Assembly (NCBI GenBank): GCA_023381415.1
Contig: JAMCUN010000002.1
Span: 12,932-58,270, forward strand
DNA: 45,339 nucleotides
Source of the DNA: Thermoplasmatota archaeon
GTDB taxonomy: Archaea; Thermoplasmatota; Thermoplasmata; Thermoplasmatales; GCA-001856825
Reading direction: 5' to 3'
In this document: positions 1 to 45,339 of the stretch, one piece after another
Layout: the number at the start of each line of letters is the position of its first letter
Numbering within the stretch: position 1 is the stretch's first letter
Made by a program: the position numbers and the translations under genes
The notes under the pieces: model-generated
The model's database searches: none
What the model saw: only the letters and a program-made list of their open reading frames with translations
What the model was told of the DNA's origin: nothing

Positions 1-2
1 GG

Positions 3-131
3 CAGGAGAGTAAGTCTAAGTCTGACATATTCGGCGTAAAGGAATTGGACGAATCTCTTGGCGGAGCCATGAGGAAGGGCAATGTCTACATGATTTCAGG
101 GAGATACCACAATCGCTCGCAATTGCGTTGA
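3..131 (+). pseudogene. KaiC/RadA-like ATPase remnant, N-terminal piece only
   Basis: An open frame runs in from the left edge and stops at 129-131. It reads like the region just before the Walker A loop of KaiC/RadA-type RecA-fold ATPases: FGVKELDESLGGAMRKGN, then a beta strand ending in MISG. A P-loop (GxPGxGKT) should follow MISG. Instead the frame gives RYHNRSQLR and stops. The break falls near base 100, exactly where the minus-strand remnant at 16-339 loses its own coding sense, so two truncated genes seem to be joined tail to tail. The rest of the ATPase may lie left of the window only as N-terminal sequence. The family call rests on a short motif and is moderate. Confidence 0.5.
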
Positions 132-339
132 ATTTCATTATGTCACTGACAAGATCCTCAGAAATACCGTGCAAGACTGCAACTTTTTTGCTCTCGTCCT
201 TCTTCGAAGTGACAACTAAATCGAACTTATGTACTGCCCCTGATTTACCAGTTAGTTTAACATTACTTCCCCACGTGAATTCATTGTCTAATTCGAATTG
301 CTCAGCAATTCTAGCAACATCAATGGAGTCTCCAGTCAT
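16..339 (-). pseudogene. Truncated PD-(D/E)xK-nuclease-like protein
   Basis: The ATG is at 339 on the minus strand. A TATA-like element at about 364-372 sits 25-33 bases upstream, so the gene still has a leaderless-type promoter. The first ~77 residues look like a genuine protein. GKSGAVHKFDLVV (about residues 31-43) resembles the G-x-S-G-x-x-H-x-x-D strand of restriction-endonuclease-like (Mrr/PD-(D/E)xK) domains, and SDIMKFNAIASDCGI resembles the following helix. From about base 102 the frame reads antisense to the KaiC-like remnant and ends in a Cys/Pro/Arg-rich tail with no family character. I read it as a gene cut off before its last strands. Nuclease activity is only a fold-level guess; the truncation is well supported. 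Confidence 0.5.
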
Positions 340-530
340 TACAGAAGACCAGTCCGATTGCGCATTTATATCTTTCTCTTAAATTCTTTAATTGAGGAAA
401 GGAATGAGGTATTTTGGATTATAATGGTGCAGTCGAATATTAATACAATTCCCCAAAATTGAAAGGGTGATTTTTCGCTTTCATTACAAATTGCACACCA
501 GAGAATATCTTTATTTTAGAGTTTTTCTTC

Positions 531-1367
531 CTAAGATATGATTTCCCTGAAATTCTCTATGCTTTCGATTCTGAAATCATCCATAGTTTCAGAGGTCTGG
601 TACAGTCTTACCAGCAATGGCTTTACAAGAAGGCTTGGCACATAAGCGTATGCCTGTATTCTTTCCCGTCCGTGATATTCGAGGTAGCTTCCCAAAGGAA
701 TCCTGTCCTGATCGAGGGAGGCGAGGAATGGTTCTGTCTGCAGGTCTTTCGGGACTACGCTTTCTACGGAATTTTCATCCCCAATGGTATATCTCACGTG
801 ACTGAAGGGCCGCTGGTGGGTGTTCCTCCACTCCAGGATATGTTCTTTGTCTGATGTTCCCTTAAGAGAAAATCTCACTACTGCCAGGGGGATTCTTCTA
901 TCTATGTCACACAGAATCTTCTTTAAGCCTTTGGATTTAGTTAGCTCAATTTCTGAAATGTTTGCGTCAAGGGATACTACCGACCTGAGGAGCTCGGTTG
1001 CACCTGCCAGCTCAGATGAATGGAACCTGAAGCTTGAGTAAACAGTTTCTCCCTCCGTGTAGAGTTCGCCATCTGCAAGCGTGGGTACCAACCCAACACC
1101 TTCACTTATTTTCCTTACTACTGGGCTAGAAATCTTTTCCGTAATCACTAGTGTCTTTCCCATTTTCACTGGGTTAAGGCTATCAAACAGCATCCTCTCT
1201 TCCGCTGAAGCGTCGTCAATGAAGAAAGTTGAGAAATATTCATTGTTGTGATGATATATGTTGACTGGGACAGGTTTGCGCTGCGCGATTGTTGAAAGTA
1301 CGTAGCTCTCTATCTGGAATGAAAAAACCTAGGGACTTTCAAGTTTCTTGTCTACTTCATCCAGCAT
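531..1367 (-). pseudogene. Unknown-family protein interrupted by an in-frame TAG codon
   Basis: From an ATG at 1367 the minus strand encodes MLDEVDKKLESP, then a TAG at 1329-1331. The same frame stays open for 265 more codons, to 531. Residues just after the TAG (VFSFQIESYVLSTIAQ) are protein-like and contain no ATG, GTG or TTG until the ATG at 1193, so the conventional ORF (1193-531, 220 aa) starts in mid-domain. A TATA-like TAAATAT lies about 25-33 bases upstream of 1367. The protein looks distantly homologous to the divergent neighbour at 1467-2402: both share an MLxxxxKEL-like start, an FxSxxV strand, a GxLxV...HxSxL segment and a hydrophobic strand ending VxVFS. Function is unknown. A nonsense mutation is the simplest reading; readthrough or a sequencing error are alternatives. 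Confidence 0.6.
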
Positions 1368-1466
1368 TCTGTCCTACTAATGAATCTCGGAGATATTTAG
1401 TTATTCATAAAGTGCTGTATAACCTGATTTCGATAAGTTTTAATTTAACAAGTAAATTGACTCAGG

Positions 1467-2402
1467 ATGTTGCTCAGGGACATAGAAAAGGAACTCGACA
1501 TGGAATGCAAATTGATTCTTAATAAGGATGATCGGGTTTTGAGTTTTTCAAGGGCAGAAGGAAAAACATTCCAGGCGTTCCTGGAGATAAAGGGAAATGA
1601 CAAATTTCTTTCTATCTACGTTCCCAGAGATAATCAAACATCGCACGGCAGTACCACTAGATTTCTTCAATCTGTGACGGAAAATGAAAAATATCTGATC
1701 TCGACTATTCCGATAGAGGATTCACTGTATGATCTCCTGCTAGCTATGGACATGGTCCAATCTACGACATCGCCTGATATAACAGTCGAAGAAGGTCATT
1801 TGACTGTAAGGGTATGCCTTCACCATTCGGCCTTACCTGAACTCTCTAAGGTCTTCAAAAACAACACTAGCTTGAAACATCTCGTCCGGGAACTGAACGT
1901 AGCCCCTGCATCAGGTTTCATTTCTCATCTAGAACGAAAAAATAAGGAATTCCCTCTTAAGGTCCTAGTGTTTTCAATTCCTTATTCAAACATGAAGGGA
2001 AAAGATGCCAGGCGCCTTTTGGACAAGGGCGCAATTGCTGAGCTAGCCTCCTTCGTCAATACGTCAATTCAGAAGAAGGTGCTCTTCTATACTCCTAAAA
2101 ATGTTAAGATAGATGGTATCAAGCCAATCTCCACAAAGTCGTCGATCTACGAGATGGATTTTGATGATCTTGGAGTGGATATTTTCAGCGTACTTTCGAA
2201 CTTATTCAATTCAATGAATATAAAACGATTCAAGGTATTCTTCAAAAAAGAAGGTGTGAATGTTCGGATTATAGTTATTCTCCAAAAGTACGACGCCATG
2301 AGGTTCATATCTGAAGCCTTCAGCTACTACCAAAGGTCAGATATTCCAGCCAACCTTCTTTTATCTAATGACTACGATGGGTCAGTCTGGGAAGTTTTAT
2401 AA
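1467..2402 (+). CDS. Uncharacterised 311-residue protein, homologue of its divergent neighbour
   Basis: Soluble mixed alpha/beta protein with no signal peptide, membrane segment or motif that I can assign. The ATG at 1467 lies about 20-28 bases after an AT-rich stretch (TTTTAATTTAA, about 1437-1447), which suggests a leaderless transcript. It shares a segment order with the interrupted gene on the other side of the 99-base divergent promoter region: a short N-terminal helix, a strand of the type FLSIYV, a GHLTVRVCLHHSALPELSKVF segment at about residues 110-130, and a hydrophobic strand LKVLVFSIP near 165. The last 130 residues (KVLFYTPKNVKIDG onwards) have no evident counterpart in the shorter neighbour. 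It may be a two-domain protein of a lineage-specific family. Function is not inferable. Confidence 0.75.
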   Translation: MLLRDIEKELDMECKLILNKDDRVLSFSRAEGKTFQAFLEIKGNDKFLSIYVPRDNQTSHGSTTRFLQSVTENEKYLISTIPIEDSLYDLLLAMDMVQSTTSPDITVEEGHLTVRVCLHHSALPELSKVFKNNTSLKHLVRELNVAPASGFISHLERKNKEFPLKVLVFSIPYSNMKGKDARRLLDKGAIAELASFVNTSIQKKVLFYTPKNVKIDGIKPISTKSSIYEMDFDDLGVDIFSVLSNLFNSMNIKRFKVFFKKEGVNVRIIVILQKYDAMRFISEAFSYYQRSDIPANLLLSNDYDGSVWEVL

Positions 2403-2714
2403 TCATTGGTCTAAACAATCTATTACTTGATATTTCCGAAGATCTGCCGTTGACTAAACTTTGACACTCAGAAGGTGACTCTCATCTGGAATTGAATTTA
2501 GTGAATCCTCCGTCAGGGAATTTTGAGGGTCGAAACAGAAAAATATCATTTAATATCTCGCATTATTATATTTAAGGAAATCTCATTTATCTAGTAATTA
2601 AAGTTGTTACATTTCATTAACTTAGTATGGGATAATGTTTGATTGATACCGACTCAACTACTCCTTTTTTGGCCCAAGGGAAAATATTTATTTTAGGCCT
2701 AAGATAGACACAAA
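2403..2714. other. Intergenic region, no gene seen
   Basis: These 312 bases are A/T-rich with stops in all frames. The only feature I can support is a TATA-like AAATATTTATTTTA at about 2683-2696, about 25 bases before the acetyltransferase ATG at 2715. Confidence 0.6.
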
Positions 2715-3182
2715 ATGACTAGATTTTCTTTATCGTACGGGGGTATTGAGCATTTGGACTTGCTTACAGATCATCGATTGGAGATGTGGAAGGAAATACA
2801 TCCAGATATGGTTGATCAGGTAGAAAATTCTAGGGAATCTACCAGGAAATGGATACAGTCAAAATTGCATAACGGTTCAATGGTGGCAATGATTGTCGAG
2901 GAATGGAACGGTTCGGTAGCAGGTTCAGGGTGTATTCTCATAAAGGAGGACCAGCCAAGACCAGGAAGCAATATGCTGAATTTTCCTTACCTACTTTCAA
3001 TGTACACTTTGCCTGACTACAGGAATATGGGCGTGGCTACGATTATAGTGAAAGAGGCAATTAAATGGAGCATAGAGAAGGGGTACGACAGAATATCACT
3101 ACATGCATCCCGCTATGGAAGAGCCCTTTACGAACGCTTTGGATTCGAGCAAACCAATGAGATGCGTTTAAAATTGAAATGA
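2715..3182 (+). CDS. GNAT-family N-acetyltransferase
   Basis: A 155-residue single-domain protein of the GCN5-related acetyltransferase fold, predicted to move an acetyl group from acetyl-CoA to an unidentified amine. The acetyl-CoA loop is visible as YRNMGVATIIVKEAI (about residues 102-116; the usual pattern is Q/R-x-x-G-x-G/A). It is followed by the typical C-terminal segment, with strand DRISLHAS and motif YGRALYERFGFEQ. N-terminal helices carry DHRLEMWKEIHPD. Length is normal for the family. A TATA-like element 20-30 bases upstream and no Shine-Dalgarno suggest a leaderless monocistronic transcript. Substrate cannot be inferred from context. Confidence 0.85.
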   Translation: MTRFSLSYGGIEHLDLLTDHRLEMWKEIHPDMVDQVENSRESTRKWIQSKLHNGSMVAMIVEEWNGSVAGSGCILIKEDQPRPGSNMLNFPYLLSMYTLPDYRNMGVATIIVKEAIKWSIEKGYDRISLHASRYGRALYERFGFEQTNEMRLKLK

Positions 3183-3414
3183 GTCCCCGTAAATGGCCTA
3201 GGGAGGGTATGAGGCTAAAGTTTGCTTTTTGCTTAATTGAATATGGAACACGCTTGCCATCATCTCAATGTTAAGGAATCTCGATTATTATATATCGTCA
3301 GTAACAATACTTAGCTTATTACTTCATGAAATATCCTAAACTAATTGAAAGAAGGAATCTTAGTAGTTATTTTAATCTTTAAGGCCATTACGTCCCAATA
3401 ATTCGGTGAGCTAA

Positions 3415-4134
3415 ATGTCTATAGATAAGGAAGAGATAAGTCATCTGATTAAGGAGAATCTGAATCATACCTGCCCTGGTTCGGTTGAAACTTGTGTCAA
3501 GATCACTGCTATTGCGGACCTTCCTTCGCGGTTTGGAAACTTTCAAGTAGTAGCGTTTCAGAACGACTTTGACCATAAGGATCACGCTGCCATAGTGCAC
3601 GGGGATATCTTCGAAAGAGAGAATGTCCCTGTCAGGATACATTCAGAATGTTTGACCGGTGATGCGCTTGGCTCGTTGAGATGCGATTGCAGAGATCAGC
3701 TGGAAGCCTCAATGAAAATGATTGGTGAAATGGAATTCGGCGTGCTACTCTATCTTAGGCAGGAAGGCAGGGGAATAGGTTTTGCAAACAAGATAAAGGC
3801 CTATCAGTTACAGGATAGTGGATTTGATACGTTCGAGGCCAACAAGGTCTTGGGCTTCAGAGATGACGAGAGAGACTATGCAATTGCAGCTCATATGCTT
3901 AAGTCCCTACACGTCAAATCGATCAGGCTGATGTCTAACAATCCCCTGAAGATAGAGGATCTGAAGTTTCATGGCGTGAAAATTACTGGGAGAATACCCC
4001 TAATAATTCCGCCTAACGAACACAACTCCTTTTACCTTGAGACCAAAAAGAATAAGGGAGGTCACATGCTTGACAAGAATGAAGAGGAGAATTTCATCGA
4101 ACAGGAAGATGACCTGGTTAACTACAAGCTGTGA
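3415..4134 (+). CDS. ribA: GTP cyclohydrolase II (RibA type)
   Basis: Predicted to open the GTP ring, releasing formate and pyrophosphate, to give 2,5-diamino-6-ribosylamino-pyrimidinone 5'-phosphate, the first step of riboflavin synthesis. Family hallmarks are clear. RIHSECLTGDALGSLRCDC (residues 74-92) holds the three zinc cysteines C79, C90 and C92. LRQEGRGIGFANKIKAY (114-130) is the GTP-binding segment. DTFEANKVLGF (138-148) and SNNPLKI (174-180) follow. The extra 30 C-terminal residues are acidic and look disordered. Many archaea use the unrelated GTP cyclohydrolase III, so the RibA-type enzyme is worth noting. A riboflavin kinase with a fused HTH (ribK) lies at 26234-26908; family knowledge makes it a plausible regulator. 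Confidence 0.9.
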   Translation: MSIDKEEISHLIKENLNHTCPGSVETCVKITAIADLPSRFGNFQVVAFQNDFDHKDHAAIVHGDIFERENVPVRIHSECLTGDALGSLRCDCRDQLEASMKMIGEMEFGVLLYLRQEGRGIGFANKIKAYQLQDSGFDTFEANKVLGFRDDERDYAIAAHMLKSLHVKSIRLMSNNPLKIEDLKFHGVKITGRIPLIIPPNEHNSFYLETKKNKGGHMLDKNEEENFIEQEDDLVNYKL

Positions 4135-4136
4135 TC

Positions 4137-4153
4137 CCTTCGAGTTTCGAAGG
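4137..4153 (+). terminator. Hairpin after ribA
   Basis: Perfect 7-bp inverted repeat: CCTTCGA (4137-4143), loop GTT, TCGAAGG (4147-4153), starting three bases after the ribA stop codon. There is no strong T tract directly behind it. It may mark the 3' end of the message or stabilise it. Confidence 0.5.
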
Positions 4154-4241
4154 TGTATTCATTTAGAAATGAGAGTTAAATTAAATGAATTAATTAGTCA
4201 ATAATATTCCATTACTTTAGAGATCGACCTCCAATGATGAC

Positions 4242-4259
4242 GTATAACCACAGTTATAC
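4242..4259. repeat. Short inverted repeat near the 3' end of the unknown minus-strand gene
   Basis: GTATAAC (4242-4248), CACA, GTTATAC (4253-4259): a perfect 7-bp inverted repeat 16 bases beyond the stop of the minus-strand gene 4275-4925. The position suits a transcription end signal for that gene. Being AT-rich, it would be a weak hairpin. Confidence 0.35.
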
Positions 4260-4274
4260 ATCACAATTACCAGT

Positions 4275-4925
4275 TCAACTGCAGGCATCATCCTTTTCGC
4301 TATCAGTGTTGATGCCTTCAGTATATCTTATGAAGAGAGGAGGCGATGTCTGTTCAATGGAAAAAAGAGGGTCCCAGGCTATGCTATCTAGATCGACAAC
4401 CACCTGTTTGCCCATGTCCCACAGCTGGGTCTCGTAGTATTCCGATTCTATTCTAAGTCGCGCCTCAAGGAAATCAGTTGAAAACCATTCTCTTCCAGCG
4501 AGGTCAACGATTACCCTCTCTGCCAAGGAGAATAGGGGATTCTTCATGGTCATCCTTCTGCAGTTAGTAACTTCCCTGTCCACCAGCACTATTTTCAAGT
4601 CAGCATTCCTACGGAGGAACTTAGAAGTTACGCCTGGCTGATTTCGTTCTATTGACTTGAAGTCAATATACGCGCAGTAAACCCTCTCTCCATGAAACCA
4701 AAAGCAAACTGTGGGAACGAAAGGAACGGCAGAATTCGTGACAGGTACTCGCAGGGTCCTGATCTCTATCTTTGGCACCTGTTGGATTGCAGCTATATAT
4801 GGAGGGCTGTCCCATAACAAGGCATGTGGTGAGGGCTCAATGTCCTCGAACATATAACCAAATTCAAACGACACACCATAAGGCCTGTGCCGTATGAGAC
4901 TCTGCAACGTCTCTCTCATCAGCAT
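4275..4925 (-). CDS. Uncharacterised 216-residue protein
   Basis: Not recognised. The ATG at 4925 lies about 20-28 bases after a TATA-like TTTATATTTG (about 4944-4953), again leaderless in style. The protein is soluble and rich in Arg, Trp and Phe. Segments that look like structured core are VCFWFHGERVYCAYIDFKSI (about residues 73-92), KIVLVDREVTNCRRM (about 111-125) and a C-terminal strand KQVVVDLDSIAWDPLF. Two of its three cysteines fall within the VCFWFHGERVYC strand pair. No signal peptide or membrane helix. It stands alone between ribA and a long empty region, so context gives no clue. Confidence 0.65.
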   Translation of the reverse strand: MLMRETLQSLIRHRPYGVSFEFGYMFEDIEPSPHALLWDSPPYIAAIQQVPKIEIRTLRVPVTNSAVPFVPTVCFWFHGERVYCAYIDFKSIERNQPGVTSKFLRRNADLKIVLVDREVTNCRRMTMKNPLFSLAERVIVDLAGREWFSTDFLEARLRIESEYYETQLWDMGKQVVVDLDSIAWDPLFSIEQTSPPLFIRYTEGINTDSEKDDACS

Positions 4926-5631
4926 CAGGTACTCAGTTTATCAAATATAAACATTTAGTTACATTGAAAATCTTAAGCATTTTACTAAAAGTTGTTGTTT
5001 TTATTCGGTAACAATTTAAAAATCAAAATACGGGACAAAACTGACCCGCAGGGAAATAATGTATTCATAAGTGAATAAATAGCCCAAAATTCATCTTAAT
5101 GTATTCGTGCGACCTACGGACAGTCCGGGAAATAAATTTTAAGAGTCAGGCTACCTATAAATGAGCTGGTGTTTGCAGAACAGAGTGTAGTCCGATATGA
5201 ACATATCAACGTCTCCTCTGGTAGACAACAATCGTCTTTTCCGGAATTATCTCATATTTCCGGAAAGTAAAGTGTTCTTCTCTCATAATTCACCTTAAAT
5301 CCCTCAAGAATATATTGCTCAAGGCAGACTGATTATTCATTATAATAAGTTAAGTTATCTCGTTTACCTGATATCTAATTAGCCTAATTACATATTTATC
5401 GAAATATATTCTAGGTGTTTACCAATAATTGTAGTAATAGAAGGAATCTGGATATCCCGACTTACATCAGAAGATCGGCAGTCAAATTATTGGTTCTGAA
5501 GTCACAATTGTGATAGGCATCTCATTCAGCTGAATTTTGCCAGGAGATCTATATGGGAAAATCGGGATTGCGGAGTATCCGGATGAGCTAGTGCGAAATT
5601 TGATTGAATGACCTATGGTCCCTTTAGTCCT
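4926..5631. other. 706-base region without a recognisable gene
   Basis: A/T-rich with frequent stops on both strands. I found no tRNA-like cloverleaf, no 5S rRNA-like GC-rich block and no protein homology. It contains the promoter of the minus-strand gene at its left end and the paired TTCCGGAA palindromes at 5239-5265. It could be decayed genes, a large regulatory region, or house an unrecognised small RNA. Confidence 0.6.
5239..5265. promoter_or_regulatory. Two TTCCGGAA palindromes 19 bases apart
   Basis: TTCCGGAA occurs at 5239-5246 and again at 5258-5265, flanked by extra T and A. The spacing is about two helical turns, placing both dyads on the same DNA face, as for a cooperative dimer-binding operator. 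No gene starts within 300 bases on either strand, so the target is unclear. Chance occurrence in this AT-rich stretch is unlikely but possible. Confidence 0.3.
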
Positions 5632-6477
5632 TCACCTAGATTTCGATATGTCTCTCATCATGTTCCACTGTTCTTCTGTCAGCGCGGCCAGCCCATTGAA
5701 TTCTCCAGCACCCTTCAACCATTCTCCTCCATCTATGGTTATAACCTCTCCATTAATGAAAGAGGCCTCTTCTGAAATCAGGTACGCCGCCAGGTTTGAT
5801 AATTCTTCCATTTTACCGACCCTCCCGAGTGGAACTCTGTCCTTCAGCATTTCTTCCATTCCTTCCAGCGGGAATAAGTTCTTCTGGGTTGCAGGCGTGG
5901 GGAAGATTCCTGGTGCGATGGCAACATGCCTAATGCCGTATTTTGCCCATTCAACTGCGAGGGACCTTACAACCGCAAGCACTCCAGCCTTTGCTGCAGC
6001 CGACGGGACCACATAAGCAGATCCTGTCCATGCGTAGGGTGTTACAATATCAAGAACAACCCCTTTTTGTCCCGATTTGATCCACCTTCTTCCAACTTCA
6101 ATAGTCATGTACAAGGTACCATGTAATACTATATTCAACACCGAATCCACAGCGTGTGCCGAAAGTTTTTCCGTCGGATACGCGAAATTTCCAGCTGCAT
6201 TATTGACAAGGACATCAATTTGCTGAAATTCCTTTTCGAAGTAATCTACCGCCTCCCTTATTTGCTCCGGGTCTCTCACGTCGCACTTGTGGTAAATGAT
6301 ACTGATGCCGTTTGACGTCAGCTCTTGAGCTGTTTCTTTTAGTACTTCCTCTCTTCTTCCCAGGATCGCTATCTTGGCACCGAGGGAACCGAACCTCTTT
6401 GCCATGCCTTTCCCTATGCCAGTTCCTCCGCCAGTTATCAGTACCTGTTTATCTCTAAGAAGGTCGTCTCTGAACAT
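5632..6477 (-). CDS. Short-chain dehydrogenase, 2,4-dienoyl-CoA reductase-like
   Basis: Rossmann-fold NAD(P)H-dependent reductase. The cofactor loop is TGGGTGIGKGMA, and VLVNNAAGNF is the NNAG-type motif. The active-site region YVVPSAAAKAGV lacks the usual Y-x-x-x-K spacing: Ser sits four residues before Lys. This layout, followed by LAVEWAKYGIRHVAIAPG, matches 2,4-dienoyl-CoA reductases (DECR type), which place their tyrosine elsewhere, so the family is probably unsaturated-acyl-CoA reduction. I chose ATG 6477 (MFRDDLLRDK) because it begins just before the first strand; the ATG at 6537 would add 20 residues of non-family sequence. It lies just downstream of the copper ATPase on the same strand and may be read from that operon. 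Confidence 0.8.
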   Translation of the reverse strand: MFRDDLLRDKQVLITGGGTGIGKGMAKRFGSLGAKIAILGRREEVLKETAQELTSNGISIIYHKCDVRDPEQIREAVDYFEKEFQQIDVLVNNAAGNFAYPTEKLSAHAVDSVLNIVLHGTLYMTIEVGRRWIKSGQKGVVLDIVTPYAWTGSAYVVPSAAAKAGVLAVVRSLAVEWAKYGIRHVAIAPGIFPTPATQKNLFPLEGMEEMLKDRVPLGRVGKMEELSNLAAYLISEEASFINGEVITIDGGEWLKGAGEFNGLAALTEEQWNMMRDISKSR

Positions 6478-6565
6478 GTTTTTATAACGAAGGGCAGGTA
6501 ATAAGAGTAGCGAATGCTCTTGCGTCTCATTCAACAAAATCCGCTTTGTAGCAAGATGAGTGTTA

Positions 6566-8650
6566 TCAAGGGTTTCCAGGCAAACCGGAAGAAGCTCCTT
6601 TCCAGGCCCTATCTATTATTCCGTTGAGTGTCAGCGAGTTGAGAACAACAGATGTAGAACTGAGTCCCATTGCCAGGGCAGAAAGCATAGGAAGGATAGT
6701 GTAAATGGAGAATCCAAGGGAGGGTACTAAGACTCCTCCTGCAACAGGTATCAAAACTGAGTTGTAGCCTACCGCCCAGGCTATATTCTGCTTTATTTTA
6801 GAAACTGTCTTCAGTCCCAGTATCCTGACCATAACCAGCTGCCTCAGATCGTTGCTAAGGAGAATTATGTCTCCACTCTCCCTCGCAACATCCGACCCAG
6901 ACCCCATTGCGATTCCCACATCGGCTGTCTCCAGCGCTATGCTATCATTGATTCCATCGCCGACAAACATCACGTAATCCCCTTTCTCCTGGTAATCAAT
7001 AACAATTTTCGATTTATCTTCAGGCATAGCCTCAGAAAAAACATCATCGATTCGAAGCATTTCTGCTATCCTCTTTCCCTCACTTTTGGAATCACCGGTG
7101 ACAATCGCAGTCCTGATGCCCATCTCCCTAAATTTCGATATCACCCAGGGTGCATTATCCCTCAGTTTGTAGGACATTGCGATGGTCCCGATCTCCTCCC
7201 CATCTGACATCACAGATATGGTGGAGGACCCGCCCTTAGTAGAACGCTTAATTCTTACTTCCCTTCCATCAACTCTTCCCATAATTCCAGTTCCTGGAAG
7301 CTCTTCAATGCCTTCCCCTTTCCTTGCCGCAAGATTCTTCTTCCGTGCCTCTTGGCATATTGCCCTTGCAATTGGGTGATTAGAGTAAGATTCTACGGAA
7401 TAGGCGAGCAGAAGCACCTCGTCCCTAGTGTGGTTCCCATGTGCCGTTATATCAGATATGATAGGCACAGGTTCAGTGAGCGTTCCAGTCTTGTCGAAAA
7501 TGACCCTTGAGACCTTTGAAAGTCTGTCCAGAGAACTTGGATTCTTGATTACGATCCCATTTCTAGAGGCGTGGCTGGAAGATATGAGCAGTGTGATGGG
7601 TCCAGCAAGGCCGATGGCACACGGACATGCTATGACCACAACTGAAACGAAGGCGAGGATTGAGATCTCCACTGGAATCGTGCTTCCAATGCTCCTCAGG
7701 TAAAAATACCAGAAGAGGCTGGACGCAGTTGCCGCAGCCAGAACGATCGGTACGAACACAGATGAAAATACATCAGCAATCTTCTGGACCTTTGCTCTAC
7801 CAGATACTGCTCTCTGAATCAGCTCATAAATTTGATTGACGGTGCTGTCCTTGCCTATCCTACCGACCTCTACAGTCAATGCTCCGTTCAGGTTCAGGGT
7901 TCCAGATGTGACTGGACTCCCCTCCACCTTCAGTACCGGTTCCTGCTCACCGGTAAGCATTGATTCATCAACCTCACTCTTGCCTCCACGAACTGTCCCA
8001 TCTGCGGGAATGATTTCTCCTGCCTTTACCAATATCCTGTCTCCCTTTCTTATTTCGTCAGTTTGCCTTACGGTTGTGTTTCCTCCTTCATCAATAAGAA
8101 GGACGGTCTGCGGAAGTAATGAAACAAGGCGTCCTGCTGCCCTGTTTGCCCTTGCCTTGGTCAGGCCCTCCGTGTAGGCACCAGTGAGTATGAGAGTAAT
8201 TATGAACGCGGATGCATCAAAGAAGACTTCCTGACCGTGTGAGCTGAATTTTAAGGTCACATATGTGGAATAAACGAATGCAGTAACGGTCCCTAGGGAG
8301 ACAAGAACATCCATGTTTCCCATTCTACCTCTGATCGCATGGTATGCGCCTCTGTAGAATCCGAATCCAGAATACAACTGAACAGGCAAAGCTAGGATCA
8401 ACAGGATAACGTTCCTTGTCAAGAACCCAATGGAGAAATTGCTGGAGAGCGAATATGTGAGTACTATTATCGGTATAGAAAGCGCCCAGGCCACCGCAAG
8501 TCTACGCTTGAGTATCGCACTCTCAGTCTCTGGAGATTCAAACCTTTCCTGGCATGTCTTTGAACAGAAATAATAGGTCTGGCCGTCTACGATTGAATGT
8601 AAGGATCCCTCCTCTGGAACGAACATTCCACATACCGGATCTGTAGGCAT
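6566..8650 (-). CDS. copA: Copper-exporting P1B-type ATPase with N-terminal YHS domain
   Basis: Integral membrane pump of 694 residues that should expel Cu+ at the expense of ATP. A cysteine-bearing YHS/TRASH-like domain (PVCGMF at 5-10, YYFCSKTCQERF at 26-37) replaces the common HMA domain. Then come the actuator loop (TGE at 233-235), CPC in the sixth membrane helix (342-344), the phosphorylation site DKTGT (D386), HP (425-426) and GDGINDS (565-571). NIAWAVGYN (622-630) and MGLSS (661-665), in the last two helices, match the Cu+-specific P1B-1 subgroup. A 46-residue YHS protein lies 12 bases upstream, with a divergent TRASH regulator beyond. This is the copper-resistance arrangement known in acidophilic archaea such as Ferroplasma and Sulfolobus. 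Confidence 0.93.
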   Translation of the reverse strand: MPTDPVCGMFVPEEGSLHSIVDGQTYYFCSKTCQERFESPETESAILKRRLAVAWALSIPIIVLTYSLSSNFSIGFLTRNVILLILALPVQLYSGFGFYRGAYHAIRGRMGNMDVLVSLGTVTAFVYSTYVTLKFSSHGQEVFFDASAFIITLILTGAYTEGLTKARANRAAGRLVSLLPQTVLLIDEGGNTTVRQTDEIRKGDRILVKAGEIIPADGTVRGGKSEVDESMLTGEQEPVLKVEGSPVTSGTLNLNGALTVEVGRIGKDSTVNQIYELIQRAVSGRAKVQKIADVFSSVFVPIVLAAATASSLFWYFYLRSIGSTIPVEISILAFVSVVVIACPCAIGLAGPITLLISSSHASRNGIVIKNPSSLDRLSKVSRVIFDKTGTLTEPVPIISDITAHGNHTRDEVLLLAYSVESYSNHPIARAICQEARKKNLAARKGEGIEELPGTGIMGRVDGREVRIKRSTKGGSSTISVMSDGEEIGTIAMSYKLRDNAPWVISKFREMGIRTAIVTGDSKSEGKRIAEMLRIDDVFSEAMPEDKSKIVIDYQEKGDYVMFVGDGINDSIALETADVGIAMGSGSDVARESGDIILLSNDLRQLVMVRILGLKTVSKIKQNIAWAVGYNSVLIPVAGGVLVPSLGFSIYTILPMLSALAMGLSSTSVVLNSLTLNGIIDRAWKGASSGLPGNP

Positions 8651-8662
8651 GGCCCGGTCGCT

Positions 8663-8803
8663 CTATCTCGTGTATTTGATGGGATTCCTGTCAAACTCTT
8701 TTTTGCAGTGCTCACTGCAGAAATAATAGGTCTTCCCCTTAAATTCTGACCGTATATTCGTATCTTCTTTTACTTTCATCCCGCAAATAACATCGATCGC
8801 CAT
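8663..8803 (-). CDS. 46-residue YHS-domain metal-binding protein, likely copper chaperone
   Basis: Small gene from ATG 8803 to TAG 8663, ending 12 bases before copA. The product starts MAIDVICGMKVKEDT and contains TYYFCSEHCKKEF, so it carries the three cysteines of a YHS/TRASH treble-clef-like module (C7, and C-x-x-x-C near residues 29-33). It closely resembles the N-terminal domain of the adjacent ATPase (PVCGM...TYYFCSKTCQERF), suggesting duplication. In related archaeal cop operons a small metal-binding protein between regulator and ATPase acts as a copper carrier; I infer the same role. There is no Shine-Dalgarno; the start is about 26 bases from the left arm of the palindrome at 8825-8855. 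Confidence 0.85.
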   Translation of the reverse strand: MAIDVICGMKVKEDTNIRSEFKGKTYYFCSEHCKKEFDRNPIKYTR

Positions 8804-8824
8804 GCCAGTAAATCGGAAATGGTT

Positions 8825-8855
8825 ACTTAACATTAATCTATCATAAATGTTAAGT
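8825..8855. promoter_or_regulatory. Palindromic operator overlapping both divergent copper promoters
   Basis: Perfect 10-bp arms ACTTAACATT (8825-8834) and AATGTTAAGT (8846-8855), separated by 11 bases. The left arm is centred about 26 bases from the YHS-protein start (8803) and the right arm about 28 bases from the regulator start (8879). Each arm thus lies where TBP should bind for a leaderless transcript. A dimeric regulator binding here could control both directions at once. The repeat and distances are seen directly; the regulatory role is inference. Confidence 0.7.
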
Positions 8856-8878
8856 TATTCAATGCCTTTATTTTCAAT

Positions 8879-9406
8879 ATGAAAAGAAACCTTTCAGAAA
8901 TAGAACAGAGGATTGTTATGCTTCTCAGGGCAAATTCCAGAATGAGCATCACTGATATTGCAAGGGAACTTGGTACGAGCAGAGTCACTGCAAAAAGGGC
9001 CTTTGATTCCCTGATACAGACCGGGAGAATAAAGAAGTTCACAGTTATTCTAGAAGAAGACGAGAGGGAGATGATACTAGTTCAGACCAACGACCCTTCA
9101 AAATTTCCAGATGAAATGACAATTGAGAAGTTCCATCTCATCGACAATTCGTATATAGTCGTCCTCTACTACGAGGACCTGACCAAAATAAAGGGCGCTC
9201 ACATAACTTCAGTACAGGTTGCCGTACGGAGGGAACAGAATGATCCTCCGGTGATAGTAGAGAAGATCCACTGTGATTACTGTGGGAATGAGATCAACAG
9301 TAGACCCATCGCCGTTCAGATAAACAACAGGATCTACTATGCGTGCTGTCCTAACTGTGAAAGAGACCTTAAGAAAAGGAGTAAGACCCTGGGAGTAGAG
9401 GCCTAA
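8879..9406 (+). CDS. Copper-responsive HTH regulator with C-terminal TRASH domain
   Basis: 175 residues in two parts. Residues 1-60 form an Lrp/AsnC-type winged helix-turn-helix (SEIEQRIVMLLRANSRMSI, then the recognition helix region GTSRVTAKRAFDSLIQTGRI). Residues ~129-165 form a TRASH metal-sensing domain with four cysteines: HCDYCGNEI and YYACCPNCERDL. The middle (~60-125) resembles a small ligand-type alpha/beta domain. Known archaeal relatives (CopT/CopR types in Sulfolobus, CopY in Ferroplasma) sit next to a small YHS/metal-binding protein and a copper ATPase, as here, and control them. The divergent layout and shared palindrome suggest autoregulation and control of copA. Activator versus repressor cannot be decided from sequence. 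Confidence 0.88.
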   Translation: MKRNLSEIEQRIVMLLRANSRMSITDIARELGTSRVTAKRAFDSLIQTGRIKKFTVILEEDEREMILVQTNDPSKFPDEMTIEKFHLIDNSYIVVLYYEDLTKIKGAHITSVQVAVRREQNDPPVIVEKIHCDYCGNEINSRPIAVQINNRIYYACCPNCERDLKKRSKTLGVEA

Positions 9407-9420
9407 GAGCCAGGCTCTTA
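9404..9420 (+). terminator. Hairpin containing the regulator stop codon
   Basis: TAAGAGCC (9404-9411), A, GGCTCTTA (9413-9420): a perfect 8-bp inverted repeat whose first three bases are the TAA stop of the TRASH regulator. The drawn loop of one base means the top pairs must open. A TTTT follows at 9423-9426. Probably a 3'-end signal. Confidence 0.55.
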
Positions 9421-9560
9421 CTGTTTTGAAAATGAATAATGTTTGCAAAGTGTAAAGTTTTGAAGTCTGTGAATATCATTTCCTTGCAAAGGGTTAATAT
9501 CTGATAGATGTGATCTTGGACAATCGAATGCTGGGATGAAGCGGACGAGGTTGAATAACC

Positions 9561-9905
9561 GTGTCTTTAAACAGGGAAAGAAGAAGTGAAATACAGATAG
9601 GCAAAGGAAGGATAGTGATAGATGAGGGTCTCAGAATTGAATCCAGTGGGAAATTTATCGTCATGCAGCTTGCCTCTCAACTTGGCCCCTGCAGGGATGA
9701 TAGTTGTCAGATTAGAACTGACGTTGAAGTCAGCCTTCTTGATAATCCGCCTCCATCGTGCGGTCTGATATTCAGGGCCGGAGATACAAGCATAGCAATG
9801 CCGGAGCAGGTTTACAGGGCATTAGACAGGGGGAGAGAAACTATCACGATAGAGCGGGGCAAGATGGGATCAATAAGGGTGAAGGGCTTCATCCTAACAT
9901 CCTGA
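9561..9905 (+). CDS. Uncharacterised 114-residue protein, GTG start
   Basis: Start GTG at 9561. An in-frame TGA nine bases upstream excludes longer starts, and GACGAGG at 9546-9552 is a weak ribosome site. The product seems all-beta: alternating hydrophobic strands (KGRIVIDEGLRIES, KFIVMQLAS, TDVEVSLLD, GLIFRAGDTSIAM) and a final strand GSIRVKGFIL. It has three cysteines, two in LGPCRDDSCQI and one in PPSCGLIF, which might bind metal or form a disulfide; proximity to the copper locus makes metal binding an idea only. No membrane segment or signal peptide. No family recognised. Confidence 0.65.
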   Translation: MSLNRERRSEIQIGKGRIVIDEGLRIESSGKFIVMQLASQLGPCRDDSCQIRTDVEVSLLDNPPPSCGLIFRAGDTSIAMPEQVYRALDRGRETITIERGKMGSIRVKGFILTS

Positions 9906-9967
9906 TTCCACTTCTCTGAAGTCTCTGAAATGAGAAAATAAATAATGTAGTATTTTCTAAACAATTC

Positions 9968-10114
9968 ATGGGATTGGGAAAGAGGGACCTTGACAGGAAA
10001 AGAAAGGCACTCGAAAACAAGTTGAAAGAACTAGAAGAGAAGGCAAGGAAGAATCCACTGAACAAAGCACTTCAAGAAGAGGTTGCGGAATTCAGGAAAA
10101 AACTGAAAGAATAA
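9968..10114 (+). CDS. 48-residue charged helical protein
   Basis: ATG 9968 to TAA 10112-10114, 48 residues. AAATAAATAATG at about 9938-9949 sits 20-30 bases upstream and could act as its TATA element. The product is almost wholly charged and helix-forming (KRDLDRKRKALENKLKELEE, then a short NPLNKA break and a second helix ending FRKKLKE). A heptad-like pattern of Leu/Ala suggests a helical hairpin or coiled-coil dimer. Such small basic helical proteins are common in archaea and mostly uncharacterised. Function unknown. Confidence 0.6.
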   Translation: MGLGKRDLDRKRKALENKLKELEEKARKNPLNKALQEEVAEFRKKLKE

Positions 10115-10152
10115 TAAAAAATTCTAAAAAAATGTGGGCTTTCTAGTAATCC

Positions 10153-10770
10153 TCAGATGTAGTCATCTGAAGTTTCTTGTGCTTCCTTCTCTCCTATTAT
10201 CTTCTTGAGTAAGGGGTGGGAATCAGCCGGTGGTGAATAGTCTACCGCTTTAGGTGTCAAGGCCTTTGCATCGTTGTGGATTGGATGTTTTGCAGACAGT
10301 ACGCTCTTCCTTTCCGTATCCTTAACAAGAAGCTCCGACATCGCTCCTCCTATGAAACCGAATGCTATCAACACGGCCCAGTTAGGTGCGAAAAAAGACA
10401 GGTAGTATGGGAAGTTAGTGAACATGCGGCCGATGGAGGACAGGAACCAGGCACCATAAGGGGAAACAGTTTGCAGATGATATACGATCGTTGAAGACAG
10501 GTAGTAAGTGATGCTGTTGGGAACTGGGAACAGGTATGTCAACACGAACGAAGCCACTCCTATTATCGCTGCGACCAGGGCCGTGATTATCAACCCCTTG
10601 TACTTTGACCCAGCAGTTCTGCCTGAAACGTACCCGGACAGCATCGGTCCGAAGATCGGTAGCCACCACAGTAGTATCGTCGCTACGAACGCTATGACTA
10701 GAGATGACCTCCAGGAATACTTTCCCTTTTCTTTGTATCTATGCCACCCTTTCAGTAGTATGTGTGACAT
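10153..10770 (-). CDS. Uncharacterised membrane protein
   Basis: 205 residues with a basic N-terminus, then about four or five hydrophobic segments between residues 22 and 148 (LVIAFVATILLWWLPIFGPM; LIITALVAAIIGVASFVLTY; a region around TIVYHLQTVSPYGAWFLSSI; FFAPNWAVLIAFGFIGGAM). The last 55 residues are soluble, polar and Pro-rich, presumably cytoplasmic. The GPMLSGYVSGRTAG loop is typical of archaeal DUF5518-like integral membrane proteins, but I am not certain of this assignment. The T-rich strand beyond the stop (complement of 10112-10135) may end transcription. It stands alone, so no function is inferred. Confidence 0.65.
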   Translation of the reverse strand: MSHILLKGWHRYKEKGKYSWRSSLVIAFVATILLWWLPIFGPMLSGYVSGRTAGSKYKGLIITALVAAIIGVASFVLTYLFPVPNSITYYLSSTIVYHLQTVSPYGAWFLSSIGRMFTNFPYYLSFFAPNWAVLIAFGFIGGAMSELLVKDTERKSVLSAKHPIHNDAKALTPKAVDYSPPADSHPLLKKIIGEKEAQETSDDYI

Positions 10771-11075
10771 TAGTCAGACAATATATAATGAGAATAAAAG
10801 CTTTTCCTAAGTTACTTCTTTAAATACAAGACCTTGGACTATCTCGCATTTTCCGACGTTCTACTCAAAGCTAGAGTCAATAAGGACAAAGGCATAAAGT
10901 GAATGGAGGACCAGGTTCAGGATTTGTCAGACATGAGTTCCATTGATGTTACTTTCATTTGCAATTCCGAATTTCGAGGGTTCAAGATAATTCTAGTGCA
11001 ATGTTGAATATTTCTCAAATGCAGGTAGGGGAAATCGGAAATAGTTATTAACCAACCATACATCATTATAAGCAG
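10771..11075. other. Intergenic region before hddA
   Basis: No convincing gene. One plus-strand frame (about 10804-10902) is open and reads like a protein C-terminus with no start codon; it is too short to assign. The right end carries AT-rich sequence preceding hddA (TTATTAACC at about 11045, CATTATAAGC at about 11063), which may be its promoter. Confidence 0.5.
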
Positions 11076-12062
11076 ATGCTCGAACGAATGGTAATGACGA
11101 AGGCACCTCTAAGGATAACGTTTGTGGGTGGAGGTACAGATCTCCCATTCTATTATGAAAACAGGGACTATGGTGCAGTCGTATCGGCAGCAATCAACAA
11201 ATACATTTATGTTACAGTTAACAGGAAGTTTGACAGAAAGATAAGGGTCAGCTATTCAAAGACGGAAATCGTGGACCATATAGATGAAATTCAGCACCCT
11301 ACCGTAAGGGAGTCTCTCAGACTCCTAAACCTGACAGAGGGCATAGAAATCGTCAGCATTTCAGATATTCCTTCAAATGGAACTGGACTGGGCTCAAGCA
11401 GCACTTTCCTCGTGAGCCTCCTTCACGCTCTTCACAGCTACAGGGGGGAGTTGGTAGACTCAGAGACACTTGCGAAGGAAGCAGTACTTATTGAGCGGGA
11501 GGTCCTGAAGGAACCTGGAGGAAAACAGGACCAGTACGCGGCGGCCTTTGGGAACCTGAACCTTATGAAATTCTTTGGAAATGGAACAGTGAGCCTGACT
11601 CCAGTTACCTCACACGTAAACAACATAAGGAAGGTTGAGGATTCGCTTCTTCTTCTCTATACCGGAAAGGGCAGAAGCTCTTCAGGCATTCATGAGGATC
11701 AGGTCGTGAATTCAAAGGCCAAAATGGATGCCTACGATGCAATGAAAGAGCTGACCGGACCAACCTTCAAGGCAATCAGCGAAGGTGATGTTGAAACCCT
11801 CGGTAGACTTGTGCACGAAAACTGGTCCCTCAAGAGGAACCTCTCAAAGAAGATTAGTGACGAGTGGATCGATCAGATGTACCAAAAGGCCATGGAGCTA
11901 GGAGCTTACGGAGGAAAGATCGTAGGAGCAGGTGGTGGAGGATTCATGTTGCTGGTAGCTGAGCCGGCGAAGCATGAACTGATAACGAAATCACTGGGCC
12001 TGGAGAGGACATATTTCAGATTTACCCATACTGGAAGCAGGGTGATATTTGTTGGAGAATGA
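11076..12062 (+). CDS. hddA: D-glycero-D-manno-heptose 7-phosphate kinase, GHMP family
   Basis: 328-residue sugar kinase of the GHMP superfamily. The N-terminal motif MTKAPLRITFVGGGTDLPFYY is characteristic of the HddA/fucokinase-like subgroup. The ATP loop is PSNGTGLGSSSTFLVSLLHAL (about residues 99-119) and the C-terminal motif is KIVGAGGGGFMLLV. In GDP-heptose synthesis HddA phosphorylates heptose 7-phosphate at C1. That role is supported by gmhA, which overlaps its 3' end by 14 bases, and by the hddC-like gene facing it. Whether M1 or the in-frame ATG six codons later (MTKAPLRI) is used is unclear. The product probably feeds glycosylation of surface proteins or lipids, given the glycosyltransferases downstream. 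Confidence 0.88.
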   Translation: MLERMVMTKAPLRITFVGGGTDLPFYYENRDYGAVVSAAINKYIYVTVNRKFDRKIRVSYSKTEIVDHIDEIQHPTVRESLRLLNLTEGIEIVSISDIPSNGTGLGSSSTFLVSLLHALHSYRGELVDSETLAKEAVLIEREVLKEPGGKQDQYAAAFGNLNLMKFFGNGTVSLTPVTSHVNNIRKVEDSLLLLYTGKGRSSSGIHEDQVVNSKAKMDAYDAMKELTGPTFKAISEGDVETLGRLVHENWSLKRNLSKKISDEWIDQMYQKAMELGAYGGKIVGAGGGGFMLLVAEPAKHELITKSLGLERTYFRFTHTGSRVIFVGE

Positions 12063-12621
12063 TGTTTCAGATCTTGAGAAGTACATAGAGAGTGGAATGG
12101 AGGCTAGAAGGTCAATTAACATCTTGGAGATAATGGAAGTTGCCAATATTCTCTACAAAAGGCTAGAGTCAGGGGGAAAACTCATAACATTTGGTAACGG
12201 AGGGTCCGCGGCAGATGCACAGCATTTTGCTGCAGAACTATCCGGTAGATTTCTGAAGGAAAGGAGGTCACTGCCCGCGATAGCCTTGACTACTAACACA
12301 TCTTCCTTGACCGCTATAGGCAATGACTATGATTATTCTTCAGTTTTCTCGAGGCAGATTGAGGGCCTTTGCACGCCGAATGATTTTGTCGTTGGTATCT
12401 CCACGTCTGGGAACTCAAAGAACGTTATTGAAGGTTTGAACAGGGCAAAGGGAATAGGGGCGTACACGTTGGCGCTGACGGGGAAGGATGGAGGAAAGGT
12501 CAAAAACGTTGCAGATAAATGCATTAAGGTCGGATCAGATAGTACTCCGATAATTCAAGAAGTCCACATAGCAATAATCCACATGATATGCTACGAGCTT
12601 GATAAGAAGCTGTTACGATAG
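12049..12621 (+). CDS. gmhA: Phosphoheptose isomerase (sedoheptulose 7-phosphate isomerase)
   Basis: 190-residue SIS-fold enzyme predicted to convert sedoheptulose 7-phosphate to D-glycero-D-manno-heptose 7-phosphate, the substrate of the preceding kinase. FGNGGSAADAQHFAAELSGR is the GmhA signature and contains the His and Glu typical of its metal site. GISTSGNSKNVIEGL is the SIS phosphosugar loop. IQEVHIAIIHMICYELD is the C-terminal helix with the second active-site His. The start is a TTG: 12049 or the adjacent 12052 give almost the same protein. Both lie inside the hddA 3' end, so translation is probably coupled. Standard length for the family. Confidence 0.92.
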   Translation: MLENDVSDLEKYIESGMEARRSINILEIMEVANILYKRLESGGKLITFGNGGSAADAQHFAAELSGRFLKERRSLPAIALTTNTSSLTAIGNDYDYSSVFSRQIEGLCTPNDFVVGISTSGNSKNVIEGLNRAKGIGAYTLALTGKDGGKVKNVADKCIKVGSDSTPIIQEVHIAIIHMICYELDKKLLR

Positions 12622-12657
12622 TTCCAGGCTAAGTGATTGTCTTTTGCAATCCGTATG

Positions 12658-13593
12658 TCAACTCCAAGAAGAGTTTTCAATAGTCAGTCCTCCCGCCAAT
12701 GAAAATCTCGATTCCTTCAATGCTCGTACTTCACTACGCCCTTCGATCTCACCTTCATCGTCCTTTACTAACGTTCTCCCGCTGATAGCGATTTTCCCCT
12801 TGCTCACCTTAAGCTGACCCCTCCCTGAAACAACGATAGTTCTATTCTCGAATGCGCAGCACTCTTGTATGTTTCCATTCAGATCAACATGGCCAAAGTC
12901 GTAGTCTTTGCGGTATTCGTAGACCTTCCTTACCTCTTCGTAATCCTTAACACTATCCACTCCCTTCCAGTATCCATTGAATTTCAGGGCCCTGATTCTG
13001 TTCTCTTTTAGAAGGGTTTGGAAAAGTGTCCTCTCTATATCTTTCTCCTCGTATTCCCTATTGAGATAATCTTTGATACCAGGTCGCAGATAATAGCAAC
13101 CTATGTTTACATAGTGGTTCAATACAGGTTTCTCCAGGAAGCCTGTTACGTATCCGTTGCGGATGGATACAATTCCGAACGGGCTTATCATTTTTGCTAC
13201 TACCATGCTCATAAGTCCAGTATTTTCCAAGGAATAGGAAATGAATCTTCTCAGATCCAGATCGCAAAGAGTGTCCCCATTTCTCAGAATCACGTCGGCA
13301 TTCACGTGATTGTATAGGTTCCTGAGAGCCCATAGGGTACCCATCGGCTTTTCTTCCTTCAGATATGTGATCTTTACTCCTTCCCAAGAGGGACCGTATC
13401 TTTCCTCTAATAATTCGCCCCTGTAACCTGAAAGGATGTACACCTCTTCCACTCCAGAGGACTTGAATTCACGCAACTGCCTGTCGAGTATCACATAGTT
13501 GCCCCTCAGAGACAAGAGCGTCTTCGGAACATCTTTAGATACAGATTGCATTCTTTTTCCGTACCCTCCTGCGAAAAGAGCACCTACAGTCAT
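12658..13593 (-). CDS. hddC: Nucleotidyltransferase, probable heptose 1-phosphate guanylyltransferase, with C-terminal extension
   Basis: NDP-sugar pyrophosphorylase fold. The nucleotide loop is GALFAGGYGKRM, with KDVPKTLL as the substrate-proximal motif, LRNGDTLCDLDL as the metal-binding Asp strand, FLEKP, and NIGCYYLRPGI. It would join GTP and heptose 1-phosphate to form GDP-heptose; the specificity is inferred from hddA and gmhA next door, and a mannose- or glucose-1-phosphate enzyme is the alternative. The usual catalytic domain ends near residue 235. About 75 further residues (GHVDLNGNIQECCAFENRTI onwards) form short alternating strands suggestive of a left-handed beta helix or beta sandwich. 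It is convergent with gmhA with a 36-base gap. Confidence 0.75.
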   Translation of the reverse strand: MTVGALFAGGYGKRMQSVSKDVPKTLLSLRGNYVILDRQLREFKSSGVEEVYILSGYRGELLEERYGPSWEGVKITYLKEEKPMGTLWALRNLYNHVNADVILRNGDTLCDLDLRRFISYSLENTGLMSMVVAKMISPFGIVSIRNGYVTGFLEKPVLNHYVNIGCYYLRPGIKDYLNREYEEKDIERTLFQTLLKENRIRALKFNGYWKGVDSVKDYEEVRKVYEYRKDYDFGHVDLNGNIQECCAFENRTIVVSGRGQLKVSKGKIAISGRTLVKDDEGEIEGRSEVRALKESRFSLAGGLTIENSSWS

Positions 13594-13811
13594 CTTTCCC
13601 GAGCCTCATTTAGATATCATTGCTTTATTTGTATGTATCTCAATCATTTCCTTACCTGGGTCCGTAAGGTAGGAAGTGCAAACAACAATGATTCGGCAAT
13701 TCACCAGTGGCCTTTAGGCTAAAATGCTTTGGTACATCTCTCCAAGCAGGATTGAATAGATTTTTGGAATGATCAGCCATAATAGCCGCTGATCAAATTC
13801 ATTCTAGAATC

Positions 13812-13830
13812 CGAGTAAAGGAATTACTCG
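13812..13830 (-). terminator. Hairpin containing the sulfatase-family stop codon
   Basis: CGAGTAA (13812-13818), AGGAA, TTACTCG (13824-13830): perfect 7-bp arms. On the minus strand the TAA stop of the sulfatase-family gene (13826-13824) is inside the 5' arm. This is the same layout as at 9404 and 35495, and it probably marks the 3' end. Confidence 0.5.
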
Positions 13831-15131
13831 TTATAGAATTCCCTGTAAATATTCAACACCTCGTCCCTATGCTTCTCGCTCGTAACCTGTTTATAGGTGT
13901 TTATTTCCCTCAAGTCGATAAGCCTATTCGTACTTCTATCGACAGTTCCCCTGACCTCGCCAGAATGAACTACGGAGACTGTCCTTTCTATATCATTCAA
14001 AGCATCCTCAGGTATGCCACTGAGGTCATGAAAAGAACCGAAGCTTTCTGAAATATTGTGGGCATTATTCAGAATATCCGGTTCGAGCCCTTCATCAACG
14101 CCAGAAAGGTAATGGTAGATGTCCTTCAGATTTTGGAAGCCCTCGAATTTCACCTGTTTCAGACCCTTTGGAGCCTTCACGAACAAAGGAATCCTCAGGA
14201 CCTCCTCGGAAGGGAAAACACCGTGGCCGTAAAAACCATTTTCAAAGAGGTCCTGTCCGTGATCCGAGGTTAAAACGATAAGGGTATTGTCGAACGTCCC
14301 ATTCCGTTTCAGGAAATCCATGAATGAGCCAATAAAACTATCGACGACTTTTGTCTCATCAATGTAATTCTTCCGTATCTCATCAACTATGTCGGACCCT
14401 ATACCACTGTGGTCAAGGTAATTCCTCATTATCGAGTTAAAGTTTACTCTTCTCATCTCTTTAAGGGAATATGGTTCGTGCATTTCCATAAGGTTGATGA
14501 AAAGAAAAAAGGGAGTTTCCATGTGGGAATCTTCTATGATGTTCATCATCATCATCGATCCCTTGTTCTTTGGGTACTTCGTTACTTCCCTCAAGCTCTT
14601 CAGTTGACCATAAAGTTCACGGTACTTTCTCAACTCATTAAAGTCCAGTTTTGTAACGCTCTTGCGAACTATGCCCTTAAGTGACCCGTATTTGCTTATA
14701 AATTCCTCCTCTTGATTTCTGATGCCTGACGACTTCAACTGAGGGTCCAGATACGTGAAATGGTTGAAGCCAGATTCGAAACCAGACTTAAATGAAAGGT
14801 GCGGGTTGGTCGAGATTCCCACAGTATTATACCCCTTCTCTTTCAGCACCAAAGGAAGCCTCTTTTCCAGAACTTTATTCATGGCCCCAAAAAGCTGGAA
14901 ATCCTTTATCGACCTTCTCTGGTGAACCCCGTGGACTGATGGCAGGTCTCCTGTCCACAGTGAAGCGTGGGCTGGAACTGTCCAGGTAGAAGAAGAGTAA
15001 GCGCGAAAGGAAACACTGGAAATTTCGGATAGATTCTTGAAGTTGGGTGTGGACGCTTCATTTGAGTAAGGGGAGATGGAATCTCTTCTGAGGGTATCGA
15101 CAATTATGACGGCAATGTTCGGTAAGTCCAC
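13824..15131 (-). CDS. Sulfatase / alkaline-phosphatase-superfamily hydrolase
   Basis: 435 residues starting at GTG 15131; AAATTTATTAAT about 30 bases upstream is a good TATA candidate. The N-terminus PNIAVIIVDTLRRDS carries the metal-binding Asp of the superfamily. SSSTWTVPAHASLWTGDLPS (about residues 46-65) is the nucleophile region, where Thr51 takes the place of the Cys or Ser of classic sulfatases, and VLTSDHGQDLFENGFYGHG supplies the Asp-His metal pair and a further His. There is no signal peptide, so the enzyme appears cytoplasmic or is exported by an unknown route. Being among sugar genes, it may remove or transfer sulfate or phosphate on glycans. The substrate is unknown. Confidence 0.8.
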   Translation of the reverse strand: MDLPNIAVIIVDTLRRDSISPYSNEASTPNFKNLSEISSVSFRAYSSSTWTVPAHASLWTGDLPSVHGVHQRRSIKDFQLFGAMNKVLEKRLPLVLKEKGYNTVGISTNPHLSFKSGFESGFNHFTYLDPQLKSSGIRNQEEEFISKYGSLKGIVRKSVTKLDFNELRKYRELYGQLKSLREVTKYPKNKGSMMMMNIIEDSHMETPFFLFINLMEMHEPYSLKEMRRVNFNSIMRNYLDHSGIGSDIVDEIRKNYIDETKVVDSFIGSFMDFLKRNGTFDNTLIVLTSDHGQDLFENGFYGHGVFPSEEVLRIPLFVKAPKGLKQVKFEGFQNLKDIYHYLSGVDEGLEPDILNNAHNISESFGSFHDLSGIPEDALNDIERTVSVVHSGEVRGTVDRSTNRLIDLREINTYKQVTSEKHRDEVLNIYREFYNE

Positions 15132-15446
15132 AGTGCTACCAAAAGAATTGGGTATTAATAAATTTCACCGCAAAGACAGACTTTGGAAAATTGCGTTTTC
15201 ACGTGCTAATATGGGAATCCGTCAGTACGAAGAAGTTGACCCTTGGTACAATTTGGAGTTGTAGTCAATGAGAGGTAGACTTATAGAAAACGCTATGGGA
15301 TGAGGTCATATTCAGTAATTTCAGGGCAGGATATACCTATGTACTGCCAATGTGCATCACCTCTTTATTGAACATTACGGCAGCCTGGTATAAATCAAAA
15401 TTATTATTCCAGAAAAGATTTCCAGCGGATGAGGGATGTAGGATAG
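15132..15446. other. Divergent promoter region between sulfatase-family and glycosyltransferase genes
   Basis: No gene seen in these 315 bases. TATA-like AAATTTATTAAT (minus strand, about 15155-15166) serves the sulfatase-family gene. GGTATAAATC at about 15388-15397 is the best candidate for the glycosyltransferase, giving a leader of roughly 25-30 bases before the GTG at 15447. Confidence 0.5.
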
Positions 15447-16454
15447 GTGACAACCCTAGTATACCCTGTTATCGCTGACCCTGCTGGTGTCGGTACTTAC
15501 GCGAGACGGATCATAAATGGTCTCAGAAAGCAGGATTACGCGTTCAATGAATATCCCGTTGTAAAGAAGGAATACTCCTTCCTAGGGCGACCAGTAGGGG
15601 GCATAATCAGCCAGATTCTGGAGGCACCTAAAAATTACGGCCAAGACCGCCCTGTCCATGCCCTATCTCCAGAGCTTTCTGGAAAAAAAGTTGACATAGT
15701 GACAATTCATGATGTCATTCCACTCCAGTATCCTGATATATATCAAACGACTTTTTACAGCAGATATGCCTGGAACACTACTTTCTCCAGGGCAACAGCC
15801 GCTTCAGTCTTGCTCTCCTCTTCATTTTACGGGAAGGAGAAGATACTGGAATTCCTCAAGGTAGAGGAGGACCGCGTTAAGGTTCTATACCATTCGGTAG
15901 AACACGAAGTGTTCTATCCTGATGAAAGAAACCCCTACCCAGATGACGGAAAAATTCATCTCCTGACTGTTGGTGATTATAACCCAAGGAAGAAGTATGA
16001 TGTTATCTACAAAGCTGTCTCAGGGAATGAAGACATGGAACTCTTCCACATTGGCCCAGCAAATGCCTGGTCTGATAGACAGGAATATCTTAAGAAACTG
16101 GCCTCAAAATCTAAAAACATCAAGATTCTGGGGAAAGTGGACAACAACACTCTCAGACAATATTACAGCAACGCGGACCTAATGATATACCTGAGTATAG
16201 ATGAAGGATTCGGCCTTCCGCCACTCGAATCCATCGCTTGTGGAACCAAAGTGCTAGTCAGCGACATTCCAATCTTCAGGGAGCTTCTGGAAGGAGCTGC
16301 ATTCTTCACTTCAGACGCGGACATCACCGAGTCAATCAGGAAGGCTCTTAACGAGAAGAAGGATAGGAATGAACTGGTGGAGTACTCACGGAAGTACACC
16401 CTGGAAAGGGAAATTAAGGGACTGATCGGTATTTACAATAGCTTCTCTAAGTAG
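15447..16454 (+). CDS. Glycosyltransferase, GT4-like GT-B fold
   Basis: 335 residues starting at GTG 15447, directly after an in-frame TAG, with GGATAGGTGA overlapping the start. Residues 10-20 (DPAGVGTYARRII) form the acceptor-side glycine loop. IVTIHDVIPL is the end of the N-terminal Rossmann domain. HLLTVGDYNPRKKYDVIYKAV opens the donor domain, and LSIDEGFGLPPLESIACGTKVL contains the E-x7-E motif of retaining GT4 enzymes. It should move a sugar from a nucleotide donor, perhaps GDP-heptose made by the neighbouring genes, to a cytoplasmic-face lipid or glycan. No membrane helix. Its last 8 bases overlap the convergent glycosyltransferase. Confidence 0.88.
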   Translation: MTTLVYPVIADPAGVGTYARRIINGLRKQDYAFNEYPVVKKEYSFLGRPVGGIISQILEAPKNYGQDRPVHALSPELSGKKVDIVTIHDVIPLQYPDIYQTTFYSRYAWNTTFSRATAASVLLSSSFYGKEKILEFLKVEEDRVKVLYHSVEHEVFYPDERNPYPDDGKIHLLTVGDYNPRKKYDVIYKAVSGNEDMELFHIGPANAWSDRQEYLKKLASKSKNIKILGKVDNNTLRQYYSNADLMIYLSIDEGFGLPPLESIACGTKVLVSDIPIFRELLEGAAFFTSDADITESIRKALNEKKDRNELVEYSRKYTLEREIKGLIGIYNSFSK

Positions 16455-17637
16455 ACCGAAGCCTGTTCAGGATGATTTCATATGCATTATCCTTCCCCTC
16501 TCTCCTTGCCAGTTCCCTATATGCACTGTAAATCTTTTCAGATATCTGTGGAAGTTCCTTGCGTGTTGCCTTGAGGTTCCTAATTGCATCTGGGAATTCC
16601 TCTAATGGCCTCACATCCACTAAGTTCTTCCAGGTGTCTGAGTCAAGCCCCCTGAAGCCAATAGGAGTGGTGATTACAGGACATCCCATGGACATGTAAT
16701 CAAGGATCTTCAGATTCCTTCCTCCGCCGTATTCAACGGGGTTTATCGCACCCAGGCATTCGCTCAGTATTTCATCCTTCGTTTGTTCATTTACAACTCC
16801 GTGGCATATTACATTCTCGCTCCTTGACTTACGGAAGTTTTCGCAGACGCTCCCTATTATGTGAAATTCAATATCAGGTAGGGTCTTTGCAAATTTCTCT
16901 ATCTGTGCCATTGCCCTGATATTGGGTTCGTACATTGATCCGATAAATACTATGCTGTTTGAGTTCTGGCCATGCCACCTATATGGTTTCTCATCTGCCA
17001 GAAGCGGCAGCAAATGTATCTTAGAACCGTCCACAGAATAGTCTCTCTGGATGTACTCTCCATCCTGCTTTGTCATTACGAATATCAGGTCAGACCTCTG
17101 CACAAGGCTTCTCTCTATCTGCAATGCCTCCTTTTGAAACTTGTTCCCTTCTCTAAGTCTAGCTTCGACATTGTGAGCATCGTAGACTACGAATTTATCA
17201 GCTGTGATGCTTTCTTCGACCAATGGAAACAACCATGGTCCCTCGAATACTAGAACATCATATTCTCTGACTGCTTCAGCAACTCTCTTTCTGAACTTTC
17301 TCCTGAGAAAACTTGATCTGGATAGGCCAATTTCGAAATAGCGATTTCCTTCCAGTAGAGATATCCCCGAAAGAATCAGGGACCTGTACTGCTCAACTTC
17401 TTCTGTCTTGTAATCCCTCAGTACGAGCCCACCTGCTGAAATGATCTTCCTGCTCTTCCCCTGGAAGATTTGATAGCATCTCTTTGCATAAGCACTGCTG
17501 AAACTAGGGAAGATTTTGCCGTGGGCGAACTGGACCATCTTGGGATTCTTGGCTGCCTCCAGGACCATTATGCCGAGTTGATGTGGCTTACGACTTAAAG
17601 TTTTCTTTATATAGGGGAAGTGGCACTGCCCATTCAA
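16447..17637 (-). CDS. Glycosyltransferase, GT4-like
   Basis: 396 residues. The N-terminal half carries YDVLVFEGPWLFPL and KFVVYDAHNVEARL, like the acceptor domain of GT4 enzymes that have DxHN. NSIVFIGSMYEPNIRAM begins the donor domain, with INPVEYGGGRNLKILDYMSMGCPVI as the nucleotide-sugar segment, where E-Y-G-G-G-R-N-L-K replaces the standard E-G-F-G. This variant is seen in family members acting on large glycans. The ATG at 17637 is preceded by AT-rich sequence; MVLEAAKNP 23 codons in is an alternative. It is convergent with the other glycosyltransferase and probably serves the same surface glycan. Confidence 0.82.
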   Translation of the reverse strand: MNGQCHFPYIKKTLSRKPHQLGIMVLEAAKNPKMVQFAHGKIFPSFSSAYAKRCYQIFQGKSRKIISAGGLVLRDYKTEEVEQYRSLILSGISLLEGNRYFEIGLSRSSFLRRKFRKRVAEAVREYDVLVFEGPWLFPLVEESITADKFVVYDAHNVEARLREGNKFQKEALQIERSLVQRSDLIFVMTKQDGEYIQRDYSVDGSKIHLLPLLADEKPYRWHGQNSNSIVFIGSMYEPNIRAMAQIEKFAKTLPDIEFHIIGSVCENFRKSRSENVICHGVVNEQTKDEILSECLGAINPVEYGGGRNLKILDYMSMGCPVITTPIGFRGLDSDTWKNLVDVRPLEEFPDAIRNLKATRKELPQISEKIYSAYRELARREGKDNAYEIILNRLRST

Positions 17638-17919
17638 GGTCTAAATTTCAACTATATCAATCACAATATTCTCTAGGATCAGTCAACGTATGAGTTTTCA
17701 AAAATCCCTCGTGAATTCAGTCTTTGTAGGGGAGCAGTTGCAAATTGTCTTTTTGTGTAAAAAGTCGGAAGAGCTCTTGATCTCAAGCGTAGGCGCTTTC
17801 CCTGTTTTGGAGTATAAATCATTCCTTGATTGTCAGATGTCACCTTCGAGAGCGGATTCGGGGAAGATCGCTTACTGCTGGGTCGGTTATTTATGGTAGA
17901 CCAAAATACGGAATGTAAT

Positions 17920-18096
17920 ATGAATAGCAGTGAGGATAAATCATCTGCAAGTCCTTTCAATAGACTGCAGACGGAGGCCATGTATGGGGAGGTACTGAGG
18001 AAGGTCGGGGAGAGCGATACCAGCCCTTTCGTGTTTCCTTACAGGTCATCAATATTCTATAATCTACCAGCCCTAGAAGGAATATCATCGGTATAG
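17920..18096 (+). other. Short open frame, possibly the detached N-terminus of the MFS gene
   Basis: ATG 17920 (or 17893 with nine more codons) to TAG 18096, 58 residues, hydrophilic (MNSSEDKSSASPFNRLQTEA...). TTATTTATGG at about 17888-17897 is a TATA candidate 25-30 bases upstream. Its end overlaps by 20 bases the open part of the MFS frame, which starts at 18077 but has no start codon there. A single-base slip between 18077 and 18093 would join the two into one protein with a soluble N-terminal tail. It may equally be an unrelated short reading frame. No family recognised. Confidence 0.35.
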
Positions 18097-18199
18097 AAGG
18101 GATCCCGGTACGGACAGACGCAACGTTTTCATAATCTCAATCGGTTCTGCCATAAGGACGTTCGGAACCGGAGGCGTCTGGAGTTTCACTCCCCTTTTC

Positions 18200-19270
18200 A
18201 TGAACAATGAACTCCACATCTCCCTTCTGGTGGTAGGGCTAATATTTGCGGTCAACGCCATTCTAGGTGGGATTGTCCAGATCTACGGGGGTAGACTGGG
18301 GGATGTTTACGGATTCAAGAGGATCATTGTCATATTTGCGACAGGTTACTTCATCACACTCTTCCTCCTGTTCTACGTCTCCTTGACACTCCCGATACCC
18401 CTTCTGTTTGTTCTCCTCTTTATACTCAATCAGGCAGTAGGGTCGTTGCTGATGCCATCGCTGAGCGCATTGCTCTCTCTAAGCAGCGATGTCCCACTCG
18501 CTGGGTTTTCTTACATGAGGGTTGCATCCAACCTAGGCTGGGCATTTGGACCTGCAATGGCAGGAGTAATAGCAGGCACCATTGGATATCCATACATCTA
18601 TCTGACTGCAGCAATAAGCACCCTTATCTCTCTGCCTCTATACCTCTTCTACCTGAAAGATAAGAAGAACGTGGAATCTGCCCCGGAAAAGTTTTCATTC
18701 AGCAAGGTGCAAAGGGAACTCTACCTGTTTGGGATTGGGATAGCGTTCCTATTCGTAGTGGTGTCGCAGTTCTCGGTAACACTCTCGATTTACGCGAATC
18801 ACTTTGAGCATCTCAGCCTTGCATCGATAGGACTGATATATTTCATAAACGGGATCGCTGTGGCAGCATTCCAGTTGCCTGTTTACAGGCTGGTCAGCAG
18901 GATTGGGTTGTGGAACGGCATGATTATAGGCTCAGCCCTCTACATTGCAGGATATTTTTCAATGGCCTTCGACCACACCCTTCCGCAGTTCATGCTTTCA
19001 ATGCTCGTTGTTACAATGGGGGAGAACGCAGTGACCCCGACGGGGAGCGCTATGGTTGCGAAGATTGCCAAAGGAAGGGACATGGGGGTGAACATGGGGG
19101 TATACAATTTCTTCATGTCGCTGGGAAGAGGGATGGGGCCAAGCTATGGGTCGTTCCTGCTATCATACCTGACATTCCCCATTGAAATATGGGGACTTGC
19201 AGTATCTCCCGCTTTCATAGCGATGGTAGCCTTCTTTTCCAGAAAGAGGAAGGAGAGTTTTGAAAAATAG
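18200..19270 (+). CDS. MFS transporter with disrupted or unusual start
   Basis: The ATG at 18200 gives 356 residues with about eleven hydrophobic helices, including the MFS loop motif GGRLGDVYGFKR after the second helix. The frame is open back to 18077. The 41 codons before the ATG encode an obvious first membrane helix, RRNVFIISIGSAIRTFG followed by TGGVWSFTPLF. Full length with that helix is about 397 residues, normal for MFS. Yet no ATG, GTG or TTG precedes the helix, so either the gene is frameshifted with the short frame at 17920-18096, uses an odd start codon, or carries a sequencing error. Its position after glycosyltransferases may suggest export of a glycan-related compound, but the substrate is unknown. 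Confidence 0.75.
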   Translation: MNNELHISLLVVGLIFAVNAILGGIVQIYGGRLGDVYGFKRIIVIFATGYFITLFLLFYVSLTLPIPLLFVLLFILNQAVGSLLMPSLSALLSLSSDVPLAGFSYMRVASNLGWAFGPAMAGVIAGTIGYPYIYLTAAISTLISLPLYLFYLKDKKNVESAPEKFSFSKVQRELYLFGIGIAFLFVVVSQFSVTLSIYANHFEHLSLASIGLIYFINGIAVAAFQLPVYRLVSRIGLWNGMIIGSALYIAGYFSMAFDHTLPQFMLSMLVVTMGENAVTPTGSAMVAKIAKGRDMGVNMGVYNFFMSLGRGMGPSYGSFLLSYLTFPIEIWGLAVSPAFIAMVAFFSRKRKESFEK

Positions 19271-19303
19271 TATGGACAGAAAGGAAAACTCTGAACTGCC
19301 AGG

Positions 19304-19456
19304 CTATTCCTTCATCAGGTTGATAATAAAGGCTGATATTACCCATACAAGACCTATCAGGTCGAGCAGCAACAGTTTTGAATATAATCCGTACCCAAGA
19401 ATACCCAAGGGTAAGATGTAAAATATAATAAATAAAAGAATAGTTCTCGGGCTCAT
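19304..19456 (-). CDS. 50-residue membrane protein at the end of the ribosomal protein operon
   Basis: ATG 19456 to TAG 19304, beginning 8 bases after the rpl12 stop, so probably co-transcribed with it. The product is almost entirely hydrophobic: MSPRTILLFIIFYILPLGIL, a short GYGLYSK turn, and a second helix LLLDLIGLVWVISAFII ending NLMKE. Two transmembrane helices with a positively charged N-terminus are predicted. I know of no named family. Small two-helix proteins of this kind can be subunits or regulators of membrane complexes; secE lies in the same operon, but a link is guesswork. Confidence 0.65.
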   Translation of the reverse strand: MSPRTILLFIIFYILPLGILGYGLYSKLLLLDLIGLVWVISAFIINLMKE

Positions 19457-19464
19457 CGAGCTAT

Positions 19465-19770
19465 CTACCCGAATAGTGCACCGAGTCCGGCGACTGCCTC
19501 TTCCTCGCTCTTATCTTCCTTCTTTTCCTCTTTCTTCTCTTCCTTCTTTTCTTCTTTCTTCTGAGGCTCTGCCTGAGCTACCGGCTGTGCTGCAACCATT
19601 GATGACTTGATTGCCTCCTCTATGTTTACTCCCTCTAGGGAGGCTACCAGGCTTTTCACTCTTGCAGGGTCCGGCGTTACGCCAGCGGCCTTGAGTATTT
19701 CTGATATTCCATCTTCGGTGATTGGTTTCCCTACGGAATTCAGTATCAGTGCGCTGTAAATGTACTCCAT
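19465..19770 (-). CDS. rpl12: Large subunit ribosomal protein L12 (archaeal P1 type)
   Basis: Stalk protein that dimerises on L10 and recruits translation GTPases. [20 protein letters not shown] is the standard archaeal start. The ATG at 19770 is preferred over the GTG at 19779, because AAGGGTGA lies 6-13 bases before the ATG and because archaeal L12 normally begins MEYIY. The product is 101 residues: an N-terminal helical dimerisation domain to about residue 58, an Ala/Pro-containing hinge, a long Lys/Glu-rich stretch, and the invariant end AGLGALFG, which contacts elongation factors. Last ribosomal gene of the L11-L1-L10-L12 operon. Confidence 0.96.
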
Positions 19771-19824
19771 ATTTTTCACCCTTAATTACTCCAAGATAAT
19801 AAACTAAACGTCTTAAACATTATC

Positions 19825-20679
19825 CTATGCCCCCTTCGGAATCTTGCTTTCCAGCGACTTGGCAATCGAATTTCCCTTAGCCAGGAGAAGCTGAATGCTT
19901 TCCTTGGTCGGATAGGAAGCTGCAAGGCTGAGTGCAATGGCGTTTCTGTACGCTTTAGAAACGAAAATTGGGGTAGATTCACTGTTGTAGTAGTTTATGT
20001 GCAGTGACAGTGCTATGGCTGATGAATGCCCAAGAACCAGTTTCTGAACAAAGTCCGCTGTCGATGATCCTAGTACGCTCTTGTTGAAAACAATCCCATC
20101 CTCATATGCCGCCCTGAAATCCAAACCTATCTCCAGTGGAAGAATTTCCAGTTTTGAGAGGGCTATTGCCTTTTCCTTGGATATCTTATCCCCCTTCTTG
20201 ACCAGGACAGTTTCTTTCCTTATGACTACCTTTCCTTGGTCTATCGATGCCGGGATCCCCGCCTTCTGGAGCTCTCCGACGACAGGTCCAGGTTTCAGGT
20301 TAGTGGGCTTAGCTTCCAGTATTATGTCTTCAGGGGAAATTTCGCCCCCCTTTGCAGGGGCCTTGGTCCTGCTCGACTCAATCTCCCTGAAAAGCTTGAA
20401 TGGGTTTTCCTTGGAAAAGATTGCTGCTACGGGACCGTCCATATAGTCCTCCAGCCCCCTGATTGACTCTATCTTCATCTCGTCGAAAGCCCTTTTGAGG
20501 AGGGTCTTCTTAACTACCTTTATGGTGGCCTTGCCCCTTAGTGATCTCCTGATTTCTTGGAACTGCTTTCCAGGCACTCTCTCAATTCCCACCAGGGCTA
20601 TCGATTTAGCATTCCTTATCTCCTCGGATATGGCCTTTATTGCGACGTCCTTGGATTCAGAGTATCTGTCTTCCCTCAT
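19825..20679 (-). CDS. rpl10: Large subunit ribosomal protein L10 (P0 type), no acidic tail
   Basis: Base of the ribosomal stalk, 284 residues. KSIALVGIERVPGKQFQEIRR and the following KVVKKTLLKRAF form the 23S-binding domain. The insertion domain with PGPVVGELQKAGIPA is archaeal/eukaryotic P0-like. The C-terminal helices (ALSLHINYYNSESTPIFVSK onwards) should bind L12 dimers. Many archaeal L10 proteins end in a charged tail matching L12 (GLGALFG-like). Here the protein stops at LESKIPKGA with no such tail. A textbook GGAGGTGA lies six bases before the ATG, inside the end of rpl1, whose stop is one base upstream of the start, so coupled translation is likely. Confidence 0.95.
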   Translation of the reverse strand: MREDRYSESKDVAIKAISEEIRNAKSIALVGIERVPGKQFQEIRRSLRGKATIKVVKKTLLKRAFDEMKIESIRGLEDYMDGPVAAIFSKENPFKLFREIESSRTKAPAKGGEISPEDIILEAKPTNLKPGPVVGELQKAGIPASIDQGKVVIRKETVLVKKGDKISKEKAIALSKLEILPLEIGLDFRAAYEDGIVFNKSVLGSSTADFVQKLVLGHSSAIALSLHINYYNSESTPIFVSKAYRNAIALSLAASYPTKESIQLLLAKGNSIAKSLESKIPKGA

Positions 20680-20680
20680 C

Positions 20681-21325
20681 TCATTTCACCTCCACCTTCA
20701 CGGCAGGCCCCATAGTTGTCTTCACGTAAATCGTCCTTATGTTGTCCTCCCCCTTTTCTAGTTTTGATTCGATCCTCTTCAGCACTTCGAGGCCGTTCTG
20801 AGTGATCTTTTCTATTTCCATATCCTTAGACCCTATAGGAACATGAACGACAGGCTTCTCCTTGCTTCTTGCCTTCACTGTCCTTCTGAGGTTGTTTATT
20901 ATTGGGACGGGATCAACGTTAGCTGGAATAGGTCTGGGCATCTTTCCCCTGGGACCCATTATGCCTCCAAGTATCTTTCCTACCCTCGGCATCAGTGCCA
21001 CTTCTGCTATGAAGAAATCTATGTCATTAACCATCTTCTTCGTTGCCCTCTTATCGTCGCTCATCTTGTCAAGCTCTTCAGCAGATATGACCTTGTCAGC
21101 CGACCCCTTTGCCTTTGAAGCGAGTTCATTTCCAGAAATGAGTCCAACCTTTACCTTCCTTCCCCTTCCGTTCGGGAGAACGATTTCTTCGTTGATCCTG
21201 TTCTTGGGATTCGAGAGGTCAACATCCTTCAGGTTTATTGCTATATCCACTGACTCCCCAAATTTCCTTTTTGGGGACTTGCTGATTGCCTCTTCTAGGC
21301 TCTTCTTAAGTGTATCTCCATCCAT
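20681..21325 (-). CDS. rpl1: Large subunit ribosomal protein L1
   Basis: 214 residues, usual archaeal length. It binds 23S rRNA at the L1 stalk and in many archaea represses its own operon by binding a similar structure in the mRNA. Family features: SPKRKFGESVDIAINLKDVD near the start, LPNGRGRKVKVGLI, MPRVGKILGGIMGPRGKMPRPIPANVDP (the conserved GP-rich loop) and the C-terminal TIYVKTTMGPAVKVE. GGTGA at about 21339 is a suitably spaced ribosome site for ATG 21325. Located between rpl11 and rpl10. Confidence 0.97.
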   Translation of the reverse strand: MDGDTLKKSLEEAISKSPKRKFGESVDIAINLKDVDLSNPKNRINEEIVLPNGRGRKVKVGLISGNELASKAKGSADKVISAEELDKMSDDKRATKKMVNDIDFFIAEVALMPRVGKILGGIMGPRGKMPRPIPANVDPVPIINNLRRTVKARSKEKPVVHVPIGSKDMEIEKITQNGLEVLKRIESKLEKGEDNIRTIYVKTTMGPAVKVEVK

Positions 21326-21370
21326 TGGTATTTCACCAGAGTAGTTATGCGAGCAATAGGCTCTCCTACT

Positions 21371-21838
21371 CTAGATGGCGATAGACCCGTCTTTAATAAG
21401 TTTTTGTGTATCCCTTGGGTCCTTCCCCTCTACCGTGATCCCCATTGAAACGCACGTCCCTAGAACTTCCATCACTGCTGCCTTTATAGAAGCGGCAGTC
21501 ATGTTGTCCATCTTCATTTCCGCCACCTTCTTGATCTGGCTCAGTTTGAGGTCCCCGGATGTTTTAGTCTTCGATGATCCAGTGGCGGTTTCTATACCAA
21601 GCTCCTTCTTGAGAAGGGCAGAAACAGGAGGCTTCCCTACAGAAACCTCAAATTTTTTCGTCTCCGGGTCAACAGTTACCTTTACAGGTACTTGCATCCC
21701 AGAGAAAAGTTTCGTCTTCTCGTTTATCTCTTTGAGCACCAACCCAATGTTTATTCCCATTGGTCCCAATGCAGGACCAAGAGGCGGACCGGCAGTTGCC
21801 TTTCCGCCCTCAACCATTACAGATATTTCTTGCGGCAT
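21371..21838 (-). CDS. rpl11: Large subunit ribosomal protein L11
   Basis: 155 residues. It binds the GTPase-associated centre of 23S rRNA. The N-terminal domain carries GKATAGPPLGPALGPMGINIG, the proline-rich L11 signature, and the C-terminal RNA-binding domain includes GDLKLSQIKKVAEMKMDNM and AVMEVLGTCVSMGITVEGKDP. It starts three bases after the spt5 stop (21842). Spt5 and L11 are joined in most archaeal genomes, coupling transcription elongation and ribosome genes. Confidence 0.97.
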   Translation of the reverse strand: MPQEISVMVEGGKATAGPPLGPALGPMGINIGLVLKEINEKTKLFSGMQVPVKVTVDPETKKFEVSVGKPPVSALLKKELGIETATGSSKTKTSGDLKLSQIKKVAEMKMDNMTAASIKAAVMEVLGTCVSMGITVEGKDPRDTQKLIKDGSIAI

Positions 21839-21841
21839 TCT

Positions 21842-22657
21842 CTAAACCTCCTTTTCCAATAATTTAACAGAGTCGGCTTTCACAGTCAGTGGGATCGGCA
21901 CGATCGCATTCTGCAGTTCAAGGGTTATCTCATCCTTCTGAGTATCTACGTGAGTTATCCTTGCCTTCTCTCCCTTGAACGGCCCCTCTGTGACTTCCAC
22001 GTAATTTCCTACGCCCAGTGACTCAACAGCCGGCTTTGATACGAGATAATTCTCGATTTCCGACAGCTGAACCTCTCCAGCTATCATGTTTCTTGCTCCC
22101 CTGATTGTCCTGAGAAGGGCCATAGTCCGGTCAGGGTAAAGTGTTTCTATGAATATGTACCCTTTTACGTCCGGCGGAACTAGTATTGAGAACAAGTAAT
22201 CATGTTTCTCAATCCTTGCCTTGAGCCCTATGTCCCTTGCAATTTTCACTTCCTGTCCTATCGTTGTCTTCACGACTATGATAGTCTGCTTTACTTTTAT
22301 AGTGAAAAGATTTGCCTGCTTTCCATCCTCTTTCAGTACTGCTATTGCATAGTCGCCTATCTCCCCTCCCTTAGGCGTCTCCACCGATAACGGCCTGACC
22401 ATGGATTCCTTTGGCTTAAGCTTGTACTGGATCTTCAGCACATCCTGATTCTTCGGTGAAATAGCGACCTGCTTTCCCCTTTTCTGCTCCTCTATCACGA
22501 ACCACTCTATCTCTTCCTTCTGTTCGTGTATGTCGAGCGTGATATCAACAGACCCTTCCTTCTCAGATGGCTCATCATTCTCAATCACAAGATTGAAGGC
22601 GACCTTTTTGTTGGTTCCTACCTCCGAATCTTTGCCGTCACAGGTCCACTTAACCAT
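21842..22657 (-). CDS. spt5: Transcription elongation factor Spt5 (NusG) with extra N-terminal beta domain
   Basis: 271 residues, while archaeal Spt5 is normally about 145-150. Residues 124-206 are the NGN domain (IIVVKTTIGQEVKIARDIGL, GYIFIETLYPDRTMALLRTI). Residues ~216-268 are the KOW domain (VGNYVEVTEGPFKGEKARIT). Together they bind RNA polymerase and clamp DNA. Residues 1-122 are additional: repeated strands (VAFNLVIENDEPSEKEGSVD, DVLKIQYKLKP, GEIGDYAIAVLKEDG) look like an immunoglobulin-type beta sandwich similar to CARDB domains. The ATG at 22657 directly follows the secE stop, and no internal start would give a standard protein cleanly, so the extension seems real. Confidence 0.92.
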   Translation of the reverse strand: MVKWTCDGKDSEVGTNKKVAFNLVIENDEPSEKEGSVDITLDIHEQKEEIEWFVIEEQKRGKQVAISPKNQDVLKIQYKLKPKESMVRPLSVETPKGGEIGDYAIAVLKEDGKQANLFTIKVKQTIIVVKTTIGQEVKIARDIGLKARIEKHDYLFSILVPPDVKGYIFIETLYPDRTMALLRTIRGARNMIAGEVQLSEIENYLVSKPAVESLGVGNYVEVTEGPFKGEKARITHVDTQKDEITLELQNAIVPIPLTVKADSVKLLEKEV

Positions 22658-22882
22658 CTACGGCACCTTGAAAATTACATTCATGAGGAGGTAGATTATG
22701 AAGCCGACTCCCCCTATGATGATGATCCCTGCCCCCGTTATCAGAGACGACTTGCCAAATTCATCTCTCGTGGGCTTTTTGGCCATCTTGAGTATCCTTG
22801 AGTACTTTCCTCTACCTATTCTCTTGACCCTATCCGTAATAGAGTCCTCTAAATCCTCGATCCTATCATCCATATCAACCAT
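22658..22882 (-). CDS. secE: Protein translocase subunit SecE/Sec61-gamma
   Basis: 74 residues with one C-terminal membrane helix (SSLITGAGIIIIGGVGFIIYLLMNVIF), preceded by the amphipathic helix containing MAKKPTRDEFGKSS, the conserved Sec61-gamma element. It clamps the SecY channel. The ATG at 22882 has AGAGGTA about nine bases upstream. The gene lies 12 bases after ftsZ and abuts spt5 exactly, the order common in euryarchaea. The N-terminal 30 residues are acidic then basic and slightly longer than in many homologues. Confidence 0.93.
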   Translation of the reverse strand: MVDMDDRIEDLEDSITDRVKRIGRGKYSRILKMAKKPTRDEFGKSSLITGAGIIIIGGVGFIIYLLMNVIFKVP

Positions 22883-22894
22883 ACAGGGCTACCT

Positions 22895-23899
22895 CTAAAC
22901 GTACTTATTCTTGGCTCCGACCAGTATGGCTAATACCTTTATATCATTTTTCATTGACTCGTCTATCCTGGCACCCCATATTATCCGCGCGTTGGGATTT
23001 ATCTTTTTCTTGATCTCCTCCAGGACAGTATGTGCCTCTTCCACTGACATGTTTGAACTTCCAGTCACAGATACAATCGCGGAAGTCGCAGTTGAAACCT
23101 CTAGGTCCAGCAGGGGTGAATTTATTGCTTTCTTCGCAGCTTCCATAGCCCTCTCCTGCGACCCTGACTGTCCCATACCTATCATGGCGGTCCCTCCATC
23201 CTTCATTACCGTCTTTAGGTCGTTGAAATCAAGGTTGACCAGACCAGGCTTGGTGACCAATTCTGTCAATCCCTTGATAGATTTCATGAGAATCTCGTCA
23301 GCGAACCTGAAAGCTTCGTTGAGAGGGAGCCTAGGGACTATCTCAAGTAGCTTGTCGTTAGGGATCACAACTATGGTGTCTGATTTTTCCTTGAGTTTCT
23401 CAAGTCCCCATAACGCATTCTCCTTTCTCATCGAGCCTTCAGATTTGAAGGGTGTTGTGACTACTGATATCACAAGTGCTCCTGCATTCTTTGCAATCTC
23501 GGCGACTACAGGAGCGGAGCCAGTCCCTGTCCCTCCTCCCATTCCTGCAGTTATGAAAACGATGTCCGCGCCTTCCACGGCTGCGTTTATGTCTGCCTCA
23601 GCCTCCCTCGCAGACATCTCGCCAACTTGCGGTATCGCGCCAGCACCCAATCCCCTTGTGGTTCTCTTCCCTAGAAGTATCTTCTTCGATGCCTGTGTAA
23701 GCAGGAGATGCTGAGCATCGGTATTAGCCGCAATGATATCCGCACCCTGTATCCCTTCCTCCATGATACGCGTTATGGTGTTTGAACCTGAACCTCCACA
23801 GCCAAAAATCTTGATGCTTGTCTTCAGGCTTTTCAAAACTTCTATTAACTCAGCGTCTGTGTCTTGAAATGATTCATCATTCGGCATACTAACTACCAT
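22895..23899 (-). CDS. ftsZ: Cell-division GTPase FtsZ
   Basis: 334 residues, full two-domain FtsZ. Nucleotide loop IFGCGGSGSNTITRI (31-45), tubulin signature GGGTGTG (121-127), and synergy loop T7 NLDFND (222-227) providing the catalytic Asp, followed by a complete C-terminal domain (TAMIGMGQSG onwards). It forms the division ring. There is no long tail after the domain. ATG 23899 lies about 23 bases from a strong TATA-like ATATAAATAT (complement of 23917-23926), so the operon ftsZ-secE-spt5-rpl11-rpl1-rpl10-rpl12 probably begins here with a leaderless message. A second, atypical FtsZ-like gene is at 28565-29335. Confidence 0.96.
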   Translation of the reverse strand: MVVSMPNDESFQDTDAELIEVLKSLKTSIKIFGCGGSGSNTITRIMEEGIQGADIIAANTDAQHLLLTQASKKILLGKRTTRGLGAGAIPQVGEMSAREAEADINAAVEGADIVFITAGMGGGTGTGSAPVVAEIAKNAGALVISVVTTPFKSEGSMRKENALWGLEKLKEKSDTIVVIPNDKLLEIVPRLPLNEAFRFADEILMKSIKGLTELVTKPGLVNLDFNDLKTVMKDGGTAMIGMGQSGSQERAMEAAKKAINSPLLDLEVSTATSAIVSVTGSSNMSVEEAHTVLEEIKKKINPNARIIWGARIDESMKNDIKVLAILVGAKNKYV

Positions 23900-23916
23900 T
23901 TTGATAAATTATCTGA

Positions 23917-23926
23917 ATATTTATAT
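23917..23926 (-). promoter_or_regulatory. TATA element of the ftsZ-secE-ribosomal operon
   Basis: ATATAAATAT on the minus strand, centred about 23 bases before the ftsZ ATG at 23899. The spacing fits TBP binding with transcription starting at or next to the start codon. No ribosome site precedes the ATG. Confidence 0.6.
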
Positions 23927-23988
23927 GCTGTGATAGATTTTGAGTCTCTTCAGGACCTAATGGTGCGTTCCCGAGTCATGCGTTTAGT

Positions 23989-24792
23989 TCATTCAACTTT
24001 TGAGAAACCACTGGCCATTGATTTGTTCGCAAATACGAACGGCTCCTTTCCGTTGAACCCAACTACGCCGAGGGAGAATTTCGAGTTATCGGCAATGGAC
24101 CGCCACTCATCCTCCAGCCTGTCCCTTGCGCAGTAGAGTGAATGAGTCAGCTGTCTCCTTATTATCTCCTCCCCTATTCCTGTGGCAGCTGCCCCGAAGC
24201 CGTTCCTTACCAGTATCCCTGAACCTGGGATGGGCGTATCTCCAACCCTCCCTCTCATCATGGGGCTTGACCCGCCGGTTGACAATGCAGCTGCTATCTT
24301 CCCGTCAAAGTTTGCAACTGCGCCTACTGTGTCAACTGACTCTACCCCCCTGTAGAAAAATCTCGGGTCATTCTTTGCAACCACTCTGGATTCCTCAAGT
24401 CTCTTTCTTGCGCGATCAGTGGAAGGGTCGTACCTTGGGTGCCCCATTTTGAATGCAAACTCAGTTGCACCGTCGCCGCAGAGCATCACGTGTGGACTCT
24501 TCTCCATCACTTCCCTTGCTACTTGCACAGGATTCTTGACAAACTCTATGTTTATGACCGACCCAAAGTTTCCTTCGACCATCACGGACGCATCCATTTG
24601 GATGCTGCCATCAAGTCTCATTACTGAACCTGTGCCGGCATTGAAATTCAGGTCGTCTTCCATGTACTTGACGGCTGCAACTACTGCATCCAGTGGGTCA
24701 TTGTAATTGATTGAATATGAGGCATACTTATCTAGTAGGGGGCTCAAATCGGTACTGCTACCCACCCCACCATGAAGTATTATTTGCTTCAT
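23989..24792 (-). CDS. Isoaspartyl peptidase / L-asparaginase (Ntn-hydrolase)
   Basis: 267 residues of the plant-type asparaginase family, which cleaves itself and uses the new N-terminal Thr to hydrolyse asparagine or isoaspartyl dipeptides. LDAVVAAVKYMEDDLNFNAGTGSV is the alpha-subunit signature. The cleavage site is VDTVGAVANFDG (about residues 153-164, Thr nucleophile). STGGSSPMMRGRVGDTPIPGSG is the beta-subunit substrate loop. It is divergent from pyrB; the two leaderless starts share one palindromic TATA element. Both enzymes deal with aspartate, so shared expression is biologically sensible: asparaginase yields aspartate, the substrate of PyrB. Confidence 0.92.
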   Translation of the reverse strand: MKQIILHGGVGSSTDLSPLLDKYASYSINYNDPLDAVVAAVKYMEDDLNFNAGTGSVMRLDGSIQMDASVMVEGNFGSVINIEFVKNPVQVAREVMEKSPHVMLCGDGATEFAFKMGHPRYDPSTDRARKRLEESRVVAKNDPRFFYRGVESVDTVGAVANFDGKIAAALSTGGSSPMMRGRVGDTPIPGSGILVRNGFGAAATGIGEEIIRRQLTHSLYCARDRLEDEWRSIADNSKFSLGVVGFNGKEPFVFANKSMASGFSKVE

Positions 24793-24811
24793 GGGCCTGA
24801 ATACAACAAGG

Positions 24812-24823
24812 ATAAATATTTAT
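24812..24823. promoter_or_regulatory. Palindromic TATA element shared by asparaginase and pyrB
   Basis: ATAAATATTTAT, a perfect 12-base palindrome, is centred about 25 bases from the asparaginase ATG (24792) and about 28 bases from the pyrB ATG (24846). The whole divergent region is only 53 bases and holds no second TATA candidate. One TBP site seems to serve both directions, with leaderless transcripts on each side. Confidence 0.65.
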
Positions 24824-24845
24824 TACGCGCGTTGTTCAATAATCA

Positions 24846-25766
24846 ATGTGGTTAAACAGAGACATCGTTTCCATTGGCGATTTAAGTGTTGACGAAATTA
24901 TGGAAGTGATAGACAGGGCAAACGAAATGCTCCCGTATGCCTCCTCAGGGCATCCAAAGTCCCCCCTGGCTAACAAGATCGTCGCAACGCTATTTTATGA
25001 ACCTAGCACCAGGACGAGACTGAGTTTCGAATCCGCTGCTATGAGGTTGGGTGCAAAGGTACTGGGCTTTGGGTCTCTGGAAGCCACCTCAGTTGCCAAA
25101 GGGGAGACACTCTCAGACACAATCAGGATAGTGAATTCATATTCCGACGCGATTGTACTCAGGCATCCTTCTGAAGGGGCTGCGAGACTGGCATCCGAAT
25201 TCGCAGATGTCCCAGTGATAAATGCTGGAGACGGGGCTGGACAGCATCCAACACAGACTATTCTCGATATATTCACCATCTGGAAGGAGTCTGGTCCAGT
25301 CAACGGGAAGAGCATAGGATTTGTCGGGGACCTGAAGTACGGAAGGACGGTTCACTCGCTGAGCAAGGCGCTTTCACTTTTCGACGTTTCACTCTACTTC
25401 ATTTCGCCGGACGAACTGAAGATTCCGAAGCACATCAAGAAGGACATTGAGAAGAGGGTTGCAGTTAAAGAGACGAAGAGCCTCGATGACGTTATCTCAG
25501 ACCTTGACGTCCTGTACGTCACCAGGATACAGAAGGAGAGGTTCCCTGATATTGAGGAGTACAAAAAGGTGGCTGGGGTCTATGTCATAAGGCCGTCCCT
25601 GATTTCAAGGGGCAGGAAAAACCTGATAGTAATGCATCCTCTGCCGAGAGTGGATGAGATACCGCCAGAAATAGACAATCTGCCTCAGGCCAAGTATTTC
25701 AAACAGGCGTCTTATGGGGTACCTGTCAGGATGGCGATACTGGACCTTATTCTGAGGGGTGAGTAG
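24846..25766 (+). CDS. pyrB: Aspartate carbamoyltransferase catalytic chain
   Basis: 306 residues. It condenses carbamoyl phosphate and aspartate, the committed step of pyrimidine synthesis. LFYEPSTRTRLSFESAAMRLG (about residues 48-68) is the carbamoyl phosphate signature. DGAGQHPTQTILDIFTI holds the HPTQ motif, GDLKYGRTVHSL follows, and LPRVDEIPPEIDN is the aspartate-binding loop. The pyrI ATG follows the stop codon with no gap, so the two subunits are translated together. Transcription probably starts at the pyrB ATG from the shared palindromic TATA. Confidence 0.97.
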   Translation: MWLNRDIVSIGDLSVDEIMEVIDRANEMLPYASSGHPKSPLANKIVATLFYEPSTRTRLSFESAAMRLGAKVLGFGSLEATSVAKGETLSDTIRIVNSYSDAIVLRHPSEGAARLASEFADVPVINAGDGAGQHPTQTILDIFTIWKESGPVNGKSIGFVGDLKYGRTVHSLSKALSLFDVSLYFISPDELKIPKHIKKDIEKRVAVKETKSLDDVISDLDVLYVTRIQKERFPDIEEYKKVAGVYVIRPSLISRGRKNLIVMHPLPRVDEIPPEIDNLPQAKYFKQASYGVPVRMAILDLILRGE

Positions 25767-26237
25767 ATGACAGAAGAGAAGATGCTCAAGGTTGAGAAGA
25801 TTAGGAGGGGAACGGTTATAGACCATATACCTGTTGGGAGGTCGTTCCAGGTACTGAAGATACTAAACATTTCAAGCGACCCCGGAATCACGGTAAGCAT
25901 AGCAATTCACGTGAAGAGCAAGAAGATGGGACTGAAGGACGTGGTCAAAATCGAGGACAGGATACTTGACTCTTCGGAGCTGAACAAGATAGCGCTAATA
26001 GCGGAGGGTGCGACAATAACTATAGTCGAGGACTACGAGGTCATAAAGAAGTTCGTTGTTGTTCTCCCAGACATAATAACTGGAATACTCAAATGCAGCA
26101 ATGGAAGGTGCATATCTAACATGGAAAACAGTGTGAAACCGTCCTTCACCCTTCTGTCAAAGAATCCGCTTACAATAAAGTGCCACTACTGCGAGAGAGA
26201 GATGGAAACCGACGAGATATTCGGGAGCATAACCTAG
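25767..26237 (+). CDS. pyrI: Aspartate carbamoyltransferase regulatory chain
   Basis: 156 residues. The N-terminal allosteric domain (RRGTVIDHIPVGRSFQVLKI, the nucleotide-binding region) is followed by the zinc domain with four cysteines: CSNGRCIS and KCHYCEREM. It binds PyrB trimers and gives CTP/ATP control. Zinc ligands are complete. It ends convergently with ribK, the two coding regions overlapping by four bases. Confidence 0.96.
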   Translation: MTEEKMLKVEKIRRGTVIDHIPVGRSFQVLKILNISSDPGITVSIAIHVKSKKMGLKDVVKIEDRILDSSELNKIALIAEGATITIVEDYEVIKKFVVVLPDIITGILKCSNGRCISNMENSVKPSFTLLSKNPLTIKCHYCEREMETDEIFGSIT

Positions 26238-26908
26238 GGCTCAGTACTGTTGACATCCTTCTGGATTGTGATCTCGATCTTGTCGCCATCTTTCAGGCCG
26301 TACCTCTGCCTCAGGTTGTACGGAGAAATAATTTCGAGGACTCGCTCGTAGTGCGTTCTTTCCGGAAGCACTATACCCACAAGTTCTCCGAACATTGTTG
26401 CCCTCAGAAGCTTTATCGCACCGAATTTTCTTCCGTCCTGTTCGAAAGGCTCCACCTCGAATCCCGGTATGTTGTTGATGACCGAGCTGAAACTTGCGAA
26501 ATCGTCTGTGAACCTGAGGTTCATTGTCCCCGGGAATGGTTCGAAACTCAGGAATTCCTTGATCTTGCTTACGTACCCCTGCCTTGATATGTAGTATGAG
26601 CCTTCCCCAAGCCCCGTGAAAAGAGTACCCTCCACATGGATGTCCTTAGAAGAGCTGAGGATGTACTGTATCATGTTTAGCTGGTCCCTGAGCTCGTCGA
26701 ACGCTCTTTGCGTCAGCGTGACCTCCTCGCCCCTTGCTATCCTCCTTCTTACTATGTACCCATCGCGCTCCAGAGCTATCAGGTATCTTGATACAGACTG
26801 CTGAGATATATCAAGCTCCTTAGCGACTTCAGATGAGTTTAGAACGACCTTCCCTCCCCTATGATTGAGGGATATATTCTTCAGGAAATCTATCAGCACA
26901 GCCTTCAT
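26234..26908 (-). CDS. ribK: CTP-dependent riboflavin kinase fused to HTH (RbkR type)
   Basis: 224 residues. Residues 1-90 form a winged HTH (SSEVAKELDISQQSVSRYLIALERDGYIVRRR). Residues ~92-218 form the archaeal riboflavin kinase (GLGEGSYYISRQGYVSKIKE, EPFPGTMNLRF, HYERVLEIISPYNLR), which makes FMN using CTP. Fusions of this kind, called RbkR, are known both to make FMN and to regulate riboflavin genes, so the RibA-type gene at 3415 is a candidate target. The start codon overlaps the stop of the upstream PIN gene (ATGA), placing flavin synthesis in one transcript with translation factor aIF2-beta. Confidence 0.93.
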   Translation of the reverse strand: MKAVLIDFLKNISLNHRGGKVVLNSSEVAKELDISQQSVSRYLIALERDGYIVRRRIARGEEVTLTQRAFDELRDQLNMIQYILSSSKDIHVEGTLFTGLGEGSYYISRQGYVSKIKEFLSFEPFPGTMNLRFTDDFASFSSVINNIPGFEVEPFEQDGRKFGAIKLLRATMFGELVGIVLPERTHYERVLEIISPYNLRQRYGLKDGDKIEITIQKDVNSTEP

Positions 26909-27237
26909 GGTTTTCTAACCTTCCTCTCCGATATTGTAGCTACCCTGACGTTCATTTCCCTGAGGCTCTTTCCAAGCTCCCTGTCGTTCGTCATTACAGT
27001 GCCACCATATCTGGATGCCGCCTCAATTATTCCCCTGTCTCCCCTTGATTCTACTTCCAATATCCTGAATCTGGAAGACATCTGCAACGCCAGTTTTGCA
27101 TTCCTGTCCTTCTCGGAAAGTGTTTCAAGTTCCCTTATTGCGGAAAGAGGAACTGCAATCTCCTCGTCCAGGAATTTTTTGAGATCTATCTTCTGCTTTA
27201 TTGAGTATATTAGAGCGTTTGTGTCAAGTATGATCAA
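26905..27237 (-). CDS. PIN-domain nuclease, FCF1-like
   Basis: 110 residues from TTG 27237, whose TTGA overlaps the TGA stop of the aIF2-beta gene. Any longer reading would just be antisense-frame overlap with that gene. MIILDTNALIYSIKQKIDLK gives the first catalytic Asp (D5), IAVPLSAIRELETLSE the Glu, and GGTVMTNDRELGKSLRE the third acidic site. This fits the archaeal FCF1-like group (COG1412), linked to rRNA processing, rather than a VapC toxin, because no antitoxin gene accompanies it and it lies in a housekeeping translation cluster. The rRNA role is inferred from the family. Confidence 0.82.
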   Translation of the reverse strand: MIILDTNALIYSIKQKIDLKKFLDEEIAVPLSAIRELETLSEKDRNAKLALQMSSRFRILEVESRGDRGIIEAASRYGGTVMTNDRELGKSLREMNVRVATISERKVRKP

Positions 27238-27851
27238 GCTTTCTTCACCATCATGCCGAGGGCATAGTTCTTCCTGATCCTGTCTATCTTCACTGTTACC
27301 TTCTGCCCTTTCTTCGCGCCAGGTATTATGACAGTGATATCCCCCTTGACAGAGAGACCGTCCCCGTCCCTGTTCAGGTCTGTAACCTCGAGTTCGTAAA
27401 TCTTCCCCTCCTCTATTTTTTCCTCTGAATATTTGATTTCCTTGTGGGCGAATAGTGGCCTTTCTGCACCGCATGCCTTGCACCTTATAACCTCGTTCCT
27501 GAACTCCCTGACTATTTCAGTGTCGTAGTTACCGCATTCGTAGCACTGAACGTAAATCCTGAGATATTCCTGGAATGCCTTATCAATTCCTCCCTCCGGA
27601 GGTTTACCCTTGAATATCAGTCTTCCGTCTGAAATTTCCCCAGACAGTCCGAATTGCTTGATGAGGTACTTGAAGATATGGGACTCGTCCCTGTTGATCA
27701 CATCTACGATATCCTTGAAATTCTTGATTATGGTAAGTTTCCCCTCTGTAATGATCTCTGGCTTTGGAATCTGAAATCTCTTTTTCTCCTCCCTCTTCTG
27801 TACTGAAGATTTAACCTTCTTCAATAGGTCTGAATACCTTTGTTCATCCAC
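27234..27851 (-). CDS. Translation initiation factor aIF2-beta with C-terminal TRAM domain
   Basis: 205 residues from GTG 27851 (VDEQRYSDLLKKVKSSV). KLTIIKNFKDIVDVINRDES is the core start, HIFKYLIKQFGLSGEI the central helix. The zinc ribbon is CYECGNYDTEIVREFRNEVI followed by RCKACGA, with all four cysteines present. IEEGKIYELEVTDLNRDGDG onward is a TRAM RNA-binding domain, an arrangement restricted to some archaea. It belongs to the aIF2 ternary complex that brings initiator tRNA. The frame is open upstream to 27959 with a Cys-rich stretch, but that part has no aIF2 similarity and I do not include it. Confidence 0.93.
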   Translation of the reverse strand: MDEQRYSDLLKKVKSSVQKREEKKRFQIPKPEIITEGKLTIIKNFKDIVDVINRDESHIFKYLIKQFGLSGEISDGRLIFKGKPPEGGIDKAFQEYLRIYVQCYECGNYDTEIVREFRNEVIRCKACGAERPLFAHKEIKYSEEKIEEGKIYELEVTDLNRDGDGLSVKGDITVIIPGAKKGQKVTVKIDRIRKNYALGMMVKKA

Positions 27852-28164
27852 TCTGGCACATCGAAGACTGCCTAAATAATCTTTACAATTGCAGGAAGTA
27901 CACACCTTTGCATGACTGGATTCGACAAATGCAAGACACCGTGGTACGAAATCGCACATTCAGTTTGACAAGCAATCAAGATTGTGTCGAACAGAATCAG
28001 AACAGTAACTTCTGGAATATATCAAAAATTTCCTGTATAATAGCCTTTAAAGAATATTTTTCAATTAAATTTATTTTAGGGAACAGAGATATTTCTTGTA
28101 CGTCTTGGTTAGAAATGTTTATATACAGTATACTTCATATCTATTCTAAGAGGATTGGTTCCAG
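27852..28164. other. Divergent promoter region between aIF2-beta and the RHH/FtsZ-like pair
   Basis: No gene in 313 A/T-rich bases. TTTATATACAG at about 28118-28128 is the best TATA candidate for the RHH gene, giving a leader of roughly 10-20 bases before GTG 28165. No clear palindrome is seen. Confidence 0.5.
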
Positions 28165-28584
28165 GTGGATTCTAGTAGTACCAGAAGGATTGCACTTCGT
28201 CTGACGCCGCAGGAAGACGACGAGATTAACGACTTCCTCAGCACATCGCTAAGGTATAAGACAAAGTCAGAATTAATCAGAGCAGCAGTCTATGCCTTCA
28301 TACAGCGCCCCCAAGTTCAGACCTCGGTGGAAGAAAGCGAAGTAAAGCTGTCAAAAGCAACTCTCAACACTTTGGATCAGATGGTAATGAAAGGGCTCTT
28401 CAAAGATAGGTTCGACGCGATAGAATTTATCATAAGGAAGGTAAATGAGGAGCACTTCTTGCCTATGTGGCTCAACAAACTGGTCAGGGGTTACATTGAC
28501 GACAGGAACCTTTTGAATTTTGACGATCTTCCCTTCGAAGACAAGGGGGAGGAGAGACAGAGGGGTGAAAAAAGTGATAGATGA
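28165..28584 (+). CDS. Tandem ribbon-helix-helix protein, CdrS/CdrL-like cell-division regulator candidate
   Basis: 139 residues from GTG 28165. Two RHH motifs can be read in one chain. The first is TRRIALRLTPQEDDEINDFL with KTKSELIRAAVYAFI (residues 6-46); the second is VKLSKATLNTLDQMVMKGLF with DRFDAIEFIIRKV (60-93). One polypeptide could thus form the two-stranded DNA-binding ribbon by itself or pair into larger arrays. The last 25 residues are charged. It overlaps the start of an FtsZ-like gene by 20 bases, so they are co-translated. In haloarchaea the RHH protein CdrS is encoded with and controls ftsZ, which makes a cell-division role the best inference here. Confidence 0.8.
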   Translation: MDSSSTRRIALRLTPQEDDEINDFLSTSLRYKTKSELIRAAVYAFIQRPQVQTSVEESEVKLSKATLNTLDQMVMKGLFKDRFDAIEFIIRKVNEEHFLPMWLNKLVRGYIDDRNLLNFDDLPFEDKGEERQRGEKSDR

Positions 28585-29335
28585 AGATAGGATTGGGCTT
28601 TTGTACAAACTGAAAAACGGTCTTAGCGGTGATCGAAAATTTCTCGAACCTTCCATCGTATGCGTAGGAATAGGTGGAGGGGGATGCAATATAGTGTCCG
28701 AACTTAGTCACAAGAGAAGGGAGGTGAATCTCTACTGCTTGAATACTGATGCGCTCTCGAATGCAAAGAGAAGCGACGTCGTTTCGCTTAACGTCGGTGC
28801 AGACTACATCATGAACAACAGGGACTCGGGCGGATATGTTGAAGTAGCGAAGAAAGCGTTCAAGGAGGAGTCTGCAGTAATTGATGTCCAAGTTTTGAGG
28901 AGGGCAGATCTGGTGCTGGTTGTCACAACTCTCGGAGGGGGAACTGGTACAGGAGGAACTGTCGAGATGGTAAAACTACTGAAGTCTGAGAACACACCTT
29001 TCAAGGTGTTCGCAGTGAGACCGTTTGAATTCGAGGACAACAGGAAGGAAGTTGCCGACAGGGCACTAGCTCAACTGAGGAAGATAACAGACCATATAGA
29101 GGTTTATGACAACAATGAATTCGAAACCCTTGGGGAAATAAATTCCAGGATCAAGGAAGATATGGACGCAACAATTGAGAGTCAGCTTAAGCTCTATGAT
29201 ACACTTTACGGGAAGTACAGCGACTCGTTTGACAGGATCGTAGAGGAAACGCTTGCAGAAGTATTGACCGAAAGAGTCCTTAGCATTGAGCTAGAAGTAG
29301 AGCCTGCAGAGACTGAAATCACTAAACCTCAATAA
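28565..29335 (+). CDS. FtsZ-like GTPase-domain protein lacking T7 loop and C-terminal domain
   Basis: 256 residues from GTG 28565, which has GGGGGAGGAGAG (28547-28558 region) as a ribosome site; a longer ATG start at 28520 would lie within the RHH gene and adds non-family sequence. IVCVGIGGGGCNIVSEL (31-47) is the nucleotide loop, LNTDALSN (59-66) the T2-like strand, and TLGGGTGTGG (122-131) the tubulin signature. Beyond the next two strands the protein becomes helical and charged (RIKEDMDATIESQLKLYDTL) and ends. The NxDxxD T7 motif and the beta-sheet C-terminal domain present in FtsZ at 22895-23899 are absent. It could bind GTP and cap or regulate FtsZ filaments but should not complete the hydrolysis site. 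Role inferred. Confidence 0.85.
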   Translation: MKKVIDEDRIGLLYKLKNGLSGDRKFLEPSIVCVGIGGGGCNIVSELSHKRREVNLYCLNTDALSNAKRSDVVSLNVGADYIMNNRDSGGYVEVAKKAFKEESAVIDVQVLRRADLVLVVTTLGGGTGTGGTVEMVKLLKSENTPFKVFAVRPFEFEDNRKEVADRALAQLRKITDHIEVYDNNEFETLGEINSRIKEDMDATIESQLKLYDTLYGKYSDSFDRIVEETLAEVLTERVLSIELEVEPAETEITKPQ

Positions 29336-29350
29336 TTTTTATTTCTTTTT
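29336..29350 (+). terminator. T-rich tract after the FtsZ-like gene
   Basis: Directly after the TAA stop comes TTTTTATTTCTTTTT. Archaeal RNA polymerase terminates on such U-rich tracts without a hairpin, so the RHH/FtsZ-like transcript probably ends here. Confidence 0.6.
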
Positions 29351-29433
29351 CCCCAACATTTTAGTATCAAACAACCAGTATCTCCATTATCAATAAGGAA
29401 AATAGATATCAGCAGTTAACATCACTTTCACAG

Positions 29434-30183
29434 ATGTCAAGTCTGAAGGTGCTTCTGAATCAAAATAACCCGGTAAGAGGAGTCGAGGAAAACAAGAGGA
29501 GAATAAAGGAATCAATGGACAAAGATTTCGACGTGGCTATCTTCCCGGAACTGTTCTACTCCGGCTACATGAAAAGAGACCTCCTGAACGTTTATGATCT
29601 CGACACTGGATTTGCAAGAAAAATTCAGAAAGAACTGGAAGGGAGGATGCTTATTTTTGGCTCACCATTCAGAGACGGATTCTTATACAACAGTGCGGTT
29701 GTTATGACCGAAGACTCACTCAACGTATACAAGAAGAGACATCTCCCAAATTTCGGTCCCTTCGAGGAAATGAGGTACTTCTCCAAGGGGAATAGCCCCT
29801 TGACCGTTGATTTCAAAGGATTCAGGATTGGCATAGAGATATGCTACGACCTATTTTTCGAAGACTCGGTAGAGAAAGGGGTGGACATAATAGTCAACAT
29901 ATCAGCGTCCCCATTCACGTCGTATCAATTTTTCGAAAAGATGTTTCCTGCCAGGGCTATAGAGTACCAGGCATACTTCACATACGTGAATGTCGCAGGT
30001 TTAAGCAGAAATCAGGTGTTCTGGGGAGGAAGTAGAGTCCTTGATCCCGAGGGTAAGGAGATACTGAGCCTCAAAAGATTCGAAGAAGACTCTGGTATAG
30101 CGGTTCTGGAATCTTCATTACTCGAACTAAGCCGAAGGAAAAGGAGAGTGCTGAGCGAGGTACTTGATGACACTGCGAAATGA
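29434..30183 (+). CDS. Nitrilase-superfamily carbon-nitrogen hydrolase
   Basis: 249 residues. The Glu-Lys-Cys catalytic triad is visible: E39 in IFPELFYSGY, K101 in YKKRHLPN, and C137 in GIEICYDLFF. The chain continues with VNISASPFTSYQFFEKMFPARAIEYQAY, the usual C-terminal half. Members hydrolyse amides; the closest look is to glutaminase or amidase branches such as those feeding NAD synthetase, but no NAD synthetase gene is adjacent. It overlaps by 17 bases the next gene, a membrane protein. Substrate unknown. Confidence 0.88.
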   Translation: MSSLKVLLNQNNPVRGVEENKRRIKESMDKDFDVAIFPELFYSGYMKRDLLNVYDLDTGFARKIQKELEGRMLIFGSPFRDGFLYNSAVVMTEDSLNVYKKRHLPNFGPFEEMRYFSKGNSPLTVDFKGFRIGIEICYDLFFEDSVEKGVDIIVNISASPFTSYQFFEKMFPARAIEYQAYFTYVNVAGLSRNQVFWGGSRVLDPEGKEILSLKRFEEDSGIAVLESSLLELSRRKRRVLSEVLDDTAK

Positions 30184-31726
30184 CCTTTTCCTCGCCAAGG
30201 TCCTGAACACAGAGCTCAAGTACCAGTACCTTAAGAATACGCCAAGGTTCCAGAAGAGCGACAGGAGTTCAGTGGAGAGTGCAAAGAGGTTTCTGTCAAA
30301 CAATGTTCGTTCATCAATTTACGTGAACACAGTCATTTATGGCTTCATATCTGTCATCTTTGGGTTCGGAAGTCTTTCATCAAGGACGGGAATTTCCAAT
30401 GAGAGTTTCATCCTGTTCTTCCTTCTCCTGATACTCGCCCTTATGAGCGATACTCAGTTCTACAGAGGTCTGTGGGACATGAAACTCCTGACCCCCCTTA
30501 ACCAGCTGCCATTGAAGCTTGAACGGAGGGTCGTGCCATTCTCGCTATTCTTATACAATGAGATATATCTGCCGTTTGTTACAATCCCGGCAGGGCTCGT
30601 GATATCTCTGGGAACAGGTAACCCACTCCCCCTGATCGTCTTCTCCATGTTTACAGTTCTTTTCATATACATCGCAAGGCTTGTTTCCCTGCTGCTAGGA
30701 GTAACGTTTGTCAGGACCAACACGAACAGGAGGACGAAGCGGCTGTACCTGGGGCAGATATTTCAGGTTTTGATTTTCCTGGTGTTCATCCTTGCCATAG
30801 AGGTTGCAACCAACCCATCATTCCAGAATTTCATCAGGATTCCACATTTCCTTTTTTTCCTGATTCCTGTGGGCTCTGCTTACATATCTTCATTATCCGC
30901 CTACCCTTTTGTATTCTTTTTCCTTGTCTTTGCAGTAGCATATCCAGCTTATCTGTTCATTGAAAAGAAGAGTTTCACTGAAAGAATGGAAACGTTTGAG
31001 GACGTCTCAGGCTCCCAGAAGGGAAACGTTTTTCTGAGGTTAAGGAAACCGGTCAGCTCCCTGGTAGACAAGGATTTCAAGATACTTTTCAGGAGGAGAG
31101 GTGCGATCATGATAATGGCCATTCCAATCACGTTAATCATCCCCATAATACCGATGCTTCTATCCTCAAAGGGTAACGGACCAGAAATCGAGTTTTATGT
31201 AACATATCTATCCTCAATCTTCCTGATAGAGTTCATGCTGCTGATAGGACTTGAGGGAAAGGCAGCATGGCATCTTTCTTCCCTTCCTTTAACTCGAAGG
31301 CAGTATTTCTTTTCAAAACTGTACAGCATATTCGCAATAGGACTGATTTATTACGCGGTCCTGGTCGCTGTTATAGCGGTGGCAAACAGGAGCGTAGTCT
31401 CTCAGCTGCTGTTTTACTACCCGTATTTTGCATTTATTCTTGTTGCCTTACTCTTCACCGGAGGAACATACCTGGTGAGGCAAATTCCAAAGGAGGTTTA
31501 TTCCCTCTCCCAACAGGGAATAGGAGGAAGATGGATATTCCTAAAGACGTTCATAATCGGGCTTCCTGTGATAATATTGAATGTGTCGATATTCTACTTC
31601 TCCAGGTACCTGACATCTATCAAGCTCCCCTACTATGTGAAGGGATATGCAATTGTCATTTTGGTTGATGCCATAACTTCCTACCTCTTCCTCAGGCTTC
31701 TCATAAAGAGTGGAGACCACTTTTAG
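30167..31726 (+). CDS. Polytopic membrane protein, possibly ABC-2-type permease
   Basis: 519 residues from ATG 30167 (a TTG lies just before it), inside the 3' end of the amidase gene. About ten or more hydrophobic helices occur, grouped as in ABC-2-type or exporter permeases: a soluble N-terminal 50 residues, helices from SIYVNTVIYGFISVIFGFG to about residue 265, a charged segment with DKDFKILFRRRGAIMIM near 305, and a second group to the end. No ATPase gene adjoins, so if it is an ABC permease its partner lies elsewhere. There is no metal or catalytic motif that I recognise. Confidence 0.7.
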   Translation: MTLRNDLFLAKVLNTELKYQYLKNTPRFQKSDRSSVESAKRFLSNNVRSSIYVNTVIYGFISVIFGFGSLSSRTGISNESFILFFLLLILALMSDTQFYRGLWDMKLLTPLNQLPLKLERRVVPFSLFLYNEIYLPFVTIPAGLVISLGTGNPLPLIVFSMFTVLFIYIARLVSLLLGVTFVRTNTNRRTKRLYLGQIFQVLIFLVFILAIEVATNPSFQNFIRIPHFLFFLIPVGSAYISSLSAYPFVFFFLVFAVAYPAYLFIEKKSFTERMETFEDVSGSQKGNVFLRLRKPVSSLVDKDFKILFRRRGAIMIMAIPITLIIPIIPMLLSSKGNGPEIEFYVTYLSSIFLIEFMLLIGLEGKAAWHLSSLPLTRRQYFFSKLYSIFAIGLIYYAVLVAVIAVANRSVVSQLLFYYPYFAFILVALLFTGGTYLVRQIPKEVYSLSQQGIGGRWIFLKTFIIGLPVIILNVSIFYFSRYLTSIKLPYYVKGYAIVILVDAITSYLFLRLLIKSGDHF

Positions 31727-31761
31727 GGGTAAGTTATAAAACTCCCGGTAATTAGCTGGCA

Positions 31762-32754
31762 ATGAATAACATTCGAAAGGTCGATCCAATATCCCCTGAT
31801 CCCGAAACCATCAGGGAGGCTGCAGCAGTTATACTTCGTGGTGGGACTGTCGCCTTTCCAACAGAAACAGTATACGGGGTAGGGGCTAACGCTCTTGACG
31901 ACGAAGCCTGCAGGCAAATTTTCAGGGTAAAGGGGAGGCAGCAGGACAATCCCATAATAGTCCACATATCTGACTTTGAGCAGCTGGATTACATTACACA
32001 GGGATTGAAGGAGAGCCTGAGGCTTATACTTGAGAGGGTCTGGCCGGGACCTCTGTCCATCATCCTTGACAGGAAGAACATAGGAATCGTGCCAACTGCT
32101 GGGCTGAAAACAGTAGCAGTGAGAATGCCGGCCCACAAGGTGCCGCTGGAGCTCATAAGAGCGAGTGGGAAACCCATTGCCGCCCCAAGCGCAAATAAAT
32201 CAGGGAGCCCAAGCCCTGTCTATGCGTCGGAGGTCTATGATGACCTGAACAGCAGGGTGGATATGATACTCGATGGCGGTCCCGCGTACTTTGGTGTAGA
32301 GTCCACGGTGATTATGCCCAGGGAGGAAGAGATAGTAATCCTGAGACCTGGAGCATTTTCAGCGGAGGAAATAAGGGATATTTTCAAAATGAAGGTTGTT
32401 GTATCTGGCGAGTCGTCACAGGCACCAATTTCCCCTGGAATGAAGTACAGGCACTATGCTCCGGAGAAGGAGCTCAAACTGGGTCGCACCGAGGAAAAGA
32501 TAATTGAAGCCTGCGAGAAAGGGAATGTCCTTTTCATAGGAAGCTCGGAAACGGCGTCCAAATTGAACACAGAATCAATTGTACTTGGCTCCAAAAGAGA
32601 CTTGTATGAGATCGCAAGAAACCTATTCCCGTCTTTCCGGAAGCTCGACAAGAGCAAGTATTCTGTTGGGGTTATAGAGAGTTTCGAAGAAAGGGGGATA
32701 GGACTTGCAATCATGAACAGGATCCGGAAGGCAACAAGCGGGAAGGAACTTTAG
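31762..32754 (+). CDS. sua5: Threonylcarbamoyl-AMP synthase Sua5
   Basis: 330 residues. It forms threonylcarbamoyl-AMP from threonine, bicarbonate and ATP for tRNA t6A37. The YrdC domain carries GGTVAFPTETVYGVGANAL (27-45), RVKGRQQDNPIIVHI, and PAHKVPLELIRASGKPIAAPSANKSGSPSP (about 123-152). After a linker including SPGMKYRHYAPEKEL, the second Sua5 domain follows, so this is the two-domain form rather than TsaC. It lies 35 bases after the membrane protein and probably has its own promoter. Universal housekeeping gene. Confidence 0.95.
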   Translation: MNNIRKVDPISPDPETIREAAAVILRGGTVAFPTETVYGVGANALDDEACRQIFRVKGRQQDNPIIVHISDFEQLDYITQGLKESLRLILERVWPGPLSIILDRKNIGIVPTAGLKTVAVRMPAHKVPLELIRASGKPIAAPSANKSGSPSPVYASEVYDDLNSRVDMILDGGPAYFGVESTVIMPREEEIVILRPGAFSAEEIRDIFKMKVVVSGESSQAPISPGMKYRHYAPEKELKLGRTEEKIIEACEKGNVLFIGSSETASKLNTESIVLGSKRDLYEIARNLFPSFRKLDKSKYSVGVIESFEERGIGLAIMNRIRKATSGKEL

Positions 32755-32781
32755 AAAATTGAGATGGTACTGAAATCAAAA

Positions 32782-33315
32782 TTAACGGACGAACCCCCTG
32801 GCTTTCAGGTATTCGATTATTGTGTTCACACTCTCATCTACAGTCTGTTCATTCGTGTTTATCGTTATCTCCGGAGATAGAGGTTCCTCGTACGGGTCCT
32901 GCAATCCCGTCAGATTCGTGATTTCTCCGGCAAGCGCCTTTCTATAAAGTCCCTTTGGATCCCTCTTTATCAGAATTTCAAGCGGGCAGCGGACATAGAC
33001 TTCAATGAAATTCTGAATCTCATTTCTAGCCTTCGTCCTGACCTCCCTGTATGGGGAGATCAATGGGACAAGAGTGACTACTCCGTTACGGGCCAACAAC
33101 TTTGCGACGAATATCACCCTCTCATTGTGCTTCTCCCTGTCCTCCTTTGAGAACCCAAGATCACGTGACAGACCCTTCCTTATCTCGTCACCATCAAGGA
33201 TCTCAACCCTCCTCCCGTTGTTTAAAAGGCTTGCCCTGATCCTTTCAGCAAGCGTAGTCTTTCCAGCTGCTGGAGGACCGGTGAACCATAGTACAAACCC
33301 AGGATCATTCGACAT
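32782..33315 (-). CDS. cysC: Adenylylsulfate (APS) kinase
   Basis: 177 residues from ATG 33315 (MSNDPGFVLWFTG), chosen because it begins right before the first strand; it overlaps the 3' end of the upstream gene by 11 bases. P-loop TGPPAAGKTTL, the APS motif LDGDEIRKGLSRDLGFSKEDREKHNERV, LISPYREVRTKAR, and GLYRKALAGEITNLTGLQDPYEEP all match CysC. It makes PAPS, the sulfate donor for sulfotransferases. No ATP sulfurylase or PAPS reductase is in the window, so PAPS may be used for sulfation rather than assimilation. Confidence 0.94.
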   Translation of the reverse strand: MSNDPGFVLWFTGPPAAGKTTLAERIRASLLNNGRRVEILDGDEIRKGLSRDLGFSKEDREKHNERVIFVAKLLARNGVVTLVPLISPYREVRTKARNEIQNFIEVYVRCPLEILIKRDPKGLYRKALAGEITNLTGLQDPYEEPLSPEITINTNEQTVDESVNTIIEYLKARGFVR

Positions 33316-34693
33316 ATTCCACACCCTCCAGTGGTTTTCCCTGAATGCCATACATCTTCCTCACCTTATATAGGGCTAGGATTGTCGGCGCTATCCTGTA
33401 TATGCTTGAATCAATCACCCTTCCGATTTCCCTGTTTTTCCTGTACAATATGTAAATGCCATCGTAATCATGCACAGCATCGTCAGGTCCTGTATCATTC
33501 TCAAGAAGATAGTCTGAGTCGTAACCGAGTGTCCCTGCCGCTCTCCAGCTGAGATCATCCAGATAGACGAACAGGTCAGATCGATCGCCGTTGACGACTT
33601 TATAGACCTCTTCTGGTTCAAAGACTTTTGTTTTCCATTCCTCACCATTTGGGCCCCTTATTTCTTTTATCTTCTTTTTCAAAATGTCTAGTTCCTCCCT
33701 CACCTTCCCCCTTTCTATTATTCCTTCCGGCTCCCTTCCCTTTACGTTGAGGAAAACCCTGGCATAGTAGCCTCCCCATGCCCAGGCCTTTGAACCTGAC
33801 CAATCTATGTCAAGTTCATCAAGTGACGAACCCTGCTTTGGAAAACCACTCCTGAGTTTGAGGTATCCCTCCTTGATCAGCCACTGGTTGATTGCAAAAG
33901 CACCCTTCATGCTCTTGGCTCCATGGTCTGATACAACCAGAACAACAGTATCATCATCAAAACAGTCCAGAAGCTTGCCTATGTGTGAATCAACCATTCT
34001 GAAGTAAGATATGAACTTCTCCCTCATCTCCGGATCATCCTCGTATAAGTGGCTGCTCTCATCTATGTAACGCCAGAACGAGTGGTGAATCCTGTCTATC
34101 CCTATCTCGACCATGAAAAAGAAGTCCCACTCTTTTTCCATTGCCATCTTTTCTGCCATCCTGAATCTTGTGTCCGTCATCCTGTAGATCTCCTCGATTA
34201 TCTTCCTCTTTTCTGGCTTCCTGAACTTCACGTCAAACTGGTAGTCCGGGAAGTCCTTCATTATCTCATTCTTGAGCCCAGGCGGGTAAGTGAATTCCTT
34301 GTCCTTATCGGGAGTCAGGAAGTCAGTGACCAGAAGTCCAGGAAGGGGCTTGGGTGGGTAAGAGGGCGGCACTGCGATAATAATGCTTCTCTTGTTTCTC
34401 CTTCCAAGTATCTCCCACACAGTCTCAAACTTAATGTCTTGAGAAGTCGGGATCTTTATTCCATTGTAGGAGTTTGGAATTCTCGATCTGAACCCGTACA
34501 GTCCTAGCTCTCCTGGCGTACGTCCGGTTGCCATCACCATCCACGCTGGCACTGTGATAGGTGGGTCACAACTACGGAGTTTGCCGGATATACCCCTTGA
34601 GGCCATCATTGAAAGATTCGGCAGCTCCCCCTTCAACTTGTTGAATATCAGATCAGGGGCTGCGCAGTCAAGTCCGATTACCGCCACCTTCAT
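33305..34693 (-). CDS. Alkaline-phosphatase-superfamily phosphodiesterase/nucleotide pyrophosphatase
   Basis: 462 residues from ATG 34693 (MKVAVIGLDCAAPDLIFNKL); a GTG at 34702, touching the upstream stop, is the alternative. The metal Asp is in VIGLDCAAPD. The nucleophile is a Thr in CDPPITVPAWMVMATGRTPG (T47 from this start). DRIHHSFWRY supplies the Asp/His pair, and VLVVSDHGAKSMKGAF the second DH pair. This is the type I phosphodiesterase/nucleotide pyrophosphatase group, not a classic sulfatase. It lies between an RHH regulator and APS kinase with overlapping ends, so it may act on a PAPS/APS-related nucleotide or sulfated product. Substrate inferred from context only. Confidence 0.85.
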   Translation of the reverse strand: MKVAVIGLDCAAPDLIFNKLKGELPNLSMMASRGISGKLRSCDPPITVPAWMVMATGRTPGELGLYGFRSRIPNSYNGIKIPTSQDIKFETVWEILGRRNKRSIIIAVPPSYPPKPLPGLLVTDFLTPDKDKEFTYPPGLKNEIMKDFPDYQFDVKFRKPEKRKIIEEIYRMTDTRFRMAEKMAMEKEWDFFFMVEIGIDRIHHSFWRYIDESSHLYEDDPEMREKFISYFRMVDSHIGKLLDCFDDDTVVLVVSDHGAKSMKGAFAINQWLIKEGYLKLRSGFPKQGSSLDELDIDWSGSKAWAWGGYYARVFLNVKGREPEGIIERGKVREELDILKKKIKEIRGPNGEEWKTKVFEPEEVYKVVNGDRSDLFVYLDDLSWRAAGTLGYDSDYLLENDTGPDDAVHDYDGIYILYRKNREIGRVIDSSIYRIAPTILALYKVRKMYGIQGKPLEGVEYVE

Positions 34694-34702
34694 TCCTATC
34701 AC

Positions 34703-34921
34703 TCAATCCAGGTATCCTAGAGACCTGAGCCTGTCCTTAACCTTCTTCTCGTCCTCTGAGTTGAAAGCTTCCTGGTCACTGCCGTGAGCAAGTATCTCCC
34801 TAAGGACGAATGTCACGTAATCGCTGACCGAAGTGAACCCGGTACCCTTAATTTTTTCCTGAATCTTCTCGAAGAGTGGAGTTGGCAGAGAAACAGTTGT
34901 GTATTTCTTATCTGTTGCCAT
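34703..34921 (-). CDS. Ribbon-helix-helix (CopG-family) regulator
   Basis: 72 residues. KKYTTVSLPTPLFEKIQEKI gives the beta strand and first helix, GFTSVSDYVTFVLREIL the second. A charged tail with EDEKKVKDRLRSLGYLD follows. It should bind DNA as a dimer. It is the first gene of a three-gene minus-strand operon with the phosphodiesterase-like gene and cysC and is the likely regulator of that operon. The region upstream (34922-34950) includes the near-palindrome ATTATTTGTACAAATAAT (34934-34951), a possible operator. Confidence 0.85.
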   Translation of the reverse strand: MATDKKYTTVSLPTPLFEKIQEKIKGTGFTSVSDYVTFVLREILAHGSDQEAFNSEDEKKVKDRLRSLGYLD

Positions 34922-34933
34922 GGTTTGTCAGGA

Positions 34934-34951
34934 ATTATTTGTACAAATAAT
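34934..34951. promoter_or_regulatory. Palindrome upstream of the RHH-phosphodiesterase-cysC operon
   Basis: ATTATTTGTACAAATAAT (18 bases) is a perfect dyad centred on GTAC. It begins 12 bases before the RHH regulator start at 34921 and its centre is about 21 bases from it, so it also covers the likely TATA position. This is a good candidate for the operator of the RHH protein itself. Confidence 0.6.
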
Positions 34952-35042
34952 TTATCTTAATTAAAGTACATTATAACGGATTGAGTTTCAGTGAATAGGA
35001 CCGTTTGTATCCCTAAAACAGAAGCCCGAGGGAGGAAGGCAG

Positions 35043-35120
35043 ATGGCAAAAGGGAACAGAAGGAAGGCATGGAATATTATTCGGAAGAGCAGCCTCCCTT
35101 CAATTTCCCTTCTCCTTTGA
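35043..35120 (+). CDS. Candidate 25-residue basic peptide
   Basis: ATG 35043 to TGA 35118-35120, preceded by GGGAGG ending eight bases before the ATG, a good ribosome site. The product starts MAKGNRRKAWNIIRKSS and ends in a short hydrophobic run. The surrounding DNA is oddly purine-rich then pyrimidine-rich, with GAGGGAGG and CCTCCCTT as distant complementary arms, so the block could equally be a structured RNA or chance. Weak call. Confidence 0.22.
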   Translation: MAKGNRRKAWNIIRKSSLPSISLLL

Positions 35121-35216
35121 TATCTTTCCAGGAGTCGGAATAAGTTGCATTCAGCTCTTCGTAAATACAGAAAAAATTATATATTGTATGTGACTTGGAC
35201 AATTCTGGTGATACTC

Positions 35217-35498
35217 GTGGCTGATAACAACACTATATTCATCGGGAAGAAGCCGACTGAAAACTATGTTTTTAGCACAATAATGCTCTTTACAAATGGA
35301 GCGGGCGAAGTCTCAATAAAGGCTAGGGGGATGGCTATAAAGAGGGCGGTAGACGTTGCAGAAATCGTAAGAAATAGGATGGAGTCGATGATGAAGACAA
35401 AGGTCACATATTCTGACATAAAGATTGCCACAGAAAAAGTACAGAGGGAAGACGGAGAAAGCAACGTTTCCTCCATCGAGATAGTACTGAAGAAGTAG
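35217..35498 (+). CDS. albA: Chromatin protein Alba
   Basis: 93 residues from GTG 35217; GGTGAT is five to ten bases upstream and AAAAATTATATATTG (about 35170-35184) is the TATA region. NNTIFIGKKPTENYVFSTIM is the standard Alba start with the lysine loop. Then ISIKARG-like SIKARGMAIKRAVDVAEIVRN and the basic hairpin DIKIATEKVQREDGES. It binds DNA and RNA as dimers. An upstream extension of the frame to 35145 has no Alba similarity. The message ends in a hairpin at 35495-35514. Confidence 0.94.
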   Translation: MADNNTIFIGKKPTENYVFSTIMLFTNGAGEVSIKARGMAIKRAVDVAEIVRNRMESMMKTKVTYSDIKIATEKVQREDGESNVSSIEIVLKK

Positions 35499-35514
35499 GT
35501 GATTTCTCACCTAC
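35495..35514 (+). terminator. Hairpin containing the alba stop codon
   Basis: GTAGGTGA (35495-35502), TTTC, TCACCTAC (35507-35514): perfect 8-bp stem with a 4-base loop, with the TAG stop at 35496-35498 in the 5' arm. ATTTTTG follows at 35520-35526. Likely terminator of alba, just upstream of tgtA. Confidence 0.65.
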
Positions 35515-35540
35515 CACAAATTTTTGATCAAGTTTGCTAA

Positions 35541-37337
35541 ATGTTCCAGATTCTCCACAGGGATGGCTTATCTAGGATTGGAGAGCTGGAAGTTAACAAC
35601 AAGAAATTAACGACACCTGTTCTTCTTCCGGTAATTCATCCTTTCAAGGCTGAGCCTTGGATTTCTGCGATAAAGAAGATGAAACTTGGAGGCGTCATCA
35701 CAAACTCCTACACGCTGAAGAAAGGTGGCTTCCAGGAAGGGAAGAGCGTCCATGACCTCATCAATTTCCAGGGGTTGGTGATGACTGATTCGGGGACGTT
35801 CCAGGAACACATGTACGGGGAACTGAAGGAAGGTAACATTGAGATGGTGAACTATCAGAAGAGCATCGGCTCCGACGTAATAACCATCAGGGACATCTTC
35901 TCAGAGATGGACCACTCGAGGGATAAGATAAAGGGAGACATAGAGGAAAACTATAGGAGAGGTAAGGAAGCTATCAATAAAATTGGGGGCTATATTGCCC
36001 TTCCGGTTCATGGTGGGCCATTCAATGACCTGAGACAGGAAAGTGCAACGATGATGGGTGCTCTGGATGGAGAATACTTCCCAATCGGAGGAATAGTCCC
36101 ATTCATGGAGAGGTACATGTATTCACAGGTGATTGATGCGGTCCTCAACTCAAAAATGAAGCTCAGGACATCTGCAGTGATACACGCCTTCGGTGCAGGA
36201 CATCCGATGTTCTTCCCGCTACTCTTCCTGGCCGGGGTAGACGTTATAGATTCTTCCGCCTACATAAAGTATGCCAGAGACGACAGGATATTGACTGAAA
36301 CTGGAACGGCAGATCTTAAGTCGTTTGCGGATGAACTTCCGCCGTCTCCATATTTCGACAGGTATAACGCCAAGGAACTTATGGCTATGTCCAAAGAGGA
36401 GAGGGAGATAACAATCGGACTCCACAACCTTTATGTTTCAGTGAAGGAAGTGGAGAACATCAGGCAGCAAATAAGATCTGAGAATATTTGGAACTATGCT
36501 GAATATAGATCCCATTCCCATCCCTTACTGCTTGAGGCATTCAGGAGATTTCTCGAGTACTGGGAATACACAGAGAGATTTGAGCCGCTGTCGAGGAAGA
36601 CACCCCTCTTTTATTCAGGGGAGGAGTCTCTAATGAGACCTGACGTGAGGAGATTCATATCAAAGTGCGCGAAAAATGTTGAAGGAGAAAGGATAGAAAA
36701 GAAGCCGTATTCTTATTACACAGAAGTTCCTGTTGAATATGTCAACACCCCTTTCGGGACTGTCCCTCTATATCTGGACGAAACATATCCTGTAGCCCAG
36801 TCCCTTTTCCCAGGTGAATACTATGAAAGCTACAGGGAGATTGAGAAATTCGATAGGCCGGAATGGAAGGAATTTCTTCTAAATAAGGTGGATTACGTGT
36901 TCTCTTATCAGTTCGGCAGAAGTCTCTTCTCTATAATTGAGAAGGGGAAGGTCGAACTGCAGAGGAGCAGGAACACGGGGAAGATACGCAATGTATTATA
37001 CGATGGCAAGCAGATTCTTGCATTCAGGGCATCAGACGGCTTATTCAGCCTGAACTACGAAGGTGCCGTGATGATACATTCCAGCTTCAAGAGTCCAGGC
37101 CACAGGGTCATTGTGAACAGTGAAGTCTCGGAATACATCAGAGAGGGAAAGAACGTTTTTGCAAAGTTTGTAGAGGGAGCGGATCGCTCTATACGCCCTC
37201 ATGACGAGGTGTTGATAGTTGACACGGAAGACAATCTGTTAGCATTTGGAAGGGCACTTTTGAACAGTGATGAAATGATGGACTTCAGCAGGGGCATAGC
37301 AGTAAAGAACAGGATCAGATCCAAGGATTCCAGTTAA
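35541..37337 (+). CDS. tgtA: Archaeosine tRNA-guanine transglycosylase, zinc cysteines missing
   Basis: 598 residues. It exchanges guanine-15 of tRNA for preQ0, the first step to archaeosine. MTDSGTFQEHMYGE (81-94, D83) and GVDVIDSSAYIKYARDDR (232-249, D237) carry the catalytic Asp residues, and YFPIGGIVPFME the substrate loop. In archaeal TGT the segment before the LHNLYV motif normally has CxCxxC zinc ligands. Here it reads ELPPSPYFDRYNAKEL (265-280) with no Cys. The C-terminal third (VDYVFSYQFGRSLFSII to the end, with a PUA-like domain near 510-580) recognises the tRNA arm. The active site seems intact, so activity without zinc is the likely reading. Confidence 0.9.
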   Translation: MFQILHRDGLSRIGELEVNNKKLTTPVLLPVIHPFKAEPWISAIKKMKLGGVITNSYTLKKGGFQEGKSVHDLINFQGLVMTDSGTFQEHMYGELKEGNIEMVNYQKSIGSDVITIRDIFSEMDHSRDKIKGDIEENYRRGKEAINKIGGYIALPVHGGPFNDLRQESATMMGALDGEYFPIGGIVPFMERYMYSQVIDAVLNSKMKLRTSAVIHAFGAGHPMFFPLLFLAGVDVIDSSAYIKYARDDRILTETGTADLKSFADELPPSPYFDRYNAKELMAMSKEEREITIGLHNLYVSVKEVENIRQQIRSENIWNYAEYRSHSHPLLLEAFRRFLEYWEYTERFEPLSRKTPLFYSGEESLMRPDVRRFISKCAKNVEGERIEKKPYSYYTEVPVEYVNTPFGTVPLYLDETYPVAQSLFPGEYYESYREIEKFDRPEWKEFLLNKVDYVFSYQFGRSLFSIIEKGKVELQRSRNTGKIRNVLYDGKQILAFRASDGLFSLNYEGAVMIHSSFKSPGHRVIVNSEVSEYIREGKNVFAKFVEGADRSIRPHDEVLIVDTEDNLLAFGRALLNSDEMMDFSRGIAVKNRIRSKDSS

Positions 37338-37367
37338 AAATTTATTTAACCGTTCACTTCCTAGAAA

Positions 37368-38129
37368 GTGGAGATCAGAAGGGCCAGGTCTATAGACGAA
37401 TATAAGGCAGTCGAAAGCATACAGAGGGTAATATGGGGAATGGTGGAGGAACCTCCAGTCCCTCTCCCAATTCTTGTCGCGATAAACTCAAACGGAGGAC
37501 TCGTGGAGATTGCAAAGGACGGCGGAAGGATTGTGGGATTCAGCCTCGCCTTTCCAGGAAACCATGACGGTCTAAGATACCTTTACTCCCACATGGCCGG
37601 TGTCATAGAGGAATACAGGAACAGGGACGTAGGTTATGAGATAAAGATGCATCAATTTGAGGAGGCCAGGAAAATGGGCTACTCGGAGGTAAGATGGACG
37701 TTCGATCCAATGAAGGCTAGGAATGCCTATTTCAATGTGCATAAGCTAGGGGCATATGCTTATGACTACAAGATCAACTATTATGGAATAATGGGATCAA
37801 AGGAGAACGAGGGAGTCGAGTCAGACAGGATTGAGGCACATAAGTTCCTGGACAGGGAGAAAGTTACTGCAGGGAAATACGAAGTGGGGGCAAGGATAAC
37901 AGATTTCCCCAGACCCTGGAAGTCAGTGGACATGAAGGGAGACTCTATATCTCTGGAGGTTCCGACGAACCTTGGTAGGGATATCGGTCTTGCCAGGGAA
38001 TGGAGACTTTCTCTCAGATCTGCCATATCTTCCCTAGAATCGCAAGGTTATGTGATGAACGACGTCGTCAAAGGTGACAAAACAGTATTTCTGATCTTTA
38101 CTGTGAGGGAGAAGGTCGGTCTCAAATAA
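37368..38129 (+). CDS. GNAT-related acyltransferase (COG3375-like)
   Basis: 253 residues from GTG 37368; AAAAATTTATTTAAC at 37336-37350 is a TATA element about 25 bases upstream, so the message is probably leaderless. VESIQRVIWGMVEEPPVPLP starts the domain. GGRIVGFSLAFPG and YLYSHMAGVIEEYRNRDVGYEIKMHQFEEARKMGY form the acetyl-CoA-binding core (R-x-x-x-x-G-x-x type). DPMKARNAYFNVHKLGAYAYDYKINYYG is characteristic of the group annotated as predicted GNAT acyltransferases. The substrate is not known. Ends two bases from the convergent rps17e. Confidence 0.8.
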   Translation: MEIRRARSIDEYKAVESIQRVIWGMVEEPPVPLPILVAINSNGGLVEIAKDGGRIVGFSLAFPGNHDGLRYLYSHMAGVIEEYRNRDVGYEIKMHQFEEARKMGYSEVRWTFDPMKARNAYFNVHKLGAYAYDYKINYYGIMGSKENEGVESDRIEAHKFLDREKVTAGKYEVGARITDFPRPWKSVDMKGDSISLEVPTNLGRDIGLAREWRLSLRSAISSLESQGYVMNDVVKGDKTVFLIFTVREKVGLK

Positions 38130-38131
38130 GC

Positions 38132-38365
38132 TCAGATTGAAAAATCTTCCACTTCTGGCTCCTTTCTCTTCTTCGGGATCTTCTTCGTCTTCCAGTATGT
38201 AGTTACGTAGCCAGCCACCAGATTCCTCAATTTCTTTGATGCGTCAGGTATGACCTTGTCTATTATCTCCTTGTTATGGTCGAAATCCTTTCCAAGATAT
38301 TGCTCATATTCCTCGTATACCTGTCTCGCTACAGTTTTAACTAATGTTGGCCTGATGGCACCCAT
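38132..38365 (-). CDS. rps17e: Small subunit ribosomal protein S17e
   Basis: 77 residues from ATG 38365. GAIRPTLVKTVARQVYEEYE, DFDHNKEIIDKVIPDASKKL and RNLVAGYVTTYW follow the S17e family almost throughout, with a basic extension KKIPKKRKEPEVEDFSI. The usual start MG-x-x-RPT points to 38365 rather than the GTG at 38383. ATATTTAAT at about 38388-38396 is spaced about 25-27 bases from that ATG. A eukaryote/archaea-specific ribosomal protein. Confidence 0.93.
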   Translation of the reverse strand: MGAIRPTLVKTVARQVYEEYEQYLGKDFDHNKEIIDKVIPDASKKLRNLVAGYVTTYWKTKKIPKKRKEPEVEDFSI

Positions 38366-38399
38366 TACTCTCGATATGTTCACAAACTAATTAAATATT

Positions 38400-39452
38400 T
38401 CATTTCTGGATTACCTGAAATTCAGCCGCGCCCCTTAGCACCCAAAACAGGGCGGCGTAGGTAGGGATTATCGCCTTCCCCTCTCTGTATTCAGTTTCAG
38501 CCTCTCCGAATTCCGATTTGACTGCTTTTGTGAAAATCACTTCCAGATTGTCCCTGAAAACTTCGGGAATCGCGTCTGCAATGGGATCGAATTGTGAAAT
38601 CCTGTCGAAATCAACGATTTTGACCAGCAGTCCAGACTTTCCGTGAAGGCTTCCAGGAGTCCTGATCAGCCGGTGGATGTCTATAGAAACAGGTTCATCT
38701 ATCCTGGAAGAGAACCTCTTTATTGCTATTTTCCTGGCCACCCTTTCAAGCACTTCCCCATTCTTGAACTCCCTCTTGCCTATGTCCCCCAGGCTCTCAC
38801 CAGACTCCTCTTCTATCCTCTGCTTCCACTTCTTATCCTGGGATTCAAGAACCTGGATCAGCTCGCCCTTCACATTGTTGATCCTTTCGTCCCATCTTGT
38901 TCTTGAACTGGACCTGTATTCAGAAGAAACGCACCTTCCTGATATGTAGTCAACAATTTCCCTCCTTTCCTGTGATTCCAGTTTTTCGAACACTGAATAT
39001 ACGTGGACATGATATCCCCTGCTGCCTGAGAATACCACCTCCAGGTCATTCTTGCTAACGCTCAGATCATCAGTCAGGATGTTCAGGAGCTTTATCAGTT
39101 CCTCTTTGACTACACTGAGCATTTCCGAATATCGCATCCTGTCTGCGCCTTCTATGTGATCTCCGTCTATGTCAAATATAAGATCTGCACCCTTCCATCT
39201 CTTGTTGTCCATGTTGGAATCCGGGCTATCGTAGTACGCACTTGAGTAATAAAAGTGGAGGGGAGGATTCTCCCTCACGTATCCGATAAGCGCTGGCATT
39301 GATTGGAAAGATGTGTGTCTTACCATCCCCTGCTTCCCGAAGGGGGTGAATGCAAGCTCCCTCTTCTCGAGGGACCTGATCCCGAATGAGTCTACTTCGC
39401 CATAATATCTTCCAAATAGCTCCTGGACGGTCTTGATTGACTGCTCATTCAT
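38400..39452 (-). CDS. priS: DNA primase small (catalytic) subunit PriS
   Basis: 350 residues, an archaeo-eukaryotic primase. RELAFTPFGKQGMVRHTSF starts the conserved core. LIFDIDGDH holds the two metal-binding Asp residues (D94, D96), VVFSGSRGYHVHVYSVF the second active-site segment, and SIDIHRLIRTPGSLHGKSG the nucleotide-binding segment. Many archaeal PriS proteins bind zinc through cysteines following the DIDGDH motif. None are present here; the only Cys is at GRCVSS. The catalytic residues are intact. The start lies inside the end of the upstream secreted-protein gene (8-base overlap). Confidence 0.93.
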   Translation of the reverse strand: MNEQSIKTVQELFGRYYGEVDSFGIRSLEKRELAFTPFGKQGMVRHTSFQSMPALIGYVRENPPLHFYYSSAYYDSPDSNMDNKRWKGADLIFDIDGDHIEGADRMRYSEMLSVVKEELIKLLNILTDDLSVSKNDLEVVFSGSRGYHVHVYSVFEKLESQERREIVDYISGRCVSSEYRSSSRTRWDERINNVKGELIQVLESQDKKWKQRIEEESGESLGDIGKREFKNGEVLERVARKIAIKRFSSRIDEPVSIDIHRLIRTPGSLHGKSGLLVKIVDFDRISQFDPIADAIPEVFRDNLEVIFTKAVKSEFGEAETEYREGKAIIPTYAALFWVLRGAAEFQVIQK

Positions 39453-40011
39453 CTTTCTTCCTGTTGAAGATGAAATAGAGCGCTATTATAGACACAACAA
39501 CTGCTCCTGCAAACACATAACCGTAAAGGGACCTGACTCCTGGATTGTTGAAGCTCGTCGGTGTGGAATTTGAAAATCCAGGAAGGGCACCTGCATTCAA
39601 CTTTTCCTGATTGGTGTATCCTGTCCCTGTTGCATCCAGAGGGGCAATTTTCTCGAAGGCTATGGTCACGTTCTTCTCAGTAAGGTTGCCAGTGGATGAC
39701 AGCGCAACGATGAATTCAGCTCCGTAGGGGTTCAGTCCTGTCAGGCCGTATGAGAAGAGGATGTAATTCTTGTCAGGACTGCTTTTCCAGTCGTATGTTG
39801 AGAAATTCTTGCTGTATATCACAGGATAAACTGTTGTATTCCAGTCTGTGGTTGTTATGGTGATGTTGTACCCCTGATATGTCTGATAACTTATTGTCGG
39901 AAATGAGGGGCTGGACTGGGCATATGTCTGCCCGCTAACAACAACTACTGCAGATAGAAGTATTATGATCATCGCTGTAAGCAGTCTTCTGTTCACTGGA
40001 GAGGGTATCAA
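39445..40011 (-). CDS. Secreted membrane-anchored protein with many N-glycosylation sites
   Basis: 188 residues from TTG 40011; ATG 39972 in the signal segment is an alternative. The N-terminal hydrophobic helix (LLTAMIIILLSAVVVVSGQT) resembles a signal peptide. An external domain of about 125 residues follows, with six or so N-x-S/T sequons (NITIT, NTT, NFST, NLT, NVT, NST). A C-terminal helix (YGYVFAGAVVVSIIALYFIF) precedes NRKKDE. This is the layout of an archaeal surface protein anchored at the C-terminus. It overlaps priS and follows purQ, with no evident functional link. It could be a target of the glycosylation genes in this window. Confidence 0.75.
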   Translation of the reverse strand: MIPSPVNRRLLTAMIIILLSAVVVVSGQTYAQSSPSFPTISYQTYQGYNITITTTDWNTTVYPVIYSKNFSTYDWKSSPDKNYILFSYGLTGLNPYGAEFIVALSSTGNLTEKNVTIAFEKIAPLDATGTGYTNQEKLNAGALPGFSNSTPTSFNNPGVRSLYGYVFAGAVVVSIIALYFIFNRKKDE

Positions 40012-40019
40012 TAACAGTT

Positions 40020-40811
40020 TTAATATTTTTCTCTAATGAATCTGACCGCGCTTTCGAAGAATCTATTCCCTATGTCATAACCCCTCCTCTCCCTTGTCCA
40101 GTCGGTTTCTGTGAATCTGCTGAATATTCTTTCAGGGTGTGGCATCACTCCCAGTACATTCCCTCTCCTATTGCATATTCCAGCAATGTTATGCTCAGAA
40201 CCGTTTGGGTTCCAGGGGTAACCCTCTTCCTTCCCACTGCCGCTCACGTATGTAAGGACGTTCAATCCTTCCTTGACAATTCTTCTCAGTACATCGCTGT
40301 CCCGTGGAACAAAACGACCTTCGGAATGTGCTATTGGAAGCTTAATGATTTCACCATCACTGAAACCGTCCAGGAAGAGGCAGTTTCCCCTTCTAACGTT
40401 GAGGTAAACTGTCCTGGCCTCGAAACGATTAGATGCATTTGGAGCGAGAGCCGCTTCGACCGCGTAACTCTTGCCTGTGTCAGGTATGAGCCCGAGCTCA
40501 ACCAGGACCTGAAAGCCGTTGCAGGATCCCATCACTGGCCGGCCATCTTCCACAAAATTCTCCAGGTCCCTCTTGATCTTTGCCCTTATCCTGGCTGCCA
40601 TGACAGCGCCGGCCCTAACATAGTCTCCTGCAGAGAAACCACCTGGAAAGAACAGCACATCGTAGCTGTCCAACCTCCTCGTCCGATTCTCAAACTTCTT
40701 CAAATGTACTATCTCAGGTGATGAATCAGAATGCCTGAAAGACTGGTATGCTTCCTCCTCATTATTGGTCCCCTCCATGGTCAGTATAGCCACCCTTACA
40801 TCCCTCTTCAT
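40020..40811 (-). CDS. purQ: Phosphoribosylformylglycinamidine synthase, glutaminase subunit
   Basis: 263 residues. Class I glutamine amidotransferase that supplies ammonia to PurL. VRVAILTMEGTNNEEEAYQSF is the family start, VLFFPGGFSAGDYVRAGAVMA the oxyanion loop, and VMGSCNGFQVLVELGLIP contains the nucleophilic Cys. PIAHSEGRFVPR and VMPHPERIF hold the catalytic His and Glu. ATG 40811 overlaps the purL stop (ATGA), so translation is coupled. Confidence 0.95.
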   Translation of the reverse strand: MKRDVRVAILTMEGTNNEEEAYQSFRHSDSSPEIVHLKKFENRTRRLDSYDVLFFPGGFSAGDYVRAGAVMAARIRAKIKRDLENFVEDGRPVMGSCNGFQVLVELGLIPDTGKSYAVEAALAPNASNRFEARTVYLNVRRGNCLFLDGFSDGEIIKLPIAHSEGRFVPRDSDVLRRIVKEGLNVLTYVSGSGKEEGYPWNPNGSEHNIAGICNRRGNVLGVMPHPERIFSRFTETDWTRERRGYDIGNRFFESAVRFIREKY

Positions 40812-43072
40812 GTGTAACCCCTCTTCCAGCGACGGATTATTGATGCATTTGAAGCCTTTAGCACGTTTTCCTCTCCCCTGGTAATGATAATTTCAGATCC
40901 CCCAGTTTTACCTAGGAAGATAGAATCCTCGCCCATCACATCCGAGAATTTCCCATCCAGTCCAGGCTTAACATCAACCAACCAGCATGATTGGGGCTCC
41001 GAGAAGAGAGCGAAATCCGTCCTCAAACCCAGAGAGGATATGTCCAAACTCGCCCCTACATTGGATCCCAACGTCATCTCCGAGAGTGCAACTGCAATGC
41101 CTCCGTCGGAAATATCGTGAACAGAATTCACAAGACCCGAATCAATGGATTTCAGGAGATTCCACCCCCTTCTCTTGAGAATTCTTGGATCAGAATAGGG
41201 AATTCTTCCGCCCGGCAGCTTCAATCTTCTGAAGTACAGGGATCCACCAAGGTCTGTAGTCGGCACTCCGATGAGGTAGATGGAACTCCCGGGTTCCTTG
41301 AAATCAGGAGTCACTGAATTCCTAATGTCTTTGACCCTGCCTACGCCGAGGATTGTAGGGAATGTTGGTATTCTCCTCTTTCCGGCTTCATTGTAGAAGG
41401 ATACGTTACCTGACACAAACGGAATGTCTAGAATGGAGGCAGAGTCGTGGAGTCCTCTCAGCATCTCGATGAATTCTCCCATGATTTCAGGCTTCTCAGG
41501 GTTTCCTGCATTGAGGCAGTCTGAGAATCCAAGAGGTTCTGCACCTACAGAAATAAGATTCCTAACTGTTTCATCCACCGCAGCCCTTCCTCCAAGATAG
41601 GGGTCGATTGCGGAATAGAATGGGTTAGAGCCGCTTGTGATGGCCACGCCTACTTCCTTATCCCAGTCCGCTTTTAAAACTGACGAATCAGTTGGCCCCT
41701 CCCTTCCGACTATGCCAGAAAAAGGCCCGATCACTGTGCTGCCCCGGACAGTATGGTCGTACTGCCTGACGGCAAACTCCTTCGTCCTAACGTTAGGGTC
41801 GGAGAGCAACGAGAGTAGCACCTTTCCAAAATCTGCAGGGTATTTTGGAAGCCACTGTACCACCTTCTTCTCCTTTATGGAAGATCGCCTATCATAGAGT
41901 TCTGGGGTTGTCATGAACTCAGTCGGGAGATCAAGGACTTTTCTGTTTCCAAAATATATTCTGAGCCTTCCCCCGGGTTCGCTTTCGCCTATTACTGCGG
42001 CGGGTATGTCCCATTCCTCCATGATTTCCAGGACTTTATTCACTTCCGAATTTCTCACTGCGAGCAACATTCTTTCCTGGCTTTCGGAGACCCAGATTTC
42101 CCAGGGAAGCATATTCACTTCCTTCAGGGGCACCCTGTCGAGGTAGACCTTCCCCCCCATGCCTCCTGCATTCAACATCTCCCCAACAACACTGCTGAGC
42201 CCTCCTCCTCCAAGGTCCTTCAGGGCGTAAACTAACCCTTTCCTGTTTGCTTCTAGGACTGCGTGAATGAGGGGTTCCTTGACTATTGGGCTCCCAAGTT
42301 GAACCGTTGTTATATTTTCGTTTCCGGACTCCATTACAGCAGATGCCATATTGACTCCGTGAATTCCATCCCTTCCAGTCTTGCCACCAGCTATGATCAG
42401 CTTGATACCCGGCTCTGAAACTGCAGAAGACCTGATCTCATTCTTCTTCACTATCCCGACGCATCCCACGTTCACTAGAACGTTAGGGGAGAAGAATTCG
42501 GAGTAGCATATGCCTCCGGATACCGTCGGTATTCCCACCCTGTTACCATAGTCCCTTATTCCTGAAATGACCCCATTTTCTATGAATTTCGGAGAAGGGA
42601 AACCCTTTATCTTCTTCGTTCCGAAGTACAGAGAATCTGTTACAGCAACTGGCTGGGCCCCCATGCTCAGTATGTCCCTCAGAATGCCGCCGACCCCGGT
42701 AGCCGCTCCTCCATACGGCTCTATTGCAGAAGGATGATTGTGGCTCTCTATCTTGAAAGCTACTGCAAGGTCATCATCAAGCGACACTAGACCTGCATCC
42801 CCCTCCGCAAGTGCCTTTGATCTGGCTATTCCGAATATGTATTTTTTGAGATGCAGCTTGGAGCTCTTGTAGCTGCAATGCTCGCTCCATGCCTGAGCGA
42901 TTGCCTGCATTTCCACATCCGTAGGATCCCTATGCTCCATTTCGAAAAATGATGCAGCACGCCTCATCTCCTCCACGGACAGCCCAAGCTGCATTTCCCT
43001 AGAGATCCTTAAGAGTTCCTCGGGACCCTTCCCTGAGATTTCTACCACGACTGAATGATCTTTATCAGCCAT
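40808..43072 (-). CDS. purL: Phosphoribosylformylglycinamidine synthase, large subunit
   Basis: 754 residues, the small-type PurL used with separate PurQ and PurS. It converts FGAR to FGAM with ATP in purine synthesis. Landmarks are WSEHCSYKSSKLHLKKY (about 66-82), KIESHNHPSAIEPYGGAATG (about 110-129), GGKTGRDGIHG, KDLGGGGLSS, and VHDISDGGIAVALSE in the second half. ATG 43072 overlaps the purS stop by eight bases. Order purS-purL-purQ with overlaps at both joints argues for one complex made in stoichiometric amounts. Confidence 0.97.
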   Translation of the reverse strand: MADKDHSVVVEISGKGPEELLRISREMQLGLSVEEMRRAASFFEMEHRDPTDVEMQAIAQAWSEHCSYKSSKLHLKKYIFGIARSKALAEGDAGLVSLDDDLAVAFKIESHNHPSAIEPYGGAATGVGGILRDILSMGAQPVAVTDSLYFGTKKIKGFPSPKFIENGVISGIRDYGNRVGIPTVSGGICYSEFFSPNVLVNVGCVGIVKKNEIRSSAVSEPGIKLIIAGGKTGRDGIHGVNMASAVMESGNENITTVQLGSPIVKEPLIHAVLEANRKGLVYALKDLGGGGLSSVVGEMLNAGGMGGKVYLDRVPLKEVNMLPWEIWVSESQERMLLAVRNSEVNKVLEIMEEWDIPAAVIGESEPGGRLRIYFGNRKVLDLPTEFMTTPELYDRRSSIKEKKVVQWLPKYPADFGKVLLSLLSDPNVRTKEFAVRQYDHTVRGSTVIGPFSGIVGREGPTDSSVLKADWDKEVGVAITSGSNPFYSAIDPYLGGRAAVDETVRNLISVGAEPLGFSDCLNAGNPEKPEIMGEFIEMLRGLHDSASILDIPFVSGNVSFYNEAGKRRIPTFPTILGVGRVKDIRNSVTPDFKEPGSSIYLIGVPTTDLGGSLYFRRLKLPGGRIPYSDPRILKRRGWNLLKSIDSGLVNSVHDISDGGIAVALSEMTLGSNVGASLDISSLGLRTDFALFSEPQSCWLVDVKPGLDGKFSDVMGEDSIFLGKTGGSEIIITRGEENVLKASNASIIRRWKRGYT

Positions 43073-43292
43073 CTACCACACACTCATTGATGACGGGATT
43101 CGCAAGGAGCTTCTCGCAGAACTCTTCTCCCGTCTTCTTGCTACCTTTTGTGAGGGTTATGAAATAAACCTTTCCTGTTCTCACGTCCTTTACATTGTCG
43201 TATCCGAGCAATTTCAGCGCCTTTAGAACGGAACCGCCCTCAGAATCCTCAACGGTTCTCTTGAGCGTAACGGTGATGCGGAGTTCTACCAT
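43065..43292 (-). CDS. purS: Phosphoribosylformylglycinamidine synthase subunit PurS
   Basis: 75 residues from ATG 43292 (MVELRITVTLKRTVEDSEGG). The longer frame from 43328 adds 12 residues with no family similarity. KALKLLGYDNVKDVRTGKVYFI is the conserved helix and strand. It bridges PurL and PurQ. TTTATCTATAAC on the minus strand (43310-43322) sits about 25 bases before the ATG, fitting a leaderless operon start for purSLQ, although the transporter upstream ends only 36 bases away. Confidence 0.93.
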   Translation of the reverse strand: MVELRITVTLKRTVEDSEGGSVLKALKLLGYDNVKDVRTGKVYFITLTKGSKKTGEEFCEKLLANPVINECVVDG

Positions 43293-43309
43293 GATTGCGG
43301 ATGTGATTG

Positions 43310-43322
43310 TTATAGATAAACT
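43310..43322 (-). promoter_or_regulatory. TATA element of the purSLQ operon
   Basis: On the minus strand, TTTATCTATA (complement within 43310-43322) is centred about 25 bases from the purS ATG at 43292 and lies just beyond the stop of the upstream transporter. Confidence 0.45.
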
Positions 43323-43328
43323 TGACAA

Positions 43329-45299
43329 TCAGCTGTACTTTATCACAAGGTCCATGAATATGTCCGATACGTCCTCGCACTTGTCCGTGACTGTCTCCAT
43401 GTACTCGTAAATCTCCTTCAGCTTCAGGAGCTTCACAGCATCGTTTATTTTGAATATTTCACCATAAGACTCCTCAAGCAGATCGTCAGCCCTGTTCTCA
43501 AGCTCGTTTATCCTCACTGTCTCCTTCATTATGTCTGCCATGTCGCTGTTCGTGAAGCTACCAAACAGGTTGAGTGCCCTGTTAACTTCTATCACTGCTT
43601 CAAGTATGATCTTGCTGAAGTCCTCCATCATCTTCGTCTTTTCTACTTTAAATAAAGAGATCCTCTTGGCTACCGCGTTGATGAAATCCAGGATATCGTC
43701 ATACTTCGTAGCAAGCATTCCGACATCTACAGACTCCAGGGGCTTCTGCATATGGTTCACCTTGTCATAAATCTCGTGGACAATGCCGTCTGCCTCATGC
43801 TCGATTTTCCTTATCTTCTCGGCTCTGTCGTGTAGGTTGTCATAGCGAGACGTCATCTCTACAAGTTCGCCAGCCCCTTCCCTCACCTTCTCTCCCAGTT
43901 TCTGGAGGTATTTAGAGAACTCGAGGAAAACGACAGATGAATCCTCGAGGGACAGACCCCTTGCCTCTGTCCCAAGCAGCCAGGTAAACAATCCCCCCAG
44001 GAGCATGAATATGAACACCAAGATAAACAGATTGTTCCATCCATAGTAAAGCTCGATTATGGGAAACATGAGCGTTCCTAACACAGCACCAAGTCTGCTG
44101 AATGCGGATGAAGTGCCCTGAGCGGTCGCCCTCAACCTTGTTGGAAAAATCTCAGTGGGAACGATCCACGTTGTGAGATTTGGTCCGACATTCTCGAAAA
44201 ACTGGTAAGCTGCTAGAGTGATGAGCATCACGTAGATGCCGTTTCCAAACGTCAGGGCGAAGATGAATGCGCTCACTGCCATCCCTACAAATCCGATTTC
44301 CTGTAACCTGAGCCTTCCCAGTCTCTCGATCACCATAAGGGCGACTATGAACCCCACGAGGACGATAACATCAAGCACTATTGTCCCCAGGATAGCGTGC
44401 ACCTTGTCCTGAATGGTGGTCCCCCCAAAACCCACTTTCTCTAGGATGGACGGTATCGATATCCCAACTCCATAGACACCTATGTCCATGAAAAACCATG
44501 GAATCCACGCAAACATGGTCCGTTTACGGTAAGCATTATTGAACAGCTCACTGACCCTCCCCTTTCTTTCAGGCTCAACTGAGGCCAGATCCTTGCTGTA
44601 ATCTAGGCCATACTTATCCTTTATATCCTGGATAACTTTGTTTGCATCTGAAGAACGGCCATTGGCAATAAGCCATCTGGGCGACTCTGGCATGGTATGT
44701 CTGAGGATCAGTACAACTACTGCTGGAACCACTCCGGATGCGAGCATTATTCTCCATGTATCTATCTTCATTCCGAAAAGATAGATGAAGTCAAACCTCC
44801 CTACAGAGAACCCTACCAGTGCGGCGACAAGGGAACCTATCCCCCAGAACATGAAAGTCCTTGTGACCAGTCTCCCCCTTTGCTGCTTCGGGGAAAACTC
44901 CGCAACATACGTGGAAGATACAGGATAATCCGCACCAATCCCGATACCAAGCAGTAGCCTGAAAATAATTAGTTGGTCGATATTTGTTGCGAGGGATGTC
45001 AGGAATCCGAAGAAGACGAAGAAAATGAGGTCAATGATATATAGTGTTCTCCTTCCGACTCTGTCAGCAAACCTCCCCAGGAACAACGCGCCGAAGAACA
45101 TACCAATCAGGGCAGATGACTGAAGCAGTCCGAGCTGGATCGCCCCCATTGTGGAAGGGGCAAGCCAGTTCTGGGATTCCACATAAATTAGCGCAACAGA
45201 TATGATGAAAAGGTCGTATCCATCAAGGAAAACGCCGGCGGCAGATAATGAAACTACTTTCCTCAAAAACCTATTCTGATTCTTGATGACCTCTTCCAT
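43329..45299 (-). CDS. MFS transporter fused to PhoU-like (DUF47) domain, probable phosphate transporter
   Basis: 656 residues from ATG 45299 (MEEVIKNQNRFLRKV); GGTGAT is spaced ten bases upstream, which favours this over GTG 45317. Residues ~20-450 are a 12-helix MFS unit of the sugar/phosphate symporter type: FLDGYDLFIISVALI, GRFADRVGRRTLYIIDLIF, MPESPRWLIANGRSSDA and VPTEIFPTRLRATAQG. Residues ~455-656 form an all-helical PhoU/DUF47-type domain, with KIRKIEHEADGIVHEIYDKV and RINELENRADDLLEESYGEI as its two repeats. In many microbes DUF47 proteins are separate partners of phosphate carriers, so this fusion points to phosphate uptake with built-in control. Substrate is inferred. Confidence 0.9.
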   Translation of the reverse strand: MEEVIKNQNRFLRKVVSLSAAGVFLDGYDLFIISVALIYVESQNWLAPSTMGAIQLGLLQSSALIGMFFGALFLGRFADRVGRRTLYIIDLIFFVFFGFLTSLATNIDQLIIFRLLLGIGIGADYPVSSTYVAEFSPKQQRGRLVTRTFMFWGIGSLVAALVGFSVGRFDFIYLFGMKIDTWRIMLASGVVPAVVVLILRHTMPESPRWLIANGRSSDANKVIQDIKDKYGLDYSKDLASVEPERKGRVSELFNNAYRKRTMFAWIPWFFMDIGVYGVGISIPSILEKVGFGGTTIQDKVHAILGTIVLDVIVLVGFIVALMVIERLGRLRLQEIGFVGMAVSAFIFALTFGNGIYVMLITLAAYQFFENVGPNLTTWIVPTEIFPTRLRATAQGTSSAFSRLGAVLGTLMFPIIELYYGWNNLFILVFIFMLLGGLFTWLLGTEARGLSLEDSSVVFLEFSKYLQKLGEKVREGAGELVEMTSRYDNLHDRAEKIRKIEHEADGIVHEIYDKVNHMQKPLESVDVGMLATKYDDILDFINAVAKRISLFKVEKTKMMEDFSKIILEAVIEVNRALNLFGSFTNSDMADIMKETVRINELENRADDLLEESYGEIFKINDAVKLLKLKEIYEYMETVTDKCEDVSDIFMDLVIKYS

Positions 45300-45339
45300 T
45301 CCACTGCTTATCACCACTTAAGATAATTAAATTGGCATT

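Follow-up and report, generated by a model that had tools for sequence, protein, structure and literature searches.

Conserved CopR-type sites, rather than a perfect inverted repeat, as the probable operator of a divergent copper promoter in a Thermoplasmatota archaeon

In the window analyzed here, a stretch of 45,339 nt from a Thermoplasmatota genome, a copper ATPase gene and a small YHS gene diverge from a regulator gene across a 75-bp spacer that contains a perfect 10-bp inverted repeat. The first-pass annotation read the repeat as an operator through which one binding event could act on both promoters, and we asked whether the repeat has this role or whether other sequences in the spacer are better candidates for recognition by the regulator. 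The genes and the spacer between them are as follows.

6566..8650, minus strand: CopA, copper-translocating P-type ATPase with an N-terminal YHS domain (TIGR01511, 484.3 bits; cut-off 397)
8663..8803, minus strand: small YHS protein, 46 aa (PF04945, 63.2 bits; cut-off 30.3)
8804..8878: divergent spacer, 75 bp
8879..9406, plus strand: regulator with an AsnC-type helix-turn-helix (HTH) and a C-terminal archaeal TRASH domain, of the CopR/CopT/CopY type (Pfam and HTH structure match)

CopA also scored above the cut-offs of PF00122, PF00702, and PF04945, and the 46-aa YHS protein is likely a metallochaperone. The regulator displays the N-terminal HTH and C-terminal TRASH domain of archaeal CopR/CopT/CopY proteins (PF08394, 66.3 bits; PF13404, 27.7 bits; cut-off 27 for each), its cysteines C132, C135, C156/157, and C160 were kept in 17/17 aligned sequences, and, as is typical of that group, a copper P-type ATPase gene and a small chaperone gene adjoin it. 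Its HTH is of the AsnC type found in Lrp/AsnC proteins: the regulator profile matched LrpA (1i1g, E = 7.8e-8), and the predicted HTH matched Lrp structures with Z = 8.9 and 1.4 Å over 50 residues, the structure model (pLDDT 77.7, pTM 0.48) being of use for the HTH only. No RAM family was found among the Pfam hits of the regulator; few structure matches to the model extended past residues 3–59, and no RAM-type structure was among them, in a region that such matches barely test. Residues 7–114 also aligned to NCBIfam LysM, with a score of 50 bits that falls short of the family cut-off (180). A terminator-like inverted repeat lies at the regulator stop codon (9404–9420). Elsewhere in the window, the genes at 11076–13593 resemble heptose 7-phosphate kinase, GmhA (sedoheptulose 7-phosphate isomerase), and a sugar-phosphate nucleotidyltransferase, all under their curated NCBIfam cut-offs, and a possible reading of this stretch is an archaeal heptose pathway.

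The two arms of the inverted repeat, both located by repeat search, lie within the spacer.

8825..8834: left arm, ACTTAACATT, at the TATA-region position of the YHS-copA promoter, 22–31 nt upstream of the YHS start
8846..8855: right arm, AATGTTAAGT, which holds the right half of site A (described below)

The repeat is exact, with 11 nt between its arms, and when extended the arms pair at 12/13 positions. The distance from arm center to start codon is about 26 nt for YHS (8803) and about 28 nt for the regulator (8879), just as the annotation had described, and the YHS start itself is backed by relatives with the same spacer length (26/35 non-redundant loci). The annotation had also assumed leaderless messages, which was weakly borne out: across 90 ORF starts of the window's own genome, chosen mechanically, a TATA-like score peaked at −24.5 with a value of 3.27 against 2.92 ± 0.14, or 2.5 sd over the mean. 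Bacterial sigma-70 promoters are not expected in archaea, and a search for them found none.

How unusual the repeat appears depends on the frame in which it is counted. Dinucleotide shuffles of the 75-bp spacer yielded a perfect repeat of such length in only 11 of 3000 cases. Across the whole window, perfect arms of at least 10 bp with a loop of at most 11 nt were seen once against 0.47 expected, a number reached in 20/60 shuffles, and with a loop of at most 25 nt they were seen three times against 0.98 expected (7/60 shuffles). The repeat is thus unusual within its spacer and ordinary, at about chance level, across 45 kb. It is present once in the 1.42-Mb assembly, and it forms a good fold as single-stranded DNA (z = −5.3); a hairpin function was nevertheless set aside, since arm pairing is not kept in relatives.

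The relatives were drawn from a search for the regulator in 117 genomes of the order, 113 of which contained a match at E ≤ 0.001, though often a distant or partial one. We studied 70 loci (30 from the search and 40 hand-picked from the match list, with weaker matches left out), and a script found a divergent YHS and/or copA gene at 48 of them. Filtering out any spacer that shared more than 80% identity with a retained one removed 13 rows and left 35 loci, including that of the window. The other 22 loci, those with no detected divergent copA, comprised three closer orthologues (L011, L017, and L025; 43–55% identical) and 19 more distant TRASH regulators (28–37% identical), among them the second copy in the window's own genome. 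In a scan of named genomes the nearest relative was an I-plasma MAG (Thermoplasmatales), followed by other Thermoplasmata MAGs, and in a 300-genome sample of the class all 43 profile matches at E ≤ 1e-20 fell in the same order.

The length of the divergent spacer is rigid. The YHS start lies 74–75 bp from the regulator start in 26 of the 35 loci, 22 as called by script and four (L019, L027, L028, and L047) upon re-reading, where the script had chosen a later Met. Among the remaining nine, the YHS start lies at 76 bp in one and at 274 bp in another, while a copA start lies at 101–128 bp in six and at 231 bp in one.

Comparison of the spacer in related genomes, which the annotation had put forward as a check, went against the repeat. 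Among 34 non-redundant relatives, in-register arm pairing averaged 3.53 of 10 positions, within the range of 2.59–4.00 obtained from shifted controls in which one arm was displaced by −6 to +6, and none of the 34 kept at least 8 of 10 pairs. The best-pairing relatives were L003 with seven pairs, L043 with six, and L002 and L042 with five each. Two of these, L002 and L003, belong to the same genus as the window; their left arms keep ACTTAA and their right arms keep AATGTTAA, and the only pairing common to both is that of TTAA with TTAA plus an end pair, the CAT/ATG pairs not being found in both. The TTAA shared by the two arms is self-complementary, and columns −51 to −48, in the left-arm region, are A/T-rich in the 35 loci.

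These results bear on the reading in which the repeat is itself the operator, with one dimer or tetramer on half-sites 21 bp (two turns) apart that would cover both TATA positions. Its perfection and its rarity among spacer shuffles speak for this reading, as do its half-sites, TTAACA and TGTTAA, which share the form of the CopR motif halves considered below, and the pairing of five and seven positions in the same-genus relatives, above the mean of the others. The pairing is unconserved outside the window, however, and the same-genus relatives keep the arms separately and not as pairs; together with the chance-level count over the window, this makes the reading improbable. As a conserved operator, we rejected the repeat on the register test with shifted controls and the window chance counts.

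A different part of the spacer proved to be conserved. Most spacer columns in the 35 loci were near background, and the strongest exceptions were two blocks upstream of the regulator, −36 to −25 and −9 to −1, the second with C at −4 in 33/35 loci, A at −3 in 33/35, and T at −1 in 28/35. We scanned the loci with the 15-bp binding motif of Pyrococcus furiosus CopR, TTNNCAWWWTGNNAA, as given in PMC7830388, and found two peaks, at center −1 (mean 9.51 of 11 specified positions) and at center −32 (mean 8.09); outside both peaks no mean exceeded 6.23, and 200 shuffle rounds gave at most 5.54. In the window, the two places correspond to the following sites.

8839..8853, plus strand: site A, upstream CopR-type site, TATCATAAATGTTAA, 8/11 specified positions, center −33 from the regulator start
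8871..8885, plus strand: site B, CopR-type site across the regulator start codon, TTTTCAATATGAAAA, 11/11, center −1

The divergent promoter thus carries the CopR motif, exactly at 8871–8885 and in two conserved places across the 35 loci. Site B scores at least 9 in 31/35 loci, and site A (center −33/−32) scores at least 8 in 28/35, compared with 33 of 665 control position pairs in the same spacers. Both sites score at least 8 in 27 loci, with a spacing of 31 bp in 17, 32 bp in nine, and 34 bp in one; the eight loci that lack such scores at both sites count against a two-site model. In the window itself site A is a poor, weak copy (8/11), and it scores 9/11 in L002 and L003. The weak site A of the window and the lack of a RAM family among the Pfam hits of the regulator also speak against the model.

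Site B is the only exact match to the CopR motif in the 45-kb window, where matches with up to two mismatches showed no enrichment (52 against 49.6 expected). A one-mismatch motif (TTTGCAAAGTGTAAA) occurs at 9442–9456, between the regulator and the next downstream gene. The exact motif occurs at eight places in the window's own genome, compared with two for a backwards control; inspected by eye in this 81% complete assembly, the other seven places lie mostly within ORFs, and none is beside a recognized copper gene. That no further target was recognized counts against the model, although a wider regulon may exist given the incomplete assembly.

The agreement between the two sites also emerged from a column test that made no use of the motif. 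The non-coding part of site B best matched the spacer at an offset of 31, and at −32 lay both the best fit of its reverse complement and the strongest dyad of the column profile, a result that stands without the window's genus. Judged by sequence, sites A and B appear to be one kind of element. On the copA side, near −63, where a further phased site would lie, the motif score showed no peak in the 35 loci. Columns −66/−65 (8813–8814 in the window), which lie 10–11 nt upstream of the YHS start, are A in 27/35 and T in 28/35 loci, respectively, the window itself having T and C; they are possibly a melting element of the copA promoter.

Given that the letters at −9 to −1 abut a start codon, with T at −1 in most loci, they might, rather than forming a regulator site, act as an initiator or as a signal for translation. 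Site B does gain TG from the start codon, a gain shared by control starts, yet 29 YHS starts averaged a motif score of 6.76 and 34 copA starts one of 7.06, and the mean was 6.77 for the 22 loci lacking a divergent copA and 5.87 for 90 ORF starts of the window's own genome, the regulator included. The CA at −4/−3, present at 32/35 regulator starts, was found at 2/29 YHS starts, 2/34 copA starts, 3/22 loci without a divergent copA, and 11/90 own-genome ORF starts, and the three of 22 were exactly the closer orthologues L011, L017, and L025, with none among the 19 distant TRASH regulators. The recurrence of the same pattern as a dyad at −32 is likewise not what such a signal would produce, and we consider this explanation to have little chance of being right.

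The sites appear to follow the regulator rather than its neighbor, because L011, whose divergent gene is not copA, keeps both (10/11 and 10/11). By eye, the divergent gene of L011 and L025 encodes a membrane protein resembling DoxX/DoxD, and a protein similar to this neighbor is found in the window's own genome (L109:10302-10865). That genome also encodes a second TRASH regulator, about 35% identical, on contig C19 (L109:6987-7514, minus strand; the L061 gene), and this copy lacks both copper sites. By their translations, inspected by eye, the genes divergent from it look like those for cysteine synthase and a cystathionine lyase-type enzyme, and this TRASH copy may regulate sulfur metabolism.

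The inverted repeat itself looks like a coincidence in which the YHS-copA TATA region (left arm) matches the right half of site A, since the right arm is the site A right half and the left arm falls at the expected copA TATA position. By this account the copA TATA region would mirror the half-site by chance, in the window's genome alone. It is also conceivable that this lineage acquired the left arm as an additional half-site, which would reinforce a site A that has decayed. For this one could cite the weakness of site A in the window (8/11) and in L002 and L003 (9/11) and the presence of ACTTAA in all three; a TATA region at that position would keep ACTTAA too, however, and only three genomes are comparable, so that we hold this genus-specific addition to be unlikely. 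A striking repeat in one genome can mislead where relatives go uncompared.

An operator is very probably present in the divergent spacer, and we favor, with fairly good confidence, the reading that the spacer is a two-site operator of the adjacent CopR-type regulator and the inverted repeat a by-product. Regulator dimers would bind sites A and B on one face of the DNA, their centers 31–32 bp (three helical turns) apart. Site A would cover the BRE/TATA zone of the regulator promoter, and site B the regulator start codon together with the point where transcription presumably begins, and because the sites overlie these elements, binding would be expected to repress the regulator gene. Site A lies 36–50 nt upstream of the YHS start, which would place it directly upstream of the copA BRE, at a position that is predicted and with a motif that matches at only 8/11, while the copA TATA region would be left free. 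On sensing copper through its TRASH domain, the regulator would then increase transcription of copA. Our inference is that the regulator represses its own gene by way of both sites; that it activates YHS-copA from site A is less certain.

The annotation was right that a TRASH regulator accompanies a divergent copper promoter and that the right arm lies in the regulator TATA zone; its reading of the repeat as the operator found no support. Nor would a single binding event be expected to act equally on both promoters, since the two conserved sites (8839–8853 and 8871–8885) are asymmetric, both falling on the regulator promoter or start codon, with the copA TATA region free. More broadly, the copper regulators of this order could share an operator of two rigidly phased sites, the second surrounding their own start codon, such that a tetramer locks the regulator gene shut while the copA promoter is free to be activated, a proposal for and against which we would place about equal weight. 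If true, the spacer would act as a one-way switch, with the three-turn spacing and the usual 74–75-bp length kept while the other spacer sequence drifted.

The literature searched yielded no operator for a copper cluster of the same order and no description of this two-site layout, whereas the CopR-type operator is a kind already known. TRASH regulators accompany a small YHS/TRASH chaperone and a P-type ATPase in the CopT/CopR systems with copMA of Sulfolobus/Saccharolobus and in copYZ of Ferroplasma. The window shares this gene content, a likeness by genes alone. The bacterial CopY operator, TACANNTGTA, likewise has TACA/TGTA halves and a copper ATPase target; its halves are separated by two bases instead of three, and the bacterial repressor is unmatched by the window's regulator, so we took the likeness as coincidence.

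A review of archaeal Lrp regulators puts the length of their sites at 13–17 bp and the distance between them at two or three helical turns. The sites described here resemble those of Lrp-type autoregulators such as BarR and Ss-LrpB, which are 15-bp semipalindromic sites phased at two or three turns in own-gene or divergent promoters. Unlike the window's regulator, BarR and Ss-LrpB have no TRASH domain, and BarR uses three to five sites (PMC2995911, PMC10201364).

The closest likeness is to copR/copA of P. furiosus (PMC7830388), where an HTH and TRASH regulator also diverges from a copper ATPase, with the same 15-bp motif placed directly upstream of the copA BRE (predicted in our case) so as to block the regulator's own promoter. 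On that motif, CopR activated copA and repressed copR in vitro, an effect that its authors link to start-site distance, with both sides stimulated at about 122 bp and copR blocked at 96 bp (PMC7830388). The same paper cites the CopR of T. onnurineus, at a similar promoter, as a repressor of both copA and copR, which by analogy would count against the proposed activation of copA. The start sites in P. furiosus are 96 bp apart (PMC7830388), whereas the start codons in the window are about 75 bp apart, and the window has a second motif across the regulator start codon, three turns from the first, which may be a further difference. A binding motif measured in Pyrococcus is in this way extended to a distant archaeal order with a precise layout, and, with the published work split on whether CopR activates or represses copA, a two-site geometry fixed across the order makes the question testable site by site.

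Follow-up and report, generated by a model that had tools for sequence, protein, structure and literature searches.

The analyzed stretch of DNA, in the following referred to as the window, comprises 45,339 nucleotides of a Thermoplasmatota archaeon. It contains two overlapping genes, coding for a ribbon-helix-helix (RHH) protein and a short FtsZ-like protein (short FtsZ), which are preceded by a putative promoter and a candidate operator region. The features of this module, together with a canonical FtsZ outside of the module used for comparison, are listed by position, strand, and description with its basis:

27909-27993, no strand assigned: candidate operator region, an array of TGTWTGACA-type half-sites (upstream alignment, conservation)
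27962-27970 (+) and 27985-27993 (-): AGTTTGACA and TGTTCGACA, the best kept half-site pair in the window genome
28118-28126 (+): TTTATATAC, probable TATA box of the RHH-short FtsZ operon (sequence, largely conserved in the genus alignment)
28165-28584 (+): tandem RHH DNA-binding protein, CdrS-like, 139 aa, GTG start (ORF, NCBIfam, dN/dS, homologues)
28186-28305 (+): RHH unit 1, residues 8-47, with the basic strand RRIALRL (alignment, AlphaFold2 helices 15-27 and 34-47)
28336-28449 (+): RHH unit 2, divergent, residues 58-95 (AlphaFold2 helices 64-75 and 82-95)
28545-28554 (+): GGGGGAGGAG, probable ribosome-binding site of the short ftsZ, located within the RHH gene (sequence)
28565-29335 (+): short FtsZ-like protein, 256 aa, GTPase domain only (PF00091, TIGR00065, AlphaFold2, Foldseek)
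28667-28690 (+): T1 nucleotide loop GIGGGGCN, residues 35-42 (translation, alignments)
28934-28954 (+): T4 tubulin signature GGGTGTG, residues 124-130 (translation, alignments)
29129-29278 (+): single long helix, residues 189-238, replacing H7, T7, and the C-terminal domain (AlphaFold2; no NxDxxD)
22895-23899 (-): canonical FtsZ of 334 aa containing both T7 (NLDFND) and FtsZ_C; located outside the module and used for comparison (Pfam, motif search)

The coordinates and lengths of both reading frames and their overlap of 20 bases agree with an earlier note on this DNA, given GTG 28565 as start of the short ftsZ. The in-frame GTG 28574, being the sole usable start in a close relative (G007/L007), is an alternative that would shorten the overlap to 11 bases, leaving the exact start uncertain; start codons in this analysis are generally good to within a few residues. 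Pfam analysis of the short FtsZ returned exclusively PF00091, above cut-off (residues 30-186, E 4.3e-18, 67 bits). In respect to the equivalog TIGR00065, the protein stayed below the cut-off of 295.2 with 78.8 bits, compared with 405.7 for the full FtsZ of the window. The nucleotide-binding motifs T1 and T4, which the earlier note had described as kept, were both found. In line with its further claim, searches for the T7 loop NxDxxD and for FtsZ_C (PF12327) gave no match in the short FtsZ, which stops at residue 256, but detected both in the full FtsZ at 22895-23899 (PF12327, 1.3e-29). A frameshift hiding a C-terminal domain, named in the earlier note as one finding that would overturn its reading, was looked for and rejected: no FtsZ_C-like frame is present past 29335, and the orthologues share the same length and end point. 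Downstream, a nitrilase-like gene begins at 29434. The structure of the short FtsZ alone, predicted by AlphaFold2 from a 22-sequence alignment (pLDDT 78, pTM 0.73), displays a complete Rossmann GTPase fold followed by the helix 189-238, where T7 and the C-terminal domain would be expected, and a disordered tail of approximately 20 residues. Foldseek assigned FtsZ 1rlu as the best match of this model (E 5e-13), with alignments to FtsZ structures extending over ~160-215 columns of targets of ~270-330 residues.

Comparison of the RHH protein with the NCBIfam CdrS model NF058555 yielded a match below cut-off (24.5 bits versus a cut-off of 100, E 2e-5), accompanied by a weak match to VapB, likewise below cut-off (0.0019). 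Its AlphaFold2 model, although of low pTM (0.30), contains two helix-helix units with a strand-like stretch before each, plus an extra helix; the first unit is basic and represents the best conserved part of the protein. Direct profile comparison of both halves gave only a weak match (prob 15%, E 0.0017), but the repeat is obvious in paralogues such as L107 and L102. Predicted secondary structure and paralogue sequences thus support the presence of two RHH units within one chain, as the earlier note had proposed. Foldseek searches with the model revealed no significant match, with structural matches to ParD below significance.

Purifying selection acts strongly on both genes (dN/dS ~0.05, where dS was computable). 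The pair was found in 10 out of 11 genomes of the window's genus, which contains 'Thermoplasmatales archaeon I-plasma', the missing genome being only 52% complete. The four remaining members of the family carry it as well, and within this family no adequately complete genome is without it. Considering this selection together with the recurrence across genomes, the short ftsZ does not represent a broken gene. Extension of the search to other Thermoplasmatales, as suggested in the earlier note, showed that the pair recurs in five of the six families examined in the order as well as beyond it. It was seen in f3, f4, and f5 and, with an eroding partner, in f6 (f1-f25 being family labels of this analysis). 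The genomes are mostly metagenome-assembled. A tandem-RHH homologue was detected in 110 out of 117 genomes of the order, and among the 51 genomes at least 90% complete it was present throughout. A short FtsZ adjoins the RHH gene in all 21 named RHH loci of the genome collection, and the RHH gene overlaps or adjoins its partner in all loci of the order examined. In other orders of the class, 19 out of 20 sampled loci carry a FtsZ of 226-300 aa devoid of the C-terminal domain downstream of the RHH gene, a proportion applying to tandem-RHH loci rather than to all genomes, as this sample was picked non-randomly via the RHH profile; the remaining locus carries a full-length FtsZ at this position. 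The f6 locus shares its neighbors with the window (pyrB, pyrI, the RHH pair, eIF2beta, PIN, and riboflavin kinase) and is therefore orthologous to the window locus; the gene neighborhoods of f1 and f4 are unlike. On profile level, the f6 partner is still clearly homologous to the short FtsZ in most FtsZ-bearing genera (hhalign 99.1%, 2e-18; E-values from small ORF sets are local).

This distribution bears on a toxin-antitoxin-like interpretation, in which an RHH antitoxin and a short FtsZ acting as division inhibitor would be kept for addiction. The RHH-first overlapping operon with its candidate operator array upstream, the weak VapB match, and the non-significant ParD matches fit such a pair. 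Mobile toxin-antitoxin modules, however, differ from a locus that no adequately complete genome of the genus or the order lacks and that is syntenic in f1 and f6; moreover, the RHH gene stays where its partner decayed. We regard this interpretation as highly improbable.

The region upstream of 28165, proposed in the earlier note for mapping of the RHH binding site, was aligned over 300 bp for nine genomes of the genus. The alignment revealed the array of TGTWTGACA-type half-sites at 27909-27993, with half-sites in both orientations (in G001 at -258, -248, -237, -227, -206, and -183) and steps of ~10, 11, 10, 21, and 23 bp, corresponding to helical spacing. In genome-wide scans, conducted as pattern searches, the paired box with zero to one mismatch occurred solely at the RHH locus in eight out of nine genomes of the genus; the window genome shows two mismatches. 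Box 1 gave one further match in the genome-wide search (TCAATGACAATATTTGACA in G001/G002/G003), which was discarded, being coding and located inside a thioredoxin-reductase-like gene in G002. The half-site, defined in the window's genus, was subsequently tested out of sample in other families. In all eight f4 genomes tested, it occurs in excess upstream of the RHH gene (two to four sites versus 0.2-0.6 expected); enrichment at this position was also seen in one f3 genome and in f5, whereas the half-site was not found there in f6. In the four f4 genomes having the site TTTTGTCATAAAAAT, the exact copy occurs at the RHH locus only. Since the gene upstream of RHH in f4 differs from that in the window and is co-directional, yet the half-site is present, the sites belong to the RHH operon and travel with the RHH gene. 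For the same reason, an operator of the divergent eIF2beta gene appears unlikely. Judged by its conservation, the array is a candidate operator of the RHH protein itself.

The order of array, RHH gene, and NTPase gene, along with the phasing of the repeats, also resembles partition loci. RHH proteins act as centromere binders in such systems (ParR, SegB), and the module might accordingly be read as a DNA-segregation cassette, in which an iteron array, a centromere binder of the RHH type, and an NTPase resembling tubulin work together as in TubZRC, ParMRC, or SegAB. With TubZRC plasmid partition it shares the succession of repeats, DNA-binding gene, and tubulin-like GTPase gene. TubZ, however, is a full polymerizing tubulin and TubR is not an RHH protein, whereas the short FtsZ has neither T7 nor a C-terminal domain, as needed for a filament of the FtsZ/TubZ type. 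Furthermore, the GTP motifs are degenerate in several families, the array is confined to a single chromosomal place, and the locus is chromosomal and vertically inherited, rendering a segregation function very improbable.

Sites of a related kind were found at other ftsZ genes. For the C32-type ftsZ, CGTCATACA directly follows the TATA box, both in the window genome and in each of the eight relatives (three genera) that were aligned; most of these genomes contain an additional upstream TGTCNGACA-type site (L218 was left out of this alignment, as it could not be aligned and is probably upstream of another ftsZ). For the C29-type ftsZ, CGTCWGACATACG follows the TATA box in 10 out of 10 genomes. 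These conserved palindromic GACA-type sites at canonical ftsZ genes are located upstream of 1315 in L001 and upstream of 1405 in L002, with further examples in L219-L235. They may be considered candidate operators of the CdrS family in Thermoplasmatales, in agreement with the finding that Haloferax CdrS binds upstream of ftsZ1 (PMC8406309). No GACA-type site was found within 300 bp upstream of the window's own ftsZ (23899), where the earlier note had proposed to map RHH binding. The interpretation given in that note is borne out in three respects, namely the conservation of the pair as a module, the kinship to CdrS and to cdrS-ftsZ2, and a cis-regulatory connection to division genes via the candidate sites at two ftsZ promoters; control of this nearby gene is not supported.

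A second tandem RHH protein of 113 aa overlaps a strongly degenerate FtsZ-like ORF of 289 aa (L100:2819-4022 (+), G000:C9; also L105 and L109). Upstream of this f1 operon of RHH and degenerate FtsZ lies a conserved TGTCWGACA palindrome. Palindromes of this type also precede the cdrS-linked full ftsZ (L102, L130) and another f4 ftsZ (L021-L025). An RHH of the same kind is located beside a full-length FtsZ in f4 (L102) and beside pheT without FtsZ in f6. The natural reading would be that ftsZ genes are controlled by two RHH paralogues related to each other, through two GACA operators that are likewise related.

As a separate observation, the window genome contains a second GTPase-only relative of FtsZ with 183 aa (L005:1396-1947 (+), G000:C23; orthologues L206-L217), its length being ~250 aa in sister genera. 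In this protein T1 is kept (GVGGAGVN) and T4 replaced by SPAGxFSS. It is conserved in 13 genomes of the family and encoded directly downstream of an Orc1/Cdc6-type gene (neighbor observed in 12 fetched loci); here, part of a division protein is stably linked to the gene of a replication initiator.

One possible role of the short FtsZ is that of an end cap or poison of FtsZ, its intact nucleotide (top) face sitting under the T7 face of a canonical FtsZ subunit and stopping further addition, with the RHH protein setting the dose. The predicted structure, with a whole GTPase fold and a missing bottom face, the intact T1 and T4 in the window's genus, and the three canonical FtsZ in the window genome are compatible with this. 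The f6 family points in the same direction: in genera without an FtsZ_C protein (g9, g11, g19), the partner ORF comprises 157-179 aa without FtsZ similarity in 11 out of 11 loci, whereas FtsZ-bearing genera retain a recognizable short FtsZ in 16 out of 19, with g16 and g21 as exceptions. This pattern suggestively ties the short FtsZ to FtsZ, perhaps via few independent events. The f10 genomes contradict a general coupling. Five of them (G208, G157, G120, G202, and G210) have no credible PF00091 match other than the short FtsZ linked to RHH, and a search for an FtsZ_C protein in G208, G157, and G120 found none; T1 and T4 are intact in the short forms examined from G208, G157, G120, and G202. 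Two NxDxxD matches in f10 short forms were rejected as T7, both being situated in acidic tails. Since in these five genomes the short FtsZ is the only recognizable FtsZ, capping is not its general role, and the earlier note's proposal of a partner of FtsZ does not hold in this general form. In addition, members of f3, f4, f5, and f6 are devoid of T1 and/or T4 despite the presence of canonical FtsZ. Altogether, we consider the cap unlikely.

Alternatively, the short FtsZ could polymerize via another interface, namely its long helix, forming a minimal division or cytoskeletal filament. The 50-residue helix might self-associate, and the five f10 genomes with no other recognizable protein of the FtsZ superfamily would be consistent with such a function. 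Against this stand the erosion of the GTP motifs in many lineages, the coexistence of two to seven canonical FtsZ in most genomes having the short FtsZ, and the fact that no membrane-anchor or SepF-type tail motif was noticed in the protein. A filament of this kind is therefore improbable.

Of 41 short forms, 30 retain T1 and 24 retain T4, showing that nucleotide handling is dispensable in some lineages, the partnership with RHH not. As the GTP motifs erode while the RHH pairing stays, and as five f10 genomes retain the pair with no canonical FtsZ detected, the main partner of the short FtsZ is probably the RHH protein.

Two observations on the FtsZ inventory of these families were made in parallel. 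Four f6 genomes of 96-99% completeness (G022, G039, G019, G050) have no detectable protein of the FtsZ superfamily, although the RHH gene is present together with a partner ORF reduced in size; as far as their gene content indicates, this part of f6 may divide without FtsZ. In f10, L202 and L203 (G136, G150) encode a further compact FtsZ-like protein (266-282 aa), which contains GGGTG(S/T)G and whose tail is similar to an FtsZ C-terminal domain.

In a tree of the GTPase domain, the short forms are placed on one side and canonical FtsZ on the other, with the cdrS-linked full FtsZ between them, at moderate support (SH-aLRT 82-89) and with long branches. The simplest reading, for which the tree is only suggestive, is a derived copy of cdrS-ftsZ2 whose FtsZ2 would have lost T7 and the C-terminal domain. 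The pairing of an RHH (CdrS) gene with ftsZ2 is already known across archaea (PMC7439475; PMC8178401, 'ftsZ2 frequently with parD'). With cdrS-ftsZ2 (Darnell et al. 2020, PMC7439475; Liao et al. 2021, PMC8406309), the pair shares a CdrS-like RHH directly upstream of an FtsZ gene and candidate operators at other ftsZ genes, comparable to the binding of Haloferax CdrS upstream of ftsZ1. It differs in its FtsZ, which compared with full-length FtsZ2 is devoid of T7 and the C-terminal domain, in the tandem RHH of 139 aa (Haloferax CdrS has at most 70 aa), and in the putative operator array preceding the operon itself. For part of the genomes, the published cdrS-ftsZ2 search relied on FtsZ2 matches >200 bits; the short forms (67 bits for PF00091, 79 bits for TIGR00065) are unlikely to reach this threshold.

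Similar to the short FtsZ, FtsZl1 (Makarova and Koonin 2010, PMC2875224) combines the FtsZ/tubulin GTPase core with the absence of a recognizable T7 and of the FtsZ C-terminal domain. In contrast, FtsZl1 is long (1051 aa in the type member), contains a coiled coil and a helical domain, and belongs to a membrane-remodelling gene set, whereas the protein described here has 256 aa, an RHH partner, and, after the GTPase core, just a single helix followed by a disordered tail of 20 residues. Canonical archaeal FtsZ1 and FtsZ2 share the GTPase fold, T1, and T4, but not the truncation and the separate tree branch. A literature search, with most subscription papers outside its scope, did not turn up any account in which a GTPase-only FtsZ accompanies an RHH gene or occupies the cdrS position. 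Consequently, of the new division module proposed in the earlier note, the RHH-ftsZ2 pairing as such had already been described; new are the GTPase-only form of FtsZ2, the phased TGTWTGACA array, and the conserved GACA sites at two ftsZ promoters.

In the model we propose, whose chances we judge to be evenly balanced, both its own operon and ftsZ genes are regulated by the RHH protein, the short FtsZ assisting as nucleotide-responsive co-regulator. The RHH protein would bind the array and thereby regulate its own operon, and it or its CdrS paralogue would also control ftsZ genes. The short FtsZ would bind GTP where its motifs are intact; having no T7 and no bottom face, it is expected to complete no hydrolysis site and to form no filaments of the FtsZ type. 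By binding to the RHH protein it could alter DNA binding of the latter with nucleotide state, and where canonical FtsZ exists, it might possibly dock with its nucleotide face on FtsZ. It would thus serve as sensor or co-regulator tuning the expression of division genes. Two points speak against this co-regulator model: the second RHH of the C9 locus could be the one acting at the ftsZ promoters, and in f6 lineages without FtsZ the partner is shrunken beyond recognition, so that its function is perhaps tied to FtsZ after all.

Knowledge on the control of FtsZ amount and timing in archaea dividing by FtsZ comes almost entirely from haloarchaea. The module is small, conserved, and testable, consisting of a DNA-binding protein, a GTPase without filament parts, and named candidate sites at its own and two ftsZ promoters. 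The natural series from full FtsZ2 via the GTPase-only form to decayed remnants in turn illustrates what part of FtsZ stays once polymerization has been given up. More broadly, and somewhat more tentatively than the model itself, a GTPase domain of the tubulin superfamily freed from filaments may have become the nucleotide-gated co-regulator of an RHH transcription factor, a class-wide switch reading GTP or FtsZ state and setting division genes. If the co-regulator reading is true, these acid-loving archaea would have recruited a piece of their division machinery into a genetic switch acting on division genes.
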